A stretch of 64,000 nucleotides of DNA from an uncultured Lachnospiraceae bacterium. Its GTDB lineage: Bacteria; Bacillota; Clostridia; Lachnospirales; Lachnospiraceae. The stretch's first letter is position 1, and every line of letters begins with the position of its first letter. Below the pieces are notes generated by a model. It saw only the letters and a program-made list of their open reading frames with translations. It was not told the DNA's origin and made no database searches. This document shows positions 1-64,000 of this stretch, in pieces. The stretch is from the NCBI GenBank assembly GCA_947363565.1, contig CANAPP010000004.1, positions 1-64,000 on the forward strand. The letters are read 5' to 3'. The translations under genes and the position numbers were made by a program.

Positions 1-923
1 TGCAGGAATCCAGCGATAACCTGTTCTTTAAGTCCGGGACGAGGACGAAGTCCACGATCAGCCAGATATTCAAGCGCTGGAAGATCCCCATGGGAAAGTA
101 TACCGGGCCGAACGTGAAGCACGGGAAGCAGGTGTATAAAAATAAGAAGTTAGGGACGCTGGTCCTGGAGATCCTTAAGGAAGCAAAAAAGAAAGGGGCT
201 GATGAGGCATTTATCCGGGCGGTAAAGGGAAAAGTGCAGGTGCTCTCCTATGGCAGTAATGAGGATGTGTATTGTTTCGGCGAGACGGACAATATGACCT
301 CTGCCTCCCATAAGATCACAACGGCGGGGATGGTCACCAGGGTAAAGGTCACCGGTGAGCAGAAGAATAACGGCCGCACCCCTGTCCAGGCGACCGTCGA
401 TGGTAAGACAAAATACGGTATCCGCCAGAAGATGTATACGAGGGGGAGCGATGAGAGCCTGAAAGAGGCGAAAAAGGCGGCGAAGGCCATCCTCCATGAG
501 GACGGGAAGCCGAAGGAGACCATAACCATAAAGACGGCGGATATCCCGGTCATCCGGAAAGGGGATATGGTGCATGTGACGATGACGACCGGCTCAGGAT
601 ATTACTGGGTGGTCGGCATCAGCCATGACTGCGACAGCATGACCATGGAGATGAACCTGAAAAAAGCGGAGCTTAAGGAGGATGACGATAAAAAATCTTC
701 CAAGGGCAAGAACAGCCAGCATAAAGTCGGGGATGTGGTGGAGTTTAAGGGCGGGAAGCATTATGTGTCCAGCGGGAAAGGGGCCAAAGGCTATAAGGTC
801 AGCGCCGGGAAGGCGAAGATCACAAAGACAAATAAGGGCAGCGCCCATCCCTGGCACCTGGTCACGAGGAACTGGAAGAAATCCCATGTGTACGGCTGGG
901 TGGATGACGGGACATTCAAATAA
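1..923 (+). CDS. Phage tail/baseplate hub protein, XkdQ-like (5' truncated by window edge)
   Basis: The reading frame is open from base 3, ahead of the first in-frame ATG at 90. The upstream codons encode a plausible continuation (NLFFKSGT...), so the gene starts outside the window and the ATG at 90 is internal. The visible 307 residues resemble the PBSX XkdQ family, related to the phage late-control D hub protein that forms the baseplate centre. The last 70 residues, after a Lys/Asp-rich linker (KEDDDKKSSKG), form a separate small beta domain with VGDVVEFKGG, GYKV, AHPWHL and VYGWVDDG, an SH3-like module seen at the end of such Clostridial hub proteins. It is followed after 32 bases by the DUF2577 gene, as in PBSX. 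Family assignment rests on motifs and gene order. Confidence 0.8.
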   Translation, partial: QESSDNLFFKSGTRTKSTISQIFKRWKIPMGKYTGPNVKHGKQVYKNKKLGTLVLEILKEAKKKGADEAFIRAVKGKVQVLSYGSNEDVYCFGETDNMTSASHKITTAGMVTRVKVTGEQKNNGRTPVQATVDGKTKYGIRQKMYTRGSDESLKEAKKAAKAILHEDGKPKETITIKTADIPVIRKGDMVHVTMTTGSGYYWVVGISHDCDSMTMEMNLKKAELKEDDDKKSSKGKNSQHKVGDVVEFKGGKHYVSSGKGAKGYKVSAGKAKITKTNKGSAHPWHLVTRNWKKSHVYGWVDDGTFK

Positions 924-955
924 TGTTTGTTTAGTATAGAACTGGAGGCGTAAGA

Positions 956-1300
956 ATGGAAGAGAATAATAACGGGATGCAGAATTTCGCCGCCGTGCTG
1001 GATAAGAGGATGTCAGAAAAATATATTCCGGATACAGTCCTGGACTTCGGGGAGATCACAAAATCCTATGAATTAAAGACGACGGATTACCCGGTACCTC
1101 TCCCGAAGGATGAATACCATGTCTGCCGGCAGCTCACCCTCGGGGAAAAGGATAGTATACTGTGCAGAGTCAGCGACGGGCATGAAGCTTACATCCCGGA
1201 GAAGATGCGGAAGCTGAAACCGGGAGACCGTGTGCTGGTTGCGTGGATAAGGAATGAGCCGGTAGTGATAGATATCGTGATCAGGGCAGATGAAATGTAA
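956..1300 (+). CDS. Phage protein of DUF2577 family (XkdR-like)
   Basis: A 114-residue protein, a length typical of DUF2577. It has an acidic N-terminus, a central strand-rich part, and a C-terminal KLKPGDRVLVAW segment followed by VVIDIV. It occupies the slot between the XkdQ-like hub and the DUF2634 protein, which is the position of XkdR in the defective phage PBSX, and is likely a small baseplate component. The start has a good ribosome site (GGAGG about 9 bases upstream). The biochemical role of this family is not established. Confidence 0.8.
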   Translation: MEENNNGMQNFAAVLDKRMSEKYIPDTVLDFGEITKSYELKTTDYPVPLPKDEYHVCRQLTLGEKDSILCRVSDGHEAYIPEKMRKLKPGDRVLVAWIRNEPVVIDIVIRADEM

Positions 1301-1365
1301 GGAGAAAAGGCAGCAATAAGCAATGGACAGTAAACGGTGAATTGAGAAGTGAGGAGGGATGGACA

Positions 1366-1827
1366 GTGGCAGCAGCCGAGGAGGAAAGGAGCCTGTTTCC
1401 GGTCTTTGATATCCCGGAGGTGGAGGAGGACGAAGAGGAATATGATACAGAGTTTAAGCCCTCTTTTGCCTGGGATATTGAAAAAGGGGATTTTGTGATA
1501 GATGCAAAGCATCAGGCTGTAAAAAGCGACGGGTACGAAGCGTATAAGATCTGGTGCTTCAAGGCGGTGCAGACGGAAAGGCTGTCCTGTCTTGCTTACG
1601 ATGACGACGACGGGACGGAGCTTGAGGATGCCTTGAAAGAAAGTGATGAAAATGCCGTGGAGCTGGCAGTGGCAAGGACGATACAGGAAGCGCTCATGGT
1701 GAACCCCCGGACGGAGGCTGTAGAGAAATTTGAGTTCGGGTGGGAACCGGGAGAATTAACTGTATCGTTTACAGTGATCCCGTCCCAGTGGGAAGAGTTT
1801 TCCATAAAGCTCGCACTGGACAGATAG
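1366..1827 (+). CDS. Phage baseplate wedge protein, DUF2634 family (XkdS-like)
   Basis: I place the start at GTG 1366: GAGGAGGG at 1351-1358 lies 7 bases upstream, and the protein then begins VAAAEEERSLFPVF, close to the usual short acidic N-terminus of the family. An upstream TTG at 1342 would put the ribosome site inside the gene. The product is 153 residues. It contains a DIEKGDFVID strand, the KIWCFKAVQTER segment and a C-terminal beta part, matching the gpW/gp25-like wedge proteins that link the hub to the baseplate J protein. It is followed directly by the baseplate J gene. Confidence 0.8.
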   Translation: MAAAEEERSLFPVFDIPEVEEDEEEYDTEFKPSFAWDIEKGDFVIDAKHQAVKSDGYEAYKIWCFKAVQTERLSCLAYDDDDGTELEDALKESDENAVELAVARTIQEALMVNPRTEAVEKFEFGWEPGELTVSFTVIPSQWEEFSIKLALDR

Positions 1828-1851
1828 GAAAACAGAGAGGAGGTGGAAGGG

Positions 1852-2970
1852 ATGCGGCCAGAATTTACTGATCCGGATTTTATCGAAGAGAGTGATCCGG
1901 AAATATTACACGAACGCATGATGGAGAACCTGCCGGAGAATATCAGCGATATGCCGGGGGATTTCGCCCATGACTTTACGATGCCCGCGGCCATCGAGAT
2001 CGCGCAGCTCATCCAGTTTAATCTGCAGCGCACGCTGATGATCGCATTTCCGGAATATGCCTGGGATGAATGGCTGGATCTTCACGGGGAGCAGGTACAT
2101 GTGACGAGGCATCCGGCCAAGTATGCAGCGGGCTATGTCGTGGTGACGGGGGACGCGGGGATACTTATCGAGCGTGGGACGGTGTTCTGCGTGCCGGCTG
2201 TAGATGACGGTGAGGCTATTGAGTTCGAAGCGTCGGAGGCAGTAGTGCTGACGGACGGGGAGACGGATGTTCCGGTCACTGCGGTAGAATCAGGGAACAT
2301 GTCAAACGTGTCGGCAAATGCCATCACGATCCTTGCCGTCCCCAGGCAGGGGATCCAGTCCGTGACGAATCCTGAGCCGATGATCGGGGGGACGGAGGAA
2401 GAGGACGATGATTCTTACTACGAGAGGATCCATGCGGAATATATGAATGCGATGTCCTATACGGGAAATGACGTCGATTATATCCGCTGGGCGAAAGAAG
2501 TGGTCGGGATCGGGGATTGTATCGTGGTACCGGCGTGGAACGGGCCGGGCACGGTCAAACTGGTGCTGACGGACGCCAACGGGATCCCGGCTAATGATGA
2601 GCTGACAAAAGCGGTGTATGACCATATCGTATCCCCGGGGGACCGGAGCAGGAGACTCCTGCCTACGGGATGCGCAGAGCTTACGGTCGAAGCGGCGAAA
2701 GCGCGGATGATCAGTTATACCTGTACCGGATTAGTCCTGGAGGATATTACTCTGGAAGAAGTGACAGAAGCGTTCAAGATGGCTGTCCGGGAAGTATATG
2801 CAGAGGCGAAAGGAACGGGGATCCTTCGGTACAATGATATCCGGCCGATGCTTGCGGACATCCGGGGTATCGAAGATTTTGAGGACTTCCTTGTAGAAGG
2901 CGGACATGCCAACATCGAGCTTGAGCCAAATGAATACGCGGATACGGGGACAGTCACATTCACCCAGTGA
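1852..2970 (+). CDS. Baseplate J-like protein (XkdT-like)
   Basis: This is a 372-residue protein. ATG 1852 is chosen because AGGAGG at 1838-1843 lies 8 bases upstream; a GTG at 1843 overlaps that site. Features typical of baseplate J proteins are an N-terminal ALIQFNLQ-type helix region, a beta segment with GTVFCVPA, the GGTEEEDDDSYYERI region around residue 180, SYTGNDVDYIRWAKEV, and VVPAWNGPGTVKLVL. The protein forms the baseplate wedge in contractile-tail phages such as Mu and PBSX. Acid runs (EEEDDD) and the DGETDVPVTA strand are as expected. Its presence indicates a contractile tail rather than a siphovirus tail. Confidence 0.9.
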   Translation: MRPEFTDPDFIEESDPEILHERMMENLPENISDMPGDFAHDFTMPAAIEIAQLIQFNLQRTLMIAFPEYAWDEWLDLHGEQVHVTRHPAKYAAGYVVVTGDAGILIERGTVFCVPAVDDGEAIEFEASEAVVLTDGETDVPVTAVESGNMSNVSANAITILAVPRQGIQSVTNPEPMIGGTEEEDDDSYYERIHAEYMNAMSYTGNDVDYIRWAKEVVGIGDCIVVPAWNGPGTVKLVLTDANGIPANDELTKAVYDHIVSPGDRSRRLLPTGCAELTVEAAKARMISYTCTGLVLEDITLEEVTEAFKMAVREVYAEAKGTGILRYNDIRPMLADIRGIEDFEDFLVEGGHANIELEPNEYADTGTVTFTQ

Positions 2971-2980
2971 GGAGGCGGAC

Positions 2981-3940
2981 ATGTTTGATTTAGAGAATTT
3001 TCCGGACAGCAGATCGGCAAAAGCGATGCTGTCTTATGTGACCCACGGGTGGTATGACAAGTCTTATATCGGCAAATGGCTTTATGAAGTCATGGGGATA
3101 GAGCTGGATGCGGCAGCAGGATATATTGAGACGCTCCCGGAGCAGTTATTCCCGGAGACAGCTACGTGGGGGCTTCGGTTCCACGAGGATAAATACGGGC
3201 TCCCGGTCAGGGAGGACCTCCCGGTGGAGGAACGGCGGATGCGGATTTTCCGGAAACGGGACCTGCGTTCGCCGATGACACCGAGCCGCATGGAAGAATA
3301 TCTGACCAACGCGGTCGGCATCGAAGCGCATGTTGCGGACTGTAACGACCCGGGGGAGCTTGGATATGTTCCTGAGCACCCGAATGTGTTCAAGGTGGTG
3401 TTCGTCACCGAGGAAACGCTTGACCCGCAGAAGATCCGGGATCTTCTGGCCGGGCTTAAGCAGTCGCATACCTCCTGCGTGATCAGCGACTGGGTGAAGG
3501 TAACCGTGGATCACCGGGAGCTTTGGAGGTTCCTGCTGAAAAATATAGACCTGCGGATGCGGATACCGTTCTTTAGTGCCATCATACCAGGCGGATCAAA
3601 GAATTACAACCCCAAAACAGGGCTGGCCGTGAAAGAGATCGGCATCACCGTTGAAGAGGGCATAGATTTCCCTGCCCTGTCAATAGGGACTGGCTGTCCT
3701 GTCCGGGAAGAGATGCGCTGCGTCCGCCCGTCCCACGGATTCGGTATTGACACATTGAAGCTCGTAGAGCCAGATACCAAGCTCCCGAAGCTTAAGACAG
3801 CGCTGTATTTCGACGGCCGGGAGGAAAGGATAGACGTCACCGTCTCCACCGTCAGGAGGAATTCCTGGCGCTTTGACGGGGAGGTCATCATGGATGGTTC
3901 AAGGTTATTTAATTCACTATTTGAAGAGGAGGTATTGTAA
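2981..3940 (+). CDS. Phage tail protein, YmfQ/DUF2313-like (XkdU-like)
   Basis: The start is ATG 2981, preceded by GAGGAGG about 5 bases upstream and lying 10 bases after the baseplate J stop. The product is 319 residues, longer than PBSX XkdU (about 190). The first 200 residues (GWYDKSYIGKWLYEVMG, WGLRFHEDKYG, PVEERRMRIFRKRDLRSP) match the family that joins baseplate to fibre. The remaining 120 residues hold an RIPFFSAIIPGG segment, a YNPKTGLAV strand and a FDGREERIDVTVSTVRR segment, which looks like an added beta domain. The next gene starts at the base after its stop codon. Confidence 0.8.
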   Translation: MFDLENFPDSRSAKAMLSYVTHGWYDKSYIGKWLYEVMGIELDAAAGYIETLPEQLFPETATWGLRFHEDKYGLPVREDLPVEERRMRIFRKRDLRSPMTPSRMEEYLTNAVGIEAHVADCNDPGELGYVPEHPNVFKVVFVTEETLDPQKIRDLLAGLKQSHTSCVISDWVKVTVDHRELWRFLLKNIDLRMRIPFFSAIIPGGSKNYNPKTGLAVKEIGITVEEGIDFPALSIGTGCPVREEMRCVRPSHGFGIDTLKLVEPDTKLPKLKTALYFDGREERIDVTVSTVRRNSWRFDGEVIMDGSRLFNSLFEEEVL

Positions 3941-4330
3941 ATGGCAAACAATAATGCGGTCATCACCCTGAAGGCAAGGGAGAACATGGTCAGGGCAAGG
4001 GCGGGTGAGCTGGTCACCATGCCGAAGATCGTCGGGATGGCCTTTGGCGACGGCGGGTGCGACGCTGAGGGCGAGGTGCTCGCGCCCACGGAAAGCCAGG
4101 GGACATTGAGGAATGAAACGCTCCGTAAGGAGATAGACGGATATACGTTCCTGTCCCAGACGACCTGCAGGTATGAGTGTACGCTCACGGAGTCCGAGCT
4201 GGCGGGAGGATATATCAGCGAGATCGGGCTTTATGATGAGAACGGGGATATCGTCTGTATCAAGTCCTTCCGGAAGAAGGGGAAGGATGACGACCTGGAG
4301 ATGACCTTTACGATCGACGACATTTTTTAG
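3941..4330 (+). CDS. Phage tail-fibre N-terminal/collar protein (DUF3751-like)
   Basis: A 129-residue protein abutting the upstream stop codon, with AGGAGG 9 bases before ATG. Motifs such as AITLKARENM-type N-terminus, AFGDGGCDAEG, the TFLSQTTCRYECTL strand, GGYISEIGLYDENGDIVCIKSF and KDDDLEMTFTI are those of the tail-collar fibre proteins found next to fibres in contractile-tail phages. It probably anchors the fibre encoded next to it to the baseplate. The GLYDENGD loop is characteristic of this group. Confidence 0.75.
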   Translation: MANNNAVITLKARENMVRARAGELVTMPKIVGMAFGDGGCDAEGEVLAPTESQGTLRNETLRKEIDGYTFLSQTTCRYECTLTESELAGGYISEIGLYDENGDIVCIKSFRKKGKDDDLEMTFTIDDIF

Positions 4331-4359
4331 ACGCTTGAGAACGGAAGGGGGGATACAGT

Positions 4360-5265
4360 ATGAAGGATTATACCACAGACAACCCGGTCTTTTCGGAGAG
4401 CATAAAGATCTTAGAGACCACGGATCCCGGGCATGCCGACAGAGTAAATGTAACGACGCAGCAGCTCCTTGAGAATACGCTTTTTCTGTATCAGGAGCTT
4501 AGGGAGCGGATAGAGGCGGTCCTGTCGGGGATAGCGTCCGACCTTGAAGCTTATTATACGTCAGAAGAGGTAGATGAAAAGATCGGCGTGATCCCGAAGT
4601 TCAAGATCGAGGTCGTGGATACACTTCCTGCATCTGAAATATCCGAGGCTACGGTATATCTGTTAAAGAGCGGTGCGGAGAGCCAGAACCTTTATACGGA
4701 ATATATCCGTGCAAATGGCGCGTGGGAGAAGCTTGGCACGCAGAAGGTAGACCTGTCGGGGTATTCGACGAAGGCGGATACGGTGAAGGGCGCGGCGATG
4801 AAGGATGCGAAGACCATCACCTTTACGAGGGGCGACGGGACAACCTTTGACATCACCGTGACCGGGACGACCTACGGGAATATGAAGGGGGCGACGGCCT
4901 CGGCGGCAGGAGGGGCAGGCTTAGTACCGGCACCGGCGGCAGGGGCAGCGAACCGTTACCTGCGCTGTGACGGCCAGTGGGGCGTGCCTCCGGATACAAA
5001 TACGACTTACGGGAATATGCGGGGAGCGACGGCTTCCGCAGCGGGGGCGGCAGGATTGGTGCCTGCACCTCCGGCCGGGGCGCAGGGGAAATTTTTCCGG
5101 GGTGACGGGACCTACCAGGCGATTGAAAACAGCGGCGTCCTGGCTTCGGCTACGGCACCGTCGAACACGAACCTTTTGTGGATAGACACGAGCAAGGGAG
5201 GGATCACGAAATATTATGATGCGAGTTCAAAGACATGGAAAACGACGGCGGCGGTCTGGGGGTGA
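4360..5265 (+). CDS. Phage tail fibre protein with two collagen-like/adhesin repeats
   Basis: A 301-residue protein. An N-terminal helical part (residues 1-70) precedes a segment with EVVDTLPASE and VYLLKSG, a beta module common in Clostridial phage fibres that reads out to WEKLGTQKVDLSGYSTK. Two imperfect repeats follow: TTYGNMKGATASAAGG / GLVPAPAAGA and TTYGNMRGATASAAGA / GLVPAPPAGA, about 50 residues apart. The C-terminal tryptophan-rich end (LLWIDTSKGG, SKTWKTTAAVWG) would form the tip or an attachment surface. The fibre is short for a receptor-binding protein. The Cys-rich gene follows after only 6 bases, so the two products may act together. Confidence 0.75.
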   Translation: MKDYTTDNPVFSESIKILETTDPGHADRVNVTTQQLLENTLFLYQELRERIEAVLSGIASDLEAYYTSEEVDEKIGVIPKFKIEVVDTLPASEISEATVYLLKSGAESQNLYTEYIRANGAWEKLGTQKVDLSGYSTKADTVKGAAMKDAKTITFTRGDGTTFDITVTGTTYGNMKGATASAAGGAGLVPAPAAGAANRYLRCDGQWGVPPDTNTTYGNMRGATASAAGAAGLVPAPPAGAQGKFFRGDGTYQAIENSGVLASATAPSNTNLLWIDTSKGGITKYYDASSKTWKTTAAVWG

Positions 5266-5271
5266 TATAGG

Positions 5272-6369
5272 ATGCTAACTGCTAGTCAGATAAACAGCTT
5301 AAAGGCCAGCGTGAAGGCGGAGATGGCCAGGAGGAGCGGTTACGGCTCCCTGGCGGAGTTCGCGGGCACGGCCTATGATTTTTTGGCGGTGCCGGCAGCA
5401 GGAGGGGTGATCAAAGCGGAGCACGGCCAGAAGACCGTGAACCTGATCTTAAAGGTCACGGATGTCAATAAACTAAAGAACGTCAACCAGGGGGATATCC
5501 TCCCGGATAAGCTGGATGCCAGCATACTGACCCACGTAAACACGCTGAAAAATGAATCCATGACGGGGAGCAAGTCGAGCTGCCGCGGGGCATGCACGGG
5601 GCTGTGCCTGGGGACATGTACTTCCGGATGCTCGGGGTGCTCAGGGTGTTCCGGGTGCGGAAGCAGTTGTTCCGGGAACTGTTATACCGGCTGTGCGGAT
5701 GGATGCGCGAGCGGGTGCACGAAGTCCTGCTCGGGGTGCAGCGGGTCATGCTCCAGTGGGTGCTCGGGGTACTGTGGGGGGTGCTATGGGAGCTGCGGCG
5801 GGTGTGATGGAAACTGTGGAAGCGGCTGCGGCGGATGCCAGGGCTGTAATGGCTGCGGGGGAGGCTGTGCTGCTGGCTGTGTGGGATGTAACACCGGTTG
5901 CGGTAACGGCTGTATGGGGAACTGTTATGGAGACTGCGAAGGAGGCGCTTATAGCAAATGCAATGGATGTGCCGGAAGCTGCTCCGCTGGCTGCGGGGGC
6001 TGTTCTGGCTGTGATGGCTGCGGGGGCTGCGGAAACGGATGTAACGTATGGTGCGGAAGTGGGTGCGGAAGTGGATGCAATAGTTGTTCAGGCGGCTGTA
6101 CCGGCTGTACTGGTTGTAATAGCTGTTCAGGCTGCAGCGGCACTTGCGGCGGGAATTGTTATACGGCATGTGCGGATGCATGTTCCTCTGTCTGCACGGC
6201 GTCAACCAGTGGGAGCTGCGGAAGCTCATGTTCTGCCGGCTGTTCTGGAAGCTGTGGAAACTCTTGTTCATCAAACTGCCAGAGCGGCTGCAAGAATAGC
6301 TGCTCGACCACCTGCTCATCGACCTGCTATTCCACCTGCACGAACCAGTGCTTCGGCAGTGCAAAATAA
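5272..6369 (+). CDS. Cys/Gly/Ser-repeat protein in the tail module, candidate radical SAM substrate
   Basis: A 365-residue protein in two parts. Residues 1-103 contain no cysteine and look like a folded domain or long leader ([30 protein letters not shown], then a helical stretch to [12 protein letters not shown]). From residue 104 to 360 I count 68 cysteines in 257 residues, spaced almost entirely C-x-x-C or C-x-x-x-C. The intervening residues are mainly Gly, Ser, Asn and Thr, with rare aromatics ([16 protein letters not shown]). The array opens with [13 protein letters not shown] and ends NQCFGSAK. It starts 6 bases after the tail-fibre stop and is followed by a small gene and a radical SAM/SPASM gene, which suggests post-translational modification of the cysteines or neighbouring residues. 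It is far too long for a usual RiPP precursor. Alternatives are a metal-binding or disulfide-rich fibre tip. No function is established from sequence alone. Confidence 0.85.
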
Positions 6370-6419
6370 TAATAGGTAACTCGGAAACAAAATAGATCAC
6401 AAAGAAAGGACGTAGTAAC

Positions 6420-6749
6420 ATGGAAAAGAAAGCAATGGAAAAGAAAGCAGTTGAGATCAAGGTAGAAAAAGGGATGCTGGAGACTCTGGAGGCCCGGTAT
6501 TATGATTACCGGGCGAAGCAGGACATCATCAATTCGGTGTTCGACCTGCACAAATTTGACAATGATGCGTTAGTAGTCAGCAGCGCCCCGTTCAGGGCTT
6601 TTGAGAAGGCATTTGCCGAGGCGAAGGTAAAATATGATGCGGCGATGGATATGGTCCGGGATACATATATCCCGCAGGATTTACGGGAAGCCGGCTGCAG
6701 GTGGGAAGTGGATTTCGACGAGGGTAAGCTTATCGTGACACCGGTGTAG
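6420..6749 (+). CDS. Small protein between Cys-repeat substrate and radical SAM maturase
   Basis: A 109-residue, highly charged, mostly helical protein that I do not recognise with certainty. It opens with a repeated MEKKAMEKKA, then has a KGMLETLEARYYDYRAKQD helix, a central SSAPFRAFEKAFAEAKVKYDAA helix, and a C-terminal beta end (GCRWEVDFDEGKLIVTPV). AAAGGA lies about 10 bases before ATG 6420; ATG 6435 is a possible second start. The maturase start lies 16 bases after its stop, so the genes are likely co-transcribed. Small accessory proteins next to Cys-repeat targets of radical SAM enzymes are known, and a substrate-recognition or chaperone role fits, but that is inference. Confidence 0.7.
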   Translation: MEKKAMEKKAVEIKVEKGMLETLEARYYDYRAKQDIINSVFDLHKFDNDALVVSSAPFRAFEKAFAEAKVKYDAAMDMVRDTYIPQDLREAGCRWEVDFDEGKLIVTPV

Positions 6750-6765
6750 AGGGCAGGTGATCAGT

Positions 6766-8106
6766 ATGGCGAAACGACGGTTTGAACAATTTGGCGATAA
6801 GATGGTCAGGCTCTTCCCAGAGCTGCATCCTTTTCCTGAGGACGGGGACAAAAGGGTATTGACGAAAACGGTAACGTTCCAGGTCACGGACGACTGCAAC
6901 CTGGCTTGTAAATATTGCTACCAGATCAACAAGGGAAAGCGCAGGATGTCACTGGAGACGGCAAAGAAGTTCGTGGATATGCTCCTTGACGCCACGCCGG
7001 AGAACAACAGCTATATCAACCCGGTAAACTCCCCGTTTTTGGTCATCGAGTTTATCGGCGGGGAGCCGTTCTTGGGGATAGGACTTATTGACCAGATCAT
7101 GGATTATTTTGTGGGGCAGGCATTTGAGCGGATGCATCCCTGGGCTACGCGGTACTGCGTGAGTATCTGCAGCAACGGTGTGCTCTACTTTGAGGAGGCC
7201 GTGCAGAGATTTTTGAATAAGCATCGTAACCACATGTCCCTGTCGGTGACGATCGACGGGAATAAGGAGCTTCACGATTCGTGCCGGGTGTTCCCGGACG
7301 GGAGCCCGAGCTATGACATCGCCGTGGCCGCGGCGAAGGGCTGGATGGACCGGGGAGGGTACATGGGGAGCAAGATCACCATCGCTCCCGGGAACATCAC
7401 TTACCTGTATGCGGCGCTGACCCATATGGTGGAGCTTGGCTACACGGAGATCAATGCAAACTGCGTGTATGAGAAGGGCTGGACACTTACCCACGCGCAG
7501 GAATTATACCGGCAGATGAAGCAGTTTGCGGATTACCTGCTGGAAAATGACCTGGACAACATTTACTGCTCTTTGTTCGAGGAGAATTTCTTTAAGCCGA
7601 AGCTGGAAGGGGACGACCAGAACTGGTGCGGAGGGACGGGGGCTATGCTCTCCTGCGACCCGGACGGGTATCTGTACCCGTGCATCCGGTATATGGAGAG
7701 CAGCCTGGGAAAAGACCAGGAGCCGGTACGCATCGGCCATGTGGATACGGGGCTGGTGACGACGGAGGAGGAGAAAGAAACGGTGCGGTGTCTTAACTGC
7801 ATCACCAGGCGGACCCAGAGCACAGATGAGTGCTATTACTGCCCGGTCGCCGAGGGGTGTTCCTGGTGCAGTGCCTATAATTACCAGGAGTTCGGGACGG
7901 CGGACAGGCGCGCGACGTATATCTGTGAGATGCATAAGGCCAGGAGCCTGGCGAATGTGTATTTCTGGAATAAATGGTACGGGAAGACGGGCACGCCGCA
8001 GAAGTTCAAGATGCACTGCCCGAAGGAGTGGGCGCTGCCGATCATTGGTGAAGGGGAGTATGAGTTTTTATTAAAGATTTCAGGAGGTATTGAGGATGAG
8101 GATTAG
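6766..8106 (+). CDS. Radical SAM/SPASM peptide maturase
   Basis: A 446-residue enzyme. ATG 6766 is chosen over GTG 6757 because AGGTG at 6755-6759 then serves as ribosome site. The radical SAM cluster motif CNLACKYC lies at residues 44-51 (C44, C48, C51), followed by the SAM-binding GGEP at 98-101 and an SVTIDG strand near 160. The C-terminal SPASM/twitch region has cysteines at 288, 297, 306, 342, 345, 356, 359, 365, 368 and 387 (SCDPDGYLYPC, CLNC, ECYYCPVAEGCSWC), enough for two auxiliary iron-sulfur clusters. Such enzymes install thioether, C-C or epimer modifications in ribosomally made peptides. The Cys-repeat protein two genes upstream is the obvious candidate substrate. I recall an NCBI family named radical SAM peptide maturase with CXXX-repeat targets, which this resembles; membership cannot be tested here. 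Confidence 0.9.
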   Translation: MAKRRFEQFGDKMVRLFPELHPFPEDGDKRVLTKTVTFQVTDDCNLACKYCYQINKGKRRMSLETAKKFVDMLLDATPENNSYINPVNSPFLVIEFIGGEPFLGIGLIDQIMDYFVGQAFERMHPWATRYCVSICSNGVLYFEEAVQRFLNKHRNHMSLSVTIDGNKELHDSCRVFPDGSPSYDIAVAAAKGWMDRGGYMGSKITIAPGNITYLYAALTHMVELGYTEINANCVYEKGWTLTHAQELYRQMKQFADYLLENDLDNIYCSLFEENFFKPKLEGDDQNWCGGTGAMLSCDPDGYLYPCIRYMESSLGKDQEPVRIGHVDTGLVTTEEEKETVRCLNCITRRTQSTDECYYCPVAEGCSWCSAYNYQEFGTADRRATYICEMHKARSLANVYFWNKWYGKTGTPQKFKMHCPKEWALPIIGEGEYEFLLKISGGIEDED

Positions 8107-8407
8107 ATTTGGAGAGATCACAAAGGAAGTCAAGCGGTTCACTAACGAGATCAACCGGACGGAATGGGGGGATACGAGGGAGCAGCTTTCGGTGGACATG
8201 GAGGAGACGACGGCTTCGGTCGCGGAGCTGGACGGGCTGTTCATCCAGGATTTCCAGGGGGAGCTTACCCTGGTCGATGAAGATCAGGAAGAACGGTTTA
8301 CAGGCTTTAAGTATGAGGGCATCCGGAAGAATTATGACAGCAAGGGCAGGCAGGTGACGGTGATGTTCAGGAAGTCCCAGGAGGGGCAGGAGGAAGCGGC
8401 AGGATAA
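8096..8407 (+). CDS. Small unknown protein coupled to the radical SAM gene
   Basis: A 103-residue protein, not recognised. ATG 8096 has AGGAGG at 8082-8087 and overlaps the last 11 bases of the maturase gene, which implies translational coupling. The sequence is charged, with a helical start (RFGEITKEVKRFTNEINRTEW), a middle part with GLFIQDFQGELTLVDEDQEE and an end GRQVTVMFRKSQEG. It has no cysteine and no membrane segment. It could be a phage structural protein or a partner of the maturase. Tight coupling favours the second, but similar small genes also occur between tail and lysis modules. Confidence 0.65.
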   Translation: MRIRFGEITKEVKRFTNEINRTEWGDTREQLSVDMEETTASVAELDGLFIQDFQGELTLVDEDQEERFTGFKYEGIRKNYDSKGRQVTVMFRKSQEGQEEAAG

Positions 8408-8511
8408 TGGCCGGCAAATTAAGTGATAAGTAGATGAAGGGCAAGGAGGTGGAGGGCAGGATGAAGATCAGGGCAGAGCCGTGATAAAAGATGTGCAGTT
8501 AAACGAGTTAG

Positions 8512-8537
8512 AGCCGTCCGAAAGGGGCGGCTTTTCT
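8512..8537 (+). terminator. Hairpin terminator before the lysis genes
   Basis: AGCCGTCC (8512-8519) pairs with GGGCGGCT (8525-8532) across the 5-base loop GAAAG, with one G-T pair, and is followed by TTTCT. It lies ahead of the XhlA-like start and separates the tail/maturase block from the lysis block. The T run is short, so read-through is likely. Confidence 0.6.
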
Positions 8538-8558
8538 GATGGAAGTGAGGTGGTAGAT

Positions 8559-8768
8559 ATGCCGGATACGGTGTTAGTTGCGATATTATCCTTGATCGGC
8601 ACACTGGCCGGAAGCTTTGGGGGCACCCAGTTGATCAAGTACAGGATAGAGCAGTTAGAAAAAAAGGTGGAAAAACACAATTCTGTTATGGAACGCACAT
8701 ATCTATTAGAAGAGAAAATAAAGGTGGCGAACCACAGGATAGAAGATCTGGAAAGAAGGGAAGAATAA
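8559..8768 (+). CDS. XhlA-like small membrane protein with coiled coil
   Basis: ATG 8559 is used because GAGGTGG lies 5 bases upstream and because the longer frame from 8481 would run through a terminator hairpin. The 69-residue product has an N-terminal membrane segment (TVLVAILSLIGTLAGSFGG) followed by a coiled coil with LEKKVEKHNSVMERTYLLEEK and IKVANHRIEDLE. This layout and its place just before the holin match small prophage proteins of the XhlA/haemolysin type, which assist lysis at the membrane. The holin start is 1 base after its stop. Confidence 0.75.
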   Translation: MPDTVLVAILSLIGTLAGSFGGTQLIKYRIEQLEKKVEKHNSVMERTYLLEEKIKVANHRIEDLERREE

Positions 8769-8769
8769 G

Positions 8770-9063
8770 ATGGAAGAATTTGTAAATTATATTAAACCGG
8801 AGCTGATGATCGTAGCGATTGTATTATATTTCCTGGGAATGTGGTTTAAACAGGCGGCGTTCCTGAAAGATAAGTATATCCCTCTTGTGCTGGGAGTGCT
8901 GGGGATATTTATCTGCGGGCTTTGGGTGGCATCCGTGCACCAGTTCGAGGATGCACAGGCAGCATTCTCGGGAATCTTCGCCGCAGTCACGCAGGGGATC
9001 CTGGTGGCAGGGTTAAGTACATACGTTAACCAGATCATCAAGCAGTTGAATAAGAATGAGTAG
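8770..9063 (+). CDS. Phage holin
   Basis: A 97-residue protein with about three hydrophobic segments (LMIVAIVLYFLGMWF, IPLVLGVLGIFICGLWVA, AFSGIFAAVTQGILVAGLSTYV) and a short charged tail (KQLNKNE). Size, topology and position between the XhlA-like gene and the lysin fit a holin that lets the lysin reach the wall. I think it belongs to the holin_5-type group often seen in Clostridial prophages, but the exact family is uncertain. A strong terminator begins at its stop codon. Confidence 0.85.
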   Translation: MEEFVNYIKPELMIVAIVLYFLGMWFKQAAFLKDKYIPLVLGVLGIFICGLWVASVHQFEDAQAAFSGIFAAVTQGILVAGLSTYVNQIIKQLNKNE

Positions 9064-9103
9064 GGGACGCGTTGCAGCGTCCCCTTTTTGTGCGGCGTCG
9101 CAC
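9063..9103 (+). terminator. Strong terminator plus second small hairpin between holin and lysin
   Basis: GGGGACGC (9063-9070) and GCGTCCCC (9077-9084) form a perfect 8-bp stem with loop GTTGCA, followed by TTTTT (9085-9089): a textbook intrinsic terminator. It is immediately followed by a 5-bp hairpin GTGCG-GCGT-CGCAC (9090-9103), ending just before the lysin ribosome site. No promoter is evident between it and the lysin, so lysin expression must come from read-through or antitermination. Confidence 0.85.
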
Positions 9104-9120
9104 AAAGAAAGGAGTACAAA

Positions 9121-10614
9121 ATGAAATATCCAGATATATCACATCACCATCCGGTCAACGACTGGACAAAGGCGAAGAAAAATGCAGCTTTTTTGATATC
9201 CAAGGCAACCCAGGGGACGTCTTATGTAGATGATACCCTGGACAGCTTTATTGCCGGCTGTGAGAAGAATAAGCTTCCATACTGGCTGTACAGCTTCATT
9301 ACGAGAGGAAAGGAGCTTGAATCGGCGAAATTCCTTGTTAAGACATGTAAAGGGAAGGTTGGTCCTTATTTCCGGGGATACTGCCTGGATGTCGAGAAAG
9401 ACCCGGCCAATGGCACATATCCGACGGCATCCGGGGCGAAGAAGGCGCTTGAGTATCTGGAATCCCTTGGCGGGAAGGTACTACTGTATACGGGATATGG
9501 TGACCATGAAAAATATAAGGATGTGATCAGGGAAAGAAAATCCTCGACTGCCTGGTGGGAGGCAAGGTACGGGGAAAATAACGGCTCGTACAGCAGCAGA
9601 TATCCCTGCCACAGCGGTGTTGACCTGCACCAGTTCACCAGCCTTGGGACATGCCCCGGGATCAGCGGGAAATGCGACCTTAACCGCATGACAGGGACGA
9701 AGGATGAGGCTTGGTTTACCGGTGCTGAAAAAACCACGGTGCCGGCTAAAAAGACAGTGGACAGGCTGATCGCGCTGGCAGAGGATGAGGTCGGGTATCT
9801 GGAGAAGAAATCCAACAAAGACCTTGACCACAAGACGAAGAATGCCGGGAAGAATAACTACACAAAGTACAATGCCGTGTTCGGCGTGAATGGCTGCTAT
9901 TGGTGCGCGTATTTCATTTGCTGGCTGTTTTATACGTTATGTGGGAATAATAAGGCTGACGCCAAGAAAATGCTCTGTGGGGCATTATCGGGGGCTTGTG
10001 AGACACTTAGACAAGCTTTCATTAAGCAGAAAAGATATTATGTCAAAAATCCAAAGGTCGGTGACTTGGTTTTCTTTAAGGGAACACGCCATGCGGGGGC
10101 GAACCATATCGCACTGGCCGTAAAGGTTACGAAGGATAAACTTTATACTATTGAGGGGAATACGTCAATGGGTAAGGGCGTGGTCGATAACGGCGGAGGG
10201 GTTGCGAAAAAGACGTATGCGCTCAGTTATTCTAAGATCATGGGCTATGGAAGGCCGGTATATGAGAAGGATGTTGAAAGCTCCCAGGCGAAGCCGTCAG
10301 GCAGTGCGTCGGCGGGCGGCAGCATATCTTCTAGCAGCGCATCTTCCGGCAATGCATCAGCAGGCAGCAGTCCTTCAACCAGCAGTCCGGACAAGCCGTC
10401 ATCCTCTGCCGGGTATTATAAGAAATATACCGGGAAATCAGAGCGGATAGATGATGTGTTCAAGGCTGTCGGGGTCCCGGCGAAGTTCAGGGATACGTAT
10501 ATGAAACGTAAGCCGGTGGCGTCTAAGAACGGCATCAGTAATTATAAGGGGAGTGCAACCCAGAATCTGAAGTTAGTGAAGCTTGCGAAGGCTGGGAAGC
10601 TTAAGAAGGTATAG
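9121..10614 (+). CDS. Prophage endolysin: GH25 muramidase plus CHAP amidase/peptidase
   Basis: ATG 9121 has GGAGT 6-7 bases upstream; an upstream GTG at 9088 lies in the terminator. The 497-residue protein starts with a glycosyl hydrolase 25 domain (residues 1-200: YPDISHHHPVNDW, GYCLDVEKDP with D90 and E92 as the DxE pair, TAWWEARYG, VDLHQFTS). A CHAP domain follows at about 225-385, with CYWCAYFICWLF supplying the nucleophile, NHIALAVKV the His, and IEGNTS. After a Ser/Ala/Gly linker (about 395-435) comes a C-terminal wall-binding motif ending NLKLVKLAKAGKLKKV. Two catalytic activities would cut both glycan and peptide bonds of peptidoglycan. It lacks a signal peptide, consistent with holin-dependent export. 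Confidence 0.92.
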   Translation: MKYPDISHHHPVNDWTKAKKNAAFLISKATQGTSYVDDTLDSFIAGCEKNKLPYWLYSFITRGKELESAKFLVKTCKGKVGPYFRGYCLDVEKDPANGTYPTASGAKKALEYLESLGGKVLLYTGYGDHEKYKDVIRERKSSTAWWEARYGENNGSYSSRYPCHSGVDLHQFTSLGTCPGISGKCDLNRMTGTKDEAWFTGAEKTTVPAKKTVDRLIALAEDEVGYLEKKSNKDLDHKTKNAGKNNYTKYNAVFGVNGCYWCAYFICWLFYTLCGNNKADAKKMLCGALSGACETLRQAFIKQKRYYVKNPKVGDLVFFKGTRHAGANHIALAVKVTKDKLYTIEGNTSMGKGVVDNGGGVAKKTYALSYSKIMGYGRPVYEKDVESSQAKPSGSASAGGSISSSSASSGNASAGSSPSTSSPDKPSSSAGYYKKYTGKSERIDDVFKAVGVPAKFRDTYMKRKPVASKNGISNYKGSATQNLKLVKLAKAGKLKKV

Positions 10615-10643
10615 TTTTATAGACTTTTTCGCTGCGCCTGTGG

Positions 10644-10672
10644 TTGCCAATGCGGTTTCGATATGTTATAAT
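10644..10672 (+). promoter_or_regulatory. Sigma-A-type promoter downstream of the lysin
   Basis: TTGCCA (10644-10649), a 17-base spacer, then TATAAT (10667-10672) reading rightward. No sizeable coding frame follows before a terminator at 10729, so its product appears to be a short RNA. Confidence 0.65.
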
Positions 10673-10678
10673 TTTTTT

Positions 10679-10757
10679 GCGATGGGAAATTACAACTGAC
10701 CGTATAGTGGAAATGCTTTCAGCAGATGGCCAGGCGTCTTGTGCGCTTGGCTTTTCT
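10679..10757 (+). ncRNA. Candidate small RNA of about 80 nt
   Basis: The segment lies between the promoter at 10644-10672 and a terminator hairpin GCCAGGCG (10729-10736) / CGCTTGGC (10744-10751) followed by TTTTCTT. A small inner hairpin TGCT-TTC-AGCA lies shortly before it. The only ATG frame inside is five codons long. A compact promoter-to-terminator unit without a gene suggests a small regulatory RNA, perhaps antisense to another prophage gene. Its existence is inference. Confidence 0.4.
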
Positions 10758-10875
10758 TATAAATAAGCAGGATAACTTTATAAGCAATAGGAAGTAACGA
10801 TATGGAACCGTGTGAATTAAGGTATAAAAAATAATCTGCGCGACAGGATTAGAAGATGAACAGGCGGCAGATGTT

Positions 10876-10912
10876 AGGCGACAGGTGTTATCCCCGTCGC
10901 CTGTTCTCTTCT
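10876..10912. terminator. Hairpin at the end of the leftward small-gene operon
   Basis: AGGCGAC (10876-10882) pairs with GTCGCCT (10896-10902), with a pyrimidine-rich tract after it (GTTCTCTTCTC). It sits just past the stop codon of the leftward gene ending at 10914 and after the rightward small RNA candidate, so it may end transcription from either side. Confidence 0.45.
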
Positions 10913-10913
10913 C

Positions 10914-11078
10914 TTATCCTATATCAGGATAATTAGAAACTATAATCCGTTCTGCGTCTTCGTCCCCATATACGGATAGTAAATCCATATCATCATCTTC
11001 AATCCGAATGGTAACTTCCAAATCTCCATAAATTTCAATTCTCTCCTGCAATTCCCTGATTAAATCGTTTGCTCTCAT
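10914..11078 (-). CDS. Small acidic prophage protein, unknown
   Basis: A 54-residue acidic protein starting RANDLIRELQERI, with a strand LEVTIRIEDDD and an end IIVSNYPDIG. The start at 11078 has GAGG five bases upstream and a leader similar to that of the neighbouring gene; an upstream in-frame ATG at 11102 lacks a ribosome site. The pattern of helix, Asp-rich strand and VYGDEDAE resembles small phage proteins of the type that begin with a helix and an LEVxI strand. No function can be assigned. It is the last gene of a three-gene leftward set. Confidence 0.55.
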   Translation of the reverse strand: MRANDLIRELQERIEIYGDLEVTIRIEDDDMDLLSVYGDEDAERIIVSNYPDIG

Positions 11079-11126
11079 ATCCTCCTCACTTTCTCCCTGC
11101 ATTACCCGGCAGGGACGGGATGGTGT

Positions 11127-11324
11127 CTACTGTTCTATGACTTCAAAACAACGCTTGATTTCCTCTAATCCATGACAGCATTCGCCACCCGGATAGCGAT
11201 AAACCGCCATGTATTCCCCGTGGAAAAGCGGCTGTATATCACACAATACCGCTTTATATCCACCGTTTCCCTTAATTTTGTATGGATACCCGTCTTTCCT
11301 CATTTTCTCAATAATTGTGTTCAT
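11127..11324 (-). CDS. Small prophage protein, unknown
   Basis: A 65-residue protein (IIEKMRKDGYPYKIKGNGGYKA, then GEYMAVYRYPGGECCHGLEE). AAGAAGG lies 6 bases before the ATG on the minus strand. It contains paired cysteines (ECCH) but no recognised domain. It is the middle gene of the leftward set, and its upstream leader contains a perfect 7-bp hairpin (11341-11360). Unrecognised. Confidence 0.55.
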   Translation of the reverse strand: MNTIIEKMRKDGYPYKIKGNGGYKAVLCDIQPLFHGEYMAVYRYPGGECCHGLEEIKRCFEVIEQ

Positions 11325-11340
11325 ATCTTCCCTTCTTTCT

Positions 11341-11360
11341 CCCGGCGCATCCCCGCCGGG
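11341..11360 (-). promoter_or_regulatory. Leader hairpin of the leftward operon
   Basis: CCCGGCG (11341-11347) and CGCCGGG (11354-11360) form a perfect 7-bp stem with a 6-base loop, lying between two leftward genes. On the minus strand it is followed by GGGAGAAAG, a sequence that recurs before the gene at 10914-11078 and before the gene at 12238, suggesting a shared leader element. Confidence 0.4.
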
Positions 11361-11376
11361 TGGGTAGTGTGGTTAT

Positions 11377-11589
11377 TTAGATTGCATGTATGCAATTTTT
11401 GGGATTTGCATAATGCACAGCACAGTACATGTGATTGCTACGTGCATCATCTTTATAATGAGCCGTCATAACCTTTAATTCATTTCTGAACTGGTCAAAA
11501 ACCATTGTTTCATAATCTTTGCCAATTTTTACAGTGCTGATGGTTAATCCGTTTACAGTTGCCTTTAATTGAAATTTGTTATTAGTCAT
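11377..11589 (-). CDS. Small prophage protein, unknown
   Basis: A 70-residue protein with a beta-rich start (NKFQLKATVNGLTISTVKIGKDYETMVF) and a C-terminal part with KDDARSNHMYCAVHYANPKNC. On the minus strand AGGAGG precedes the ATG by about 7 bases. It is the first gene behind the leftward promoter at 11793-11821, with a leader of almost 200 bases. No domain is recognised; such genes in this position are usually lysogeny-region accessory genes. Confidence 0.6.
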   Translation of the reverse strand: MTNNKFQLKATVNGLTISTVKIGKDYETMVFDQFRNELKVMTAHYKDDARSNHMYCAVHYANPKNCIHAI

Positions 11590-11792
11590 GGTGTATACCT
11601 CCTGTATTTGAAATATGATTTATAGTTTGCTTTATGTTGGATTTTCACCCCGAAACTATTTAGCCGGTTCCGGTCGCTGTTGTTCTTCATCCTGTCTCAT
11701 TTATTATAGATGGGTTTTAACTTCTCGCGGCTCTTGTCAGCCTCGCCGCCGGGCCTTGGTTTTCAATGTGCTGTGTTGTTTGCTATGGTTAT
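11590..11792 (-). other. Long untranslated leader of the leftward operon
   Basis: About 200 bases lie between the leftward promoter and its first gene. A 66-codon frame on the opposite strand here has no ribosome site and looks spurious. Apart from the AGGAGG site of the gene at 11589, I see no clear structure beyond a GC-rich patch near 11735-11757. Confidence 0.4.
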
Positions 11793-11821
11793 ATAATACT
11801 CTAAAATTAGAATAATGTCAA
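11793..11821 (-). promoter_or_regulatory. Leftward promoter with a palindromic operator in its spacer
   Basis: On the minus strand, TTGACA (11816-11821), 17 bases, then TATTAT (11793-11798). The spacer contains the palindrome TCTAATTTTAGA (11800-11811). The same arrangement occurs at 12154-12182, so both promoters are probably controlled by the same protein, most simply the HTH protein encoded between them. Confidence 0.75.
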
Positions 11822-11832
11822 TAGTTTTTTGC

Positions 11833-11885
11833 TCAAAAATTAGAATATTTTTTAATTTGACTTTTGACGGTCTGAATGGTATTCT
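11833..11885 (+). promoter_or_regulatory. Operator-like site and promoter of the HTH gene
   Basis: A third copy of the operator-like sequence, degenerate, lies at 11833-11844 (TCAAAAATTAGA). It is followed by TTGACT (11857-11862), 17 bases, and TATTCT (11880-11885), which would drive the HTH gene starting at 11918. The site lies upstream of the -35 box, so its effect could differ from the two spacer-located copies. Confidence 0.5.
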
Positions 11886-11917
11886 ATGTATATAAGATAT
11901 GGAAGGAGTGAAACGGA

Positions 11918-12145
11918 TTGATTAAATACAAAATAGATGTTTTTGAGGAATTGAAAAAGCATGGTTATAATCAGACACGTATACAAAGAGAACGACTTTT
12001 GCCAGCGCAAACAGCGCAAAACATTAAAGCCGGAAAGAGTATAACACTCGAAACGCTCAATAAAATATGTATCATGTGCAAGCTACAGCCCGGGGATATC
12101 GTGGAAGTGATACCGACGGATGAAGAAATTATAAAATATTATTAG
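11918..12145 (+). CDS. Small HTH regulator, Cro/CI (HTH_26) type
   Basis: A 75-residue DNA-binding protein starting at TTG 11918, with GGAGTG about 7 bases upstream; no in-frame ATG offers an alternative with a full helix-turn-helix. The fold is visible as FEELKKHGYNQTRI, then LPAQTAQNIKAGKSITLETLNKIC and MCKLQPGDIVEVIP, the compact YozG-like form of the Cro/CI family. It sits between two promoters that share a TCTA-N4-TAGA palindrome and is itself preceded by a third copy. A role as the element's repressor or a Cro-like switch is likely. It is shorter than a classical CI and lacks a cleavage domain. Confidence 0.85.
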   Translation: MIKYKIDVFEELKKHGYNQTRIQRERLLPAQTAQNIKAGKSITLETLNKICIMCKLQPGDIVEVIPTDEEIIKYY

Positions 12146-12153
12146 AAAATCGC

Positions 12154-12182
12154 TTGACAATATTCTAATAATAGAGTATACT
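12154..12182 (+). promoter_or_regulatory. Rightward promoter with the same operator palindrome
   Basis: TTGACA (12154-12159), 17 bases, TATACT (12177-12182). The spacer holds TCTAATAATAGA (12164-12175), matching the leftward promoter at 11793-11821 in sequence and in position relative to the -10 box. It drives the 50-codon gene starting at 12238. Confidence 0.75.
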
Positions 12183-12237
12183 ATAATTAGTCCAAGAGAT
12201 ACAGGGCTAATAACCCGGAAGGGAGAAAGGAGAGCAA

Positions 12238-12390
12238 ATGGAAGATATGCCAGTATTCAAAAGTTTTTTAAGAGAGCAGTTGGAGAATCAGAAAGAACTG
12301 GAAAAGGCAATCGACGAAAAAGATTATGAAAAAGCTAAAGAGTTGATTGTAAAGATGATTGACCGCACGCAAAAGGGAATCGAAGATTAA
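12238..12390 (+). CDS. 50-residue helical protein, unknown
   Basis: A short, highly charged helical protein (FLREQLENQKELEKAIDEKDYEKAKELIVKMIDRTQ) starting at ATG 12238, with AAAGGAG 6-7 bases upstream and its own promoter at 12154-12182. The heptad-like pattern suggests a helical hairpin or coiled coil. It lies at the far right end of the element and shares the GGGAGAAAGG leader with the leftward small genes. No function recognised. Confidence 0.7.
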   Translation: MEDMPVFKSFLREQLENQKELEKAIDEKDYEKAKELIVKMIDRTQKGIED

Positions 12391-12551
12391 CGGTCAGAGA
12401 ACACAGAAAGGGCGGCGAACAAAAGCCGCCCAAACTGTAGAAATAGGATAACATGAAAGTTAATATAAAGCAAGAATTTGAGAAATAAAAATATTGGGAG
12501 ATAGGTACACGTAGTGTAAGCTGGTGAAAATAAAGATAGTATAAAACGAAG

Positions 12552-12572
12552 TTTGCCCCATATTTGCCCCAT
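12552..12572. repeat. Direct repeat TTTGCCCCAT x2 near the attachment site
   Basis: TTTGCCCCAT occurs at 12552-12561 and again at 12563-12572, separated by one base, giving an 11-base phase. Its place about 70 bases from the tRNA 3' end suggests an integrase arm site, but this is inference from position. Confidence 0.45.
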
Positions 12573-12590
12573 TTCTGATATATGCAAAGA

Positions 12591-12628
12591 AAAAACCATT
12601 GAAAACACTTGAATTTTCAATGGTTTTT
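12591..12628. terminator. Bidirectional terminator after tRNA-Leu
   Basis: AAAAACCATTGAAAA (12591-12605) and TTTTCAATGGTTTTT (12614-12628) form a perfect 15-bp stem with an 8-base loop, and T runs follow on both strands. It ends the leftward tRNA transcript and would also stop rightward transcription leaving the element. Confidence 0.85.
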
Positions 12629-12641
12629 CTTTTTGGTTCAA

Positions 12642-12724
12642 TGCGGAGAAAGGGACTTGAACCCTCACAGGATTGCTCCCACTAGAACCTGAATCTAGCG
12701 CGTCTGCCATTCCGCCATCTCCGC
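12642..12724 (-). tRNA. tRNA-Leu (anticodon CAG)
   Basis: On the minus strand the gene starts GCGGAGATGGCGGAATGG and ends in the acceptor complement TCTCCGC plus discriminator A. The anticodon stem-loop is CTAGA-TTCAGGT-TCTAG, giving anticodon CAG for leucine CUG codons. A long variable arm (GTGGGAGCAATCCTGT region) and the GGTTCAAGTCC T-loop fit a class II tRNA. CCA is not encoded. The 3' end faces the prophage side, the usual orientation for integration into a tRNA gene. Confidence 0.95.
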
Positions 12725-12735
12725 TCACAAAAATT

Positions 12736-12764
12736 ATAATACCACAGATCATACGGTTTGGCAA
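12736..12764 (-). promoter_or_regulatory. Promoter of tRNA-Leu
   Basis: On the minus strand, TTGCCA (12759-12764), 17 bases, TATTAT (12736-12741), about 12 bases before the tRNA 5' end. Confidence 0.7.
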
Positions 12765-12820
12765 ATACTTTTTCACAAATTTCATAAATTTCTATAAGTT
12801 CAAAAATTATTGTATACGGC

Positions 12821-13939
12821 TTAGTGTATTTCAATCCCATTCACTTCCAGATGTTCATCGATGGCTACTACCAGGCATTTCCGGCCTTCAATCTCGCGGA
12901 TTTCGACGAGGTCGGAGCGCTCTGGTTTTACTTTGACGATGACGTCGGGTGTCTCGAGCTGGAAAGTCTTCGTGTTGGCGATATTAGAGGCCAGGAAAGC
13001 TTCCTGATTGCCTGCGATTTCTTCAAACTGGGAATCGAAAGATGAAAGCCGCTCCTCCGGGACGCCGCTTTTTTGCAGCAGCCGTTTTACATCCGGCTTG
13101 GACAGCGCCACCGGCTCCGGTGACTCTTTGGCTTCCTCTATCATCTCGCAGATGTTGTCATGGATATTTCTCACGGTCTCGTAATTGCAGTCTTCACCGA
13201 GAGTATCAGAGACAATTGCCTGGAAGGATGATTTCTGGTCGCCGGCAGTCAATGGAATCCGGCTTCCAAGGACAGAATCAATAAATCCAGGCTGGATTTC
13301 CTCCGCTTTCTTTGAGTAGTACAGGATGCTGTGGATATCGCTTGCCCGGTCATTAAATGCGGGGAACAAAAATCCGTGAAGAGGAGCTTCCACCAGCCAG
13401 TCTCGGATGCGGTCTTCAATATTATTCGTCTCTGCATTGTATGTAAGACCGGCTTTTGTCAGGTTGACCGGGCATATGCTGCACATCAGATGCTCATAGA
13501 CGGTATCCGAGGCGTCAAACATCTCTTCGCCGTCTGAGGCTTTCCCGGGTACATCATAGACAGCGTGTATCAGGATAATATAATAATTTTCAGCGTGCTC
13601 ATAATTCTCAATGATTTTATCATAAAATTCTTCCACAAGCATCTCATCCGTAAGTTTACTGTCCCTGAGCTTTAAGAGAAATTCCTGCGTGCCGCCCGGC
13701 ATCTCCTGGACAAGAGGGAATTCCATATTTAAAAGGTTCTTGCCTGGTGACCCGGACAGGGTGCGGCGGAAGATATCAAAATACTTGAATGCTTCCTCCT
13801 CCGGCAGTGATAAAAATGCTTTTTTAAGCTCCGCCTTCTTTTCTTTTTCATGATTCACATAACAACCGCAGATCCGTGTGACCGCGCATCGGTCCGGCGT
13901 GAATTGCTTGCGGATCTCTAAGATTTCTTTCTTATTCAT
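12821..13939 (-). CDS. DUF4317 family protein
   Basis: A 372-residue soluble protein beginning with KKEILEIRKQFTPDRCAVTRICGCYVN, the hallmark opening of DUF4317, a family common in Lachnospiraceae and related Clostridia. Further family traits are YIILIHAVYDVP in the middle, EHLMCSICPVNLTKAGL with a Cys pair, a GFLFPAFNDRASDIH segment and a C-terminal beta domain ending VVAIDEHLEVNG. Length matches the family. No membrane segments or catalytic motifs are evident, and no experimental role is known to me. It is transcribed alone toward the tRNA. Confidence 0.85.
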   Translation of the reverse strand: MNKKEILEIRKQFTPDRCAVTRICGCYVNHEKEKKAELKKAFLSLPEEEAFKYFDIFRRTLSGSPGKNLLNMEFPLVQEMPGGTQEFLLKLRDSKLTDEMLVEEFYDKIIENYEHAENYYIILIHAVYDVPGKASDGEEMFDASDTVYEHLMCSICPVNLTKAGLTYNAETNNIEDRIRDWLVEAPLHGFLFPAFNDRASDIHSILYYSKKAEEIQPGFIDSVLGSRIPLTAGDQKSSFQAIVSDTLGEDCNYETVRNIHDNICEMIEEAKESPEPVALSKPDVKRLLQKSGVPEERLSSFDSQFEEIAGNQEAFLASNIANTKTFQLETPDVIVKVKPERSDLVEIREIEGRKCLVVAIDEHLEVNGIEIH

Positions 13940-14113
13940 CAGTTACACTCCCTTATTAAAATATGTAAAAAGCTTACCACAATCGGTCCTGCTTTTCAAT
14001 CAGACTTTTATGGCAAATATATGCTGGGTGGGGAGATTTTTGGACACTTGATTTGCTAAACTATAGAAAACTTAAGAAAACAAATAAGTTTCGGTCAGAG
14101 ATAAAAGGAGGTC

Positions 14114-14221
14114 ATGAACGTGAAAGGATATGTTGTAAATGAAGGGTATATGGGTTATGTAGACGGAGAATACCGGCTGTTTGCGGATGAGACAGATTAC
14201 AGAGAATATGTGGAAGATTGA
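14114..14221 (+). CDS. 35-residue small protein
   Basis: ATG 14114 lies 4 bases after AAAGGAGG. The product reads NVKGYVVNEGYMGYVDGEYRL then FADETDYREYVED. The alternating pattern suggests a small beta hairpin ending in a helix. Related tiny GY-rich proteins occur in Lachnospiraceae, to my recollection, but no function is known. The strong ribosome site and amphipathic composition support it as a real gene. Confidence 0.6.
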   Translation: MNVKGYVVNEGYMGYVDGEYRLFADETDYREYVED

Positions 14222-14309
14222 TGTAAACCATTGATGAATAAGATGTATAATTTGAAGAGATAAAACAGACAGGTCGCGGTATTATAAAGAAAGATAAGGG
14301 GATGATAAA

Positions 14310-14459
14310 ATGGGTGAATTTACGGGAGTTATGCAGGAAGAAAGGACAGAATTTGAGTTGTCGGGACTGTGTGCAGAGGAGCTTGGATTTATGCGGACAG
14401 AGGAGCGTAGGGCCGTGATAGAGGCGGCGGGGCTTAACCCGGATGAATACGATTTTTGA
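14310..14459 (+). CDS. 49-residue small protein
   Basis: ATG 14310 with a weaker GGGGATG-type site. The acidic product contains EERTEFELSGLCAEELGFM and RTEERRAVIEAAGLNPDEYDF, a helix-turn-helix-like pair of helices ending in an aromatic tail. It is not recognised. It lies between the 35-residue gene and the WYL regulator, all on the same strand, and may be co-transcribed with either. Confidence 0.5.
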   Translation: MGEFTGVMQEERTEFELSGLCAEELGFMRTEERRAVIEAAGLNPDEYDF

Positions 14460-14599
14460 AAAGAGGCAGGCGACAAGGAAAGACAAAAGTGATAATTGAT
14501 GGAAGCCGTTCGGTATGATATGATAGGGCTGAAAGATAGTGTTTTGGAAATGCAACATTGTCTTACAGCCCATATTTTATCTGGCAGGGAGAATAGGTT

Positions 14600-15583
14600 A
14601 TGGCGGTATCTTTGGTTAAATTGCGGATATTATATATGATGCGAATCCTGTTGGAGCGAACGGACGATAGACATCCGATGTCTGCGGCAGATATAGGAAA
14701 GGCTCTGGGTGAATATGGTATGTCTGCTGACCGCAAGACGGTGTACAGCGATATTGAGACATTGAATGAATTCGGGATGGATATCTTACAGGCGAAGGGG
14801 ACGAACGGAGGCTACTACATCGGCAGCAGAGAGTTTGAGCTGCCGGAGCTTAAGCTTCTTGTGGATGCCGTGCAGGTGTCCAAATTTATCAGCAGGAAGA
14901 AATCGGAGGAACTGATCCGAAAGCTTGAAAATCTGGCGAGTGTACACGACGCCAGGCAGCTCCAGCGTAATGTATTCATCTACAACCGCCCGAAGACCGG
15001 TAATGAGACCATCTATTACAATGTGGACCAGATTCATGCGGCCATCCTTCACAATAAGCAGATTCGGTATAAATATGCAGAATGGACAGTAGAAAAGAAG
15101 CTGAGACCGAAGAAGGGCGGTGTGTTTTACACGGTCAGTCCATGGGCGCTTACGTGGGATGACGCGAAGTATTATCTGATCGCGTACGATGAAGCGGCGG
15201 ACTGTATCAAGCACTACCGTGTAGATAAGATGCAGGATACGGACGTCCTCGAAAAAGAGCGTATCGGAAAAGAGCGGTTTCAGGATTTTGATCTGGCGGA
15301 GTTTGGGAAGAAGACATTTTCCATGTACGGGGGACGCGATGAGGAAGTGACGCTGATATGTAAAAATGATATCGTGGGCGTGATCTTAGACCGGTTTGGA
15401 AAGGAAGTGACTATCGTTCCGGCGGATGAGACGCATTTTAGGGTCCGGGTGCTGGCGGCGGTCAGTCCGCAGTTTTTCGGGTGGGTGGCAGGGATCGGAG
15501 ATAAGATGCGTATCGGGGCGCCGGAGCATGTCAAAGAAGCGTACAGGGAGTACCTGCTGCACATTTTGGAAGGATACGGATAG
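14600..15583 (+). CDS. WYL-domain transcriptional regulator (YafY/DeoR-type HTH)
   Basis: A 327-residue regulator. Residues 1-65 form a winged helix (LRILYMMRILLERTDDRHP, MSAADIGKALGEYGMSADRKTVYSDIETLNEFGMDI). The WYL domain spans about 140-225 (AILHNKQIRYKYAEW, YTVSPWALTWDDAKYYLIAY, KHYRVDKM). A WCX-like C-terminal extension follows (EVTLICKNDIVGVILDRFG, PQFFGWVAGIG). WYL domains sense small ligands or nucleic acids, and these regulators often act on DNA-damage, metabolic or defence genes. Its target is not visible here; the neighbour is the serine dehydratase pair, which has its own promoter. Confidence 0.88.
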   Translation: MAVSLVKLRILYMMRILLERTDDRHPMSAADIGKALGEYGMSADRKTVYSDIETLNEFGMDILQAKGTNGGYYIGSREFELPELKLLVDAVQVSKFISRKKSEELIRKLENLASVHDARQLQRNVFIYNRPKTGNETIYYNVDQIHAAILHNKQIRYKYAEWTVEKKLRPKKGGVFYTVSPWALTWDDAKYYLIAYDEAADCIKHYRVDKMQDTDVLEKERIGKERFQDFDLAEFGKKTFSMYGGRDEEVTLICKNDIVGVILDRFGKEVTIVPADETHFRVRVLAAVSPQFFGWVAGIGDKMRIGAPEHVKEAYREYLLHILEGYG

Positions 15584-15622
15584 AAGGAACGGCAACAGTT
15601 TTGGAACTTATGATATAAATCA

Positions 15623-15651
15623 TGGAAAACCCCTCGGTTATGTGGTACAAT
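15623..15651 (+). promoter_or_regulatory. Promoter of the serine dehydratase operon
   Basis: TGGAAA (15623-15628), 17 bases, TACAAT (15646-15651), giving a leader of roughly 40 bases to ATG 15699. Confidence 0.55.
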
Positions 15652-15698
15652 ATGTACAATAGCAATATGTCAAAATACGATAAAGAGAGGGTAAAAAG

Positions 15699-16361
15699 AT
15701 GGGAAACATATTTGACATTTTAGGACCTGTTATGGTTGGGCCATCCAGTTCTCATACTGCGGGGGCAGCCAGGATTGGACTCATTGCCAGACAGCTTTTT
15801 GGAAGACAGCCGGAAAAAGCAACGGTTTATCTTCACGGTTCATTTGCAGCCACAGGAAAGGGACATGGGACGGATAAGGCACTCATCGGCGGACTTCTGG
15901 GGATGAAGCCGGACGACATGCGTATTCCGGACAGTTTCAATGTCGCGAAGGATGAAGGTATGGAGTTTGTGATCGAGAATAAGGATTTCAAAGAAGCCCA
16001 TCCAAATACTGCGCGGATCTATATGGAGGCAGAAGGAATCCCGTCCATGTGGGTTCAGGCGTATTCCATCGGCGGAGGCAGGATAAGAGTATGTAAGCTT
16101 GACGGAATCGATGTGAATTTCAGCGGAGAGAGCAATACGCTGATCATCCGTAACGTGGATGAACCAGGACGGGTGAAGGATGTGTCTGTAGCGCTCAGCG
16201 ATGCCCAGATCAATATAGCGACGATGCAGCTTTTCAGGGATAAGAAGGGCGGGATTGCAGTTATGGTCGTTGAGATTGACGAGGTCATTCCGCAGGAAGT
16301 AATCGACAACCTTGTGGGCAAACCGGGAATTATCCGTGTGAAATTCCTGAGTTCGAACTAA
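15699..16361 (+). CDS. sdaAB: L-serine ammonia-lyase, iron-sulfur-dependent, beta subunit
   Basis: A 220-residue subunit starting GNIFDILGPVMVGPSSSHTAGA, the conserved opening of the beta chain. The catalytic-domain core includes FAATGKGHGTDKALIGGLLGM. A C-terminal ACT domain (about 148-220: LIIRNVDEPGRVKDVSVAL and INIATMQLFRDKKGG) may bind serine. With the alpha chain it deaminates L-serine to pyruvate and ammonia using an oxygen-sensitive 4Fe-4S cluster. The alpha gene starts 20 bases downstream. The split form is usual in Gram-positive anaerobes. Confidence 0.95.
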   Translation: MGNIFDILGPVMVGPSSSHTAGAARIGLIARQLFGRQPEKATVYLHGSFAATGKGHGTDKALIGGLLGMKPDDMRIPDSFNVAKDEGMEFVIENKDFKEAHPNTARIYMEAEGIPSMWVQAYSIGGGRIRVCKLDGIDVNFSGESNTLIIRNVDEPGRVKDVSVALSDAQINIATMQLFRDKKGGIAVMVVEIDEVIPQEVIDNLVGKPGIIRVKFLSSN

Positions 16362-16381
16362 ATTCATGGAGGATTAAGAGT

Positions 16382-17251
16382 ATGTCATATCAATCAATGG
16401 AAGAGGCTTACGAAAGATGTGAAAGAGACAGTCTCGAATTCTGGAAGGCTGTACAGTTAGAGGATGCTCACGAAAGAGGTGTGAGTGAGGAGGATTCATG
16501 GAATCAGATGAAATATATGTGGCAGGCGATGTTAGACGGTCTTGATGCCTATGAGCCGGACTTAATGTCAAGGAGCGGCCTTGTGGGAACCGAGGGCGCG
16601 AAGATGGATGCATACCGCAAATCCGCCGAACCGCTCTGCGGAGATTATATCGCGAAGGTAATCTCCAATGCACTGAAGATGGGATGTAACAACGCCTGTA
16701 TGAAGCGGATCGTGGCGGCGCCGACTGCGGGAGCGTGCGGTGTGTTGCCGGCAGTGCTCGTTACTTATTACCGGGAGTTTGAAGTGTCGGAAGAGAAGAT
16801 GATCGAGGCGATGTATGTGGCGGCAGGTGTAGGTCAGATCATTGCGAACCGTGCTTATCTTGCAGGTGCTTCCGGCGGATGCCAGGCAGAGATCGGCTCC
16901 GGTTCCGGTATGGCGGCAGCAGCCATCTGTCATGTGAGAGGCGGGGAGACTGAGCAGCTCGGACATGCCTGTGCCATGGCCCTTAAGAACCTGATGGGGC
17001 TTGTGTGTGATCCGGTGGCGGGTCTGGTAGAGGTTCCCTGTGTGAAGAGAAATGTAGTGGGTGCGGTCAATGCGCTGTCGGCGGCCGATATGGCTCTTGC
17101 CGGCATCGTAAGCCAGATTCCGGTGGATCAGGTTATTGACGCGATGAAGGAAGTCGGGGATAAGATGGACGTAACCCTGCGTGAGACGGCTCTTGGCGGT
17201 GTCGCTATGAGTCCGAGAGGACAGGAAGTATCAGAAGAGCTCAACGCATAG
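16382..17251 (+). CDS. sdaAA: L-serine ammonia-lyase, iron-sulfur-dependent, alpha subunit
   Basis: A 289-residue catalytic subunit. The conserved GLVGTEGAKMDAYRK and KMGCNNACMKRIVAAPTAGACGV segments carry cluster cysteines, and ASGGCQAEIGSGSGMAAAA plus LVCDPVAGLVEVPCVKRN contain the remaining conserved cysteines. Length matches stand-alone alpha chains. GGAGG lies about 9 bases before ATG. It works with the upstream beta chain to supply pyruvate and ammonia from serine. Confidence 0.95.
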   Translation: MSYQSMEEAYERCERDSLEFWKAVQLEDAHERGVSEEDSWNQMKYMWQAMLDGLDAYEPDLMSRSGLVGTEGAKMDAYRKSAEPLCGDYIAKVISNALKMGCNNACMKRIVAAPTAGACGVLPAVLVTYYREFEVSEEKMIEAMYVAAGVGQIIANRAYLAGASGGCQAEIGSGSGMAAAAICHVRGGETEQLGHACAMALKNLMGLVCDPVAGLVEVPCVKRNVVGAVNALSAADMALAGIVSQIPVDQVIDAMKEVGDKMDVTLRETALGGVAMSPRGQEVSEELNA

Positions 17252-17323
17252 AAGCTTGGTAAGCCAGATAGAAGGTCGGGCAGAGAATAAGAAAAACAAG
17301 GGATAAGAAAGACAGAAGATAAG

Positions 17324-17380
17324 AGCATCATCGCTTTGGCGGCGCAGGATTCGTGCTGGTCAAAGCGGCGGTGCTTTCTG
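17324..17380 (+). terminator. Terminator after sdaAA
   Basis: AGCATCATCGCTTTG (17324-17338) pairs with CAAAGCGGCGGTGCT (17361-17375) with three G-T pairs, followed by TTCTGTGTTTT. It ends the serine dehydratase transcript. No other feature is obvious in the rest of the 279-base gap. Confidence 0.65.
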
Positions 17381-17530
17381 TGTTTTATAAAAAATTGAAC
17401 CGGATAAAAAGTGATTACAATGTATAAGTGAAAAGGAAATATTTCCGGCGTGCTTCTTACTTTGCACACAGTGTAAACAGACGAAAAGCAGGCAAAATCG
17501 TGTACACAGATAAAGGAAACAGATAGGCTT

Positions 17531-18055
17531 ATGACGATTCAGGAACTTGAGCAGTCGATTGCTCTTTATGGTAAAGATATCTATTCGTTCTGTCTGCATC
17601 TGACGGGAAGCAGGATGCTGGCGGATGAGCTGTATCAGGACACCTTTCTTAAGGCGACAGAAACAGCGGGGAGACTAAGGACGGACGGCAATCTGAAAAG
17701 TTATTATCTCTCCGTCGCGCTAAGGCTTTGGAAAAACCAGAGACGGAAATTCGCGTGGAGGCAGAGGATCGCTCCTGTACAGGAGTGGTCTGATAAGGCA
17801 GCAGAGAGCGCTTTTGGCACGGATGAGGACGTGCTTAAGACGTATCTCAAAAAGGAGAAGAGGCAGATGGTGAGAGAAGCAGTGTCCGCCCTGGATGAAA
17901 AATACCGGATTCCCGTACTGCTCTATTATATGGAAGGAATGTCTGTTGCAGAGACGGCGTCCGTGATGGGTATCCCCAAAGGGACGGTAAAGAGCAGGCT
18001 TAATACGGCCAGAAAACGTCTGGAGTCAGAATTGGAGGAGTATTTTGATGAATAA
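17531..18055 (+). CDS. ECF-type RNA polymerase sigma factor
   Basis: A 174-residue sigma-70 family protein with region 2 (IYSFCLHLTGSRMLADELYQDTFLKA) and region 4 (ALDEKYRIPVLLYYMEGMSVAETASVMGIPKGTVKSRLNTARKRL). It has no region 1 or 3, as expected of extracytoplasmic-function sigma factors. The gene overlaps the following DUF4179 gene by 8 bases, the usual arrangement of a sigma factor with its membrane-bound antagonist. The inducing signal is not evident. Confidence 0.92.
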   Translation: MTIQELEQSIALYGKDIYSFCLHLTGSRMLADELYQDTFLKATETAGRLRTDGNLKSYYLSVALRLWKNQRRKFAWRQRIAPVQEWSDKAAESAFGTDEDVLKTYLKKEKRQMVREAVSALDEKYRIPVLLYYMEGMSVAETASVMGIPKGTVKSRLNTARKRLESELEEYFDE

Positions 18056-19175
18056 GAAATTAGAGGAGCTGTTGTATGATGCTCTTTTGCCGGAGGAGGA
18101 GCCGGACCCTAAGCTGAATCGTCAGATTTTCGAAAAACGGTTCAAGGAGGCATCAGCGATGAGACAGTATCAGATTAAGAAAATGGCGGCAGCAGTGGCA
18201 GTCTGCGTGCTGGCAGTGGGAAGCATCACGGCATATGCGGCGTATCACTTTTTAACCCCGTCACAGATAGCGGCAGAGGTGGCGGATAATCATGCACTTG
18301 CGAAGGCATTCGAGAGTGAGGATGCGGTGCTGGTCAATGAGACACAGACCAGCGGGAACTATGAGATCACGCTGCTGGGGCTTGTATCAGGCAGCGATCT
18401 GGCTCTTTGCGTGGACGGAGATGAGGCAGAAGGGCTTAAAGACAGCCGCACTTATGCAGCGGTAGCCGTAAAGCGCACAGACGGGATGATCAAGCAGGAG
18501 GAACGCAAGTGTGTATCTCCGCTGCTAAACGGCGTGGAATGGATGGTGGCGAATAACGGGACAATGGATGTAGGACTGCACTGGTTCGAGAAAGAGGGCG
18601 TAATCTATGAGCTTTTGGAGTGCGACAATCTGGAGATGTTCGCCGGAAGGGGTGTACAGGTCGGAGTAGTAGATGAGTTCTGCGATGAGACGGAAGCATT
18701 TTTCCTGGATAAACAGACGGGCGCGTATAAGAAAAAGGCAGATTACACCGGGACAAATGCATTGTTTGATCTGCCCCTTGACAAGGCAAAGGCGGATGAG
18801 CAGGCGGCGGATGCGTATATTGAGAAGCTTAAGAATCCTCCCGAGGATGAGCCGGACGAAGAAGAAACCGGGGGCGATGCGGATTATGAAAAATATGTCA
18901 GTGATTTCCAGGCGGCTGAGGATGAGGCAGCGTTTCTGAAGGAGACAGCCATTCTGAAAAGCAGTGAAGTCCTGAAGGCGGATAAAGGCGGCATGGTGGA
19001 ATTCGGGAATGATGAAGGAGTGAGCGGAACCGTAGATGTGTCGGAGTTTGAACAAGGAGTGCCGACATCCGGTGCCATTACCGGAGGGACACTGGAAGAT
19101 ACAGAGATACACATGTTTACGGTGAACGCAAACGGGACGGTCACGTATGAGGTATACGCGCCGAAGGTGAAGTAA
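18048..19175 (+). CDS. DUF4179-type membrane anti-sigma protein
   Basis: ATG 18048 overlaps the sigma gene end by 8 bases. The 375-residue product has a short cytoplasmic N-terminus that could bind the sigma factor (KLEELLYDALLPEEEPDPKL), one membrane segment (KMAAAVAVCVLAVGSITAYAAY, about 46-68), and a large extracellular part. That part holds DUF4179-like strands such as SGNYEITLLGLVSGSDLALC and a strongly acidic linker (PPEDEPDEEETGGDADYE). The linkage to the sigma gene supports the anti-sigma role. No zinc-binding motif is present, which is normal for this group. Confidence 0.82.
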   Translation: MNKKLEELLYDALLPEEEPDPKLNRQIFEKRFKEASAMRQYQIKKMAAAVAVCVLAVGSITAYAAYHFLTPSQIAAEVADNHALAKAFESEDAVLVNETQTSGNYEITLLGLVSGSDLALCVDGDEAEGLKDSRTYAAVAVKRTDGMIKQEERKCVSPLLNGVEWMVANNGTMDVGLHWFEKEGVIYELLECDNLEMFAGRGVQVGVVDEFCDETEAFFLDKQTGAYKKKADYTGTNALFDLPLDKAKADEQAADAYIEKLKNPPEDEPDEEETGGDADYEKYVSDFQAAEDEAAFLKETAILKSSEVLKADKGGMVEFGNDEGVSGTVDVSEFEQGVPTSGAITGGTLEDTEIHMFTVNANGTVTYEVYAPKVK

Positions 19176-19252
19176 AGGTGAGACCATGGCAGGCATTAAA
19201 CGGCAGTGCGCTGCATGAGTCTGTGGGAAGGATGCCGGGAGGGTGTTTACCG

Positions 19253-20026
19253 TTAACGCCCTTCCGGGTCTACGACGATCACTTCTTTTTTCAGCGCCGC
19301 TGCCTTGGTAAGTATCTCCGGAGAAGTCTTATTGTCCGTGATGATCACATCGATCAGGTTTAACGGGATGGAGTTGCATAAAGAGACATGCTCACATTTT
19401 GTATGATCGATAAGGAGCACCACCTTTTTCGCGATAGAGACAAGGGCGCGCTTCGTCTCCACCAGCGGATAGGTGTGCTCGAAGGCGCCTCCCGGTATGC
19501 GGAAAGCCCTGGCCGAGATGAATGCCACATCCGCATGGTGCTGGGTCAGTGTTTCCCTGGAATCAGTCATGATAGATTTTGTCCGGTGGTAGAGCATACC
19601 GCCGGTTAAGTATGTCTGGATATTTTCCTTGTTGGAAAGTTCCACCGCTGTCATAAGATTGGAGGTAATGACAGACAGCGGGATATTATCCGGCAGGAAC
19701 CGGGATACGGTGTGGGCAGTAGTGCCGGAGTCGATGCAGATGACGCTGTAGGGATGGACGAACTTCAGGGCGGCTTTGGCGATCGCCTCCTTCTCATACT
19801 GGTGCTCGTCGATCTGCTCGTGGAAATAGTTCGGTTTCGCCTCTTTCATCAAAAAGGCGCATCCGTGCTTCCGGCGGATGAGCTGCATCTGCTCAAGCTC
19901 ATTCAAATCTCTGCGGATAGTCATCTCGCTGCACTTAAGCTCCCCGGATAGCTCCTTTGGCGTGCAGATCATCTGGTTTTCTAACAGTTCGATAATTCTC
20001 GCATGGCGTTCTTTTTTCATCAGCAT
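19253..20026 (-). CDS. DeoR-family transcriptional regulator
   Basis: A 257-residue repressor when started at 20026 (an in-frame ATG two codons later is also possible; GGGGG lies just upstream). The N-terminal winged helix reads RHARIIELLENQMICTPKELS, CSEMTIRRDLNELEQMQLIRR. The sugar-phosphate isomerase-like sensor domain carries VICIDSGTTAHTVSRFLP, TSNLMTAVEL and LTGGMLYHRTKSI, then VLLIDHTKCEH and IITDN. Such regulators respond to phosphorylated sugars. It diverges from the dehydrogenase/kinase operon, across a 230-base gap containing a perfect palindrome, and is its likely regulator. Confidence 0.9.
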   Translation of the reverse strand: MLMKKERHARIIELLENQMICTPKELSGELKCSEMTIRRDLNELEQMQLIRRKHGCAFLMKEAKPNYFHEQIDEHQYEKEAIAKAALKFVHPYSVICIDSGTTAHTVSRFLPDNIPLSVITSNLMTAVELSNKENIQTYLTGGMLYHRTKSIMTDSRETLTQHHADVAFISARAFRIPGGAFEHTYPLVETKRALVSIAKKVVLLIDHTKCEHVSLCNSIPLNLIDVIITDNKTSPEILTKAAALKKEVIVVDPEGR

Positions 20027-20105
20027 ATCCCCCGTATAAAAATGTGTGATTTTTAACATTGATTATATCATAAATGATTTTCCTGCATCTGACAATACAA
20101 TTTTT

Positions 20106-20165
20106 AAACATATGTTATAATTCGAACAAAAATGGAGTATATATGTTTGAAAATAAACATATATA
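20106..20165. promoter_or_regulatory. Candidate DeoR operator: long AT palindrome
   Basis: TATATATGTTT (20138-20148) and AAACATATATA (20155-20165) form a perfect 11-bp inverted repeat with a 6-base spacer. A second partial copy AACATATGTT lies at 20107-20116. Both share the half-site AACATAT and sit in the divergent region between the DeoR gene and the E1 alpha gene, as expected for an operator. Confidence 0.65.
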
Positions 20166-20258
20166 GACGGTAATAATGTTGAGATTATAACGCATTCTTT
20201 ATATAATTATCACATAGGAATTATCAAAAAGCAATCTGTGGATAAAGGAGATACAGCT

Positions 20259-21242
20259 ATGATTAAGATGCCTGAAAAGGAGCGAGCTGTCGGGATGTAC
20301 AGGCAGATGTACCAGATCCGGCAGTATGAGGAGACGATCTATTACCTGTTTTTGGAGGGGATAATGCCGGGAACCATCCACCAGTCTCACGGCCAGGAGG
20401 CGTGTGCAGTCGGCATGATTTATGATCTTCGCAAGGAGGATTATATCCTGACGACACACAGGCCGGCGGGGCATGACCTTGCAAAAGGCGTGCCGCTGCG
20501 CGCGATGATGTGCGAGATGTTCGGAAAGGCGGAAGGATGCTGCAAAGGAAAGGGCGGGGCGATGCATACCGGGGATATATCTGTCGGGGCAGTCACGGCA
20601 AACGCCATCGTAGGCGGCAATCTGCCCATCGCGGCAGGCGTAGCACTAAGGTGTAAGATGATGAAGACGGACAATGTGGCCGTGTGCTTTTTTGGGGACG
20701 GCGCCAGCAACGAGGGTGCGTTCCACGAGGCGCTCAACGCGGCGGCAGTCTGGAAGCTTCCGGTAATTTACGTCTGCGAAAACAACCTGTATTCAGCGAC
20801 GACCTCCATCAGGCTTACCTGCAGCCTTGAACATGTAGCGGCGGACAGAGGGAGCGCTTATGGTATCCCGTCGGAGGTTGTAGATGGCAATGATGTCCTC
20901 GCGGTCAATGCGGCAGGGGCGCGGGCGATTGAGCGGGCGCGAAGGGGAGAGGGACCGACGATCCTCGAGCTTAAGACCTACCGCATCGGCGGGCATTCCA
21001 GAAATGACGCCTGCGGCTACCGCCCGGATGAGGAAGAAAAGGAGTGGTTTGCGAAAGATCCGGTACAGACCTTCAGGAAGCGTCTGCTCGACGAAGGCGT
21101 GATCACGGAGGCAGAACTTATGAAGGTGGAGGAAGCCGTTACGGATGAGATAGACGAGGAAGTGGAATATGCGAAGAACAGCAGCGACCCGGAGCCGGAA
21201 TCGGCGCTCAGGGACGTATATTGGGAAGGAGGCAGAGGATAA
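20259..21242 (+). CDS. 2-oxoacid/acetoin-type dehydrogenase E1, alpha subunit
   Basis: ATG 20259 follows AAAGGAG by 9 bases. The 327-residue thiamine diphosphate enzyme subunit shows MYQIRQYEETIYYLFLEG, THRPAGHDLAKGV, and the TPP-binding GDGASNEGAFHEALNAAAVW followed by PVIYVCENN. The phosphorylation-type loop has IGGHSRNDACGYRPDEE. With E1 beta it decarboxylates a 2-oxoacid, or cleaves acetoin, and transfers the acyl group to lipoyl-E2. Size and sequence resemble AcoA as much as PdhA, so the substrate is uncertain. It is the first gene of a six-gene operon. Confidence 0.9.
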   Translation: MIKMPEKERAVGMYRQMYQIRQYEETIYYLFLEGIMPGTIHQSHGQEACAVGMIYDLRKEDYILTTHRPAGHDLAKGVPLRAMMCEMFGKAEGCCKGKGGAMHTGDISVGAVTANAIVGGNLPIAAGVALRCKMMKTDNVAVCFFGDGASNEGAFHEALNAAAVWKLPVIYVCENNLYSATTSIRLTCSLEHVAADRGSAYGIPSEVVDGNDVLAVNAAGARAIERARRGEGPTILELKTYRIGGHSRNDACGYRPDEEEKEWFAKDPVQTFRKRLLDEGVITEAELMKVEEAVTDEIDEEVEYAKNSSDPEPESALRDVYWEGGRG

Positions 21243-22255
21243 TGGCTGAGATGTCTGTTGCAGATGCGTTAAAGCTGGCGATACAGGAGGAGATGCGGCG
21301 GGATGAGACAGTGTTTTGTCTTGGCGAGGACGTGGATATCAAAGGCGGTATGGGCGGTGCATTCACCGTAACGAAAGGACTTTTGGATGAATTTGGCCCG
21401 GAGCGGGTGATCAATACGCCGATTGCGGAGATACTGATTGCCGGTGTGTGTGTCGGGGCGGGGATGACCGGGATGCGCCCGGTGGCGGATCTCCAGTACG
21501 GAGACTTCCTGTTCTGCATGATGGACCAGCTCGTAAATCAGGCAGCGAAGATGTGCTATATGTCCGGCGGAAAAGTGCATATCCCCATGGTTATGCGGGC
21601 GCCTTGCGGGGCGACCAACCGGGGGGCGCAGCACGCCCAGAGCCTGGAGAGCTATTTTATCCATGTGCCGGGACTTAAAGTGATCTGTCCGTCAACGCCT
21701 TACGACGCTAAGGGAATGATGAAGCAGGCGATTCGTGATGACAATCCGGTGCTGGTGTTTGAGCATAAGCTGCTGTACGGCGGTTCGAGAAAGGAAAAGG
21801 ATGCCATCAAGACTTCCGGTGAGGTGCCAGGGGAGGATTACACGGTAGAATTCGGCAAGGCAGCGGTTCGGAGAGAGGGGAGCGATGTGACTATTGTCGC
21901 GAATCTCCTCATGAGCTACCGGGCGCAGGAGGCGGCGAAGGCTTTGGCGGGAGAGGGAATAAGCTGTGAGGTAATCGACCCGAGGAGCCTTGTGCCTTTT
22001 GACTATGAGACCGTGGAGAGATCGGTGAAAAAGACAGGGAAGCTGATGATCGTCCATGAGGATACGAAAACCGGCGGATGGGGAGCGCAGGTCGCGGCGC
22101 ATTTTGCCGAACACTGCATCTTTGACCTTGACGCGCCGGTAAAGATCGTGGCAGCATATGATACACCGATACCCTTTGCCTCGCCGATGGAAGACTTTGT
22201 GATACCGTCCGTGGACAGGATTACAGAAGAGGCAAGGAAACTGGCGGCATTTTGA
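21242..22255 (+). CDS. 2-oxoacid/acetoin-type dehydrogenase E1, beta subunit
   Basis: The ATG shares one base with the E1 alpha stop (TAATG), a sign of tight coupling. The 337-residue subunit has CLGEDVDIKGGMGGAFTVTKG, the NTPIAEILIAGVCVGAGMTGM segment with the catalytic Glu, ADLQYGDFLFCMMDQLVNQ, MRAPCGATNRGAQHAQSLE and HEDTKTGGWGAQVAAHF. These are standard for E1 beta of pyruvate, branched-chain and acetoin complexes. Together the genes encode a complete complex. Confidence 0.92.
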   Translation: MAEMSVADALKLAIQEEMRRDETVFCLGEDVDIKGGMGGAFTVTKGLLDEFGPERVINTPIAEILIAGVCVGAGMTGMRPVADLQYGDFLFCMMDQLVNQAAKMCYMSGGKVHIPMVMRAPCGATNRGAQHAQSLESYFIHVPGLKVICPSTPYDAKGMMKQAIRDDNPVLVFEHKLLYGGSRKEKDAIKTSGEVPGEDYTVEFGKAAVRREGSDVTIVANLLMSYRAQEAAKALAGEGISCEVIDPRSLVPFDYETVERSVKKTGKLMIVHEDTKTGGWGAQVAAHFAEHCIFDLDAPVKIVAAYDTPIPFASPMEDFVIPSVDRITEEARKLAAF

Positions 22256-22272
22256 TTTAGAGGAGGGAAAAT

Positions 22273-23187
22273 ATGAGCAGAGTATCCGTAAAAGAATTGA
22301 TGGAACATGCATTAGCACATAAATATGCGGTGGGATATTTTGAGAGCTGGAACTTAGAATCCACCCTTGCGGTAGTGAGGGCTGCTGAGAATGTAAAATC
22401 GCCGGTGATCATCGGCGTCTGCGGGACGTATATCGGGGAGCCGAAGAGAAGGTACAAAGAAAGCCTCACGGTCTATCAGGCAATGCTTTCACAGATTGCG
22501 AAGGAGGCAGAAGTCCCGGTGGCGCTGTTGTTGAATGAATCGGACGATGAGGAGATGGTGATTCGGGCGGCAGAGAGCGGATTCGACATGGTGATGTATG
22601 CCCCGGTGTTTGCCGATGAGGAGATACCTCTTGAGGAGCTGACAAAGATTCAGAAGCGCATCGCGCAGAAGGCCCATCAATACGGCGCGGCAGCCGAGGG
22701 AGAGGTCGGGGAACTTCCGCTTTATCATTCGGCAGCAGGGAAGCTTCATGACGGCGAAGATACAGATCCGGAAGTCTGCGCGGCATTCGTAAAGGAGACC
22801 GGGATCGATACGGTAGCCGTCTCTGTCGGGAACTGCCATCTGAAAGAAGACGGGATGGTGACAATAAATTTCGAGGCGCTTAAGAAACTGGCAGAGAGGA
22901 TAGATATTCCCCTTGTCCTCCACGGAGGTACCAGTATTGCGAGAGCGGATCTGGGGAAAGCGGCGGCTCTTGGCGTGGCGAAGGTGAACTTCGGCACAGG
23001 CATGAAGCGGGCGGTCTTAGATACGCTGAAACAATATATGGCAGAGCATGACGTGGACAGGATGAATCCCAATGATGTGCTGGGACGCGGGACGGACAAA
23101 GATCTTCTTGTGCTGGAGCAGGAGGCGGTAATCCGCTATGTGGAAGAGACGATTCGTGCGATGAACGGGGAAAATAAAGCATTTTAA
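22273..23187 (+). CDS. Class II aldolase-like protein with altered active site
   Basis: A 304-residue TIM-barrel protein of the class II fructose-bisphosphate/tagatose aldolase family (HALAHKYAVGYFESWNLES, GAAAEGEVGEL, TVAVSVGNCHLKEDG, PLVLHGGTS, GVAKVNFGTGMKRAV). Two metal-ligand histidines are present at H189 and H217. The segment that normally reads HLDH, with the catalytic Asp and a zinc His, is LLNES here: L86, N88 and E89 replace the usual His, Asp and His. The protein may use another chemistry, bind metal through Glu, or be non-catalytic. It sits between E1 beta and E2 genes in a dehydrogenase operon that also encodes sugar kinases, which suggests a role on a phosphorylated keto compound. 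Confidence 0.85.
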   Translation: MSRVSVKELMEHALAHKYAVGYFESWNLESTLAVVRAAENVKSPVIIGVCGTYIGEPKRRYKESLTVYQAMLSQIAKEAEVPVALLLNESDDEEMVIRAAESGFDMVMYAPVFADEEIPLEELTKIQKRIAQKAHQYGAAAEGEVGELPLYHSAAGKLHDGEDTDPEVCAAFVKETGIDTVAVSVGNCHLKEDGMVTINFEALKKLAERIDIPLVLHGGTSIARADLGKAAALGVAKVNFGTGMKRAVLDTLKQYMAEHDVDRMNPNDVLGRGTDKDLLVLEQEAVIRYVEETIRAMNGENKAF

Positions 23188-23199
23188 GGTGGTAGGGAT

Positions 23200-24555
23200 A
23201 TGATAAAGGAGATTAGGATGCCGGCGGGCGGCCAGACGACGGACGTATCTGTTGTAGGGGCGTGGCTTAAAAAGTGCGGGGACAAGGTAGAGCGCGGAGA
23301 TGCGCTTCTTGAGATAGAGACGGATAAGGCTACCCTTACCGTGGAGAGCTATGCAAAGGGAACGGTGCTTGCGCTGCTTGCCGAAGAAGGCGATAAGGTG
23401 CCGGCAGGAGAGGTTATCGCGCTTATCGGGGATGAGAGTGACCGCAAGGAGGCGCAGGAAAGAGCCGCAGGGGAAAATGCAGCGGGAGATGCGGCAAAGA
23501 GCCGGCGCGCGGAAAACGGTACCTGCCTGCAAGACCGGTGTGCAGAGGAGTTTTATCCGGAACTCAGGAAAAGTACCGCTGCCGGGCAGCAGGAGAGTGC
23601 AGTTCCCGGCGAAGAGGAGTATCAGCCGATCGACAAAAGCTCGCCGAGAAGAATGAAGACGAATCCGACGGTCGTCAACGCGACACCGTTAAAGCAGGCG
23701 GTAGGAAATACCAGGCGGGATACGACAAAGACAGAATCCGCCAGGATAAAAGCCATGCCTAACGCAAAGCTCCTGGCAAAGGAAAACCAGATATCCCTTG
23801 AAGATGTGGCGCAGGCGGCAGGAAAAAGCATCTTAAAACGGCAGGACGTAGCGGCGTATCTGGAAAGGTCAAACAGCAGTGTCACCGTACCATTTACGAA
23901 TATGCGGAAGACCATCGCGCGCCGGATGACGGAGAGCGCACAGAATATCCCGGCGTTTACCGCGGCAGTGGAGATAGACATGACGCAGTGCATTGCTTTT
24001 CGAAAGCTGATCAATTCGTCCGGGGATGGCAAAAAGGTATCTTATAACGATATTCTGTTCAAATGCATAGAAGCCGCGGCGCGAAGCTATCCTAAAGTGA
24101 ACGCTTCCTGTAACGGGACGGGGATCATCCTGCACAAAGACATCAATATCGGCCTGGCCGTATCGGTGGAAGGAGGCCTGGTCGTCCCGGTAGTACACAA
24201 GGTCCAGGAAAAGAATATCGCCGGAATATCCGCCTGCAACCGGGAAAATGTAGAGAAAGCAAGGTCAGGAAAGCTTATGCCGGATGATATGTCCGGGGGG
24301 ACGATCACCCTTTCCAATCTCGGCATGTATCCGGTCCGTCAGTTTACTGCCATCATCAATCCTCCGGAAGTCTGTATCCTGGCAGTGGGAGCGATAGAAG
24401 AAAAGGTGGTTTTCGCAGACGGGGAGTTTAAGGCTGTGCCGGTGATGACGGTGACGGGAAGCTTTGACCACCGGGTGATCGACGGCGCGTACGGCGCAGG
24501 ATTTTTGGCGGAATTAAAGAAGATCATCGAGAACCCGGCGCTGGCATTGGTGTAG
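23200..24555 (+). CDS. Dihydrolipoamide acyltransferase (E2)
   Basis: A 451-residue E2 subunit with one N-terminal lipoyl domain (residues 1-78; lipoyl lysine K43 in ETDKAT). A long charged linker (about 85-165) follows, then a peripheral subunit-binding domain (LLAKENQISLEDVAQAAG, KSILKRQDVAAYLE) and the catalytic domain from about 225. That domain has NMRKTIARRMTESAQNIPAFT, a GLAVSVEGGLVVPVV segment and the active-site DHRVIDGAYGAGFL. It takes the acyl group from E1 to coenzyme A. The binding domain joins E1 and E3 into the complex. Confidence 0.93.
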   Translation: MIKEIRMPAGGQTTDVSVVGAWLKKCGDKVERGDALLEIETDKATLTVESYAKGTVLALLAEEGDKVPAGEVIALIGDESDRKEAQERAAGENAAGDAAKSRRAENGTCLQDRCAEEFYPELRKSTAAGQQESAVPGEEEYQPIDKSSPRRMKTNPTVVNATPLKQAVGNTRRDTTKTESARIKAMPNAKLLAKENQISLEDVAQAAGKSILKRQDVAAYLERSNSSVTVPFTNMRKTIARRMTESAQNIPAFTAAVEIDMTQCIAFRKLINSSGDGKKVSYNDILFKCIEAAARSYPKVNASCNGTGIILHKDINIGLAVSVEGGLVVPVVHKVQEKNIAGISACNRENVEKARSGKLMPDDMSGGTITLSNLGMYPVRQFTAIINPPEVCILAVGAIEEKVVFADGEFKAVPVMTVTGSFDHRVIDGAYGAGFLAELKKIIENPALALV

Positions 24556-24573
24556 ATAAAGAGGTGAATATAG

Positions 24574-25962
24574 ATGGAAGAAAACAGATTTGACCTGATC
24601 GTCATCGGCGGCGGCCCGGGCGGTTATTCCGCCGCCATATCCGCCGCCAAAGAAGGACTGTCGGTGCTGCTTTTTTCAGGCGGAGCCATCGGCGGGACCT
24701 GCCTGAACGAAGGGTGTATCCCTGCAAAATATCTGTTAGATAAAGCGGCGGCGCTTGAGAAAATCAGGGCGCTTACGGAAAAAGAGATCATCAGAGAGCC
24801 GGGGCTTTTCAGCTTCAGGAAGATCCAGCGGGGAAGGGAAGAGGTAATAAAGAAACTGACCGGCGGGGTAGCGTATCTGCTGAAAGCCAACAACGTAAAG
24901 GTCATCCGTGGATTTGCTTCTGTGCGGGAGGCCGGGAAGGCAGAGTGCGGGGGAAAGGTCTACGAGGCGAAGGACATGATCATCGCCACAGGTTCCGAGA
25001 GCATGGATATCCCCATTGCCGGGGCGGAATATACGATCAACAGTACGCAGGCTTTGGCTCTTGAGCGGGTGCCGAAGCGCCTTGTGATCATCGGCGGCGG
25101 AGTGATCGGCATGGAGCTTGCCAGCGCGTACTGCGCTTATGGCTCCGAGGTGACGGTCTTGGAAGCATTGCCGGAATTGTTCCCGGCAGAGGATGAGCGG
25201 ATGATTTCTTATCTGGAACGGGAGCTTAAAAAACGTGGCATCAGGATCCGGACCGGCTGCAAGGTCAAAGTGATCGAAAAGGCGGGACAGAGCCGAAGAG
25301 TATTTTTTGAGGGAGAGGAGCCGGAGGAGGTTTACGCAGATGCCGTCATCCTGGCTGCAGGCAGAAGGGCGGTGTGCCGGGGGATCGATACGCAAAGTCT
25401 GGGCCTGGCCCTTACAGAAAAACAGGAGATCGCCGTGGATGAGCATATGCAGACAAGCGTACCGCATATTTACGCCATCGGAGATGTTATCGGAGGTTAC
25501 CAGCTAGCCCACGCGGCGTATGCAGAAGGGGAGACAGCGGTGGCACATATTCTCGGGAAAAACGGGTCGGAACAAAAGCCCGGGGTGCAGGCTGTGCCAA
25601 GATGCATCTACACGCTGCCGCCATGTGCCGCGGCAGGATATACGCAGGCTGAGGCAGAGCACAGAGGGATCGCGACGGTCAGAGGCGAATTTCCTTATTC
25701 CGGAAACGGGATGGCGCTGGCGGAAGGCGCAGAAGGGCTTGTGCAGGTGATCATGGACAAGGAGACAAGGACGACGGTCGGAGTACAGATCGTCGGGGAA
25801 GGCGCGCCGGAGCTTCTTTCTTTCGCGTCTCTTGCGGTAGAGAAGAGGATGACAGCGCAGGAGTGGCAGCAGTTTATCGTGGCGCACCCGTCCCTGTCAG
25901 AGATGGTAAAGGAGGCAGCCTTAGACTGCTTTGGAAAGAGTGTGCACGGCGCAGTACGGTAA
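24574..25962 (+). CDS. Dihydrolipoamide dehydrogenase (E3)
   Basis: A 462-residue flavoprotein that reoxidises the lipoyl group with NAD+. The FAD motif GGGPGGYSAAISAAKEG, the redox disulfide in GGTCLNEGCIP (C43, C48), the NAD motif IGGGVIGMELASAYCAYG near 170, the second FAD motif HIYAIGDV and the C-terminal HPSLSEMVKEA with the catalytic His are all present. It lacks a fused lipoyl domain. The gene ends 12 bases before the FGGY kinase start and completes the complex. Confidence 0.94.
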   Translation: MEENRFDLIVIGGGPGGYSAAISAAKEGLSVLLFSGGAIGGTCLNEGCIPAKYLLDKAAALEKIRALTEKEIIREPGLFSFRKIQRGREEVIKKLTGGVAYLLKANNVKVIRGFASVREAGKAECGGKVYEAKDMIIATGSESMDIPIAGAEYTINSTQALALERVPKRLVIIGGGVIGMELASAYCAYGSEVTVLEALPELFPAEDERMISYLERELKKRGIRIRTGCKVKVIEKAGQSRRVFFEGEEPEEVYADAVILAAGRRAVCRGIDTQSLGLALTEKQEIAVDEHMQTSVPHIYAIGDVIGGYQLAHAAYAEGETAVAHILGKNGSEQKPGVQAVPRCIYTLPPCAAAGYTQAEAEHRGIATVRGEFPYSGNGMALAEGAEGLVQVIMDKETRTTVGVQIVGEGAPELLSFASLAVEKRMTAQEWQQFIVAHPSLSEMVKEAALDCFGKSVHGAVR

Positions 25963-25974
25963 GGAGGAGTGTTT

Positions 25975-27537
25975 ATGGAGAGGTATATGATAGGGCTGGA
26001 TTACGGGACGGGCGGCGGAAAGGCATGTATTATTGATGAAAATGCAGATGTGCTCGCCTATTCCTTTCGGGAGTATCCCATCTATGCGGACAAGCCTGGA
26101 TGGTCTGAGCACGATGCAAAATGTTATTGGACGCTGGCCTGTGATACGATCAGGGACTGCCTGAGAAAATCAAAGGTTTCGCCGGAAAAGATCTGCGGTA
26201 TCGGGATATCCTCGGCGCAGCCCTGCCTGGTGATGATCGACAGAGAGGGAAATCCCATCAACCGCGCCTACAACTTGATGGACAGGCGCGCAGTCAGCCA
26301 GGTGGAATGGCTGAGAGAACACATCGGCGTGGATAAGATATTTGAGATCAACGGGAACCGGATTGAGGACTATCCTACGATGGTCAATATCATGTGGGAG
26401 AAGGAGAACCGTCCGCAGGATTATAAAAAGATCTGGAAGACGCTCACCATAGACGGCTACGTGCGCTTCAAGATGACCGGGAAGGCTGCGATGAGCTATT
26501 CCCACGGCGGATTCTGGGGAGTTGCCTATGACATCCGCAAAAAGGAATTTGACAAAGGGATCATGGAAAAGCTGGGTATCGATATGGCCCTTATGCCGGA
26601 ATTGTATCCATGTGAGGAGATCATCGGGCGAGTGACGAAAGAAGCGGCAGCGGAGCTTGGCCTTATCGAAGGCATCCCGGTGTGCGCGGGCCAGGTGGAC
26701 TGCAACGCAGGATTCGTGGGCGGCGGTGCCATCTCGCCGGGGGATGTCCAGATCAACCTGGGGACTTGCGGAGTGATGGGTGTTGTCAATGACAGCAAGG
26801 AATTTACCGACCTTGTGTGCAACGATGCATACACGACCAATTCCTGCAACGATTTTATCTCTATCGCCGTGGTACTTACGGGCGGGCAGGTGCTCAGATA
26901 TCTGCGGGATAATTTCTGCCAGATGGAGCAGGAGACGGCAAAGCTTACGGCGGATATGGATGTCTATGATATCATGAACAAGGAGGCGGAAAAAATCCCG
27001 GCAGGTAGCGAAGGACTGATCGTGCTGCCTTATCTTGCCGGGGAGCGGACAGTCCTTTGGGACGCAAAGGCGAGAGGGACGGTATTCGGGCTGACCGCGC
27101 GCCATACGAAAGGACATCTCATCCGCGCATTTATGGAAGGGGTAGCCTATGCGCTCTACGACAATTACCGCCTGATGCTTGAAAAAGGCATCCGGGCAAA
27201 TGCGCCGATCATCCTTAACGAGGGCGGTGCAAAGAGCCGGCTGTGGAGAAGGATCATTACCGATGTCTTTAACGTGCCCACGGCATTTGTGGAAAACCGC
27301 GTGGGGGCACCTTACGGCGATGCAATCTTAGCGGGCGTCTCGGCGGGCGTGTGGAAGGATTTTTCAATCACGAAGAAAAAGGTAAATTATATTGATTATA
27401 TGGAGCCGGACGAAAAGGCGCATAAGCGGTATATGGAGTATTTTGAAATATACCACAGGCTCTATGGACATTTGAAGGAGGATTTCGCAGATTTATACCG
27501 GGTAGTAAAGAATCATGAAGAAGACCTAAATATTTGA
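25975..27537 (+). CDS. FGGY-family carbohydrate kinase
   Basis: ATG 25975 lies 7 bases after AAGGAGGAG. The 520-residue kinase has the N-terminal phosphate loop IGLDYGTGGGKACIID, GIGISSAQPCLVMID, the catalytic-base region AGQVDCNAGFVGGG, INLGTCGVMG, and the C-terminal FGGY-type signature region ILNEGGAKSRLWRRIITDVFNVP followed by GAPYGDAILAGV. Similarity is greatest to xylulokinase-like members; members phosphorylate ketopentoses, polyols or DPD (autoinducer-2). It is the sixth gene of the operon and presumably makes the phosphorylated substrate for the aldolase-like protein. Confidence 0.9.
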   Translation: MERYMIGLDYGTGGGKACIIDENADVLAYSFREYPIYADKPGWSEHDAKCYWTLACDTIRDCLRKSKVSPEKICGIGISSAQPCLVMIDREGNPINRAYNLMDRRAVSQVEWLREHIGVDKIFEINGNRIEDYPTMVNIMWEKENRPQDYKKIWKTLTIDGYVRFKMTGKAAMSYSHGGFWGVAYDIRKKEFDKGIMEKLGIDMALMPELYPCEEIIGRVTKEAAAELGLIEGIPVCAGQVDCNAGFVGGGAISPGDVQINLGTCGVMGVVNDSKEFTDLVCNDAYTTNSCNDFISIAVVLTGGQVLRYLRDNFCQMEQETAKLTADMDVYDIMNKEAEKIPAGSEGLIVLPYLAGERTVLWDAKARGTVFGLTARHTKGHLIRAFMEGVAYALYDNYRLMLEKGIRANAPIILNEGGAKSRLWRRIITDVFNVPTAFVENRVGAPYGDAILAGVSAGVWKDFSITKKKVNYIDYMEPDEKAHKRYMEYFEIYHRLYGHLKEDFADLYRVVKNHEEDLNI

Positions 27538-27553
27538 TGAATTAGACTAAATT

Positions 27554-27602
27554 TATCACGAAATTTATAGAAAATAATTTTCAAAATATTTAGAACGTGA
27601 TA
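27554..27602. promoter_or_regulatory. Inverted repeat and possible promoter before the dihydroxyacetone kinase
   Basis: TATCACG (27554-27560) and CGTGATA (27596-27602) are inverted, 35 bases apart. The right arm runs into a TACAAT -10-like box preceded 17 bases upstream by a weak TTTTCA. The 103-base gap may thus hold an independently regulated promoter for the downstream gene. Confidence 0.4.
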
Positions 27603-27640
27603 CAATTATGATATAAAAATCAGTGAAGAGAGGTAGAATA

Positions 27641-29440
27641 ATGCGAAAGATTATCAACTCACCGGATAATGTCGTGGCAGAGATGATGGAGGGCTACATC
27701 AGCGCTTACGGGAAATATTATGAAAAGCACCCGGAAGTAAACGGCGTTATCCTTAAGCAGAAAAGAAAGGACAAGGTGGCTCTCGTTATCGGCGGCGGAA
27801 GCGGGCATGAGCCGATGTTCTCAGGATTTGTCGGGAAAGGGCTTGCGGATGCGGCAGCCTGCGGCAATATCTTCGCGTCGCCGGATCCGAATACTATCTA
27901 TGAGACGGCCAAAGCAGTCGATCAGGGAAAGGGCGTTCTCTTTGTATACGGCTGTTACGCGGGGGACAACTTAAACTTCGACATGGGCGAGGAGTTTTTG
28001 AATGACGAGGGAATCCCGACTGCTCATGTGCGCGTGTGGGACGATGTGGCGTCAGCACCGAAGGACAGGATAGAAGACCGCCGGGGGATTGCGGGAGATG
28101 TGTTTGTCGTAAAAGTTGCAGGCGCAGCCTGTGATGCAGGGCTGTCCCTTGAGGAAGTGACAAGAGTGACGGAAAAAGCGAGGGATAACACAAGGACCAT
28201 CGGAGTGGCCACAGCTCCGGCACAGCTTCCGGGCATTGACAAGCCGATTTTTGAACTGCCGGAAGGGGAGATCGAGTACGGCATGGGCCTCCACGGGGAA
28301 AGAGGCGTCCTCCGCACGACGTGGCAGGACGCGGATGTGCTTGTGGAAAAGATGTACGAGCAGATAATGGAGGACGCGGATCTTAAAACAGGCGATGAGG
28401 TGTGCGTTCTGGTAAATGGCCTTGGCTCCACTACTATCACAGAGCTTGCCATTGCTTACCGGAAGGTGAAAAAGCTTTTAGATAAGGATAAGATCAAAGT
28501 GCATGACACTGATCTTAACAGCTACTGTACCAGCCAGGAGATGGGGGGATTTTCCATCACGCTGTTTAAACTGGATGAGGAGCTTAAGACCTATTACGAC
28601 ATGCCGTGCTATTGTCCGTTTTACGCGAAAGGTGAACTGACAGGAGCCGGAGCCGAAACCGGGAAACCTGGATATGACGAGGACGCGGTATCTGGACATA
28701 CTTGTGGGGCGGATGGAGACGGCGCCCTGTCTGCGGAGGAACCGGAGTTTGATGAAAATGATACGGCGGCGGCAGAGATCGTAAGGAGCAGGGAAGGCGT
28801 TCTTACAGAGCTCAATGCGGCAGATGCCAGGAATATGCTTCTCTACATTGCGGACAAGATCATCGCAAAGAAACCGTATCTGACGGAGATTGACAGTGCC
28901 ATCGGGGACGGGGACCACGGGATCGGAATGGCAGGCGGTATGCAGAAGGCAAAGAAAAAGCTCCTTAAAATGGAAGGGGAAGAGAATGTATATGCCGTCT
29001 TCGAGGCAGCCGGAAAAGCAATGCTTCTTTCTATGGGCGGGGCATCCGGAGTCATCTTCGGAAGTCTCTATCTTGCAGGTGCAAAGGGGATGGAGCCTAA
29101 GAGCGCATTGACTGCAGAGGATCTTGCGGAGATGGAAAGAAAGAGCCTTGCGGCCATTCAGGAGAGAGGAAAAGCCAAGGTCGGTGATAAGACGATGGTG
29201 GATGCACTGGTTCCGGCCGTAGAGGCGATGGAAGGGTGTTTTGGCCAAGGGCTTCTTGATATGCTTAAGGCGGCGGAAGCAGCCGCAGCGCAGGGCGTCG
29301 AGGATACGAAGAAATATCAGGCCAGATTCGGACGTGCCAAATCGCTGATGGAAAGAGCTGTCGGCTATCAGGATGCGGGGGCAACTTCCGTATGGCTTAT
29401 CCTGCAGGGAATGCGTGAATTTGTAGAAGATAAGATGTAA
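27641..29440 (+). CDS. Fused dihydroxyacetone kinase, DhaK-DhaL type
   Basis: ATG 27641 follows GAGAGG by about 8 bases. The 599-residue fusion has a DhaK domain at 1-330 (IGGGSGHEPMFSGFVGKGL, YGCYAGDNLNFDMG, and YGMGLHGERGV with the His expected to bind the ketone covalently). An acidic linker (about 345-390) precedes a DhaL ATP-binding domain at 395-595 (DSAIGDGDHGIGMAGG, MGGASGVIFGSLY, KVGDKTMVDALVPA). The fused, ATP-dependent form contrasts with the phosphotransferase-linked split form. It would phosphorylate dihydroxyacetone or a related short keto sugar (for example erythrulose). Its position after the FGGY kinase suggests a shared pathway. Confidence 0.93.
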   Translation: MRKIINSPDNVVAEMMEGYISAYGKYYEKHPEVNGVILKQKRKDKVALVIGGGSGHEPMFSGFVGKGLADAAACGNIFASPDPNTIYETAKAVDQGKGVLFVYGCYAGDNLNFDMGEEFLNDEGIPTAHVRVWDDVASAPKDRIEDRRGIAGDVFVVKVAGAACDAGLSLEEVTRVTEKARDNTRTIGVATAPAQLPGIDKPIFELPEGEIEYGMGLHGERGVLRTTWQDADVLVEKMYEQIMEDADLKTGDEVCVLVNGLGSTTITELAIAYRKVKKLLDKDKIKVHDTDLNSYCTSQEMGGFSITLFKLDEELKTYYDMPCYCPFYAKGELTGAGAETGKPGYDEDAVSGHTCGADGDGALSAEEPEFDENDTAAAEIVRSREGVLTELNAADARNMLLYIADKIIAKKPYLTEIDSAIGDGDHGIGMAGGMQKAKKKLLKMEGEENVYAVFEAAGKAMLLSMGGASGVIFGSLYLAGAKGMEPKSALTAEDLAEMERKSLAAIQERGKAKVGDKTMVDALVPAVEAMEGCFGQGLLDMLKAAEAAAAQGVEDTKKYQARFGRAKSLMERAVGYQDAGATSVWLILQGMREFVEDKM

Positions 29441-29562
29441 TAATATACAGCGCAGCGAACTGGACTGGTTAGATACATAAAAAATGGCTCTTTTATTCAT
29501 ACCAAAACTGTTATAAAGTAGGGGAAACCGAAAGGTTACTGAAAAGAAAAGAGGTTTTAATT

Positions 29563-30117
29563 ATGAATTCTAATCTGAAAAAACTGGTTATAGCTGCGCT
29601 GTTTGCGGCTTTGTCATGTGTTGCTACGATGTCGATCCATATCCCGACACCGGGGACAGGCGGATACATCCATCCGGGTGACGGGATTGTCATTCTATCC
29701 GGTGTGATCCTTGGGCCGGGTTGGGGGCTTCTGGCGGCGGGTATCGGTTCCGCGATGGCGGATCTTTTGGGCGGATATTTCCTCTATGTGCCGATTACCT
29801 TTGTCGTAAAGGGCGCTGTTGCATTTGCCGCAGGGACAATCTACAAAAAGATTGGGAATACGCCGAAAAGCCGTTACGTGGCCGTTGTGCTCGGTGGGAT
29901 TGGGGATATCGTACTGGTGGCCGGCGGGTATTTTCTGTGTGAGGTTATGCTGTACGGTGCAGCAGCCGCGGCGGCGAGTGTACCGGCTAATCTGATACAG
30001 GGGATCGGAGGACTTATCATCGGTATTGCTTTGTATCCGGTGCTGTTATCCGTTCCGGAGCTGCGGCAGAACGCTAACGGACAAGGCAGGGCGTCCTGGT
30101 CACAGAGCGGGCAGTGA
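29563..30117 (+). CDS. ECF transporter S-component, ligand unknown
   Basis: A 184-residue membrane protein with about six hydrophobic segments, starting LKKLVIAALFAALSCVATM. The loop IPTPGTGGYIHPGDGIVILSG and the GSAMADLLGGYFLYVPITFVVKG segment are typical of substrate-capture subunits of group II ECF transporters, which share a separate energising module. No vitamin riboswitch is recognisable in the 122-base leader, so the ligand cannot be named. Its position after the catabolic operon may mean uptake of a cofactor or of the operon's substrate. Confidence 0.85.
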   Translation: MNSNLKKLVIAALFAALSCVATMSIHIPTPGTGGYIHPGDGIVILSGVILGPGWGLLAAGIGSAMADLLGGYFLYVPITFVVKGAVAFAAGTIYKKIGNTPKSRYVAVVLGGIGDIVLVAGGYFLCEVMLYGAAAAAASVPANLIQGIGGLIIGIALYPVLLSVPELRQNANGQGRASWSQSGQ

Positions 30118-30246
30118 TGGAGCATATGATCCGGCATTTGATTCGGGTATTTTGAAAAAATCTGGTTGTTGAGCCTGGAGATACGTGGTAAACTATTTGT
30201 TATAGTTGCTGCATTAGTGTATGTTCAAGAAAGGATCACTCGGTCT

Positions 30247-31821
30247 ATGGATTTTTACCGAACCAGATTTACTGAAAAGTTAAATGAATCACTGAAGGCA
30301 GTATCACCGATTATTGCAATTGTGGTACTGCTTAGTTTTACGATAACTCCTGTTCCTGCAAGTATCCTGCTCCTTTTTTTATTCGGAGCGGTGCTTCTGA
30401 TCATTGGAATGATGTTATTTACGCTGGGAGCGGAGCTTTCGATGACGCCTATGGGTGAGCGGGTGGGAACAAAGATGGCGAATACGATGCATCTTGGAAC
30501 CATCCTGCTTTTATGCTTTCTGCTTGGCTTTATCATCACGGTGTCTGAGCCGGATCTTCAGGTGCTTGCCGAGCAGGTTCCTTCCATTCCGAATGCGGTG
30601 TTGATCTTATCTGTCGCCGGCGGCGTAGGTTTTTTCCTGGCGGTGGCGATGATACGTATGCTGTTCTCGGTTCCGTTGTCTGTGTTTCTGATCTTCTTTT
30701 ATATTGTTGTATTTATCCTGACGTTGTTTGCGCCGGGGGATTTTCTTGCGGTGGCCTTTGATTCCGGCGGTGTGACTACCGGACCTATGACGGTTCCGTT
30801 TATTATGGCTCTTGGTATCGGGTTTGCTGCCGTGCGAAGTGATAAACATGCAGAGGATGACAGCTTCGGACTTGTCGCTCTGTGCTCGATCGGGCCGATC
30901 CTTGCGGTCCTGCTTCTCGGACTTGTCTACCAGCCGGAGGGGACGGGCTATATGCCTGCGCCGCTGCCGGATATCCAGGATTCCGTGGAGCTCTGGCTGT
31001 GCTTCAGAGACGGTTTCCCGGCGTATATTAAGGAAATTGCCCTGTCCTTGCTGCCGATTGCGGTCTTTTTTGCGTTGTTCCAGATATTTTCCCTTAAACT
31101 TAAGAAAAAGACGTTGGTAAAGATCATCATCGGTATCGTATATACTTATGCCGGTCTGGTACTTTTTCTTACGGGGGTAAATGTGGGCTTCATGCCGGCG
31201 GGGAATTTCCTCGGACAGACGATCGCTGAGCTTCCGTACCGGTTTGTCTTGGTGCCGGTGGGTATGGTGATGGGATTCTTCATCGTAAAGGCGGAGCCGG
31301 CGGTGTATGTACTGATGGAGCAGGTGGAAGAGATTACTTCCGGGGCGATATCCGGGAAAGCGATGGGGCTTAGTCTTTCTCTCGGCGTGGCAGTTTCCGT
31401 GGGGCTTTCCATGTTCCGGGTATTGACGGGGCTTTCCATCTTTTGGTTCATCGTGCCGGGATACGTGATCGCGATCTGTCTGTCCTTCTTTGTGCCGAAG
31501 ATATTTACTGCCATCGCTTTTGACTCCGGCGGTGTTGCGTCCGGGCCGATGACTGCTACATTTCTTCTGCCCTTTGCGATCGGCGCGTGTCAGAGCGTGG
31601 GCGGGGATATTGTCAGGGATGCTTTCGGGATCATTGCGATGGTTGCCATGACTCCCCTTATCGCGATCCAGATTTTGGGAGCGGTCTATAAGGTGCGGCT
31701 GAGCCGGAGCAAAGCTGCCCAGGAGATGCCCGTGCTTTTGGCAGAACAGGGCGGGGCCGGACAGCCGGCTTTTGTATCTTATCTTGAAAGCTTTGGAGAT
31801 GACGATATCATAGAGCTTTAG
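30247..31821 (+). CDS. DUF1538 membrane protein (putative transporter)
   Basis: ATG 30247 is preceded by AAGAAAGGA about 12 bases upstream; the frame is open further 5' but without a better start. The 524-residue protein has about 12 membrane segments in two homologous halves. Each half contains a VAFDSGGVTTGPMTVPF / IAFDSGGVASGPMTATF element (about 168 and 420), the signature of DUF1538. The duplicated AFDSGG-xSGPMT loops could line a substrate path. The P-II-like gene 35 bases downstream implies allosteric control, as in AmtB-GlnK. The transported substrate is not known. Confidence 0.87.
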   Translation: MDFYRTRFTEKLNESLKAVSPIIAIVVLLSFTITPVPASILLLFLFGAVLLIIGMMLFTLGAELSMTPMGERVGTKMANTMHLGTILLLCFLLGFIITVSEPDLQVLAEQVPSIPNAVLILSVAGGVGFFLAVAMIRMLFSVPLSVFLIFFYIVVFILTLFAPGDFLAVAFDSGGVTTGPMTVPFIMALGIGFAAVRSDKHAEDDSFGLVALCSIGPILAVLLLGLVYQPEGTGYMPAPLPDIQDSVELWLCFRDGFPAYIKEIALSLLPIAVFFALFQIFSLKLKKKTLVKIIIGIVYTYAGLVLFLTGVNVGFMPAGNFLGQTIAELPYRFVLVPVGMVMGFFIVKAEPAVYVLMEQVEEITSGAISGKAMGLSLSLGVAVSVGLSMFRVLTGLSIFWFIVPGYVIAICLSFFVPKIFTAIAFDSGGVASGPMTATFLLPFAIGACQSVGGDIVRDAFGIIAMVAMTPLIAIQILGAVYKVRLSRSKAAQEMPVLLAEQGGAGQPAFVSYLESFGDDDIIEL

Positions 31822-31855
31822 GACAGCGTTATTTTTAGAGAGGAATGGAGATATC

Positions 31856-32545
31856 ATGAATGAGATCAGCCTGATGGGAATCATCACGAACCGGGGAATG
31901 CGCGATAAGTTTATTGCCTTTTTTAAACAGAATAATATACATGTGACATTTGCGACTCTCGGGGAAGGGACTGCCAGCAGTGCAGTTCTTGACTATCTGG
32001 GCATGGAGGCGACAGAAAAAGCGCTCTATTTTGCGTTTGTTACGCCGGATACATGGAGGCATATAAGGAAAGAACTTTATACAAAAGTGAAGATAGATAT
32101 CCCCGGCAGAGGAATTGCATTTCTTATACCATTAAGCAGTATCGGCGGGAAGGGGACACTTAACTATCTCACGGCCGGGCAGGAAGTTGTTATAGAGGAG
32201 GAGAGCACCTTGAAGAATACAGATTTTGAACTTCTGGTTACCATTGCAAATGCGGGATATATCGAGACGATCATGGATGCGGCGCGCAGTGCGAAGGCGC
32301 CTGGCGGGACGGTGATCCATGCGAAGGGGACGGGAGCAGAACATGCGAAGCGGTTTCTTGGCATATCTCTCGCCGAGGAGAAGGAGATGATCTTCATCGT
32401 CGTCCGCACGGAACAGAAAAATACGATCATGCGTGCGATCATGGAGCAGGCGGGGACGAAGACGCCGGCCGGGGCAATATCTTTCTCCCTTCCGGTTACG
32501 GGCACGGCAGGTCTTCGGATCCTTGAGGATAAGGAGCTTATGTAG
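31856..32545 (+). CDS. Tandem P-II-like regulatory protein
   Basis: A 229-residue protein made of two P-II-type halves (roughly 1-112 and 118-229). Each has a beta-alpha-beta start (EISLMGIITNRGMRDKFIAFF; DFELLVTIANAGYIETIMDAA) and a strand-loop unit before a KTPAGAISFSLPV end. The second half has GGTVIHAKGTG, which corresponds to the start of the T-loop region. Classical P-II proteins are about 112 residues and trimeric, so a fused pair is unusual. Being next to DUF1538, it likely gates that protein. Confidence 0.8.
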   Translation: MNEISLMGIITNRGMRDKFIAFFKQNNIHVTFATLGEGTASSAVLDYLGMEATEKALYFAFVTPDTWRHIRKELYTKVKIDIPGRGIAFLIPLSSIGGKGTLNYLTAGQEVVIEEESTLKNTDFELLVTIANAGYIETIMDAARSAKAPGGTVIHAKGTGAEHAKRFLGISLAEEKEMIFIVVRTEQKNTIMRAIMEQAGTKTPAGAISFSLPVTGTAGLRILEDKELM

Positions 32546-32595
32546 GCTGTGTTTCTGGCAATGGGCGCTCAAGACGAAAAAACATGATTTTCCTG

Positions 32596-32624
32596 TTGAC
32601 TTTATCTTGGTAAATTGATAACAT
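32596..32624 (+). promoter_or_regulatory. Promoter of the amino acid ABC transporter operon
   Basis: TTGACT (32596-32601), 17 bases, TAACAT (32619-32624), about 40 bases before ATG 32667. Confidence 0.6.
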
Positions 32625-32666
32625 TGTACCGTAGAAAAACATTAAGATAAACGAGGAGATCATGTT

Positions 32667-33494
32667 ATGAAAAAAATAATGGTGATGATGTTAACTTTAA
32701 TGATGACACTTTCTTTGGCTGCGTGCGGAAGCGACGGCTCCAAGGCTGATTCGGGTTCTGATTCTAAGTCGGAATCTTCCGATGGAAGTGATATGGCTTA
32801 CGTGAAGGACAAGGGAACTTTAGTTGTGGGAATCACGGATTTTGAGCCTATGGATTTTAAGGATGAGAGCGGAGAGTGGGTAGGTTTTGACGCAGATATG
32901 GCGAAGGCATTCGCTGAGAGCCTTGGTGTGGAAGCTGAGTTTGTGGAGATTGACTGGGACAACAAGATAATGGAGCTTGAAGGTAAGACCATCGATTGCG
33001 TATGGAATGGTATGACGCTGACTGATGAGGTGACAAGCTCGATGGAGTGTTCCAATGCTTACTGCAACAATGCGCAGGTTGTCATCGTTCCTTCCGATAA
33101 AGCTGACAAATATCAGGATACAGACAGTTTATCCGAGCTTTCCTTTGCGGTAGAGGCAGGAAGTGCAGGAGAAGCAGAAGTATCTAAGCTTAATCTTGAG
33201 TGTACGCCGGTGAAAGCACAGTCCGACGCGCTGATGGAGGTGGCTGCGGGAACATCCGATGCGGCGGTTATCGACTCCCTTATGGCGGCAGCTATGGTAG
33301 GCGAGGGGACTGGCTATGAGAACCTTACCTATACAGTTGGGTTAAACAGTGAGGAGTATGGTGTGGGCTTTCGTAAAGGCTCTGATCTTGCCGCTTCCCT
33401 GAATGATTTCTTTGCTTCCAGTTACGCAGACGGAAGCATGGCAGAGTGTGCAGAAAAGTACGGAGTCCAGGCGGCATTGATCGTACAGAAATAG
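32667..33494 (+). CDS. Amino acid ABC transporter, substrate-binding lipoprotein
   Basis: A 275-residue protein with a lipoprotein signal peptide (LTLMMTLSLAACGSDG, lipidated Cys at about 20) and a Ser/Asp-rich spacer. The type 3 solute-binding domain follows: GTLVVGITDFEPMDFKDESGEWVGFDADMAKAFA, DWDNKIMELEGKTIDCVWNGMT and FAVEAGSAGEAE. It is anchored outside the membrane and delivers a polar amino acid to the permease encoded 38 bases downstream. The exact amino acid cannot be read from sequence. Confidence 0.93.
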   Translation: MKKIMVMMLTLMMTLSLAACGSDGSKADSGSDSKSESSDGSDMAYVKDKGTLVVGITDFEPMDFKDESGEWVGFDADMAKAFAESLGVEAEFVEIDWDNKIMELEGKTIDCVWNGMTLTDEVTSSMECSNAYCNNAQVVIVPSDKADKYQDTDSLSELSFAVEAGSAGEAEVSKLNLECTPVKAQSDALMEVAAGTSDAAVIDSLMAAAMVGEGTGYENLTYTVGLNSEEYGVGFRKGSDLAASLNDFFASSYADGSMAECAEKYGVQAALIVQK

Positions 33495-33532
33495 ATATAC
33501 AGCATAACGGATTAGAAATTAGGTAATGAATG

Positions 33533-34219
33533 ATGGAACAGATGATGGAACAGATGCCGATTGTCGTACATGCGTTGAACATCGGCTTTCTGCAAACGTT
33601 AAAATTATTTTTTGTGACGCTTATCGGTGCATTTCCGCTGGGGCTAGTGATTGCGTTTGGCTCTATGTCGGGATTTAAGCCGCTGAGCTATTTTGCCAAG
33701 TTGGTTGTCTGGATTATCAGGGGAACGCCGCTGATGATCCAGCTTCTTATCATCTATTATTTTCCGGGGCTTGTACTTCACAACCCAATCTGGGGGAGCG
33801 GAGAGTCCGGACGGTTTTTGGCAGCGTCCGTGTCCTTTATCCTGAATTATGCCTGCTATTTTTCTGAGATCTACCGGGGCGGCATCCAGGGTGTTCCGGT
33901 GGGGCAGGAGGAAGCAGGGCTTGTGCTTGGCATGACAAAGAGCCAGATATTTTTTAAGATCACGCTCCTTCAGATGATCAAGCGTATCGTGCCGCCCATG
34001 TCCAATGAGATCATTACGCTGGTGAAAGATACTTCCCTTGCCCGCATCATTGCCCTGCAGGAGATCATCTGGGCAGGACAGGCCTTCATGAAAGGCTCCT
34101 ACGGGATATCCGGTGCGATCTGGCCGCTGTTTTTTACGGCTGTCTACTACCTGATCTTTAACGGTATCCTGACCGTTTTGCTGGGCCGCCTGGAAGAAAA
34201 GCTTAACTATTTCAGATAA
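33533..34219 (+). CDS. Amino acid ABC transporter, permease
   Basis: A 228-residue permease of the HisM/GlnP family; two adjacent ATGs (33530, 33533) are possible starts. Several membrane segments (FLQTLKLFFVTLIGAFPLGLVIAFG and others) and the GTPLMIQLLIIYYF and YFSEIYRGGIQGVPVGQEEAGLVLGMTKSQIF segments, including the EAA loop that contacts the ATPase, are clear. It forms a homodimeric channel with the ATPase encoded 13 bases downstream. Confidence 0.93.
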   Translation: MEQMMEQMPIVVHALNIGFLQTLKLFFVTLIGAFPLGLVIAFGSMSGFKPLSYFAKLVVWIIRGTPLMIQLLIIYYFPGLVLHNPIWGSGESGRFLAASVSFILNYACYFSEIYRGGIQGVPVGQEEAGLVLGMTKSQIFFKITLLQMIKRIVPPMSNEIITLVKDTSLARIIALQEIIWAGQAFMKGSYGISGAIWPLFFTAVYYLIFNGILTVLLGRLEEKLNYFR

Positions 34220-34232
34220 CGGGGAGGGAATT

Positions 34233-35018
34233 ATGGCGATTTTAGAGGTAGAACATATATGTAAATCTTTTAACCGTACGGAAGTGTTAAGGGACATCAG
34301 TTTTTCACTGGAAAAGGGGCAGGCGGTATCTATCATCGGTTCTTCCGGGAGCGGGAAGACAACGCTCCTTCGGTGTCTGAACTTTTTGGAACGCCCGGAT
34401 CAGGGTGTGATCAAGGTAGGGGGAGAGACTCTGTTTGACTCGGCGGATCCGTCTACCCAGCTTGAGACGGCGATTCGAAAGAAGAGGCTGCATTTTGGCC
34501 TGGTCTTTCAATCCTTTAACCTGTTTCCGCAGTACACGGCATTGGAAAATGTGATGCTGGCGAAGGAGCTTTTAGCTTCTGAGCAGCCGGAATATAAGGC
34601 GAGAAAAAGGGAGATCCACGAGGAGATCCATGCCCAGGCAGAGGAGCTTTTGCTGCAGATGGGATTAAGTAACCGGATGGGGAGTTACCCCCACCAGTTG
34701 TCCGGCGGGCAGCAGCAGCGAGTAGCTATTGCCAGAGCCCTTGCCCTGGCACCGGATATCCTGTGCTTCGATGAGCCTACGTCTGCGCTTGACCCGGAGC
34801 TTACGGGGGAAGTCCTCCGCGTGATCAAGGAGTTGGCGGACAAAAAGACGACGATGATCATCGTGACCCATGAGATGGCGTTTGCAAGAGATGTGGCAGA
34901 CCATACGATATTTATGGATGATGGATTGATTGTGGAGCAAGGAGATCCTGTGCAGGTGTTTGAAAGCCCGAAGGAGGAGCGGACGAAGCAGTTCTTGTCG
35001 CGGTTTACGCAAGGGTAG
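34233..35018 (+). CDS. Amino acid ABC transporter, ATP-binding protein
   Basis: A 261-residue ATPase with Walker A GSSGSGKTTLLRCLN, Q-loop VFQSFNLFPQYTALENV, signature [17 protein letters not shown], Walker B ILCFDEPTSALDPE and the switch His in IVTHEMAFARDV. An extra insert of about 20 residues between the Q-loop and the signature (EQPEYKARKREIHEEIHAQAEE) is slightly longer than usual. It powers the upstream permease. The operon ends at a long hairpin. Confidence 0.95.
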   Translation: MAILEVEHICKSFNRTEVLRDISFSLEKGQAVSIIGSSGSGKTTLLRCLNFLERPDQGVIKVGGETLFDSADPSTQLETAIRKKRLHFGLVFQSFNLFPQYTALENVMLAKELLASEQPEYKARKREIHEEIHAQAEELLLQMGLSNRMGSYPHQLSGGQQQRVAIARALALAPDILCFDEPTSALDPELTGEVLRVIKELADKKTTMIIVTHEMAFARDVADHTIFMDDGLIVEQGDPVQVFESPKEERTKQFLSRFTQG

Positions 35019-35050
35019 ATGGAAGAAAAATCATATACTTTTTCTAAAAC

Positions 35051-35151
35051 AGAGGGTGCTGCAAAATGCTTGAACCTCGCAATATACAGCATGGCGAATG
35101 AAAGTGCCGGCGCTATATGTTGCGGTAATCCTGCATTTTGCAGCACCCTCT
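35051..35151. repeat. Long imperfect hairpin between convergent operons (MITE- or repeat-like)
   Basis: The outer arms AGAGGGTGCTGCAAAATGC (35051-35069) and its exact complement (35133-35151) make a perfect 19-bp stem. Inner arms CGCAATATACAGC (35078-35090) and GCGCTATATGTTGCG (35110-35124) pair imperfectly, so nearly the whole 101 bases fold into one hairpin. It is followed by TTTT on the right and preceded by a T-rich complement on the left, so it may act as a two-way terminator. The near-complete palindromy suggests a dispersed repeat element rather than a simple terminator. Confidence 0.7.
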
Positions 35152-35164
35152 TTTGCAGTGAAAA

Positions 35165-36340
35165 TCAGTTGTGTCTGAGCGCTTCTATCGGATTCTTCTT
35201 CGCAGCCCGGTTTGCCGGATACAGTCCGAACAGTACCCCGATCCCCACAGAAAATGCGATGGATAAAAGGACGATACCTGGGGACAGATGATAGTCTGCG
35301 CTGCCGATGACGCTGATCGCCCGGATGACTGTCCAGGAAATCCCGATGCCTAAGAAGCATCCAAGCAGGCTGATGATCAGTGCTTCGATAAGGAACTGCA
35401 GCATGATCGCAAATCGGCCCGCGCCTACGGCTTTGCGGATGCCGATTTCCCTCGTCCGCTCGGTGACGGATACCAGCATAATGTTCATGATCCCGATGCC
35501 TCCCACCAAAAGCGATATCCCCGCGATACCGCCAAGAAGCAGCGACAGTGTCCCGGTCACGCTGTCCATGGACTCTGCGACGGAGGACTGGTTAAAGATG
35601 GAAAACGCATCTTCATCCTGCTCAAAGCGCTCCAAGAGCATATTCTCCAGACGACTTTCCGCCGCATCCATGTCGTCTCCGGATGCCGAGACGCAAAAAG
35701 AAGTGACATCAAGGGAGACGCTGTCAGACAGCCGGATCAGGGAGGTGTAGGGGATATATGCCCGCAGAGTATCGCCGGACATGGCATTTATGGAAGAATC
35801 GTCTTCTTCTAACACGCCGATGATAAGAAAGCTTTTTCCGTTGAACCGGATAGTTTCACCGACGGCGTCTGTCCGGCCGATGATCTCCGTGGCAAGGTCT
35901 GCGTTTACGACCACCACATTGCTGTGATTGTCAAGGTCGGGCTTCATCAGGAAGCGTCCGCTTTCTAATTCCAGGCCCTGGATGTCCAGGTAAGCGGCAG
36001 TCGTCCCGGTAAGCTGGACGCTTTCTTCAGCGTAGGATCCGGATGCGGTCGCGGTGCTGACGGCGGCAGGGGCGATGCGGAAAAATGTGCCGTCATCGGT
36101 GAATGCTGAAAGATCTGTAAGTTTTACCGGACGGCCGTGGTCATCGGATATGGACACGCTGAGCAGATTATTCCCCATCGCATTGATGGAGTCCGTGATA
36201 GAGCCTGTCGCGCCATTGACCAGGGATACGAGCACTACCAGCGACACTACACCGATGATGATGCCGAGCATGGTCAAAAGCGAGCGCAGCTTGTTGGAGA
36301 GAATGGAGGTTATGGCCATTTTTACAGACTGCAGGATCAT
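35165..36340 (-). CDS. MacB/YknZ-type ABC transporter permease
   Basis: A 391-residue permease with four membrane segments: one N-terminal (SNKLRSLLTMLGIIIGVVSLVVLVSLV), and three C-terminal (LLLGGIAGISLLVGGIGIMNIMLVSV, AIMLQFLIEALIISLLGCFLGIG, and a final segment with GVLFGLYPANRAAKKNPIEALRHN). Between them lies a large extracytoplasmic MacB_PCD domain (about 45-265). The VTERTREIGIRKAVGA loop contacts the ATPase. The gene overlaps the ATPase gene by 4 bases. This permease type moves peptides or drugs with an adaptor protein. Confidence 0.93.
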   Translation of the reverse strand: MILQSVKMAITSILSNKLRSLLTMLGIIIGVVSLVVLVSLVNGATGSITDSINAMGNNLLSVSISDDHGRPVKLTDLSAFTDDGTFFRIAPAAVSTATASGSYAEESVQLTGTTAAYLDIQGLELESGRFLMKPDLDNHSNVVVVNADLATEIIGRTDAVGETIRFNGKSFLIIGVLEEDDSSINAMSGDTLRAYIPYTSLIRLSDSVSLDVTSFCVSASGDDMDAAESRLENMLLERFEQDEDAFSIFNQSSVAESMDSVTGTLSLLLGGIAGISLLVGGIGIMNIMLVSVTERTREIGIRKAVGAGRFAIMLQFLIEALIISLLGCFLGIGISWTVIRAISVIGSADYHLSPGIVLLSIAFSVGIGVLFGLYPANRAAKKNPIEALRHN

Positions 36341-37008
36341 ACGGCCACCTCCTTTGCGCGCCCGTCTTTCATGCGGATGCTGCGGTCAGCCTGTGCTGCC
36401 ACGGATTCGTCGTGGGTGATGAGAATGATCGTATTTCCGCGGTCATGAAGCTCGTGGAATAGCTGCATGATCTGGTAACCGGTGTTAGAGTCCAGATTAC
36501 CGGTAGGCTCGTCGGCGAGATAAAGGGACGGCTGCGTTGCCATTGCCCGCGCGATGGCGACCCGCTGCTGCTGGCCGCCGGAGAGCTGGTTCGGCTTATG
36601 GTTACGCCGTTCGTAGAGCCGTACTTTCTTAAGGGCGTCCAGTGCGCGGTCCTTGCGTTCTTTTGCCGGGAGCTTTTGGTAGATCAGCGGAAGTTCCACG
36701 TTTTCCAGGGCGCTCATATTGCCGATGAGGTTGAAGCTCTGGAAGATAAAGCCGATCTTGCGGCTGCGGATGCGGGTAAGTTCCTGCTCCGTGTAATTCG
36801 AGACTGATTGGCCGTCCAGCAGATACTGTCCCTCGTCGGCAGTGTCAAGACAGCCCATAATGTTCATCAATGTCGATTTCCCGCTGCCGGACGGGCCGAT
36901 GATGCTGACGAATTCCCCCGGGAAAATGTGCAGGCTTGCGTGGTTAAGGGCGCGTACCTCTTCATCGCCGATGCGGTATATTTTTGATATGTCCTGAAAG
37001 ATAATCAT
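36337..37008 (-). CDS. MacB/LolD-type ABC transporter ATP-binding protein
   Basis: A 223-residue ATPase: Walker [20 protein letters not shown]-loop [21 protein letters not shown], signature [16 protein letters not shown], Walker [17 protein letters not shown] and the [13 protein letters not shown] switch region. The short, stand-alone form separate from the permease is as in YknY or LolD. Its start lies 12 bases downstream of the adaptor gene stop, in the order adaptor, ATPase, permease. Confidence 0.95.
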
Positions 37009-37020
37009 GTGTATCCCTCC

Positions 37021-39072
37021 TTAATTCCCGGATGGCCGGCCGCCGGGGGATGTATTGCCGCCTGCATCACCGCGGGGGCTGTCGGAGTCCGGACGCTGCC
37101 TGCCGCCGTCAGGAGGAGTATCCGGCATCCCGCCGCCATTCATGATGCCGGGGAATCCGTTGCCTTTTTCGAGGCTTTCGGCGTTTCCTGAGGATCTTGT
37201 GTAGTAGACTTCAGTACCCTCGTCAAGTCCTTCGGTAATCTCTGCGTTCTGGCCGTCTGACAGGCCGGTCGTCACCGTGACTTCGCCGGACAGATTGCCG
37301 TCCTTATCCTTTTTGGTGTACACGAAAGTGTCTTCGCCCTTTTGCTGCAGGGCTGTCATGGGGAGGATTAGTGCGTCCTCGGCTTTGCTTACCTGTATGG
37401 CGGCGGAGGCAGTCATGCCGATGCGCATCCGCTCATCCATGGGGACGGTGATCTCTACTTCGTATTTGGTGCTGCCGCTCCCGGCGGAGGCGGTGTTGCT
37501 GATCTTTGTGACGGTGCCGGTAAATGCCTCATTTTCCAGGGCATCCAGCGTGACGGAAGCCTCCTGGTCCTTTTCGACGGAAAGGATGTCGAGTTCGTCT
37601 ACATTTACGGTGATTTTCACAGTATCCTGGCTGGTCAGGGTAAATGCGACTGTCTCGTAGGCGCTGGTGTATGTGGAGGAGGCATCTGAGGCCGTGCTGC
37701 TATTGGCGGAGGCGGAGTCTGGAGAGGAGCCGGCCATTGAACTGCCGGGGCTTCCTGCGGAAAAAGCGCCGGGCTTTCCTGAGGAACCGCCTGAGTCCGC
37801 CGCATCGCCTGAGTTTCCTGCATTGCCGTCGGCTTTGTTTCCTGCATCGGAGGCGGAATTGCCGGAGCCGGCAGAGGAACTTCCGGATGGCGGAGTACAG
37901 TTTCCGCTGTTTGAGTTGTTGCCGGTCCCAGAGCCGGAGCTGTCACCGTTGCCGGCTCCAGAACCGTCGCCTGTATTGTTACTGCCAGTTGAACCGCTGC
38001 CGGAACCGTCGCCTGAGCTATTATTGTTGTTTGAACCGTTGCCGGCTCCAGAGCCAGAGCTGCTGCCGCTGTTTGTACCGTTGCCGTCAGAACCGGAGGC
38101 GCTGCCATTGTCCGCGTCAGTATTGGAAGCAGAGCCGTCGTCATTGCCGGAACCGGAGGCACTGCCATCGTCTGCGCCGGTAGCGGAACCTGAGCCGTCG
38201 CCGGAGGCAGGACTGGTATCGGAGCTTAGGCAGGAAATCCCGCTTGGGAAAGAGCCGGTATCGGAGCTTAGGCAGGGAATCCCGCTTGAGGAAGAAACGG
38301 AGCAGCTTTCCGATATGGATGGGCCGGAATAATCACTGACTGTTTTTCGCGTATTTTTTGTCTCCGCAGATGAGCCGTTCGCTGAACCTGACGTCAGGAA
38401 AAGAAGCGGGGAAGTCTCGTTCCCGGTGTCTTTTGCCGACATCTGGGAAAGGGAGCTGCTGCTTTGTGCTGTGCTGTCTGCCGATGAGCCGGCCGAGGAG
38501 GAGCTTTTGGTCGTTTCCATATTTTCGGCGATGGATATGGTGCCGATGATGCCGGCTGAGGGAGCTTTGATGGACGGCTTTTTATAGAGGGCGGCAAGGG
38601 TTTCTTCCATTGCTGTCAGCTCTTCCTTTTCGCCTTCAAGCTCTTCTTTTTCCAGTGATGAAAGGCTGCTTTTGTCGAGTTCGTCGCCGACAGTGTCCAG
38701 ACTGTCCCTGACATCGATGAGAAGGCGGGCGACAGAGGTCTTGTTCAGGGTTGCAAGAACCTGTCCTTTCGCCACCTCGTCGCCGCTCTCTACCTTGATG
38801 TTTTCGACTTTGATTCCGACTGGCACGGTGATGTCTGTCATCTTTGCTGCTTCCAGATTGCCGCTTGCGTCGATGGTATTGCTTATGCTCCCCTTTGCCG
38901 CGGTGACGCTCTGGATATTTGATAAGCCCAATTCCTTTGCCTGCCCGGTTTTTGCCCGGATGAATATGCAGACCGTGAGTGCAGCCGCGCACAGCGTGAA
39001 AAATACTGCGGCTGCGATCGTGCGGTTTCGCCTGTTTTTTCCTGTTCTGTTCAGATCTTTCCTTTTTTTCAT
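37021..39072 (-). CDS. Efflux adaptor (MacA/YknX-like) with a 280-residue low-complexity insert
   Basis: A 683-residue membrane-fusion protein. The N-terminus is basic (KKRKDLNRTGKNRRNRT), followed by one membrane segment (about 18-40). A barrel-sandwich domain comes next (GNLEAAKMTDITVPVGIKVENIKVESGDEVAKGQVLATL) and a short helical hairpin (about 112-165) ending KAPSAGIIGTI. Residues about 188-467 are almost only Ser, Gly, Asn, Asp, Ala and Thr, with a near-duplicate SSSGIPCLSSDT / PSGISCLSSDT. The beta-barrel and membrane-proximal domains follow (TVKITVNVDELDILSVEKDQEASVTLDAL), then a Gly/Pro/Asp-rich tail. Usual family length is about 380-450. The insert would sit outside the membrane and may span the thick cell wall. 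Confidence 0.88.
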   Translation of the reverse strand: MKKRKDLNRTGKNRRNRTIAAAVFFTLCAAALTVCIFIRAKTGQAKELGLSNIQSVTAAKGSISNTIDASGNLEAAKMTDITVPVGIKVENIKVESGDEVAKGQVLATLNKTSVARLLIDVRDSLDTVGDELDKSSLSSLEKEELEGEKEELTAMEETLAALYKKPSIKAPSAGIIGTISIAENMETTKSSSSAGSSADSTAQSSSSLSQMSAKDTGNETSPLLFLTSGSANGSSAETKNTRKTVSDYSGPSISESCSVSSSSGIPCLSSDTGSFPSGISCLSSDTSPASGDGSGSATGADDGSASGSGNDDGSASNTDADNGSASGSDGNGTNSGSSSGSGAGNGSNNNNSSGDGSGSGSTGSNNTGDGSGAGNGDSSGSGTGNNSNSGNCTPPSGSSSAGSGNSASDAGNKADGNAGNSGDAADSGGSSGKPGAFSAGSPGSSMAGSSPDSASANSSTASDASSTYTSAYETVAFTLTSQDTVKITVNVDELDILSVEKDQEASVTLDALENEAFTGTVTKISNTASAGSGSTKYEVEITVPMDERMRIGMTASAAIQVSKAEDALILPMTALQQKGEDTFVYTKKDKDGNLSGEVTVTTGLSDGQNAEITEGLDEGTEVYYTRSSGNAESLEKGNGFPGIMNGGGMPDTPPDGGRQRPDSDSPRGDAGGNTSPGGRPSGN

Positions 39073-39265
39073 AGATTCCTCCTTCTGACCGCCTGTTTAC
39101 AGCATTATTTTATCGGCAAACTGTGAACGTTTGTTGGGAAAAGTGTGTTTATTCTATGAAAAATAGTGGTAGGAAAGAAAGGTTTTACACCATTTTGCTC
39201 TATACATCTTTGCAGAAATAAGCTATAATTGTAAAGATTTGTGGTGATTAAGGAGGATTTACCCT

Positions 39266-39877
39266 ATGGATATTTTTGAGCAGCTGCATGACGGCAGCAT
39301 CTACGATCCGGGCGATGCGGATATTTTAGATCAACAGATGGGCTATCAGGAGCTTTTATATGATTACAATATGACCAGGCCGGGCGAAGGTGCCAGACGG
39401 ACAGGGCTTTTGCAGGAGATGTTCGCGGATATCGGGGAGAACTGCTATATCGAGCCGCCCCTTCATGCCAATATGGGCGGGCATCATGTTCATTTCGGAA
39501 AGAATATCTATGCCAATTACAACCTGATCCTTGTGGACGATACCCATATCTACGTAGGCGATTATACGATGTTCGGTCCGAATGTGACTATAGCTACTGC
39601 GGGGCATCCGATTTTGCCCGAACTTCGCCAGAGAGGGCTGCAGTATAATATGCCGGTGCATATCGGAGAAAACTGCTGGATCGGAGCCGGAGCGATCATC
39701 CTGCCGGGCATTACCATTGGGGACAATGTCGTAGTGGGCGCGGGAAGTGTAGTGACGAAGGACATTCCGTCCGGCGTGGTCGCGGTGGGGAATCCGTGCC
39801 GGATCCTGCGCCAGGTCGGTGAGCATGACCGGAAGTATTATTATAAAGACAGAGAGATTGATTACGGGAAATTATAA
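39266..39877 (+). CDS. Maltose O-acetyltransferase-like hexapeptide acetyltransferase
   Basis: A 203-residue left-handed beta-helix enzyme. The N-terminal Mac domain (DADILDQQMGYQELLYDYNMTRPGEGARR) is followed by hexapeptide repeats (FGKNIYANYNLILVDDTHIYVGDYTMFGPNVTI, GENCWIGAGAIILPGITIGDNVVVGAGSVVTKDIP). The catalytic His lies in ATAGHPI. It transfers an acetyl group from acetyl-CoA to a sugar hydroxyl, and trimerises. A second member lies at 44765-45397. It overlaps no neighbour but may be co-transcribed with the thioesterase 10 bases downstream. Confidence 0.92.
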   Translation: MDIFEQLHDGSIYDPGDADILDQQMGYQELLYDYNMTRPGEGARRTGLLQEMFADIGENCYIEPPLHANMGGHHVHFGKNIYANYNLILVDDTHIYVGDYTMFGPNVTIATAGHPILPELRQRGLQYNMPVHIGENCWIGAGAIILPGITIGDNVVVGAGSVVTKDIPSGVVAVGNPCRILRQVGEHDRKYYYKDREIDYGKL

Positions 39878-39887
39878 GGAGAAAGCG

Positions 39888-40304
39888 ATGAGTAAGTCAG
39901 AGATTTCAAAGGAAGAGACGCTAAGGGAAGTGCAGGAGAGATTTAAAAATGACCGTTTTGCCACGGATAACGGCGCTTATATCGAGGAAGTGGGGGAAGG
40001 CTATGCGCGCTGCGTGATGCCTCTTGACGAACACCACTACAATGCGGTGGGGAGCGTCATGGGCGGCGCGGTATTTACTGTGGCGGATTTTGCATTTGCG
40101 GTGGCCTCAAACTGGAATAAGAAGCCCTGCGTGTCATTATCCGCGCAGATTACTTATCTGGGGCGTGCGAAGGGGAAGAAGCTGATCGCCGAGGCAAGAA
40201 AGGTAAAAGAAGGAAGGACGACCTGTTACTATCTGGTCGAGGTCACAGATGAGCTTGGCAGCCAGGTGGCGCATGTGACGTCTAATGGATTTACTGTAGG
40301 GTAG
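39888..40304 (+). CDS. PaaI-type hotdog-fold thioesterase
   Basis: A 138-residue hotdog-fold protein with AAGGAGA about 6 bases before ATG 39888. The catalytic region reads HHYNAVGSVMGGAVFTVADFAFAVASN, and the later beta segments are VSLSAQITYLGRAKGKKLIAEA and RTTCYYLVEVTDELGSQVAHV. Members hydrolyse acyl- or aryl-acyl-CoA. The substrate is not evident from the neighbours. Confidence 0.9.
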   Translation: MSKSEISKEETLREVQERFKNDRFATDNGAYIEEVGEGYARCVMPLDEHHYNAVGSVMGGAVFTVADFAFAVASNWNKKPCVSLSAQITYLGRAKGKKLIAEARKVKEGRTTCYYLVEVTDELGSQVAHVTSNGFTVG

Positions 40305-40316
40305 GAGGAAGGCAGG

Positions 40317-41240
40317 ATGAATTACGAAGGACAGATCTGCCGTGCGCCCATGGAGCGCGCGTCATTTATGCTGCCGGTCATGGTGGGGTGTTCGTATAAC
40401 CGGTGCAAGTTCTGTAATCTGTTCCGGCATCTTAACTACCGGGAGCTTCCGCTAAAGCAGATTGAGGGGGAGCTTAAGCGGGTCAGGGAGGCAGGTGGAA
40501 GCCCGAAGAGGATATTTCTGGGGGACGGCAATGCGTTCGGGCTTAAGACAGAGCGGCTTTTGCAGATTCTCGAGATGATACATGCGTATTTCCCAGAGTG
40601 TATGTGTGTGAATATGGACGCTACAGTGACAAGTATCCGGCAAAAGACGGACGAAGAGCTTTTGCGCCTTTATGAAAATGGCGTGCGGCATCTGTATCTT
40701 GGCATCGAGAGCGGGCTTGACGACGTGCTTTTATTTATGGAGAAGGATCACGATATTTCCCAGGCGTATACGGTCATTCGGAGACTGGAAAAAGCGGGGC
40801 TTATCTATGACGCGCACATCATGACGGGTGTGGCGGGAAGGGGGCGCGGTGAGGAGAATGCCAGGGCGCTGGCGGAATTCTTAAACCGGACAGGGCCGGC
40901 CCATGTGGTGAATTTCTCTATGTTCCTTCACAAGGAGGTACCCCTTTATGCGCATATCGCGGACGGAAGCTTCATCCCGGCGGATGAGCTTGAGAATCTT
41001 AAGGAGGAGCGCACGCTTCTTGCGCTTCTTAAGACAGAGCTTTTGTATGACGGCTTCCATGATTATATCGAAGTGAGAGTACGGGGGAAATTGCCTCAGG
41101 ATAAAGAGAAGATGTTAGAGAAACTGGATCAGGTGATCGGTAAGTATGAAGGCGGCAGGGCGCTTTACGCTTATGTCCAGGGAGAATGCCCGGACCTTAA
41201 GCGGTGCGGCGGCCTGGAGAAGGTGTGGGATATGGGGTGA
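40317..41240 (+). CDS. Radical SAM protein with CX4CX2C cluster motif
   Basis: A 307-residue radical SAM enzyme. The cluster motif is C25-SYNR-C30-KF-C33, spaced CX4CX2C rather than the usual CX3CX2C, as in a widespread group with GCxxNRCxFC that is poorly characterised. Further elements are IFLGDGNAFGL, NMDATVTSI, HLYLGIESG and YDAHIMTGVAGRG. There is no B12-binding or SPASM domain. Its start lies 12 bases after the thioesterase stop, so the two may share a transcript. Substrate unknown. Confidence 0.88.
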   Translation: MNYEGQICRAPMERASFMLPVMVGCSYNRCKFCNLFRHLNYRELPLKQIEGELKRVREAGGSPKRIFLGDGNAFGLKTERLLQILEMIHAYFPECMCVNMDATVTSIRQKTDEELLRLYENGVRHLYLGIESGLDDVLLFMEKDHDISQAYTVIRRLEKAGLIYDAHIMTGVAGRGRGEENARALAEFLNRTGPAHVVNFSMFLHKEVPLYAHIADGSFIPADELENLKEERTLLALLKTELLYDGFHDYIEVRVRGKLPQDKEKMLEKLDQVIGKYEGGRALYAYVQGECPDLKRCGGLEKVWDMG

Positions 41241-41293
41241 TTCTGCAGATATGCGGAAGTCCCGGATAATAATATTTGGCGGAGGTTTTTTCG

Positions 41294-42160
41294 ATGGGGA
41301 AACGAAATACAGGCAAAGCGGTGATCGCTGTGTTCATCGTGATCTTGGGGAATATACTTTATGCGCTGGCGGTGAAGCTTTTTCTGATCCCGGCGGGGCT
41401 TGTGACAGGCGGGACTACCGGTATCGGGCTTGCGGTGAACTATGCGGCAGGAGTGCCGGTGGCGACATTCGTCCTGATCTTTAATGTGGTGATGCTGGCG
41501 GCGGGTTTTGCGGTGCTTGGGAAACAGTTTGCGCTGACGACTATTGTCAGCACGTTTACTTACCCGCTTGCGCTGAATGCGCTGGATATGCTGCTGGGAG
41601 ACGTGGTGCTGACCCGGGATGTATTTATCTGTACGATGTTCTCCGGGCTGGGGATTGGGCTGTCTCTGGGAATCGTCATACGGGCTGGGGCATCGACGGG
41701 AGGCATGGACATCCCGCCCCTTGTGCTGAATCATTTTTTCAAGATCCCGGTGTCCGCGGGGCTTTACTTTTTTGACTTTATCATCCTGCTTGTGCAGGCG
41801 TTTTTTCAGCCGCTGGAAAAGGTGTTTTACGGCATCGTGCTTGTCATCATCTATACAGTGACTTTGGATAAGATGCTGCTTATGGGAACAACGAAAACCG
41901 AAGTCCGGGTGGTCAGCGACCATGCGACGGAGATCTGCGACGCTATCCTCAAGCGGATGGACCGGGGCGTGACGCTGCTTTCCGCTAAGGGTGGGTATCT
42001 TAAGGAAGATACGACAGTGGTCTTAAGCGTAATCTCCAACCGGGAGCTGCCGAGGGTGGAGCGCCTGATCCATGAGATCGACCCGGAGAGTTTTATCGTT
42101 GTGAACCGGGTCAGCGAGGTAAGCGGCAAAGGATTTACCATGAGCAAGGAATACCGGTAA
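41294..42160 (+). CDS. YitT family membrane protein
   Basis: ATG 41294 has GGAGG 8 bases upstream. The 288-residue protein has five or six membrane segments in its first 200 residues (AVFIVILGNILYALAVKLFLIPAGLVTGGTTGI; VIRAGASTGGMDI; GLYFFDFIILLVQAFF). A C-terminal DUF2179 domain follows (TTKTEVRVVSDHATEICDAILKRMDRGVTLLSAKGGY to DPESFIVVNRVSEV). YitT proteins are common in Firmicutes and lack a firm function. A paralogue lies at 48349-49209. Confidence 0.92.
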   Translation: MGKRNTGKAVIAVFIVILGNILYALAVKLFLIPAGLVTGGTTGIGLAVNYAAGVPVATFVLIFNVVMLAAGFAVLGKQFALTTIVSTFTYPLALNALDMLLGDVVLTRDVFICTMFSGLGIGLSLGIVIRAGASTGGMDIPPLVLNHFFKIPVSAGLYFFDFIILLVQAFFQPLEKVFYGIVLVIIYTVTLDKMLLMGTTKTEVRVVSDHATEICDAILKRMDRGVTLLSAKGGYLKEDTTVVLSVISNRELPRVERLIHEIDPESFIVVNRVSEVSGKGFTMSKEYR

Positions 42161-42212
42161 GAACAATCTGCGCTGGAGAGAATCGGCTTCAATGCTTGCA
42201 TGTACATTTGAC

Positions 42213-43331
42213 TTAGTCTAACGTAACCTGCAGTTTGACGGGATTATGGTCGGAGTTTGCAAAGGTCAGGTCAACCGTCTCTACCGAAGCAATCTTTACA
42301 TTCGGCGAGGTGATAAAGCCGTCGATCACGTAATACTGCGTATCCGAAGAATCGGGATCATAGGGCTGGTTTAGCAGGCGGCAGGAGGGTGAGACGGTGT
42401 CATAGGCAAGGTTCCAGCCGTTCGGAAGCATGTCTTCCTCCACGATGCCCGGCGTCCAAAGTTTGGGGTCTTTTATTGGAAAGGCATCTAAACTTCCCGG
42501 GAAGGTCTGGTTAAAATCTCCCCCGGCGATGACGTAATTCCCTTTTTTGTACTCTTCCTGCAAAAATTTCATCAGGGCATCAGTCTGTGCCTTTTTCCCT
42601 TCGCCGCCGTCATATGCCTCCAGATGGAGATTGACCGCCACAAGCTCCCTGTCTGTTCCTGCGACCGGGTAGCGGGTGGTTAGCAGGCAGCGCTTCAGGT
42701 TTGCTAAGCGCACCGGCCAGCGAAACGGGCAGGGGAGGCTGACCCGCACAGGATTTTCTGACATCTTGAGGTTAGACAGGGTGGCGATGCCGGAATCAAT
42801 TTTTCCGATGGGCGGCAGCGGATAGGGAACAAAGCGGCAGCGGTAGTTCGGAGCGTAGGAGAATCCGAGGCCGGTCTGCTCACTGTAGTAATTAAGCTCG
42901 TCTGTATTTCCCGTCCTGGCAGAGCCGCGGTCAACTTCCTGTAAAAGGCAGAGGTCATAGTTTCCCTGTTTCAGAAAATCTGCGATGGCAGACAGATTCT
43001 GCTCAACGGCAGCCTGGCTTTTCGGGTTCACCATCTTGCCGCCGTCCATGAAAAAGTCTGTGTTTGCGTCCAGCCCTGCGTAGCCGGTGTTCCAGCTTAA
43101 GATACGGAGCAGGCGTTTATTTTCCGGAATATTTTCCGCAGGCTCATCCGTAGTATGGCTCGAAGGATTTTTGACGGTATGTTCCAGGGCGATTTCTTTT
43201 AAGATCGCCGTGTCGGCTGTTTCATGATTTTTGGGGCGGTATTCTGTGATGGTGAGCCAGGCCAGCAGGGTGCCTGGAACGAGTGCTATGATCAGCAGGA
43301 TGATTGCCGGGAGTTTTATTTTTCGTTTCAT
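42213..43331 (-). CDS. Membrane-anchored endonuclease/exonuclease/phosphatase-fold protein
   Basis: A 372-residue protein with a signal anchor (LPAIILLIIALVPGTLLAWLTI) and an extracytoplasmic EEP domain. Key sites are RILSWNTGYAGL (metal Asn), LCLLQEVDRGSARTG (metal Glu), VAVNLHLEAYDGG, IAGGDFNQTFPGS (Asp/Asn) and NSDHNPVKL (Asp-His). All catalytic residues appear present. Secreted members can be DNases, sphingomyelinase-like or sugar-phosphatases, and the anchor rules out a free secreted enzyme. The gene diverges from the MATE exporter gene. Confidence 0.88.
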   Translation of the reverse strand: MKRKIKLPAIILLIIALVPGTLLAWLTITEYRPKNHETADTAILKEIALEHTVKNPSSHTTDEPAENIPENKRLLRILSWNTGYAGLDANTDFFMDGGKMVNPKSQAAVEQNLSAIADFLKQGNYDLCLLQEVDRGSARTGNTDELNYYSEQTGLGFSYAPNYRCRFVPYPLPPIGKIDSGIATLSNLKMSENPVRVSLPCPFRWPVRLANLKRCLLTTRYPVAGTDRELVAVNLHLEAYDGGEGKKAQTDALMKFLQEEYKKGNYVIAGGDFNQTFPGSLDAFPIKDPKLWTPGIVEEDMLPNGWNLAYDTVSPSCRLLNQPYDPDSSDTQYYVIDGFITSPNVKIASVETVDLTFANSDHNPVKLQVTLD

Positions 43332-43399
43332 AAGAGCTTGTCCTTTCGATTGCGGTCATACGTTCTATCATGTACTATTATATCCAAGAGGTGAAAGAA

Positions 43400-44743
43400 A
43401 TGAAAGTGGATAAACCATTTTACCGGAAATTATTTTCCCTGGTACTTCCTATTGCGATGCAGAATTTCATGAATGCCGTGGTCAGCGCGTCGGATGCCCT
43501 GATGCTTGGATTTGAAGGACAGACAGCACTTTCGGCCGTTTCTCTTGCCACACAGGTGCAGTTTGTCCTGAATTTATTTTTTGCTGCGCTGACCAGCGGT
43601 ATGACGGTTTTGGCGGCGCAGTACTGGGGAAAGAAGGAGGTAACGGCTTTGGAGCATGTGCTGGCGGCTGCCCTTCGCTGCAGCTTTGCTGTCTCTTTCC
43701 TGTTTTTCCTGGCAGCGGCAGCAGTCCCGGAGTTTCTGATGAGGATATTTACCAATGATCAGGGCCTGGTCGGCATGGGGGCGTCTTATCTGCGCGTGGT
43801 GAGTGTCTCTTATCTCTGCATGGGGGTATCGCAGGTCTATCTGTGCATTATGAAAAACAGCGGGAGAACGCTTAGGAGCACCATCTACGGCTCTGCGGCA
43901 GTACTGCTCAACCTGATTTTAAATGGGATACTCATCTTCGGTGCTTTTGGCGCTCCAAAGATGGGGATACAGGGGGCGGCCCTTGCGACATTAATCTCGC
44001 GCATGATCGTGCTGATGCTGGTACTGCGCGAGAATGGGGGAAAGGGTGTGGTGCGTATCCGGTGGGAGTATGTGAGAAAACCGATGGAGATGCTTAAGCG
44101 GGATTACTATCATTACACTATACCCGTGCTGGCAAATATCCTGGCGTGGGGCTGCGGATTCACGATGTTCTCCGTGATCATGGGGCATCTGGGCGAGGAG
44201 GCGGTGGCAGCCAACGCGGTAGCGAATATCGTGAAAAATATAATCTCCTGCTTTTGCTTAGGCATCGGTGCGGGCAGCGGGATCATCGTCGGGAATGAGC
44301 TTGGAAAAGGAGACCTGGACAGAGCGCGGCAATATGGCGGGAAGCTGTGCCGTACAGCGGTGGCAGCGGGAGTCTTATCCGGATTATTTCTGCTGATGTG
44401 CACACCGCTTATTTTTGCCTTTGCGCCGAATTTATGCGGGCAGGCGGAAGCATATCTGCGGGTCATGCTTTTTATCTGCAGTTATTATCTTATCGGGAAG
44501 TCGGTGAATTCAACGGTGGTGGCGGGGATTTTCTGCGCCGGGGGCGATACGAGGTTCGGGATGTGCTGCGACGCGGTGACGATGTGGATGGTCATCGTTC
44601 CTGTGGGTGCGGTGGCGGCGTTTGTGCTTAAGCTGCCAGTGCTGTGGGTGTATTTTCTGCTGAACCTGGATGAGCTGATAAAGCTACCGGCGGTATACCG
44701 GCATTATAAAAAGTATGCGTGGGTGAAGAATCTGACGAAATGA
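43400..44743 (+). CDS. MATE family efflux transporter
   Basis: ATG 43400 follows AGAGGTG by about 6 bases. The 447-residue protein has about 12 membrane segments in two homologous halves (FYRKLFSLVLPIAMQNFMNAVVSASDALMLG at the start, YYHYTIPVLANILAWGCGFTMFSVIMGHLG for the second half). GAGSGIIVGNELGKGDLDRARQYG is a typical MATE loop. Such proteins export cationic drugs or metabolites using H+ or Na+ gradients. Specific substrate unknown. Confidence 0.93.
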   Translation: MKVDKPFYRKLFSLVLPIAMQNFMNAVVSASDALMLGFEGQTALSAVSLATQVQFVLNLFFAALTSGMTVLAAQYWGKKEVTALEHVLAAALRCSFAVSFLFFLAAAAVPEFLMRIFTNDQGLVGMGASYLRVVSVSYLCMGVSQVYLCIMKNSGRTLRSTIYGSAAVLLNLILNGILIFGAFGAPKMGIQGAALATLISRMIVLMLVLRENGGKGVVRIRWEYVRKPMEMLKRDYYHYTIPVLANILAWGCGFTMFSVIMGHLGEEAVAANAVANIVKNIISCFCLGIGAGSGIIVGNELGKGDLDRARQYGGKLCRTAVAAGVLSGLFLLMCTPLIFAFAPNLCGQAEAYLRVMLFICSYYLIGKSVNSTVVAGIFCAGGDTRFGMCCDAVTMWMVIVPVGAVAAFVLKLPVLWVYFLLNLDELIKLPAVYRHYKKYAWVKNLTK

Positions 44744-44764
44744 TAAAAGGAAGAGGTGTAATTG

Positions 44765-45397
44765 ATGAAAAATACGGAGAGAAGAGACAGGGAGCTGCCG
44801 TACATCTCTGATGAAGAGGTGTTCGAGGAACAAAAGAGGGCGAGGCGGCTGACTCAGGAGATGAATACGGCTGACCGTTCGGACTTTGAGACAATTAACA
44901 GGATTGTGAAGGAGCTTCTTGGAAAATCGGACGGGGCGTTTATCAATCCGCCGTTTTACTGTGACTACGGTACGCATATCGAGGTGGGAAAGAATTTCTT
45001 TGCCAATTATAACTGTACGATCCTTGACGTGGCGAGGGTTGTGATCGGCGACAACTGTATGTTTGCCCCTAATGTGTCAATTTATACGGCAGGGCATCCG
45101 CTGCACCCGGAGATTCGAAATACCCTTTATGAGTACGGCGTCGGGGTGACGATCGGGGATAATGTGTGGATTGGCGGTAATGTGGTGATTTGCCCGGGCG
45201 TGCATATCGGCAGCAATACGGTGATCGGGGCGGGGAGCGTCGTGACGAGGGATATCCCTGATTGGGTGGTCGCGGCGGGGAATCCGTGCAGGGTGATCCG
45301 CGGGATAACGGATAAGGATAAGAGATATTATTTCCGCGGACGGGAGTTTGATGATGAGGCGTGGGAGGATGTGCAGAAGAGACTGGCGGGGAAGTAG
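44765..45397 (+). CDS. Maltose O-acetyltransferase-like hexapeptide acetyltransferase (second copy)
   Basis: A 210-residue left-handed beta-helix acetyltransferase. The Mac-type N-terminus (EEVFEEQKRARRLTQEMNTADRSDFE) precedes CDYGTHIEVGKNFFANYNCTILDVARVVIGDNCMFAPNV, the catalytic-His segment YTAGHPLHPE and IGGNVVICPGVHIGSNTVIGAGSVVTRDIP. It is clearly related to the protein at 39266-39877 but not a recent duplicate, since identity is confined to the motif core. It follows the MATE gene by 21 bases. Confidence 0.92.
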   Translation: MKNTERRDRELPYISDEEVFEEQKRARRLTQEMNTADRSDFETINRIVKELLGKSDGAFINPPFYCDYGTHIEVGKNFFANYNCTILDVARVVIGDNCMFAPNVSIYTAGHPLHPEIRNTLYEYGVGVTIGDNVWIGGNVVICPGVHIGSNTVIGAGSVVTRDIPDWVVAAGNPCRVIRGITDKDKRYYFRGREFDDEAWEDVQKRLAGK

Positions 45398-45516
45398 AAG
45401 GAAGTTGAAGGGAATAACTTACGGATATTGACGAGGTTAAAGAGTGATTGAATAAAGAAGAGCAAATGGGGTGCAAGTCTATGGTTATGCGGCTTGCATT
45501 TAAAAATAACACAAAA

Positions 45517-45559
45517 TTAGCACTCGGTACTTGACGTGGCTAACAACAAGTGTTATAGT
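45517..45559 (+). promoter_or_regulatory. clpB promoter overlapping a degenerate CIRCE (HrcA) site
   Basis: TTAGCACTC (45517-45525) is a perfect CIRCE left arm. After the canonical 9-base gap, the right arm is CGTGGCTAA, matching GAGTGCTAA only in its last five bases. Inside lies the promoter TTGACG (45531-45536), 17 bases, TATAGT (45554-45559). Binding of HrcA here would block the -35 box, giving heat-shock control of clpB. Confidence 0.7.
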
Positions 45560-45611
45560 CTTGCTAGAACAAGAAAAACACAAGATAGCATGTCAAGAAG
45601 GAGGCAATGTT

Positions 45612-48194
45612 ATGAATATCAATAAATTTACGCAGAAATCTATCCAGGCTGTCCAGCAGTGCGAGCGCATTGCCATGGATTACGGCAATCAGGAGATTGA
45701 GCAGGAACATCTGATGTACGCCCTGCTTACCCAGGACGACAGCCTTATTTTAAAACTGATGCAGAAGATGGGGCTTGACGGCAGCGCGGTTACGAGCCGC
45801 GTGGAAGAGGCTTTGAGAAAGCTTGTAAAAGTGCAGGGCGGGCAGCAGCATGTAGGCCAGCACCTTAACAATGCCCTTGTGTATGCAGAGGACGAGGCAA
45901 AGCAGATGGGGGATGAGTATGTATCGGTAGAGCATCTTTTCCTTTCCATGTTAAAATATGCCAATAAAGAGATGAAAAACATTTTCCAGGAGCTGGGTAT
46001 CAGCCGGGAGGGTTTTTTGCAGGCGCTCTCCACCGTCAGGGGCAACCAGCGGGTGACAAGCGACAATCCGGAAGATACCTATGATACGCTGAATAAGTAC
46101 GGCACGGACCTTGTGGAGCGGGCAAGGGAGCAGAAGATGGACCCGGTGATTGGGCGTGACGCGGAGATTCGCAATGTCATCCGCATCCTCTCCCGGAAGA
46201 CGAAGAACAATCCGGTGCTCATCGGGGAGCCGGGCGTCGGCAAGACGGCAGTAGCAGAAGGCCTGGCGCAGCGCATCGTCAAAGGAGACGTGCCGGAGGG
46301 ATTGAAGGAGAAGACGGTATTTTCCCTGGATATGGGCGCGCTGGTGGCAGGAGCGAAGTACCGGGGCGAGTTTGAGGAGCGGCTGAAAGCGGTGCTGGAG
46401 GAAGTGAAGAAAAGCGACGGGCGGATTATCCTGTTTATCGATGAGCTGCATACGATTGTGGGCGCGGGCAAGACGGACGGCGCCATGGACGCGGGCAATA
46501 TGCTAAAGCCTATGCTGGCGAGGGGCGAGCTGCACTGTATCGGTGCGACTACGCTTGACGAATACCGGCAGTATATTGAAAAGGACGCGGCTCTTGAGCG
46601 GCGGTTCCAGCCGGTGCTTGTTGACGAGCCCACGGTGGAGGATGCGATTTCTATCTTGCGGGGGCTTAAGGAGCGGTATGAGGTGTTCCACGGGGTTAAG
46701 ATCACGGACGGCGCTCTGGTGGCGGCGGCAACCCTTTCTGACCGCTACATTTCCGACCGTTTCCTGCCGGACAAGGCTATTGACCTTGTGGACGAGGCAT
46801 GTGCGCTCATTAAGACAGAGCTTGATTCCATGCCGACGGAACTTGACGAGCTGCAGAGAAAGATCATGCAGATGGAGATTGAGGAGGCGGCGCTTAAGAA
46901 AGAGGATGACCGGCTGAGCAAGGAGCGTCTGGAGCATCTTGAGCAGGAGCTTGCGGAACTTCGGGAGGAGTTCGCCGGAAAGAAAGCCCAGTGGGATAAT
47001 GAGAAGATTGATGTGGAGCGTGTGCAGAAACTCCGGGAGGAGATAGAGCAGATTGGGAAGGACATCGAGCGGGCAAAGCAGGAATATGACCTTAACAAGG
47101 CGGCGGAGCTGCAGTATGGCAGGCTCCCGGCTCTCCAGAAACAGTTGGAGGCAGAGGAGGCGAAGGTTAAGGACGAAGAGCTTTCTCTGGTGCATGAGAG
47201 CGTGACGGACGAGGAGATTGGGAAGATTGTCTCCCGGTGGACGGGCATCCCGGTTGCGAAGTTAAATGAGAGCGAGCGCAGCAAGACGCTCCATCTGGCG
47301 GATGAGCTGCACAGGCGGGTAATCGGGCAGGATGAGGGCGTTACGCTTGTGACGGAGGCGATTATCCGCTCCAAGGCGGGCATTAAAGACCCGACAAAGC
47401 CGATTGGCTCCTTCCTGTTTTTAGGGCCTACGGGCGTGGGGAAGACGGAGCTTGCCAAGGCGCTTGCCAGCCAGCTTTTTGATGACGAGAGCAACATGGT
47501 CCGTATCGACATGAGTGAATATATGGAGAAATATTCGGTGTCAAGGCTTATCGGAGCGCCTCCGGGATATGTGGGGTATGACGAGGGCGGGCAGCTTACC
47601 GAGGCAGTCCGCAGGAAACCGTATTCTGTCGTTCTCTTTGACGAGGTGGAAAAGGCGCACCCGGATGTGTTCAACGTGCTTTTGCAGGTGCTCGATGACG
47701 GGCGGATTACAGACTCCCAGGGGCGGACGGTTGATTTTAAGAATACGATACTGATCATGACTTCGAATATCGGTTCGTCCTATCTTCTGGACGGCATTGA
47801 CGGAGAGGGCAATATCAGCGAGGCGGCGTCCGGAGCGGTCATGGCGGAACTGCGGAATCATTTCCGGCCGGAATTCTTAAACCGCCTGGACGAGACGATT
47901 TTATTCAAGCCGCTGACGAAGACGGATATTTACTCGATTATTGACCTGCTGGTGGAGGATGTCAACAGACGCCTTAAAGACAGGGAGATACAGATTGCCC
48001 TGACGGAAAGCGCGAAGAATGCGGTTGTGGACGGAGGGTATGACCCGACTTACGGGGCAAGGCCGTTAAAGCGGTATCTCCAGAAACATGTGGAGACGCT
48101 GGCGGCAAAGCTGATGCTTGAAGGCGGGGTTCATGCGGAGGACACGATATTGATCGATGCACAGGACGGAAAACTTTCGGCGCGTATTTCTTGA
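45612..48194 (+). CDS. clpB: ATP-dependent disaggregase ClpB
   Basis: ATG 45612 follows AGGAGG by 8 bases; the frame upstream of it lies in the promoter. The 860-residue chaperone has an N-terminal Clp repeat domain (about 1-150), AAA+ domain 1 (Walker [19 protein letters not shown], Walker [15 protein letters not shown]), the coiled-coil middle domain (about 400-520, with [15 protein letters not shown]) typical of ClpB rather than ClpC, AAA+ domain 2 ([30 protein letters not shown]) and the C-terminal D2 small domain. It works with DnaK to dissolve aggregates. It lacks the ClpP-binding loop. Confidence 0.97.
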
Positions 48195-48230
48195 CAATTT
48201 CCGGTTGCACAGATATACTAATGAATCAGA

Positions 48231-48276
48231 AGAGCAGTTGCGAATTATATTTTTTATAGTTTGCGGCTGCTCTTTT
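48231..48276 (+). terminator. Terminator after clpB
   Basis: AGAGCAGTTGC (48231-48241) and GCGGCTGCTCT (48263-48273) pair with two G-T pairs around a T-rich loop, followed by TTT. Confidence 0.7.
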
Positions 48277-48348
48277 GCTGTCAGGCGCCGAAGGTGCGGC
48301 ATACGCATTTTCGGAGTGTGTAGGATTGGGGTAAGGAGGTTTTTGAAA

Positions 48349-49209
48349 ATGAAAAAGATAAATTGGAAAGAGCTGGGGATTGACCTTTTAGTGGATGTGG
48401 CTGCGAGTATCATTATTGCTGTCGGGATTTACAACTTTGCGATGAGCGCAAACTTTCCGGTGGCGGGCTTTTCGGGCATCGCGATTATTATGTATCATCT
48501 TTTAAATATACCGGTAGGTGTGGGTACGATTCTGTTAAACATACCGGTAGCGGTATTCTGTTATAAGTTCCTGGGGAAGAAGTTTTTCTTCCGGTCTGTG
48601 AAGACGACCATAATTTCTTCCGTCTTTATTGACTATGTGGCGCCCATGTTTCCGGTGTATGAAGGGGAGCGTTTCCTTGCGGCGCTCTGCATGGGCATCC
48701 TGTGCGGTATCGGGTATGCCATGATATTTATGCGTAGTTCTTCCACCGGGGGGCAGGATTTCATCTCGATGTCGATAAAGAAGGTGAAACCGCACATTTC
48801 CCTTGGGATGATCACGTTTGCTCTCGACATGCTGACTATTGTAGCGGGGAGCCTTCTGGTATTTAAGGATATTGACGGCTTTATCTACGGAGTTATCGTG
48901 ACATACCTGATGGCGATTGTCATGGACAAGATCATGTACGGGATTGATGAAGGCAAGATGACGCTGATTGTCACGGAAAGGGGAGACGAGGTGGCAAGGC
49001 ATATTGATGAGTATTCCGGCAGAGGCTCTACTATCCTCCAGGGTATCGGGAGCTATTCCAAGAAAGAAAAGGCAGTGGTAATGTGCGCCTGCAACAATAA
49101 GCAGATGTACACCATAAAGAAAATCGCGCATCAGGTTGACCCAAAAGCGTTTACGATTATTATGGAGTCCAATGAAGTGCTGGGGGAAGGATTTAAAGAA
49201 GAGATATAA
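48349..49209 (+). CDS. YitT family membrane protein (second copy)
   Basis: ATG 48349 has AAGGAGG about 9 bases upstream; the frame further 5' overlaps the clpB terminator. The 286-residue protein has membrane segments (LLVDVAASIIIAVGIYNFAMSANFPVAGFSGIAIIMYHLL; FMRSSSTGGQDF; ISLGMITFALDMLTIVAGSLLVF) and a C-terminal DUF2179 domain (GIDEGKMTLIVTERGDEVARHI to DPKAFTIIMESNEVLGEGF). It is diverged from the YitT protein at 41294-42160. Function unknown. Confidence 0.92.
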   Translation: MKKINWKELGIDLLVDVAASIIIAVGIYNFAMSANFPVAGFSGIAIIMYHLLNIPVGVGTILLNIPVAVFCYKFLGKKFFFRSVKTTIISSVFIDYVAPMFPVYEGERFLAALCMGILCGIGYAMIFMRSSSTGGQDFISMSIKKVKPHISLGMITFALDMLTIVAGSLLVFKDIDGFIYGVIVTYLMAIVMDKIMYGIDEGKMTLIVTERGDEVARHIDEYSGRGSTILQGIGSYSKKEKAVVMCACNNKQMYTIKKIAHQVDPKAFTIIMESNEVLGEGFKEEI

Positions 49210-49236
49210 AAGGAAAGACAGAATAAAAGACAAAAT

Positions 49237-49282
49237 AACAAGGTGCAGATGCCCCGCATAGAGGTGCCGCACCTTGTTTTCA
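49237..49282. terminator. Bidirectional terminator between YitT and pepT
   Basis: AACAAGGTGC (49237-49246) and GCACCTTGTT (49269-49278) form a perfect 10-bp stem; TTTC follows on one strand, and AT-rich sequence on the other. It separates two convergent genes. Confidence 0.7.
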
Positions 49283-49306
49283 TTTTCGCGCATGAAAAAG
49301 GGATGT

Positions 49307-50524
49307 CTATTTTGCGTACAGTTTCACTAATTCCATCATCACATTCACGCTCTTGTCCATGCCTTCTACGGTGATATGTTCGTATGGCCCATGGTATGCA
49401 TGTCCGCCGGTCCCGAGGTTCGGGCAAGGCAGTCCTTTGAAACTTAACTGGCAGCCGTCCGTGCCGCCCCGGATTGGGATGACGAGAGGCTCTACGCCGG
49501 CTGACTCGCAGGCCGTCTTTGCATTGTCGATCAGGTGCATGCATCCGGCGATGATCTCAGCCATATTCTTATACTGGTCCGTAATCGTTAAGGTAACGGT
49601 TCCCTCGCCCCACTTTTCATTCAAATCCTTTTCAATCAGGCGGAGCGTTTTCTTGCGCGCCTCGAAAAGAGAGCTGTCATGGTCGCGGACAAGATAATTA
49701 AGCTGTGCCGATGCACATTCGCCGGTCATGCTTACAAGGTGATAGAAACCTTCATACCCTTCCGTTCCCCTCGGGGTCTCGCAGCCCGGGAGCATATTGT
49801 TGATTTCCATAGCCACTAAGGAGGCATTGATCATGGTATCCTTTGAGGAGCCGGGGTGGACGCTGAAACCTTTAATGTCGAAACATGCCTTGCAGGCGTT
49901 AAAGTTCTCATACTGGATTTCGCCTTCCGTGTCTCCGTCCATAGTGTAGCCGTAGTCAGCGCCGAATTCCTCAACGTTGAAGTGTGCTGCTCCGGTCCCT
50001 ATCTCTTCGTCCGGGGTAAATGCGACGCAGAGCTTTCCGTGAGGGATGTTTTCCGCCTGTACCCGTTCAATCATGGTCAGAATCTCGGCAACACCGGCTT
50101 TGTCATCGGCGCCCAGTACGGTAGTGCCGTCGCTTGTGATGAGGGTGCGCCCTTTTAAACTTTCGAGATGCGGAAACGTAGCCGGGTCGAGAATCAATCC
50201 GCTGTCAGCAATCTCCATGGCCTCTCCGCTGTAATTTTCGGTAATCACCGGCTTGATATCGTGGTCGCAGTAATCCGCAACGGTATCCATGTGGGCGATA
50301 AATCCAATGGCAGGCTTGTCTTCAAAGCCTTCCGTGGCAGGAAGATTGCCATACAGGTAGCACTGCTCGTCCAGATGCACGTCTTTGAGCCCTAACTCTT
50401 TCATCTCTGCCTCTAAGATTTTCCCCAGGTCGAACTGGCACTGGGAAGATGGAACAGTCTCGCTGTTCTCATCGCTGGGTGTACGCACGACAACGTACTT
50501 TAAAAGTCTTTCATAAGCTTTCAT
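49307..50524 (-). CDS. pepT: Peptidase T (tripeptide aminopeptidase)
   Basis: A 405-residue M20 dizinc peptidase, cytoplasmic, that removes the N-terminal residue from tripeptides. Metal and catalytic sites are visible: GFIAHMDTVAD (His, Asp), VLGADDKAGVAEIL (bridging Asp), FTPDEEIGTGAAHF (Glu pair), YTMDGDTEGEI (Asp) and GTGGHAYHGPYEH (His). The GFSVHPGSSKDTMINA segment marks the dimerisation domain. Length matches E. coli PepT (408). It is transcribed leftward on its own. Confidence 0.96.
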   Translation of the reverse strand: MKAYERLLKYVVVRTPSDENSETVPSSQCQFDLGKILEAEMKELGLKDVHLDEQCYLYGNLPATEGFEDKPAIGFIAHMDTVADYCDHDIKPVITENYSGEAMEIADSGLILDPATFPHLESLKGRTLITSDGTTVLGADDKAGVAEILTMIERVQAENIPHGKLCVAFTPDEEIGTGAAHFNVEEFGADYGYTMDGDTEGEIQYENFNACKACFDIKGFSVHPGSSKDTMINASLVAMEINNMLPGCETPRGTEGYEGFYHLVSMTGECASAQLNYLVRDHDSSLFEARKKTLRLIEKDLNEKWGEGTVTLTITDQYKNMAEIIAGCMHLIDNAKTACESAGVEPLVIPIRGGTDGCQLSFKGLPCPNLGTGGHAYHGPYEHITVEGMDKSVNVMMELVKLYAK

Positions 50525-50590
50525 TGCTCATTCCCCTTTCTTTGTCGTTAAGGTAAATGATAACATATTTTGTCCGGTATGGCGAGAGGG

Positions 50591-51130
50591 CTATCGCCGG
50601 TCAAAGAAAATATTTTTCCCTGCTATACTTAAAGGGATGCCAAGCCAGCAGAACCCATCTTTAAAATCTTCCATTTCAGCGGCCGCTTTTCCGATGGACC
50701 ACATAATACGGTTGTCAATGTTGTCAAGTGATGCGACATTGACAGCAGAAGACACGGCAATTCCCAGATCGACAAGTAGGTGTGCGCAGACACCGTCAGC
50801 CTCCTGGCAGATATCGCAGTCCAGGAAGCCGCACAGGCCGCAGTGCGGAATATGGCGGTAATCTTTTTTTGTTCCGATCAGCACAACTGCCTGGCTGTCA
50901 CGCACATTGTCCGCGTCTCTTTTGTACCAGGCAGCTTTCTCTTCCCCAAAGAGCCGTATACCGGTTTCCTCCATCGTATCTGCTAAGCGCTGCTTATCAG
51001 TCTTTGTCAGGACATAAGTGATGATCGAATCCTGTCCTTTTGCTTTGTGCGCTGTGCGGGCAGCAGCGCACATTCTCGCGGCAGTGTTGAATAATGCTTC
51101 TTTTTCCATCTCAGTACTGTTATAGATCAT
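50591..51130 (-). CDS. DUF2148 ferredoxin-like domain protein
   Basis: A 179-residue protein of the DUF2148 family, common in anaerobes. The cysteine cluster IPHCGLCGFLDCDICQEADGVCAH (about 96-119) could bind an iron-sulfur cluster. The N-terminal helical region ALFNTAARMCAAARTAHKAKGQDSI and the C-terminal WLGIPLSIAGKNIFFDR end are characteristic. Role not known. It lies between pepT and the divergent murE gene; its only other context is a 164-base promoter region shared with murE. Confidence 0.85.
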   Translation of the reverse strand: MIYNSTEMEKEALFNTAARMCAAARTAHKAKGQDSIITYVLTKTDKQRLADTMEETGIRLFGEEKAAWYKRDADNVRDSQAVVLIGTKKDYRHIPHCGLCGFLDCDICQEADGVCAHLLVDLGIAVSSAVNVASLDNIDNRIMWSIGKAAAEMEDFKDGFCWLGIPLSIAGKNIFFDRR

Positions 51131-51294
51131 AGTGTTCTCCTTAGAATCTTATGGTAATAAATGTTAACAGGTCTTTCAATTAATATAAACCTTGAGGTTT
51201 GGTGATGTCAATGTTTTCAAAATTTTGCTTTGCACTGTTATTTTTATTTGGATTATGCTAAACTTAGGAGGAAATATTTCAGGAGGCATAGTTT

Positions 51295-52764
51295 ATGAAG
51301 TTATCTCAGTTATTAGAGCATTTGCAATATGAAGTCGTCCAGGGAAAGGATGATATCCCGGTGACAGAACTTGTGAACGATTCCCGCAAGGTCTGTGAGG
51401 GCAGTGTGTTTGTGTGTATCAGCGGGGCAGTGTCGGACGGCCATGCCTATATCGCGGATGTGGCAGAAAAGGGTGCGGCGGCAGTGATTGTTGAAAAGGA
51501 TATCGAGGCGCCGGAGAACCTGACGGTGATCAAGGTACCGGATACCCGCTATGGGCTGGCACTGATGTCGGCAGCCTACTTCGGTTATCCGGCGGATAAG
51601 CTTAAGGTGATTGGAATCACCGGCACAAAAGGAAAGACGACGACCACTTATATGGTGAAATCCATCCTTGAAGGCGTGGGGCATAAGGTGGGACTGATTG
51701 GGACTATAGAGGCGATCATCGGTGATAAGGTAATCCCGGCGAATAACACTACGCCGGAATCTTATGTGATCCAAAAGTATTTTGCCGAGATGGTTGAGGC
51801 GGGCTGTGACAGCGTGGTCATGGAAGTGTCTTCGCAGGGACTTATGCTTCACCGGACGGCGGGGATTCCATTTGAGATCGGTATCTTTACGAATCTTGGG
51901 GAAGACCACATCGGCCCGAATGAACATAAAGATTTTGAAGATTACAAGCGCTGCAAGGGCTTGCTCTTTAAGCAGTGCAGGCTTGGTATTGCAAATGTTG
52001 ATGATAAATGGTACGAGGATGTGTTTGCCGGGGCTACCTGTAAGATAGAGACGTTTGGTCTGTCGGAAAGAGCAGGACTTCGGGCGGTAGATATCGAACA
52101 TATCTCAAGGCCGGGGTATCTGGGGGTGAAGTACCGCGTAGCCGGGTTGATGGACTTTGACGTAGAGATTGATATTCCCGGAGAGTTCAGTGTCTATAAT
52201 TCCCTGACGGCCATTGCAGTGTGCAGACATTTTGACGTACCTGCGGAGAAGATAAAGGAAGCGCTTAAAGATGCGAAAGTGAAAGGGCGCATTGAGATGG
52301 TGAAGGTGTCGGATGAATTTACACTAATGATTGACTATGCCCACAATGCGATGGCTCTTGAAAGCCTTCTTCATACGCTCAGGGATTATGACCCGGGACG
52401 TATCGTTTCTGTATTCGGCTGCGGCGGAAACCGCTCGAGGACGAGACGTTATGAGATGGGAGAGGTGTCCGGGCGTCTTGCGGACTTTACCATCATTACT
52501 TCGGATAATCCGAGATTCGAGGAGCCCCAGGAGATTATCAATGATATCATCACAGGTATGAAAAAGACGGACGGGAAATACATTGATATCTGTGACAGAG
52601 GCGAGGCGATCAAGTATGCCATCGCACACGGGCGTCCGGGTGATGTGATCGTGATTGCCGGAAAAGGGCATGAGACTTATCAGGAGATCAAAGGCGTAAA
52701 GTACGATATGGATGACAGGGTGCTGATTCAGGAAGCCCTGAAAGAAATAGCAGAAGGAAGATAA
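51295..52764 (+). CDS. murE: UDP-MurNAc-tripeptide synthetase
   Basis: A 489-residue Mur ligase acting in the cytoplasm in peptidoglycan synthesis. ATP-binding GITGTKGKTTTTYMVKSIL, the EVSSQGLMLHR segment, NLGEDHIGPNEHKDFEDY and the C-terminal specificity motif DNPR in SDNPRFEEPQ are present. DNPR normally indicates meso-diaminopimelate addition, although the residue after it is FE rather than TE/SE. An N-terminal UDP-sugar-binding domain spans 1-100. It stands 12 bases ahead of priA. Confidence 0.94.
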   Translation: MKLSQLLEHLQYEVVQGKDDIPVTELVNDSRKVCEGSVFVCISGAVSDGHAYIADVAEKGAAAVIVEKDIEAPENLTVIKVPDTRYGLALMSAAYFGYPADKLKVIGITGTKGKTTTTYMVKSILEGVGHKVGLIGTIEAIIGDKVIPANNTTPESYVIQKYFAEMVEAGCDSVVMEVSSQGLMLHRTAGIPFEIGIFTNLGEDHIGPNEHKDFEDYKRCKGLLFKQCRLGIANVDDKWYEDVFAGATCKIETFGLSERAGLRAVDIEHISRPGYLGVKYRVAGLMDFDVEIDIPGEFSVYNSLTAIAVCRHFDVPAEKIKEALKDAKVKGRIEMVKVSDEFTLMIDYAHNAMALESLLHTLRDYDPGRIVSVFGCGGNRSRTRRYEMGEVSGRLADFTIITSDNPRFEEPQEIINDIITGMKKTDGKYIDICDRGEAIKYAIAHGRPGDVIVIAGKGHETYQEIKGVKYDMDDRVLIQEALKEIAEGR

Positions 52765-52776
52765 AACGGATTACAG

Positions 52777-55005
52777 ATGTACGCAGATATTATTGTAGAT
52801 ATTACTCATGAAAAGCTTGACAAAGTATTTCAGTACAGCATCCCCTCCGAACTGGAGGGGGCGCTTTCTGTTGGGACAGAAGTTATCGTACCTTTCGGGA
52901 AGGGCAATAGAGAGATGTCCGGATACGTGGTGGCTTTTTCCGGAAAACCGGATTATCCGGCGGAAAAGATAAAACCGGTACTTAAAAAAGCAGAAAAAAG
53001 TATTGCCATCGAGTCAAAGCTGGTGTCTCTGGCGGCGTGGATGAAGGAACAGTATGGCGGGACGATGATCCAGGCATTGAAGACAGTCCTTCCGATCAAG
53101 CGGAAAGAAGCTGCGCGCATGAAGCGAAAGGTAAGACTTTTGCTTGATACGGAGGAGGCGAAAGAGCGTCTTAAGTTTTATCTTGACAAGAACCAGAAAG
53201 CGCGGGCAAGACTGCTGGCAGGGCTTATGGATCAGCCGGAGCAGGAATATGAACTGGTGACGAAAAAGCTTCATGTAACCCTTGCCGTTATCCGTTCTCT
53301 CGAGGAGCAGGGAGTACTTGCCCTTGAGTCAGAAGAGATGATGCGCGGTTTGGTGCGTTACCGAAAGCATGAGGAAGATACGGTACATTTTAATGAGGAG
53401 CAAAGAAGAGCAGCAGGCCGGTTCTGGGAGGATTACCGCAGGGGGATATACGGGAACTACCTCGTGTACGGGATTACCGGGAGCGGAAAGACAGAAGTGT
53501 ATATCGAGATGATACGAAAGGTTGTGGGACAGGGGCGGCAGGCAATTGTGCTGATTCCGGAGATTGCTCTTACTTATCAGACGGTGATGCGCTTTTATGC
53601 CCGATTCGGGGACCGGGTATCGATCTTAAATTCCCGCATGTCAGCGGGCGAGCGGTATGATCAGATGGAACGGGTAAAGCGGGGCGAGGTGGATGTGATG
53701 ATCGGTCCCCGCTCTGCCCTTTTTACGCCTTTTAAGAATCTTGGGCTGATCGTGGTGGATGAGGAACATGAGTCTGCCTATAAGAGCGAACAGGTTCCGA
53801 GATACCATGCCAGAGAGACAGCGATTGCAAGAGGGAAGATGGAGGGGGCAAGCGTGGTGCTCGGCTCGGCGACTCCGTCACTGGAAGCATTTTATCGATG
53901 TAAGACGGGAGACTGCACACTCCTTAGACTGCCCGCCCGGGCAGCAGGACAGGAACTTCCCAGGGTATATACGGTGGATATGCGGGAAGAATTAAAGCAG
54001 GGGAACCGTTCAATGATCAGTGACCGATTAAAGGAACTTGTTCGGGAGCGGTTAAAAAAAGGACAGCAGACCATGCTTTTTCTTAATCGGCGGGGATATG
54101 CAGGATTTGTTTCTTGCAGGTCTTGCGGATATGTAGTAAAATGTCCTCATTGCGATGTGTCGCTGTCCGCCCACAAAGGCGGCAGGCTCGTCTGCCATTA
54201 CTGCGGATATGAGGAACGCACGAGGAAGACCTGTCCTTCCTGCGGCTCTGGCTGTATCGGCGGATTCAAGGCGGGGACGCAGCAGATTGAGGACATCGTA
54301 AAGCGGGAGTTTGCCGGAGCCAAGGTGCTCCGCATGGATATGGATACCACGAAAAAAAAGGATAGTCATGAGAAGATATTGTCAGCGTTTTCCAACGGAG
54401 AAGCGGATATATTGATCGGAACGCAGATGATCGTCAAGGGGCATGATTTCCCTAATGTGACGCTGGTAGGGATATTAGCGGCGGATATGTCGCTGTATTC
54501 GAATGATTACCGGTCCGGCGAGCGGACCTTTGAGCTGCTTGTACAGGCGGCGGGCCGGGCAGGCCGGGGGAATCTTAAGGGTGAGGTGGTGATCCAGACC
54601 TACAGTCCGGATCATTACAGTATCCGTATGGCTGCGGCTCAGGATTATGAAGGGTTTTATAAGGAAGAGATGCGTTACAGGGAGCTGATGGGTTATCCGC
54701 CGGTCAGCGATCTTCTTGCGGTGTTGATGACCGGTGCTGACGAGAAGTACCTGGAGCTGGCAGCAGGGTATCTTAAAAGTTTTGCTGTGCGGGCGGATAA
54801 GGAAAAGGTACTTCAGATCATCGGCCCTGCGAGTCCTTATGTAAGCAAGGTGAGCGATGAATACCGCAAAGTTATGTATCTGAAGTGCAAAAAGAAAGAA
54901 GATCTGATAGGGATAAAAGATCTTCTGGAACAATATATTGAGATTAACAGAGGGTTTGACTGCATAAAGATACAATTTGATTTTAATCCCATGGGAATAT
55001 TTTGA
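52777..55005 (+). CDS. priA: Primosomal protein N', replication-restart helicase
   Basis: A 742-residue superfamily 2 helicase. The N-terminal DNA-binding region (DITHEKLDKVFQYSIP) is followed by Walker A GITGSGKTEVYIEMI, Walker B VVDEEHESAYKSEQ, and PRYHARETAIARGKMEGASVVLGSATPS. The zinc-binding region has paired cysteines (CRSCGYVVKCPHCD, CHYCGYEERTRKTCPSCGSGC). Then come TQQIEDIVKREF and LVQAAGRAGRG. It reloads the replicative helicase at stalled forks. Length matches other Firmicute PriA proteins. Confidence 0.96.
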   Translation: MYADIIVDITHEKLDKVFQYSIPSELEGALSVGTEVIVPFGKGNREMSGYVVAFSGKPDYPAEKIKPVLKKAEKSIAIESKLVSLAAWMKEQYGGTMIQALKTVLPIKRKEAARMKRKVRLLLDTEEAKERLKFYLDKNQKARARLLAGLMDQPEQEYELVTKKLHVTLAVIRSLEEQGVLALESEEMMRGLVRYRKHEEDTVHFNEEQRRAAGRFWEDYRRGIYGNYLVYGITGSGKTEVYIEMIRKVVGQGRQAIVLIPEIALTYQTVMRFYARFGDRVSILNSRMSAGERYDQMERVKRGEVDVMIGPRSALFTPFKNLGLIVVDEEHESAYKSEQVPRYHARETAIARGKMEGASVVLGSATPSLEAFYRCKTGDCTLLRLPARAAGQELPRVYTVDMREELKQGNRSMISDRLKELVRERLKKGQQTMLFLNRRGYAGFVSCRSCGYVVKCPHCDVSLSAHKGGRLVCHYCGYEERTRKTCPSCGSGCIGGFKAGTQQIEDIVKREFAGAKVLRMDMDTTKKKDSHEKILSAFSNGEADILIGTQMIVKGHDFPNVTLVGILAADMSLYSNDYRSGERTFELLVQAAGRAGRGNLKGEVVIQTYSPDHYSIRMAAAQDYEGFYKEEMRYRELMGYPPVSDLLAVLMTGADEKYLELAAGYLKSFAVRADKEKVLQIIGPASPYVSKVSDEYRKVMYLKCKKKEDLIGIKDLLEQYIEINRGFDCIKIQFDFNPMGIF

Positions 55006-55035
55006 AATATTTATATAGTATTAGGAGGAAATGTC

Positions 55036-55506
55036 ATGGCGTTAAGAAAGATCCGTGAGATGGGTGAGGAAGTGCTGACGAAGCACTGCAAAGAGGTTAC
55101 GAAGATGAATCTTCGCACAAAGCTTTTGATCAATGACTTGTTCGACACGATGTATGAGGCAGGGGGAGTGGGACTGGCTGCCCCGCAGGTAGGCATTTTA
55201 AAAAGGATTGCGGTAGTTGATATCGGGGACGGCCCGATTGTTTTGATCAATCCGGAGATTGTCGGGCAGGATGGAGAGCAGACAGGCGAGGAAGGCTGTC
55301 TTAGTGTGCCGGGGAAATATGGAATCGTGACGAGGCCTAACTATGTGAAGGTGAAGACCTTGACGGAGGGCATGGAAGAAGTGTTTATTGAGGGTGAGGA
55401 GCTTCTTGCACGGGCGCTCTGCCATGAGATTGAGCATTTGGACGGAAAGCTTTATGTGGAGCTGGCGGAAGACGGACTTCATGATGTGGAGGATGAAAAG
55501 GAGTAG
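55036..55506 (+). CDS. def: Peptide deformylase
   Basis: A 156-residue Fe2+ hydrolase that removes the formyl group from nascent proteins. All three motifs are present: GVGLAAPQVG, EEGCLSVPG and HEIEHLDG. AGGAGG lies 8 bases before ATG 55036. It is 3 bases ahead of fmt, the enzyme that adds the formyl group. Confidence 0.97.
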   Translation: MALRKIREMGEEVLTKHCKEVTKMNLRTKLLINDLFDTMYEAGGVGLAAPQVGILKRIAVVDIGDGPIVLINPEIVGQDGEQTGEEGCLSVPGKYGIVTRPNYVKVKTLTEGMEEVFIEGEELLARALCHEIEHLDGKLYVELAEDGLHDVEDEKE

Positions 55507-55509
55507 CGT

Positions 55510-56493
55510 ATGAAAGTGATATTTATGGGGACACCGGATTTTTCCGTGGGGACGTTTGAAGCCCTGGTGGAAGCAGGATATGAGGTGGTCCTTGCGGTCA
55601 CACAGCCGGATAAGCCCAAGGGCCGGGGCGGGAAGATGCAGCTTACGCCGGTAAAAGAAGCGGCGCTTGCACATAAGATTCCGGTATTTCAGCCGAAAAA
55701 GATCCGGACGCCGGAATGCATCGAAGAATTAAAAAAATACGAAGCAGATATCATGGTCGTTATTGCTTTCGGGCAGATCCTTCCGAAGGAAATCCTTGAG
55801 CTGACGCCTTACGGCTGCGTGAATGTACATGCCTCGCTCCTTCCAAAGTACCGCGGCGCCGCGCCGATCCAGTGGGCGGTCATCAACGGAGAACAAGTGT
55901 CTGGTGTTACGACGATGCAGATGGATGAAGGACTTGATACCGGAGATATGCTTCTTAAGACGGAGGTTGTCTTAGATAAAAAAGAAACTGGGGAGAGCCT
56001 TCATGATAAGCTTGCCAAAGCAGGTGCAAAGCTTTGTGTCAGGACGCTCAAAGCCCTTGAGGAAGGGACGGTTAAGCCGGAAAAACAGGGAGAAAGTCCG
56101 ACAGAATATGCGAAGATGTTAGATAAGGATCTTGGGAATATCGATTGGGAAAAATCTGCGGTGTTCATCGAGCGGCTCATCCGGGGGCTGAATTCATGGC
56201 CAAGCGCCTATACGGACTGGAACGGAAAAGTGATGAAGCTGTGGGCGGCGGAGGTGTGCGCGCAGGAAGATCTGGCAGCGGGCGGACAGGGAGAAGAAGC
56301 TGTCTTGGCTGTCAGTGAACATCCGGTGCCCGGGACAGTTGTCAGGGTAGAGAAGGATGGTTTTTATGTGCAGACCGGAAACGGGGTGCTTAAAGTGACA
56401 GAGCTTCAGATTCCGGGTAAAAAGAAGATGGATGCTGGGGCGTTTCTCAGAGGGTATCAGATTCAGGCTGGCGAAGTTTTAAAAAAATTATAA
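55510..56493 (+). CDS. fmt: Methionyl-tRNA formyltransferase
   Basis: A 327-residue enzyme that formylates Met-tRNA for initiation. The N-terminal domain has FMGTPDFSVGTFEALVEAGYEV, PKKIRTPE, the catalytic NVHASLLPKYRGAAPIQWAVING and TTMQMDEGLDTGDMLLK. The C-terminal beta-barrel begins near 215. Three codons of spacing after def indicate a shared transcript, ended by the terminator at 56498. Confidence 0.97.
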   Translation: MKVIFMGTPDFSVGTFEALVEAGYEVVLAVTQPDKPKGRGGKMQLTPVKEAALAHKIPVFQPKKIRTPECIEELKKYEADIMVVIAFGQILPKEILELTPYGCVNVHASLLPKYRGAAPIQWAVINGEQVSGVTTMQMDEGLDTGDMLLKTEVVLDKKETGESLHDKLAKAGAKLCVRTLKALEEGTVKPEKQGESPTEYAKMLDKDLGNIDWEKSAVFIERLIRGLNSWPSAYTDWNGKVMKLWAAEVCAQEDLAAGGQGEEAVLAVSEHPVPGTVVRVEKDGFYVQTGNGVLKVTELQIPGKKKMDAGAFLRGYQIQAGEVLKKL

Positions 56494-56497
56494 TATA

Positions 56498-56538
56498 GGG
56501 AATGGCAGAGATATTTTTCTCTGCCATTCCCGCCTTTA
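56498..56538 (+). terminator. Strong terminator after fmt
   Basis: GGGAATGGCAGAGA (56498-56511) and TCTCTGCCATTCCC (56518-56531) make a perfect 14-bp stem with loop TATTTT, followed by GCCTTTA. The T run is weak but the stem is long. Confidence 0.75.
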
Positions 56539-56665
56539 TGTAGATTCGTGGCTTTAACCACTATGATGCCGCGGATTGCACTGCATTTCCTGGCGTCATT
56601 ATATAATTATAACATGAAATAAATAAATTTTATGTGAAAAATTGCTATTATGTATTGTTTTGCGG

Positions 56666-56671
56666 TATAAT
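56666..56671 (+). promoter_or_regulatory. -10 box before the zinc peptidase gene
   Basis: A perfect TATAAT at 56666-56671 lies 43 bases before ATG 56715; the -35 region (near TTGCTA, 19-base spacing) is poor. It starts a new transcript after the fmt terminator. Confidence 0.5.
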
Positions 56672-56714
56672 AGACAAATAGATTTTATTTTTTGATGATC
56701 AGGGAGGAATTTAT

Positions 56715-57416
56715 ATGTATTATCCGATGTTTTTTGATGCTACGTATATACTGGTGCTTATCGGCGTTGTGATCTGTATGATCGCATCAGCCAGGATGAA
56801 TGCGACTTTCAACCGATATTCCCGGGTGCGCAGCCATTCCGGAATGACGGGGCGGGAAGCGGCAGAGCGGATCCTTATGCAGGCAGGTATCCGAGATGTG
56901 CGGGTGGAGCATGTGTCAGGGAATCTTACGGACCATTACGACCCGAGAAGTAAGATCTTACGTTTGTCAGATGCGACTTATAACTCGAATTCTGTCGCGG
57001 CAGTAGGAGTTGCTGCCCATGAGTGCGGACACGCGATCCAGCATGAGAAAGGCTACGCGCCGCTCGCCATCAGAGGCTCGCTTGTTCCGGTTGCGAATTT
57101 TGGAAGTACGATTGCATGGCCGCTGATCGTGATCGGATTAGTCATGAACAGCAACATGTCTGCGCTGCTGTTAAACCTTGGAATTTTGGCTTTTTCCTTT
57201 GCGGTGCTTTTTCAGCTTGTTACACTTCCGGTAGAGTTCAATGCTTCCGGCAGAGCCCTTAAGATTCTGGGGAATTCCGGAATATTGTACGAGGATGAGC
57301 TTAAAAGTACGAGAAAAGTGTTAACTGCGGCTGCGCTTACTTATGTGGCAGGGGCGACATCTGCAATTCTGCAGCTTTTGCGTATCATCCTGCTTGCGAA
57401 CCGGAGAAGCGATTAA
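56715..57416 (+). CDS. Zinc metallopeptidase, YugP family
   Basis: A 233-residue membrane metallopeptidase. The first segment is hydrophobic (YILVLIGVVICMIASARM), and the active site is AVGVAAHECGHAIQHEKGY (HECGH, an HExxH zinc motif). At least two further membrane segments follow (VANFGSTIAWPLIVIGLVM; LLLNLGILAFSFAVLFQLVTLPVEFNASGRAL). Substrates of this family are unknown; it resembles HtpX in layout but is a separate family. It may start the operon running to rpe. Confidence 0.9.
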   Translation: MYYPMFFDATYILVLIGVVICMIASARMNATFNRYSRVRSHSGMTGREAAERILMQAGIRDVRVEHVSGNLTDHYDPRSKILRLSDATYNSNSVAAVGVAAHECGHAIQHEKGYAPLAIRGSLVPVANFGSTIAWPLIVIGLVMNSNMSALLLNLGILAFSFAVLFQLVTLPVEFNASGRALKILGNSGILYEDELKSTRKVLTAAALTYVAGATSAILQLLRIILLANRRSD

Positions 57417-57445
57417 GTATATTTGATAGACGGGGAGGACAAAAG

Positions 57446-58759
57446 ATGCCTGCATCGGTGAATGTAAGAGAAATCGTTCTGGACACACTTCTTTTGATCA
57501 CGCGGGATGGGGAGTACAGCCATGTGGCGCTTAAGAGTGTTCTTGATAAATATCAGTATCTTGAAAAAAGAGAGCGTGCATTTATTACAAGAGTGGTAGA
57601 GGGTACACTTGAGCGCATGATAGAGATTGATTATATGATCAATCGGTTTTCGAAGGTGAGTGTGGATAAGATGAAGCCTGTCATCCGCACGATCTTAAGG
57701 ACCGGTGTCTATCAGATGAAATATATGGACAGTATTCCGGACCGGGCAGTGTGCAATGAATCGGTGAAGCTTGCAGGAAAGAGAGGATTTAAGAATCTGG
57801 GCGGATTTGTAAACGGGGTACTTAGAAATATCGGGCGCAGTCTCGACGAGATTGAATATCCCGAGGAGGAACGAAAAAACTTATCGGTGCGGTATTCTTT
57901 GCCTGAGTGGCTAGTTTCCCAGTGGCTTCAGGAATATGATGGGGATACTGTCCGGAGCATGGGAGAAGCATTTTTTATGGACCGTCCGACATGTATCCGC
58001 TGCAATACCAGTGTGATCAGCAGGGAAAAGCTTGCGGACTGTCTGCGCAAAGAAGGTGTGACTGTCTCGGAGGATGAGGATATGCCCTGCGCGCTGTACA
58101 TAAGCGGATATGATTATCTGACAAAGCTTATGAGCTTCCAGAAAGGTTATTTTTATGTTCAGGATCTAAGCTCTATGGAGGCGGCGCAGTGGGCGGCCCC
58201 GGGGAAAGGAGATGTGGTGCTGGATGTATGTGCGGCTCCCGGCGGCAAAGCGCTTCATCTTGCAGAGCTTATGGAAGGGTCGGGCCTGGTAGTTGCAAGG
58301 GATCTGACAGAATACAAAGTCGGACTGATACAGGAGAATATAGCAAGAAGCGGTCTGTGTAACATTAAGGCGCAGCAATGGGATGCAAAAGTTTTTGATG
58401 AGAAATATAAAGGTACGGCAGATGTTGTGATTGCCGATCTTCCCTGTTCGGGTCTTGGAGTCCTGGGCAAGAAGACTGACCTGAAATATAAGATGACACC
58501 TGATATACAGGAACAATTAGTGAGGCTTCAGAGGGAGATCCTGTCGGCGGTCTGCGGTTATGTAAAGGGAGGCGGAAGGCTTCTCTACAGTACATGTACG
58601 ATACATAAGAGGGAAAATGAAGAGAATGCAGAATGGTTTTTAAAGACGCATCAGGATTTTGAACTGCTTAGAGAACAGCAGCGTCTGCCGGGAATACACA
58701 GAGGCGACGGGTTTTATATGGCACTGTTTCAAAGAAAGGGTTCGGGCGGTAATGGATAA
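57446..58759 (+). CDS. rsmB: 16S rRNA (cytosine-5) methyltransferase RsmB
   Basis: A 437-residue enzyme. An N-terminal NusB-like RNA-binding domain (1-140: NVREIVLDTLLLITRDGEYSHVALKSVL, KRERAFITRVVEGTLERM) precedes the methyltransferase domain. SAM-binding DVCAAPGGKALHLAELM, VIADLPCSGLGVLGKK with the active-site Cys and LLYSTCTIHKRENEENAEWF with the second Cys are clear. It methylates C967 of 16S rRNA. The gene ends overlapping the rlmN start by 8 bases. Confidence 0.95.
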   Translation: MPASVNVREIVLDTLLLITRDGEYSHVALKSVLDKYQYLEKRERAFITRVVEGTLERMIEIDYMINRFSKVSVDKMKPVIRTILRTGVYQMKYMDSIPDRAVCNESVKLAGKRGFKNLGGFVNGVLRNIGRSLDEIEYPEEERKNLSVRYSLPEWLVSQWLQEYDGDTVRSMGEAFFMDRPTCIRCNTSVISREKLADCLRKEGVTVSEDEDMPCALYISGYDYLTKLMSFQKGYFYVQDLSSMEAAQWAAPGKGDVVLDVCAAPGGKALHLAELMEGSGLVVARDLTEYKVGLIQENIARSGLCNIKAQQWDAKVFDEKYKGTADVVIADLPCSGLGVLGKKTDLKYKMTPDIQEQLVRLQREILSAVCGYVKGGGRLLYSTCTIHKRENEENAEWFLKTHQDFELLREQQRLPGIHRGDGFYMALFQRKGSGGNG

Positions 58760-59798
58760 AAAGGATATTGTATCTTTTGGATATGAGGAATTGCTTTCAG
58801 AGATGGAGGGGATCGGTGAAAAGCCTTTTCGTGGAAAACAAGTTTACAGTTGGCTCCATGAGAAACTGGCAGATGAATTCTCGCAGATGACGAACCTTTC
58901 CAAGGCACTTCGCCAAAAGCTGGATGATGCGTATGAGATCAGAAAGGTTTCCATGGCTGCAAGGCAGATCTCCAGGAAAGATCCGACGGAAAAATTCTTG
59001 TTTGAGTTACATGACGGCAGTATGATAGAAAGTGTTTTGATGAAGTATGATTACGGAAATTCTGTCTGTGTATCTTCCCAGGCAGGCTGCCGGATGGGGT
59101 GCCGGTTCTGTGCATCAGCAATCGGCGGATTAGAGAGAAACTTGACGCCTTCGGAGATGTTGGGACAGATCTACCGGATTCAAAAGCTGACGGGTGAAAG
59201 AGTGTCTAATGTTGTTGTCATGGGAACCGGGGAACCGCTTGATAATTATGATAATTTCCTTAAATTTGTGACAATGTTAAGCGACAGTCATGGCCTCCAT
59301 ATCAGCCAGAGGAATATCACTGCTTCTACCTGCGGAATCGTGCCGAATATCAAGCGTCTTGCGAAGGAAGGCCTGCAGATTACCCTTGCGCTTTCTCTGC
59401 ATGCTTCTAATCAGGAAAAACGAGAGAAATTGATGCCGGTGGCCAGGAAGTATGAGCTGTCGGAAGTGATGGAGGCGTGCGATTATTATTTTGAAAAAAC
59501 CGGGAGACGGCCTACTTTCGAATACAGCCTGGTAGGGGGTGTGAATGACGGGCCGGAAGACGCAAAAGAACTGTCAGCACTGCTTTCGGGCCGCAACTGC
59601 CATCTGAACCTGATTCCGGTCAATACGGTAAAAGAGAGGGATTTTGAACGCCCGGACAGGAAAAATGTCCTTGCTTTTAAAAATAAACTTGAAAAAAACG
59701 GAATAAATGTTACTATTAGAAGGGAGAGAGGCTCAGATATTGACGGAGCCTGCGGTCAGCTCAGAAGACGATACGCTGACAGTAAGAAGGAGAAATAG
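58752..59798 (+). CDS. rlmN: Dual-specificity RNA methyltransferase RlmN
   Basis: ATG 58752 overlaps the rsmB end. The 348-residue radical SAM methylase has CRMGCRFCAS (CX3CX2C), GTGEPLDNYDNFLKF, ITLALSLHASNQEKREKLMP, EYSLVGGVNDGPEDA and INVTIRRERGSDIDGACGQLRR with the conserved Cys that forms the methyl intermediate. It adds C2 methyl to A2503 of 23S rRNA and to tRNA A37. It is followed immediately by the phosphatase gene. Confidence 0.97.
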   Translation: MDKKDIVSFGYEELLSEMEGIGEKPFRGKQVYSWLHEKLADEFSQMTNLSKALRQKLDDAYEIRKVSMAARQISRKDPTEKFLFELHDGSMIESVLMKYDYGNSVCVSSQAGCRMGCRFCASAIGGLERNLTPSEMLGQIYRIQKLTGERVSNVVVMGTGEPLDNYDNFLKFVTMLSDSHGLHISQRNITASTCGIVPNIKRLAKEGLQITLALSLHASNQEKREKLMPVARKYELSEVMEACDYYFEKTGRRPTFEYSLVGGVNDGPEDAKELSALLSGRNCHLNLIPVNTVKERDFERPDRKNVLAFKNKLEKNGINVTIRRERGSDIDGACGQLRRRYADSKKEK

Positions 59799-60542
59799 AT
59801 GAAGATATATGCAATGACCGATGTGGGAAGAAGAAGGGAAGTCAATCAGGATTATGTGTATGTGACAGATGAGCCCATAGGGCCGTTTCCGAATCTCCTT
59901 GTGGTAGCCGATGGTATGGGCGGGCACAAGGCTGGTGATTTTGCGTCTAAATATACCGTAGAAGTATTGTGCAGGGAGCTTAAGAATACGGCGCTTGATA
60001 AACCGGCGGACATTCTTCTCCACGTGGTAGGCATTGCGAATCATGAGCTGATAAAAGCGGCGAATACAGATATTAAACTGGAAGGGATGGGTACGACACT
60101 TGTTGCGGCTACTGTGATCGGTAATACGCTGTATTTTTCCAATGTGGGAGACAGCCGTCTGTACCTGATCAATGATAAGATACGCCAGATTTCAAAAGAC
60201 CACTCTCTTGTGGAGGAGATGGTAAGACTTGGAGGAATCAAAGCAGAGGAAGCCAAGAACCATCCGGATAAGAATATTATCACAAGGGCAATGGGAGTAA
60301 AGGAAGGTGTGGAAGCCGATATATATGAATACCGTCTGAAAAAGGGCGATATCATCCTGATGTGTACAGACGGGCTGAGTAATATGGTTGAGGATGAGGA
60401 TATGTTTGATATTGTCAAAGGGGCCAGGGATATTGTGGAGGCCGTGTTGACATTGATAGAGAAAGCGAACAGTAATGGCGGGAGGGATAACATAGGGGTT
60501 GTTATGGCGGAACCGCTGGTCGATGAGGTGAGTGTATGGTAA
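59799..60542 (+). CDS. prpC: PP2C-type Ser/Thr phosphatase (PrpC/Stp)
   Basis: A 247-residue Mn2+-dependent phosphatase, cytoplasmic: TDVGRRREVNQDYVYV, VVADGMGGHKAGDFASKY, TLVAATVIGNTLYFSNVGDSRLYLI, DIILMCTDGLSNMVEDEDMF and GGRDNIGVVM hold the metal-binding aspartates and glycine loops. It opposes the kinase encoded next to it; the genes overlap by 7 bases. Together they control wall and cell-division proteins. Confidence 0.96.
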   Translation: MKIYAMTDVGRRREVNQDYVYVTDEPIGPFPNLLVVADGMGGHKAGDFASKYTVEVLCRELKNTALDKPADILLHVVGIANHELIKAANTDIKLEGMGTTLVAATVIGNTLYFSNVGDSRLYLINDKIRQISKDHSLVEEMVRLGGIKAEEAKNHPDKNIITRAMGVKEGVEADIYEYRLKKGDIILMCTDGLSNMVEDEDMFDIVKGARDIVEAVLTLIEKANSNGGRDNIGVVMAEPLVDEVSVW

Positions 60543-62647
60543 AGGGTGGGATTATACTTGGAAAACGCTATGAGGTGCTGAGCAAGATCGGTGCCGGCGG
60601 CATGGCAGATGTGTACAAGGGAAAGGACACTATGCTCAACCGTTATATAGCGATTAAGGTGTTGAAAAAAGAGTACCGCGAGGATGACAATTTTGTGCGT
60701 AAATTCCGTTCAGAGGCGCGCGCAGCCGCCGGACTCGGGAATCCGAATATTGTGAATGTCTACGATGCAGGGGAAGACCGTGGACTTTACTATATGGTTA
60801 TGGAGCTGGTAGAAGGGATTACGCTGAAGGAATACATCAAAAGAAAGGGGAGACTGTCCCACAAGGAGATCATCAGCATTGCGATACAGATGTGTACCGG
60901 TATCGGTGCAGCCCATGCGGCGAATATCATCCACAGGGACATCAAGCCGCAGAATATCATTATCTCCAAAGACGGCAAGGTAAAGATTATGGACTTTGGC
61001 ATCGCGAAGGCGACCACATCCCATACGGTCAGCTCTAATGCCATGGGTTCTGTCCACTACACTTCGCCGGAACAGGCAAGAGGAGGATTCAGCGACGCGA
61101 AGAGTGATATTTATTCCATAGGTATCACTCTCTTTGAGATGGCTACGGGAAGGCTGCCCTTTGAAGGGGATTCTACGGTATCCATAGCGATCAAACATCT
61201 CCAGGAGGAGATAACGCCGCCATCGGAGTTTGTGGAGGATATTCCTTACAGTTTAGAGCAGATTATCTTAAAATGTACCCAGAAAAACGGGGAGAGACGC
61301 TATCCGAATACGGATGAACTGATCCGCGACCTCAAGCGGTCGCTTGCGGATCCAGACGGTGATTTTGTCGTAATCCCGCCCCTTCGTAATGCAGATACCG
61401 TGATCATTACGGATGAAGAGCTTGACGACATCCGTAATAATTATGACGACGACGAAGAGTATGAGGATACCGGGTATGACAATTACCGGTATGGGGATGA
61501 CCGTTACGATACCGATTACGACAGAGGCTATGACGACGATTACGATGATTTTGACAATAAGGGACGCCGGCGCAAGGATGATGAGGATGTGAATCCGGGC
61601 ATGCAGAAGGTCATGAAGATCCTGACCGCTGTGGTGATTGTGATCATTCTTTTCATTGTATTATTCGCGATTGGAAAGGCTGCGGGAGTCTTTTCGTCTT
61701 TCGGGGATAATGCGCTTTTAGAGGATGAGGAGACCGAGGAGATCAAGGTTCCGGATCTAGTAGGAAAGACAAAGGAAGAGGCAGAAGACCTGCTTAAGAA
61801 GAAGCTTGGCATCAAGGTGGTCGGAGAGGAAGAGTCCGACCGTTATGAAGCAGGTAAGATCATTCGGCAGACACCGGAAAAGGGAGAAAAGGTTAAGAAG
61901 AATACGGCGATAGAAGTCGTCGTAAGTTCAGGTATAGCAGAAAAGCTTATAGAGGTTCCGGATGTGACCGGAAAGGACGAGGAAGATGCGCAGAAGGAGC
62001 TTGAAGATGCAGGCTTTAAAGTTGGCACTTCCGAGGCAGAGTATGACGACGGCTACAAAGCCGGGGAGGTCATACGCACATCGCCCGCCGCAGGTTCTAA
62101 GGCAGCCAAGGGCGCGGAAGTCATCATGACTGTCAGCAAGGGGACGGAGAAAAAGACGGTGCCGAACGTCATCGGAAAGAAGGACGAGACGGCGCAGAAG
62201 GAACTTATCTCCGCGGGTCTTGTTATCGGGGAAGTCGGATACGAGTATGATGATAAAGTGGCGAAGGGAAAGGTTGTTTCCCAGAGTATCGCGGGAGGCA
62301 AAAAAGTAGAACCGGGAACTTCGATCAAGATCGTCGTCAGCAACGGAAAGAAGCCGGAGGAGAAGGTTACGGTCCCGAATCTCAGCGGAAAGACATATCA
62401 GCAGGCGAAAGCGCTGTTAGAGAGTTACGGCCTTGTGGCGGTGAACGGCGGCGAGGAAGAGAGCGAGGAAGCAGTTGGAAAGGTGAGCAGATGGTCCTCG
62501 GCCGGTAAGTCTGTAAAAAAGGGAACGAAGATCACGATATGGATCAGCGGCGGGATACGTGAGCCGGAGCCATCCGAACCAGATCCCGGCGGGGACGATC
62601 CCGGCGGAGAGGATCCGTCAAACCCGAATTACATCCCGGAGCAGTAG
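60536..62647 (+). CDS. prkC: PASTA-domain Ser/Thr kinase (PrkC/PknB)
   Basis: A 703-residue transmembrane kinase. The kinase domain (about 1-275) has GAGGMADVYKG, AIKVLKKEYR, the catalytic HRDIKPQNII, DFGIAKATT and SPEQARGG. A very acidic tyrosine-rich juxtamembrane stretch follows (DDDEEYEDTGYDNYRYGDD region, about 300-345), then one membrane segment (ILTAVVIVIILFIVLFAIG) and four PASTA domains outside (beginning IKVPDLVGKTKEEAE, IEVPDVTGKDEEDA, TVPNVIGKKDET and VTVPNLSGKTYQQA). A Pro/Gly tail ends the protein. PASTA domains bind peptidoglycan fragments or lipid II and turn on the kinase. Confidence 0.96.
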   Translation: MVKGGIILGKRYEVLSKIGAGGMADVYKGKDTMLNRYIAIKVLKKEYREDDNFVRKFRSEARAAAGLGNPNIVNVYDAGEDRGLYYMVMELVEGITLKEYIKRKGRLSHKEIISIAIQMCTGIGAAHAANIIHRDIKPQNIIISKDGKVKIMDFGIAKATTSHTVSSNAMGSVHYTSPEQARGGFSDAKSDIYSIGITLFEMATGRLPFEGDSTVSIAIKHLQEEITPPSEFVEDIPYSLEQIILKCTQKNGERRYPNTDELIRDLKRSLADPDGDFVVIPPLRNADTVIITDEELDDIRNNYDDDEEYEDTGYDNYRYGDDRYDTDYDRGYDDDYDDFDNKGRRRKDDEDVNPGMQKVMKILTAVVIVIILFIVLFAIGKAAGVFSSFGDNALLEDEETEEIKVPDLVGKTKEEAEDLLKKKLGIKVVGEEESDRYEAGKIIRQTPEKGEKVKKNTAIEVVVSSGIAEKLIEVPDVTGKDEEDAQKELEDAGFKVGTSEAEYDDGYKAGEVIRTSPAAGSKAAKGAEVIMTVSKGTEKKTVPNVIGKKDETAQKELISAGLVIGEVGYEYDDKVAKGKVVSQSIAGGKKVEPGTSIKIVVSNGKKPEEKVTVPNLSGKTYQQAKALLESYGLVAVNGGEEESEEAVGKVSRWSSAGKSVKKGTKITIWISGGIREPEPSEPDPGGDDPGGEDPSNPNYIPEQ

Positions 62648-62653
62648 AGTAGT

Positions 62654-63532
62654 ATGCAGGGGAAAATTGTAAAAGGAATAGCCGGATTCTACTACATTCA
62701 TGTAGTGGGATCCGGTGTTTATGAATGTAAGGCAAAAGGAATCTTCCGCAAGGAGAAGATCAAGCCCCTTGTGGGGGACAATGTGGATATCGAAGTGATC
62801 GACGGATATGAAAAGACTGGTAATATTATCCGGATACTGCCGAGGAAGAATGAGCTTATACGCCCGGCAGTGGCCAATATTGACCAGGCGCTGGTGGTCT
62901 TTGCTGTCACGAGGCCAAGCCCTCACTTTAATCTTTTGGACCGTTTCCTGGTGATGATGGAGAGCAAGCGTATTCCGGTCATTTTGTGCTTTAACAAAGA
63001 AGATATTGCAGAGGATGTCCAGATTGAGACTCTTGAGCGGATTTACTCAGGCTGTGGTTATCCGTGCGTGTTTACCAGTGCGCTGAAGCAGCGCAATATC
63101 GGCCGGGTAAAAGAGCTTCTTTCGGGAAAGACGACAGCTATCGCCGGACCGTCCGGTGTAGGGAAGTCTTCGATCATCAATGTTCTCCAGCCTGAGGCGA
63201 ACATGGAGACCGGTGATATCAGCCGCAAGATTGAGCGGGGGAAGCACACTACAAGGCACTCGGAGCTGTTTCCCATCGATGGTGATTCGTATATTATGGA
63301 TACGCCGGGATTCAGTTCTTTGTATATCAGTGATTTTGAGAAAGAAGAGTTGAAATATTATTTTCCGGAGTTCGGGAAATATGAAGGCATGTGCCGTTTT
63401 GACGGCTGCAGCCATACCCACGAGCCGGACTGTGCTGTGAAAAAGGGCGTTTCGGACGGGGAAATTGCCGTTTTGCGGTATGAAAGCTACAAGGAGATGT
63501 ATGAAGAGTTAAAGGATAAGAGGAGGTACTAA
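62654..63532 (+). CDS. rsgA: Ribosome small subunit GTPase RsgA
   Basis: A 292-residue GTPase that helps mature the 30S subunit. An OB fold at the N-terminus is followed by a circularly permuted GTPase domain: G4-type CFNKEDIAED, G1 AGPSGVGKSSIINVLQP and G3 DTPGFSSLYI. The zinc site is CRFDGCSHTHEPDCAVK. It follows the kinase gene by 6 bases, the common order in Firmicutes, and precedes rpe by 1 base. Confidence 0.96.
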   Translation: MQGKIVKGIAGFYYIHVVGSGVYECKAKGIFRKEKIKPLVGDNVDIEVIDGYEKTGNIIRILPRKNELIRPAVANIDQALVVFAVTRPSPHFNLLDRFLVMMESKRIPVILCFNKEDIAEDVQIETLERIYSGCGYPCVFTSALKQRNIGRVKELLSGKTTAIAGPSGVGKSSIINVLQPEANMETGDISRKIERGKHTTRHSELFPIDGDSYIMDTPGFSSLYISDFEKEELKYYFPEFGKYEGMCRFDGCSHTHEPDCAVKKGVSDGEIAVLRYESYKEMYEELKDKRRY

Positions 63533-63533
63533 G

Positions 63534-64000
63534 ATGAAGTACATTTTGGCACCGTCGATACTGGCCGCGGATTTTAAGGCACTTGGCGGGCAGATGAAGC
63601 AGACGGAGGAGAATGGGGCAGAGTATCTGCATTTTGACGTGATGGACGGGATGTTTGTGCCGAGTATCTCTTTTGGGATGCCGGTGCTTAAGTCGATCAA
63701 AGGGGCGACCGGGCAGGTGATGGATGCGCATCTGATGGTTCAGGAGCCAATCCGGTATATCGAAGATTTCAGGGATGCGGGAGCGGATATCGTGACGGTC
63801 CATCTGGAGGCATGCGAGGATATCCGGGGGACCATCGCGAAGATCAGAGCGTGCGGGATGAAGGCGGGACTTTCTATCTGTCCGGAGACGCCGGCGCAGG
63901 AGATCGAAGGCTTGCTTTCAAAGGTGGATATGCTCCTTGTCATGAGTGTCCACCCGGGATTTGGCGGGCAGAAGTTCATCCCGGAATCGTTGGATAAGAT
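63534..64000 (+). CDS. rpe: Ribulose-phosphate 3-epimerase (3' truncated by window edge)
   Basis: The first 155 residues of a TIM-barrel epimerase that interconverts ribulose-5-phosphate and xylulose-5-phosphate. It has ILAPSILAADFKALGG, HFDVMDGMFVPSISFG (metal His and catalytic Asp), DAHLMVQEPIRYI and MSVHPGFGGQKFIP with the conserved glycine loop. ATG 63534 has AGGAGG about 8 bases upstream and lies 1 base after the rsgA stop. Full length would be about 220 residues. Confidence 0.95.
   Translation, partial: MKYILAPSILAADFKALGGQMKQTEENGAEYLHFDVMDGMFVPSISFGMPVLKSIKGATGQVMDAHLMVQEPIRYIEDFRDAGADIVTVHLEACEDIRGTIAKIRACGMKAGLSICPETPAQEIEGLLSKVDMLLVMSVHPGFGGQKFIPESLDK

Follow-up and report, generated by a model that had tools for sequence, protein, structure and literature searches.

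A prophage remnant of an uncultured Lachnospiraceae bacterium carries, between its tail-fibre and lysis genes, a cassette encoding a giant Cys-repeat protein, a small helper and a radical SAM/SPASM maturase. The same substrate–helper–maturase cassette is found in more than 60 distinct phage loci, a recurrence that is new here, and it is a real, widespread phage variant of an enzyme–substrate system that has been named before. The reading we favour, with moderate confidence, is that of a phage branch of the CXXX-repeat system whose enzyme cross-links a giant protein associated with the tail; both the chemistry and the location in the virion we infer.

The prophage locus

The window analysed is the 64,000-nucleotide stretch at the left end of contig CANAPP010000004.1 (assembly GCA_947363565.1). 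The contig end truncates the prophage remnant on its left side, and a tRNA-Leu gene lies near its right edge (Table 1). Its DNA had no match among annotated phages. The original prediction described four ORFs on one strand between the tail fibre and the lysis genes, and all four are present with those positions and that strand. It also counted the last of them, the gene for a 103-aa protein, as part of the cassette. That protein has no informative family match in NCBIfam, Pfam or PHROGs and no relative in any other locus, so this part of the prediction was dropped and the conserved cassette is taken to be three genes.

Table 1. Features of the prophage region in the window
Feature	Coordinates	Strand	Evidence or remarks
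Tail-collar fibre protein, N-terminal part	3941..4330	+	PF12571 E 1.6e-7; phrog_1780 E 5.4e-23
Second tail-fibre-like protein, 301 aa, Gly/Ala-rich repeats, immediately 5' of Cys-repeat gene	4360..5265	+	Position; phrogs of unknown function only
Cys-repeat protein, N-terminal helical domain, residues 1–103	5272..5580	+	Conserved in aligned relatives; AlphaFold2
Cys-repeat protein, CX2/CX3 repeat domain, 262 aa, 68 Cys, proposed maturase substrate	5581..6366	+	Cys spacing, codons
Helper, 109 aa, family A3, probable remote TIGR04116 relative	6420..6749	+	hhalign probability 90.5%, E 1.3e-6
Radical SAM/SPASM maturase, 446 aa, TIGR04115 family	ATG 6766..8106	+	E 9.5e-150, 499 bits; CteB 5wgg E 1.7e-20
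103-aa protein, translationally coupled to maturase, judged outside cassette	8096..8407	+	Overlaps maturase stop
Pre-holin protein, 95 aa	8481..8768	+	phrog_1863 E 6.4e-14; relatives in L011, L055, L059
Holin (Hol44, superfamily V)	8770..9063	+	PF16079 E 1.3e-27
Endolysin, GH25 + CHAP	9088..10614	+	PF01183 E 2.3e-15; PF05257 E 6.5e-8
tRNA-Leu, right prophage edge, probable attachment site	12642..12724	-	ARAGORN; host genes beyond

The Cys-repeat protein

The Cys-repeat protein (365 aa, encoded at 5272–6369) has 68 Cys, all in residues 104–365 and none in residues 1–103. Sixty-five of the 67 Cys–Cys intervals are of 3 or 4 residues (45 of 4, 20 of 3), whereas 20,000 composition-preserving shuffles averaged 16.7 such intervals and never exceeded 34. 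The predicted concentration of 68 Cys in the C-terminal part is borne out in these 262 residues, with a spacing far outside that of the shuffles. The Cys codons are mixed (38 TGC and 30 TGT), all six Ser codons are in use, and the gene contains no strong DNA tandem array; selection therefore acts at the protein level. A search of the whole 3.26-Mb genome for runs of six Cys codons at spacing 4 gave 10 overlapping sites, all of them inside this gene. The whole protein matched no model in NCBIfam or Pfam.

The repeat chains are rich in Gly, Ser and Thr, with Cys at spacing 3–4. The 262-residue domain of the window protein has one Arg and four Lys. Among 5061 repeat residues, Asp and Glu together make up 2.9% and Pro 0.0%, and Asp and Glu are absent from the five jumbo-phage repeat domains examined. 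Mean Cys spacing is near 3.7, and position i+4 after a Cys is usually another Cys; this spacing and the absence of proline speak for some regular backbone. An AlphaFold2 model of the Cys domain was uninformative (pLDDT about 30), its sole viral fold match being an unstudied 'TNFR-Cys domain-containing' phage protein.

The N-terminal block is modelled as helical, with pLDDT mostly 80–92 over residues 1–100, and is likely a domain for recognition and/or docking of the maturase. It was searched for with a set narrower than alignment A5, which was too diverse for the scan. All matches listed have Cys repeats. Among those newly examined this holds for 11 of 11, and 9 of the 11 loci have the maturase within the stretch examined. 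The domain had no match in annotated phages. In a few phages (L015, L029, L090, L094) the domain is placed C-terminally instead, and some phage repeat proteins do not have it at all, so the recognition role would not be general.

Phage substrates range from 190 to 1072 aa. Array length varies among relatives even where the enzymes are 82–88% identical – 73 versus 86 Cys in one pair of loci (L053/L054) and 72 versus 41 in another (L062/L063). The L067 protein joins its repeats to an ALK/LTK glycine-rich domain (E 8e-25), and in L099 a weak Disaggr_repeat match, below the Pfam cut-off (E 0.0019), lies N-terminal to the repeats. Such adhesin-like fusions are few in number.

The maturase and the helper

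The maturase scores well above the cut-off of 350 bits for TIGR04115 ('CXXX-repeat target'), aligns with the full profile (1–359 of 359) and has a CXXX-repeat target encoded next to it. By these measures of sequence and neighbourhood it is a member of that family, and the enzyme and its substrate class are thus already named. The next-best relevant NCBIfam models are PapB (NF047865, 155 bits, cut-off 340) and the SCIFF maturase (TIGR03974, 96 bits, cut-off 425). The enzyme falls short of the PapB cut-off, and Cys-X3-Asp/Glu motifs are absent as a general pattern of the repeats. The best solved structural relative is CteB (Table 1).

The prediction of a radical SAM enzyme with SPASM cysteines agrees with the alignment. 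The CxxxCxxC motif is complete (C44, C48, C51), and seven more Cys with SPASM-like spacing (C288, C306, C356, C359, C365, C368, C387) do not vary among the aligned relatives. The segment before the radical SAM domain is about 33 residues long.

Neither the helper nor its relatives matched the model for TIGR04116 ('CXXX repeat peptide modification system protein'). In a profile–profile comparison the helper family does align with TIGR04116 (Table 1), to which it thus appears remotely related. The helper is modelled with confidence (pLDDT 93) as a two-helix hairpin and a small sheet. This fold had no PDB match at E<=0.001, and among viral proteins it matched best three that are uncharacterised (E-values 1.6e-3 to 1.8e-2).

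Recurrence of the cassette in phages

Scans for maturase relatives gave 44 genome loci, many of them distant, and 80 viral-contig loci. The family is carried by about 2% of genomes in the family- and order-level samples and by about 1% in the class-level sample. Sixty-eight distinct loci were taken as phage-type, among them at least one non-phage locus, L014. In 67 of these 68 loci a CX2/CX3-repeat ORF lies within 3.5 kb of the maturase gene (on the same strand in 66), and the sole locus without one is cut off by the end of its contig. More distant sequence of equal length contained five repeat ORFs, all at loci already holding several. Gene order varies, with the substrate gene upstream in 41 loci, downstream in 24 and on both sides in 2. 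A helper of about 90–120 aa is encoded immediately 5' of the maturase in most loci.

At about two dozen loci, 80 proteins encoded nearby were compared with known families, and the named ones that turn up most often are tail protein, baseplate J, Gp48, tail fibre, amidase/endolysin and holin. Two loci (L011 and L019) have baseplate or tail genes 5' and an endolysin gene 3' of the cassette, and L011 also has a holin gene. That the enzyme and the Cys-rich protein form a conserved unit is supported by the 67 loci, and its tail and lysis setting by the neighbourhoods sampled.

Related loci in jumbo phages

Salmonella phage SPN3US (NC_027402) and its relatives encode two radical SAM enzymes (gp102/gp103), preceded by two Cys-repeat ORFs (in SPN3US at 2094–2486 and 2497–2901 of locus L135) and adjoining virion structural genes. 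The repeat ORFs are about 130 aa long, with 20–21 Cys at the same spacing as in the window protein. TIGR04115 is the best NCBIfam match of gp103, although at 126 bits it is under the 350 cut-off, and the SPN3US-type enzyme is about 25% identical to the window maturase. The jumbo-phage locus differs from that in the window in its short substrates, a different N-terminal part and the presence of two radical SAM enzymes. The N-terminal part of the first ORF has relatives in 69 records of Salmonella and Erwinia jumbo phages. Cys repeats are also present in Cronobacter phage CR5. Campylobacter phage CP21 carries distant radical SAM genes and, in the region examined, no Cys repeats.

Annotation of these ORFs is poor. 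SPN3US has no gene call for the first and a call in a different frame for the second, the calls in Phobos are on the other strand, and most Salmonella records are unannotated there. The published search of the SPN3US virion proteome used 273 SPN3US sequences and set carbamidomethyl-Cys as a fixed modification (PMC10052503). The missing repeat ORFs were presumably absent from that database of 273 sequences, and the repeat peptides were probably not searchable because the GenBank record is without these ORFs. As a cultured phage with amber mutants and published virion proteomes (PMC5105663, PMC5694885, PMC10052503), SPN3US makes the proposed reading testable.

Proposed function and alternatives

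The gene set, its conservation, the pairing, the location and the enzyme family are direct observations, and the scheme built on them, including the order of its steps, is a proposal. The phage would make the protein late in infection, its folded N-terminal domain followed by a long repeat domain of Cys-Gly-Ser/Thr type. In the anaerobic cytoplasm, helper and N-terminal domain would deliver it to the SPASM radical SAM enzyme, which would take hydrogen atoms from residues between the Cys and bond Cys sulfur there, as sactionine- or ranthipeptide-type thioethers. Such cross-links are the most likely product because the nearest characterised relatives of the maturase form them, and with Asp and Glu set aside the candidate acceptor residues are Gly, Ser, Thr, Asn or Ala. 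A floppy chain could thereby become a rigid, protease-resistant, proline-free rod or mat. As no exporter was found in the phage loci, it would be kept inside the cell until lysis. Operon position, the fusions and the lack of export suggest that the virion most likely carries the product, as a tail-tip or fibre accessory serving attachment or protection.

The site between fibre and lysis genes also hosts phage accessory genes whose products are outside the virion. The Cys repeats might accordingly be modified in a late, moron-type accessory protein, freed at lysis or kept in the lysogen. Such a protein could act, for example, as a bacteriocin-like, superinfection-excluding or surface-coating factor, as bacterial CXXX peptides may do. 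The position before the holin gene is a usual one for accessory genes, the bacterial relatives adjoin exporters, a class III lanthionine synthetase (LanKC) and regulators, and in L014 a phage-type protein is found beside a TatC match and non-phage genes. Yet neither an exporter nor a signal peptide is seen in the phage loci, substrates of this size are unlike bacteriocins, the repeats are fused to adhesin-like domains, and tail or baseplate genes are neighbours across many unrelated phages. We regard a non-virion role as rather unlikely, though it deserves to be kept in mind.

Less probable still is that the repeats form a metal-binding, [Fe-S]-binding or disulfide-rich protein and that the radical SAM enzyme acts elsewhere, for example on another tail protein. 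Disulfides have been invoked for Cys-rich tail proteins (PMC9723712), and no product of the TIGR04115 enzyme family was found in the literature examined. This explanation has to contend with the near-invariable pairing of enzyme and repeats despite varying gene order, with its recurrence in bacterial CXXX systems and, around a distant enzyme, in jumbo phages, and with the Campylobacter phage, whose distant radical SAM gene comes without repeats in the region examined. An artefact of GC-rich repetitive DNA read out of frame is practically negligible as an explanation: other frames of the same DNA do hold long ORFs, but synonymous codons are mixed without a strong DNA repeat, many phages share this reading frame together with a conserved N-terminal domain, and the Cys pattern exceeds all shuffles and is unique in the genome.

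The preferred reading, of a cross-linked and tail-associated protein, may extend from prophages of gut Bacillota to the jumbo phages of Salmonella and Erwinia. That all these carry giant radical-SAM-cross-linked virion proteins, as a widespread and overlooked tail modification, we put forward more tentatively, as a claim about which we are slightly doubtful. It would have been overlooked because the genes are low in complexity and often unannotated, and because their products are poor in trypsin sites and are missed when free Cys is assumed. No mass spectrum of a phage Cys-repeat protein was found, and the literature search gave no report of cross-linking by radical enzymes as a virion modification. 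If the reading is correct, phages build large, chemically cross-linked structural proteins by means of radical enzymes, the CXXX-repeat family gains a biological setting, and the proteins would offer stable cross-linked materials that are genetically encoded.

Comparison with known systems

PapB acts on Cys-X3-Asp/Glu motifs (PMC9413430). It shares CxxxCxxC and the SPASM layout with the window maturase, as does the SCIFF maturase/CteB. The window system is unlike both in its scores, far under their cut-offs, in repeats nearly without Asp or Glu, and in the short segment before the radical SAM domain. A PapB-type Cys–Asp/Glu cross-link as the general bond is ruled out by composition (2.9% Asp+Glu, and none in the jumbo-phage repeats), and because these residues are nearly missing PapB chemistry is not directly transferable. 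Viruses of anoxic methane environments have Cys-rich tail spikes, and one huge virus has 15 radical SAM genes; the Cys were explained there by disulfides and host entry, and no link to radical SAM enzymes was drawn (PMC9723712). Literature searches found no paper that unites phage, radical SAM and Cys-repeat proteins.

The closest comparison is with bacterial CXXX-repeat systems. A 2011 paper in J. Bacteriol. reportedly described CXXX-repeat families, which were named from genomes and to our knowledge have no known product; a literature search for a characterised product of the TIGR04115 enzymes found none. Bacterial loci were seen in Anaerococcus, Dielma, Ruminiclostridium, Prevotella and others. 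They encode peptides of roughly 60–190 aa and TIGR04116, together with a second maturase (TIGR04119, separate or fused to the first) and an export route of the ABC or Tat type. In blastp searches of the phage loci, the tested ABC exporters, TatC and TIGR04119 had no match, except for TatC in L014, a rumen Lachnospiraceae locus with non-phage neighbours. By these searches the phage loci do not qualify as complete CXXX-repeat peptide systems, as neither TIGR04119 nor ABC or Tat export was found beside the cassette.

The original prediction is thus supported in part. Occurrence of the maturase in unrelated contexts was to count against it, and this applies by half: bacterial relatives do exist outside phages, but their shorter substrates share the repeat type. 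In the tree the bacterial enzymes fall into a single clade inside the phage ones; a derivation of the bacterial systems from those of phages was considered, the alternative was not rejected (AU p 0.18), and no direction is claimed.

Because family and repeat type are already named, the phage system is not categorically new. New, as far as the literature found shows, are the size and architecture of the substrates, the phage-tail setting and the reach. Both branches have a TIGR04115 maturase, Cys at spacing 3–4 in Gly/Ser/Thr-rich chains and a small helper, which in the phages appears to be remotely TIGR04116-like. The phage branch differs in being without detected TIGR04119 or ABC/Tat export, in its much longer substrates (190–1072 versus roughly 60–190 aa), many with a folded N- or C-terminal domain, and in its position in tail and lysis operons.

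Insertions in the maturase genes

The maturase ORFs of loci L067, L071, L076, L089, L098, L099, L119, L029 and L126 are interrupted by Intein/Hint-type insertions, with two apiece in L119 and L029. The insertion point is either the CxxxCxxC motif or the WCGG/SPASM site; the insertion in L099 was recognised from the alignment and a match to an intein-containing NCBIfam model. Because the insertions sit at catalytic cysteines, their placement in the sequence suggests that the maturase is active and important.

Locus organisation and context

Repeat ORFs, an additional radical SAM gene in the host genome, and a cassette lying next to non-phage genes are listed in the table. This last cassette (L014) has possibly been domesticated. 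In another record, L137 (MT837480), labelled Bacteriophage sp., the CXXX peptide system is of the Bacteroidota type and is accompanied by TatC and a Tat-like signal; this is probably a bacterial contig.

Features of maturase-related loci and of the host genome
Source	Coordinates	Feature
L071; L076	852-7262; 3172-7216	Array of five Cys-repeat ORFs per phage locus, one ORF of 968 aa
L135 (NC_027402, SPN3US)	2094-2486; 2497-2901	Cys-repeat genes absent from annotation or called in the wrong frame in SPN3US-type phage records
L014 (Lachnospiraceae)	3678-9254	Phage-type repeat protein and maturase adjoining a TatC match, a protein that may carry a Tat signal, as well as genes of non-phage type
Host genome (G000:C25)	11105-12148	Another, distant radical SAM/SPASM gene; TIGR04115 124 bits, under cut-off

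Possible stop-codon recoding

In viral contigs L091, L100, L102, L104, L107, L112, L113, L116 and L117, the maturase gene is open only when TAG is read as a residue, and in viral contig L122 only when TGA is. Under the recoded reading, long Cys-repeat proteins also appear in L091 (TAG) and L122 (TGA). This reading of stop codons as residues in the maturase genes is the same as that in stop-recoded gut phages.
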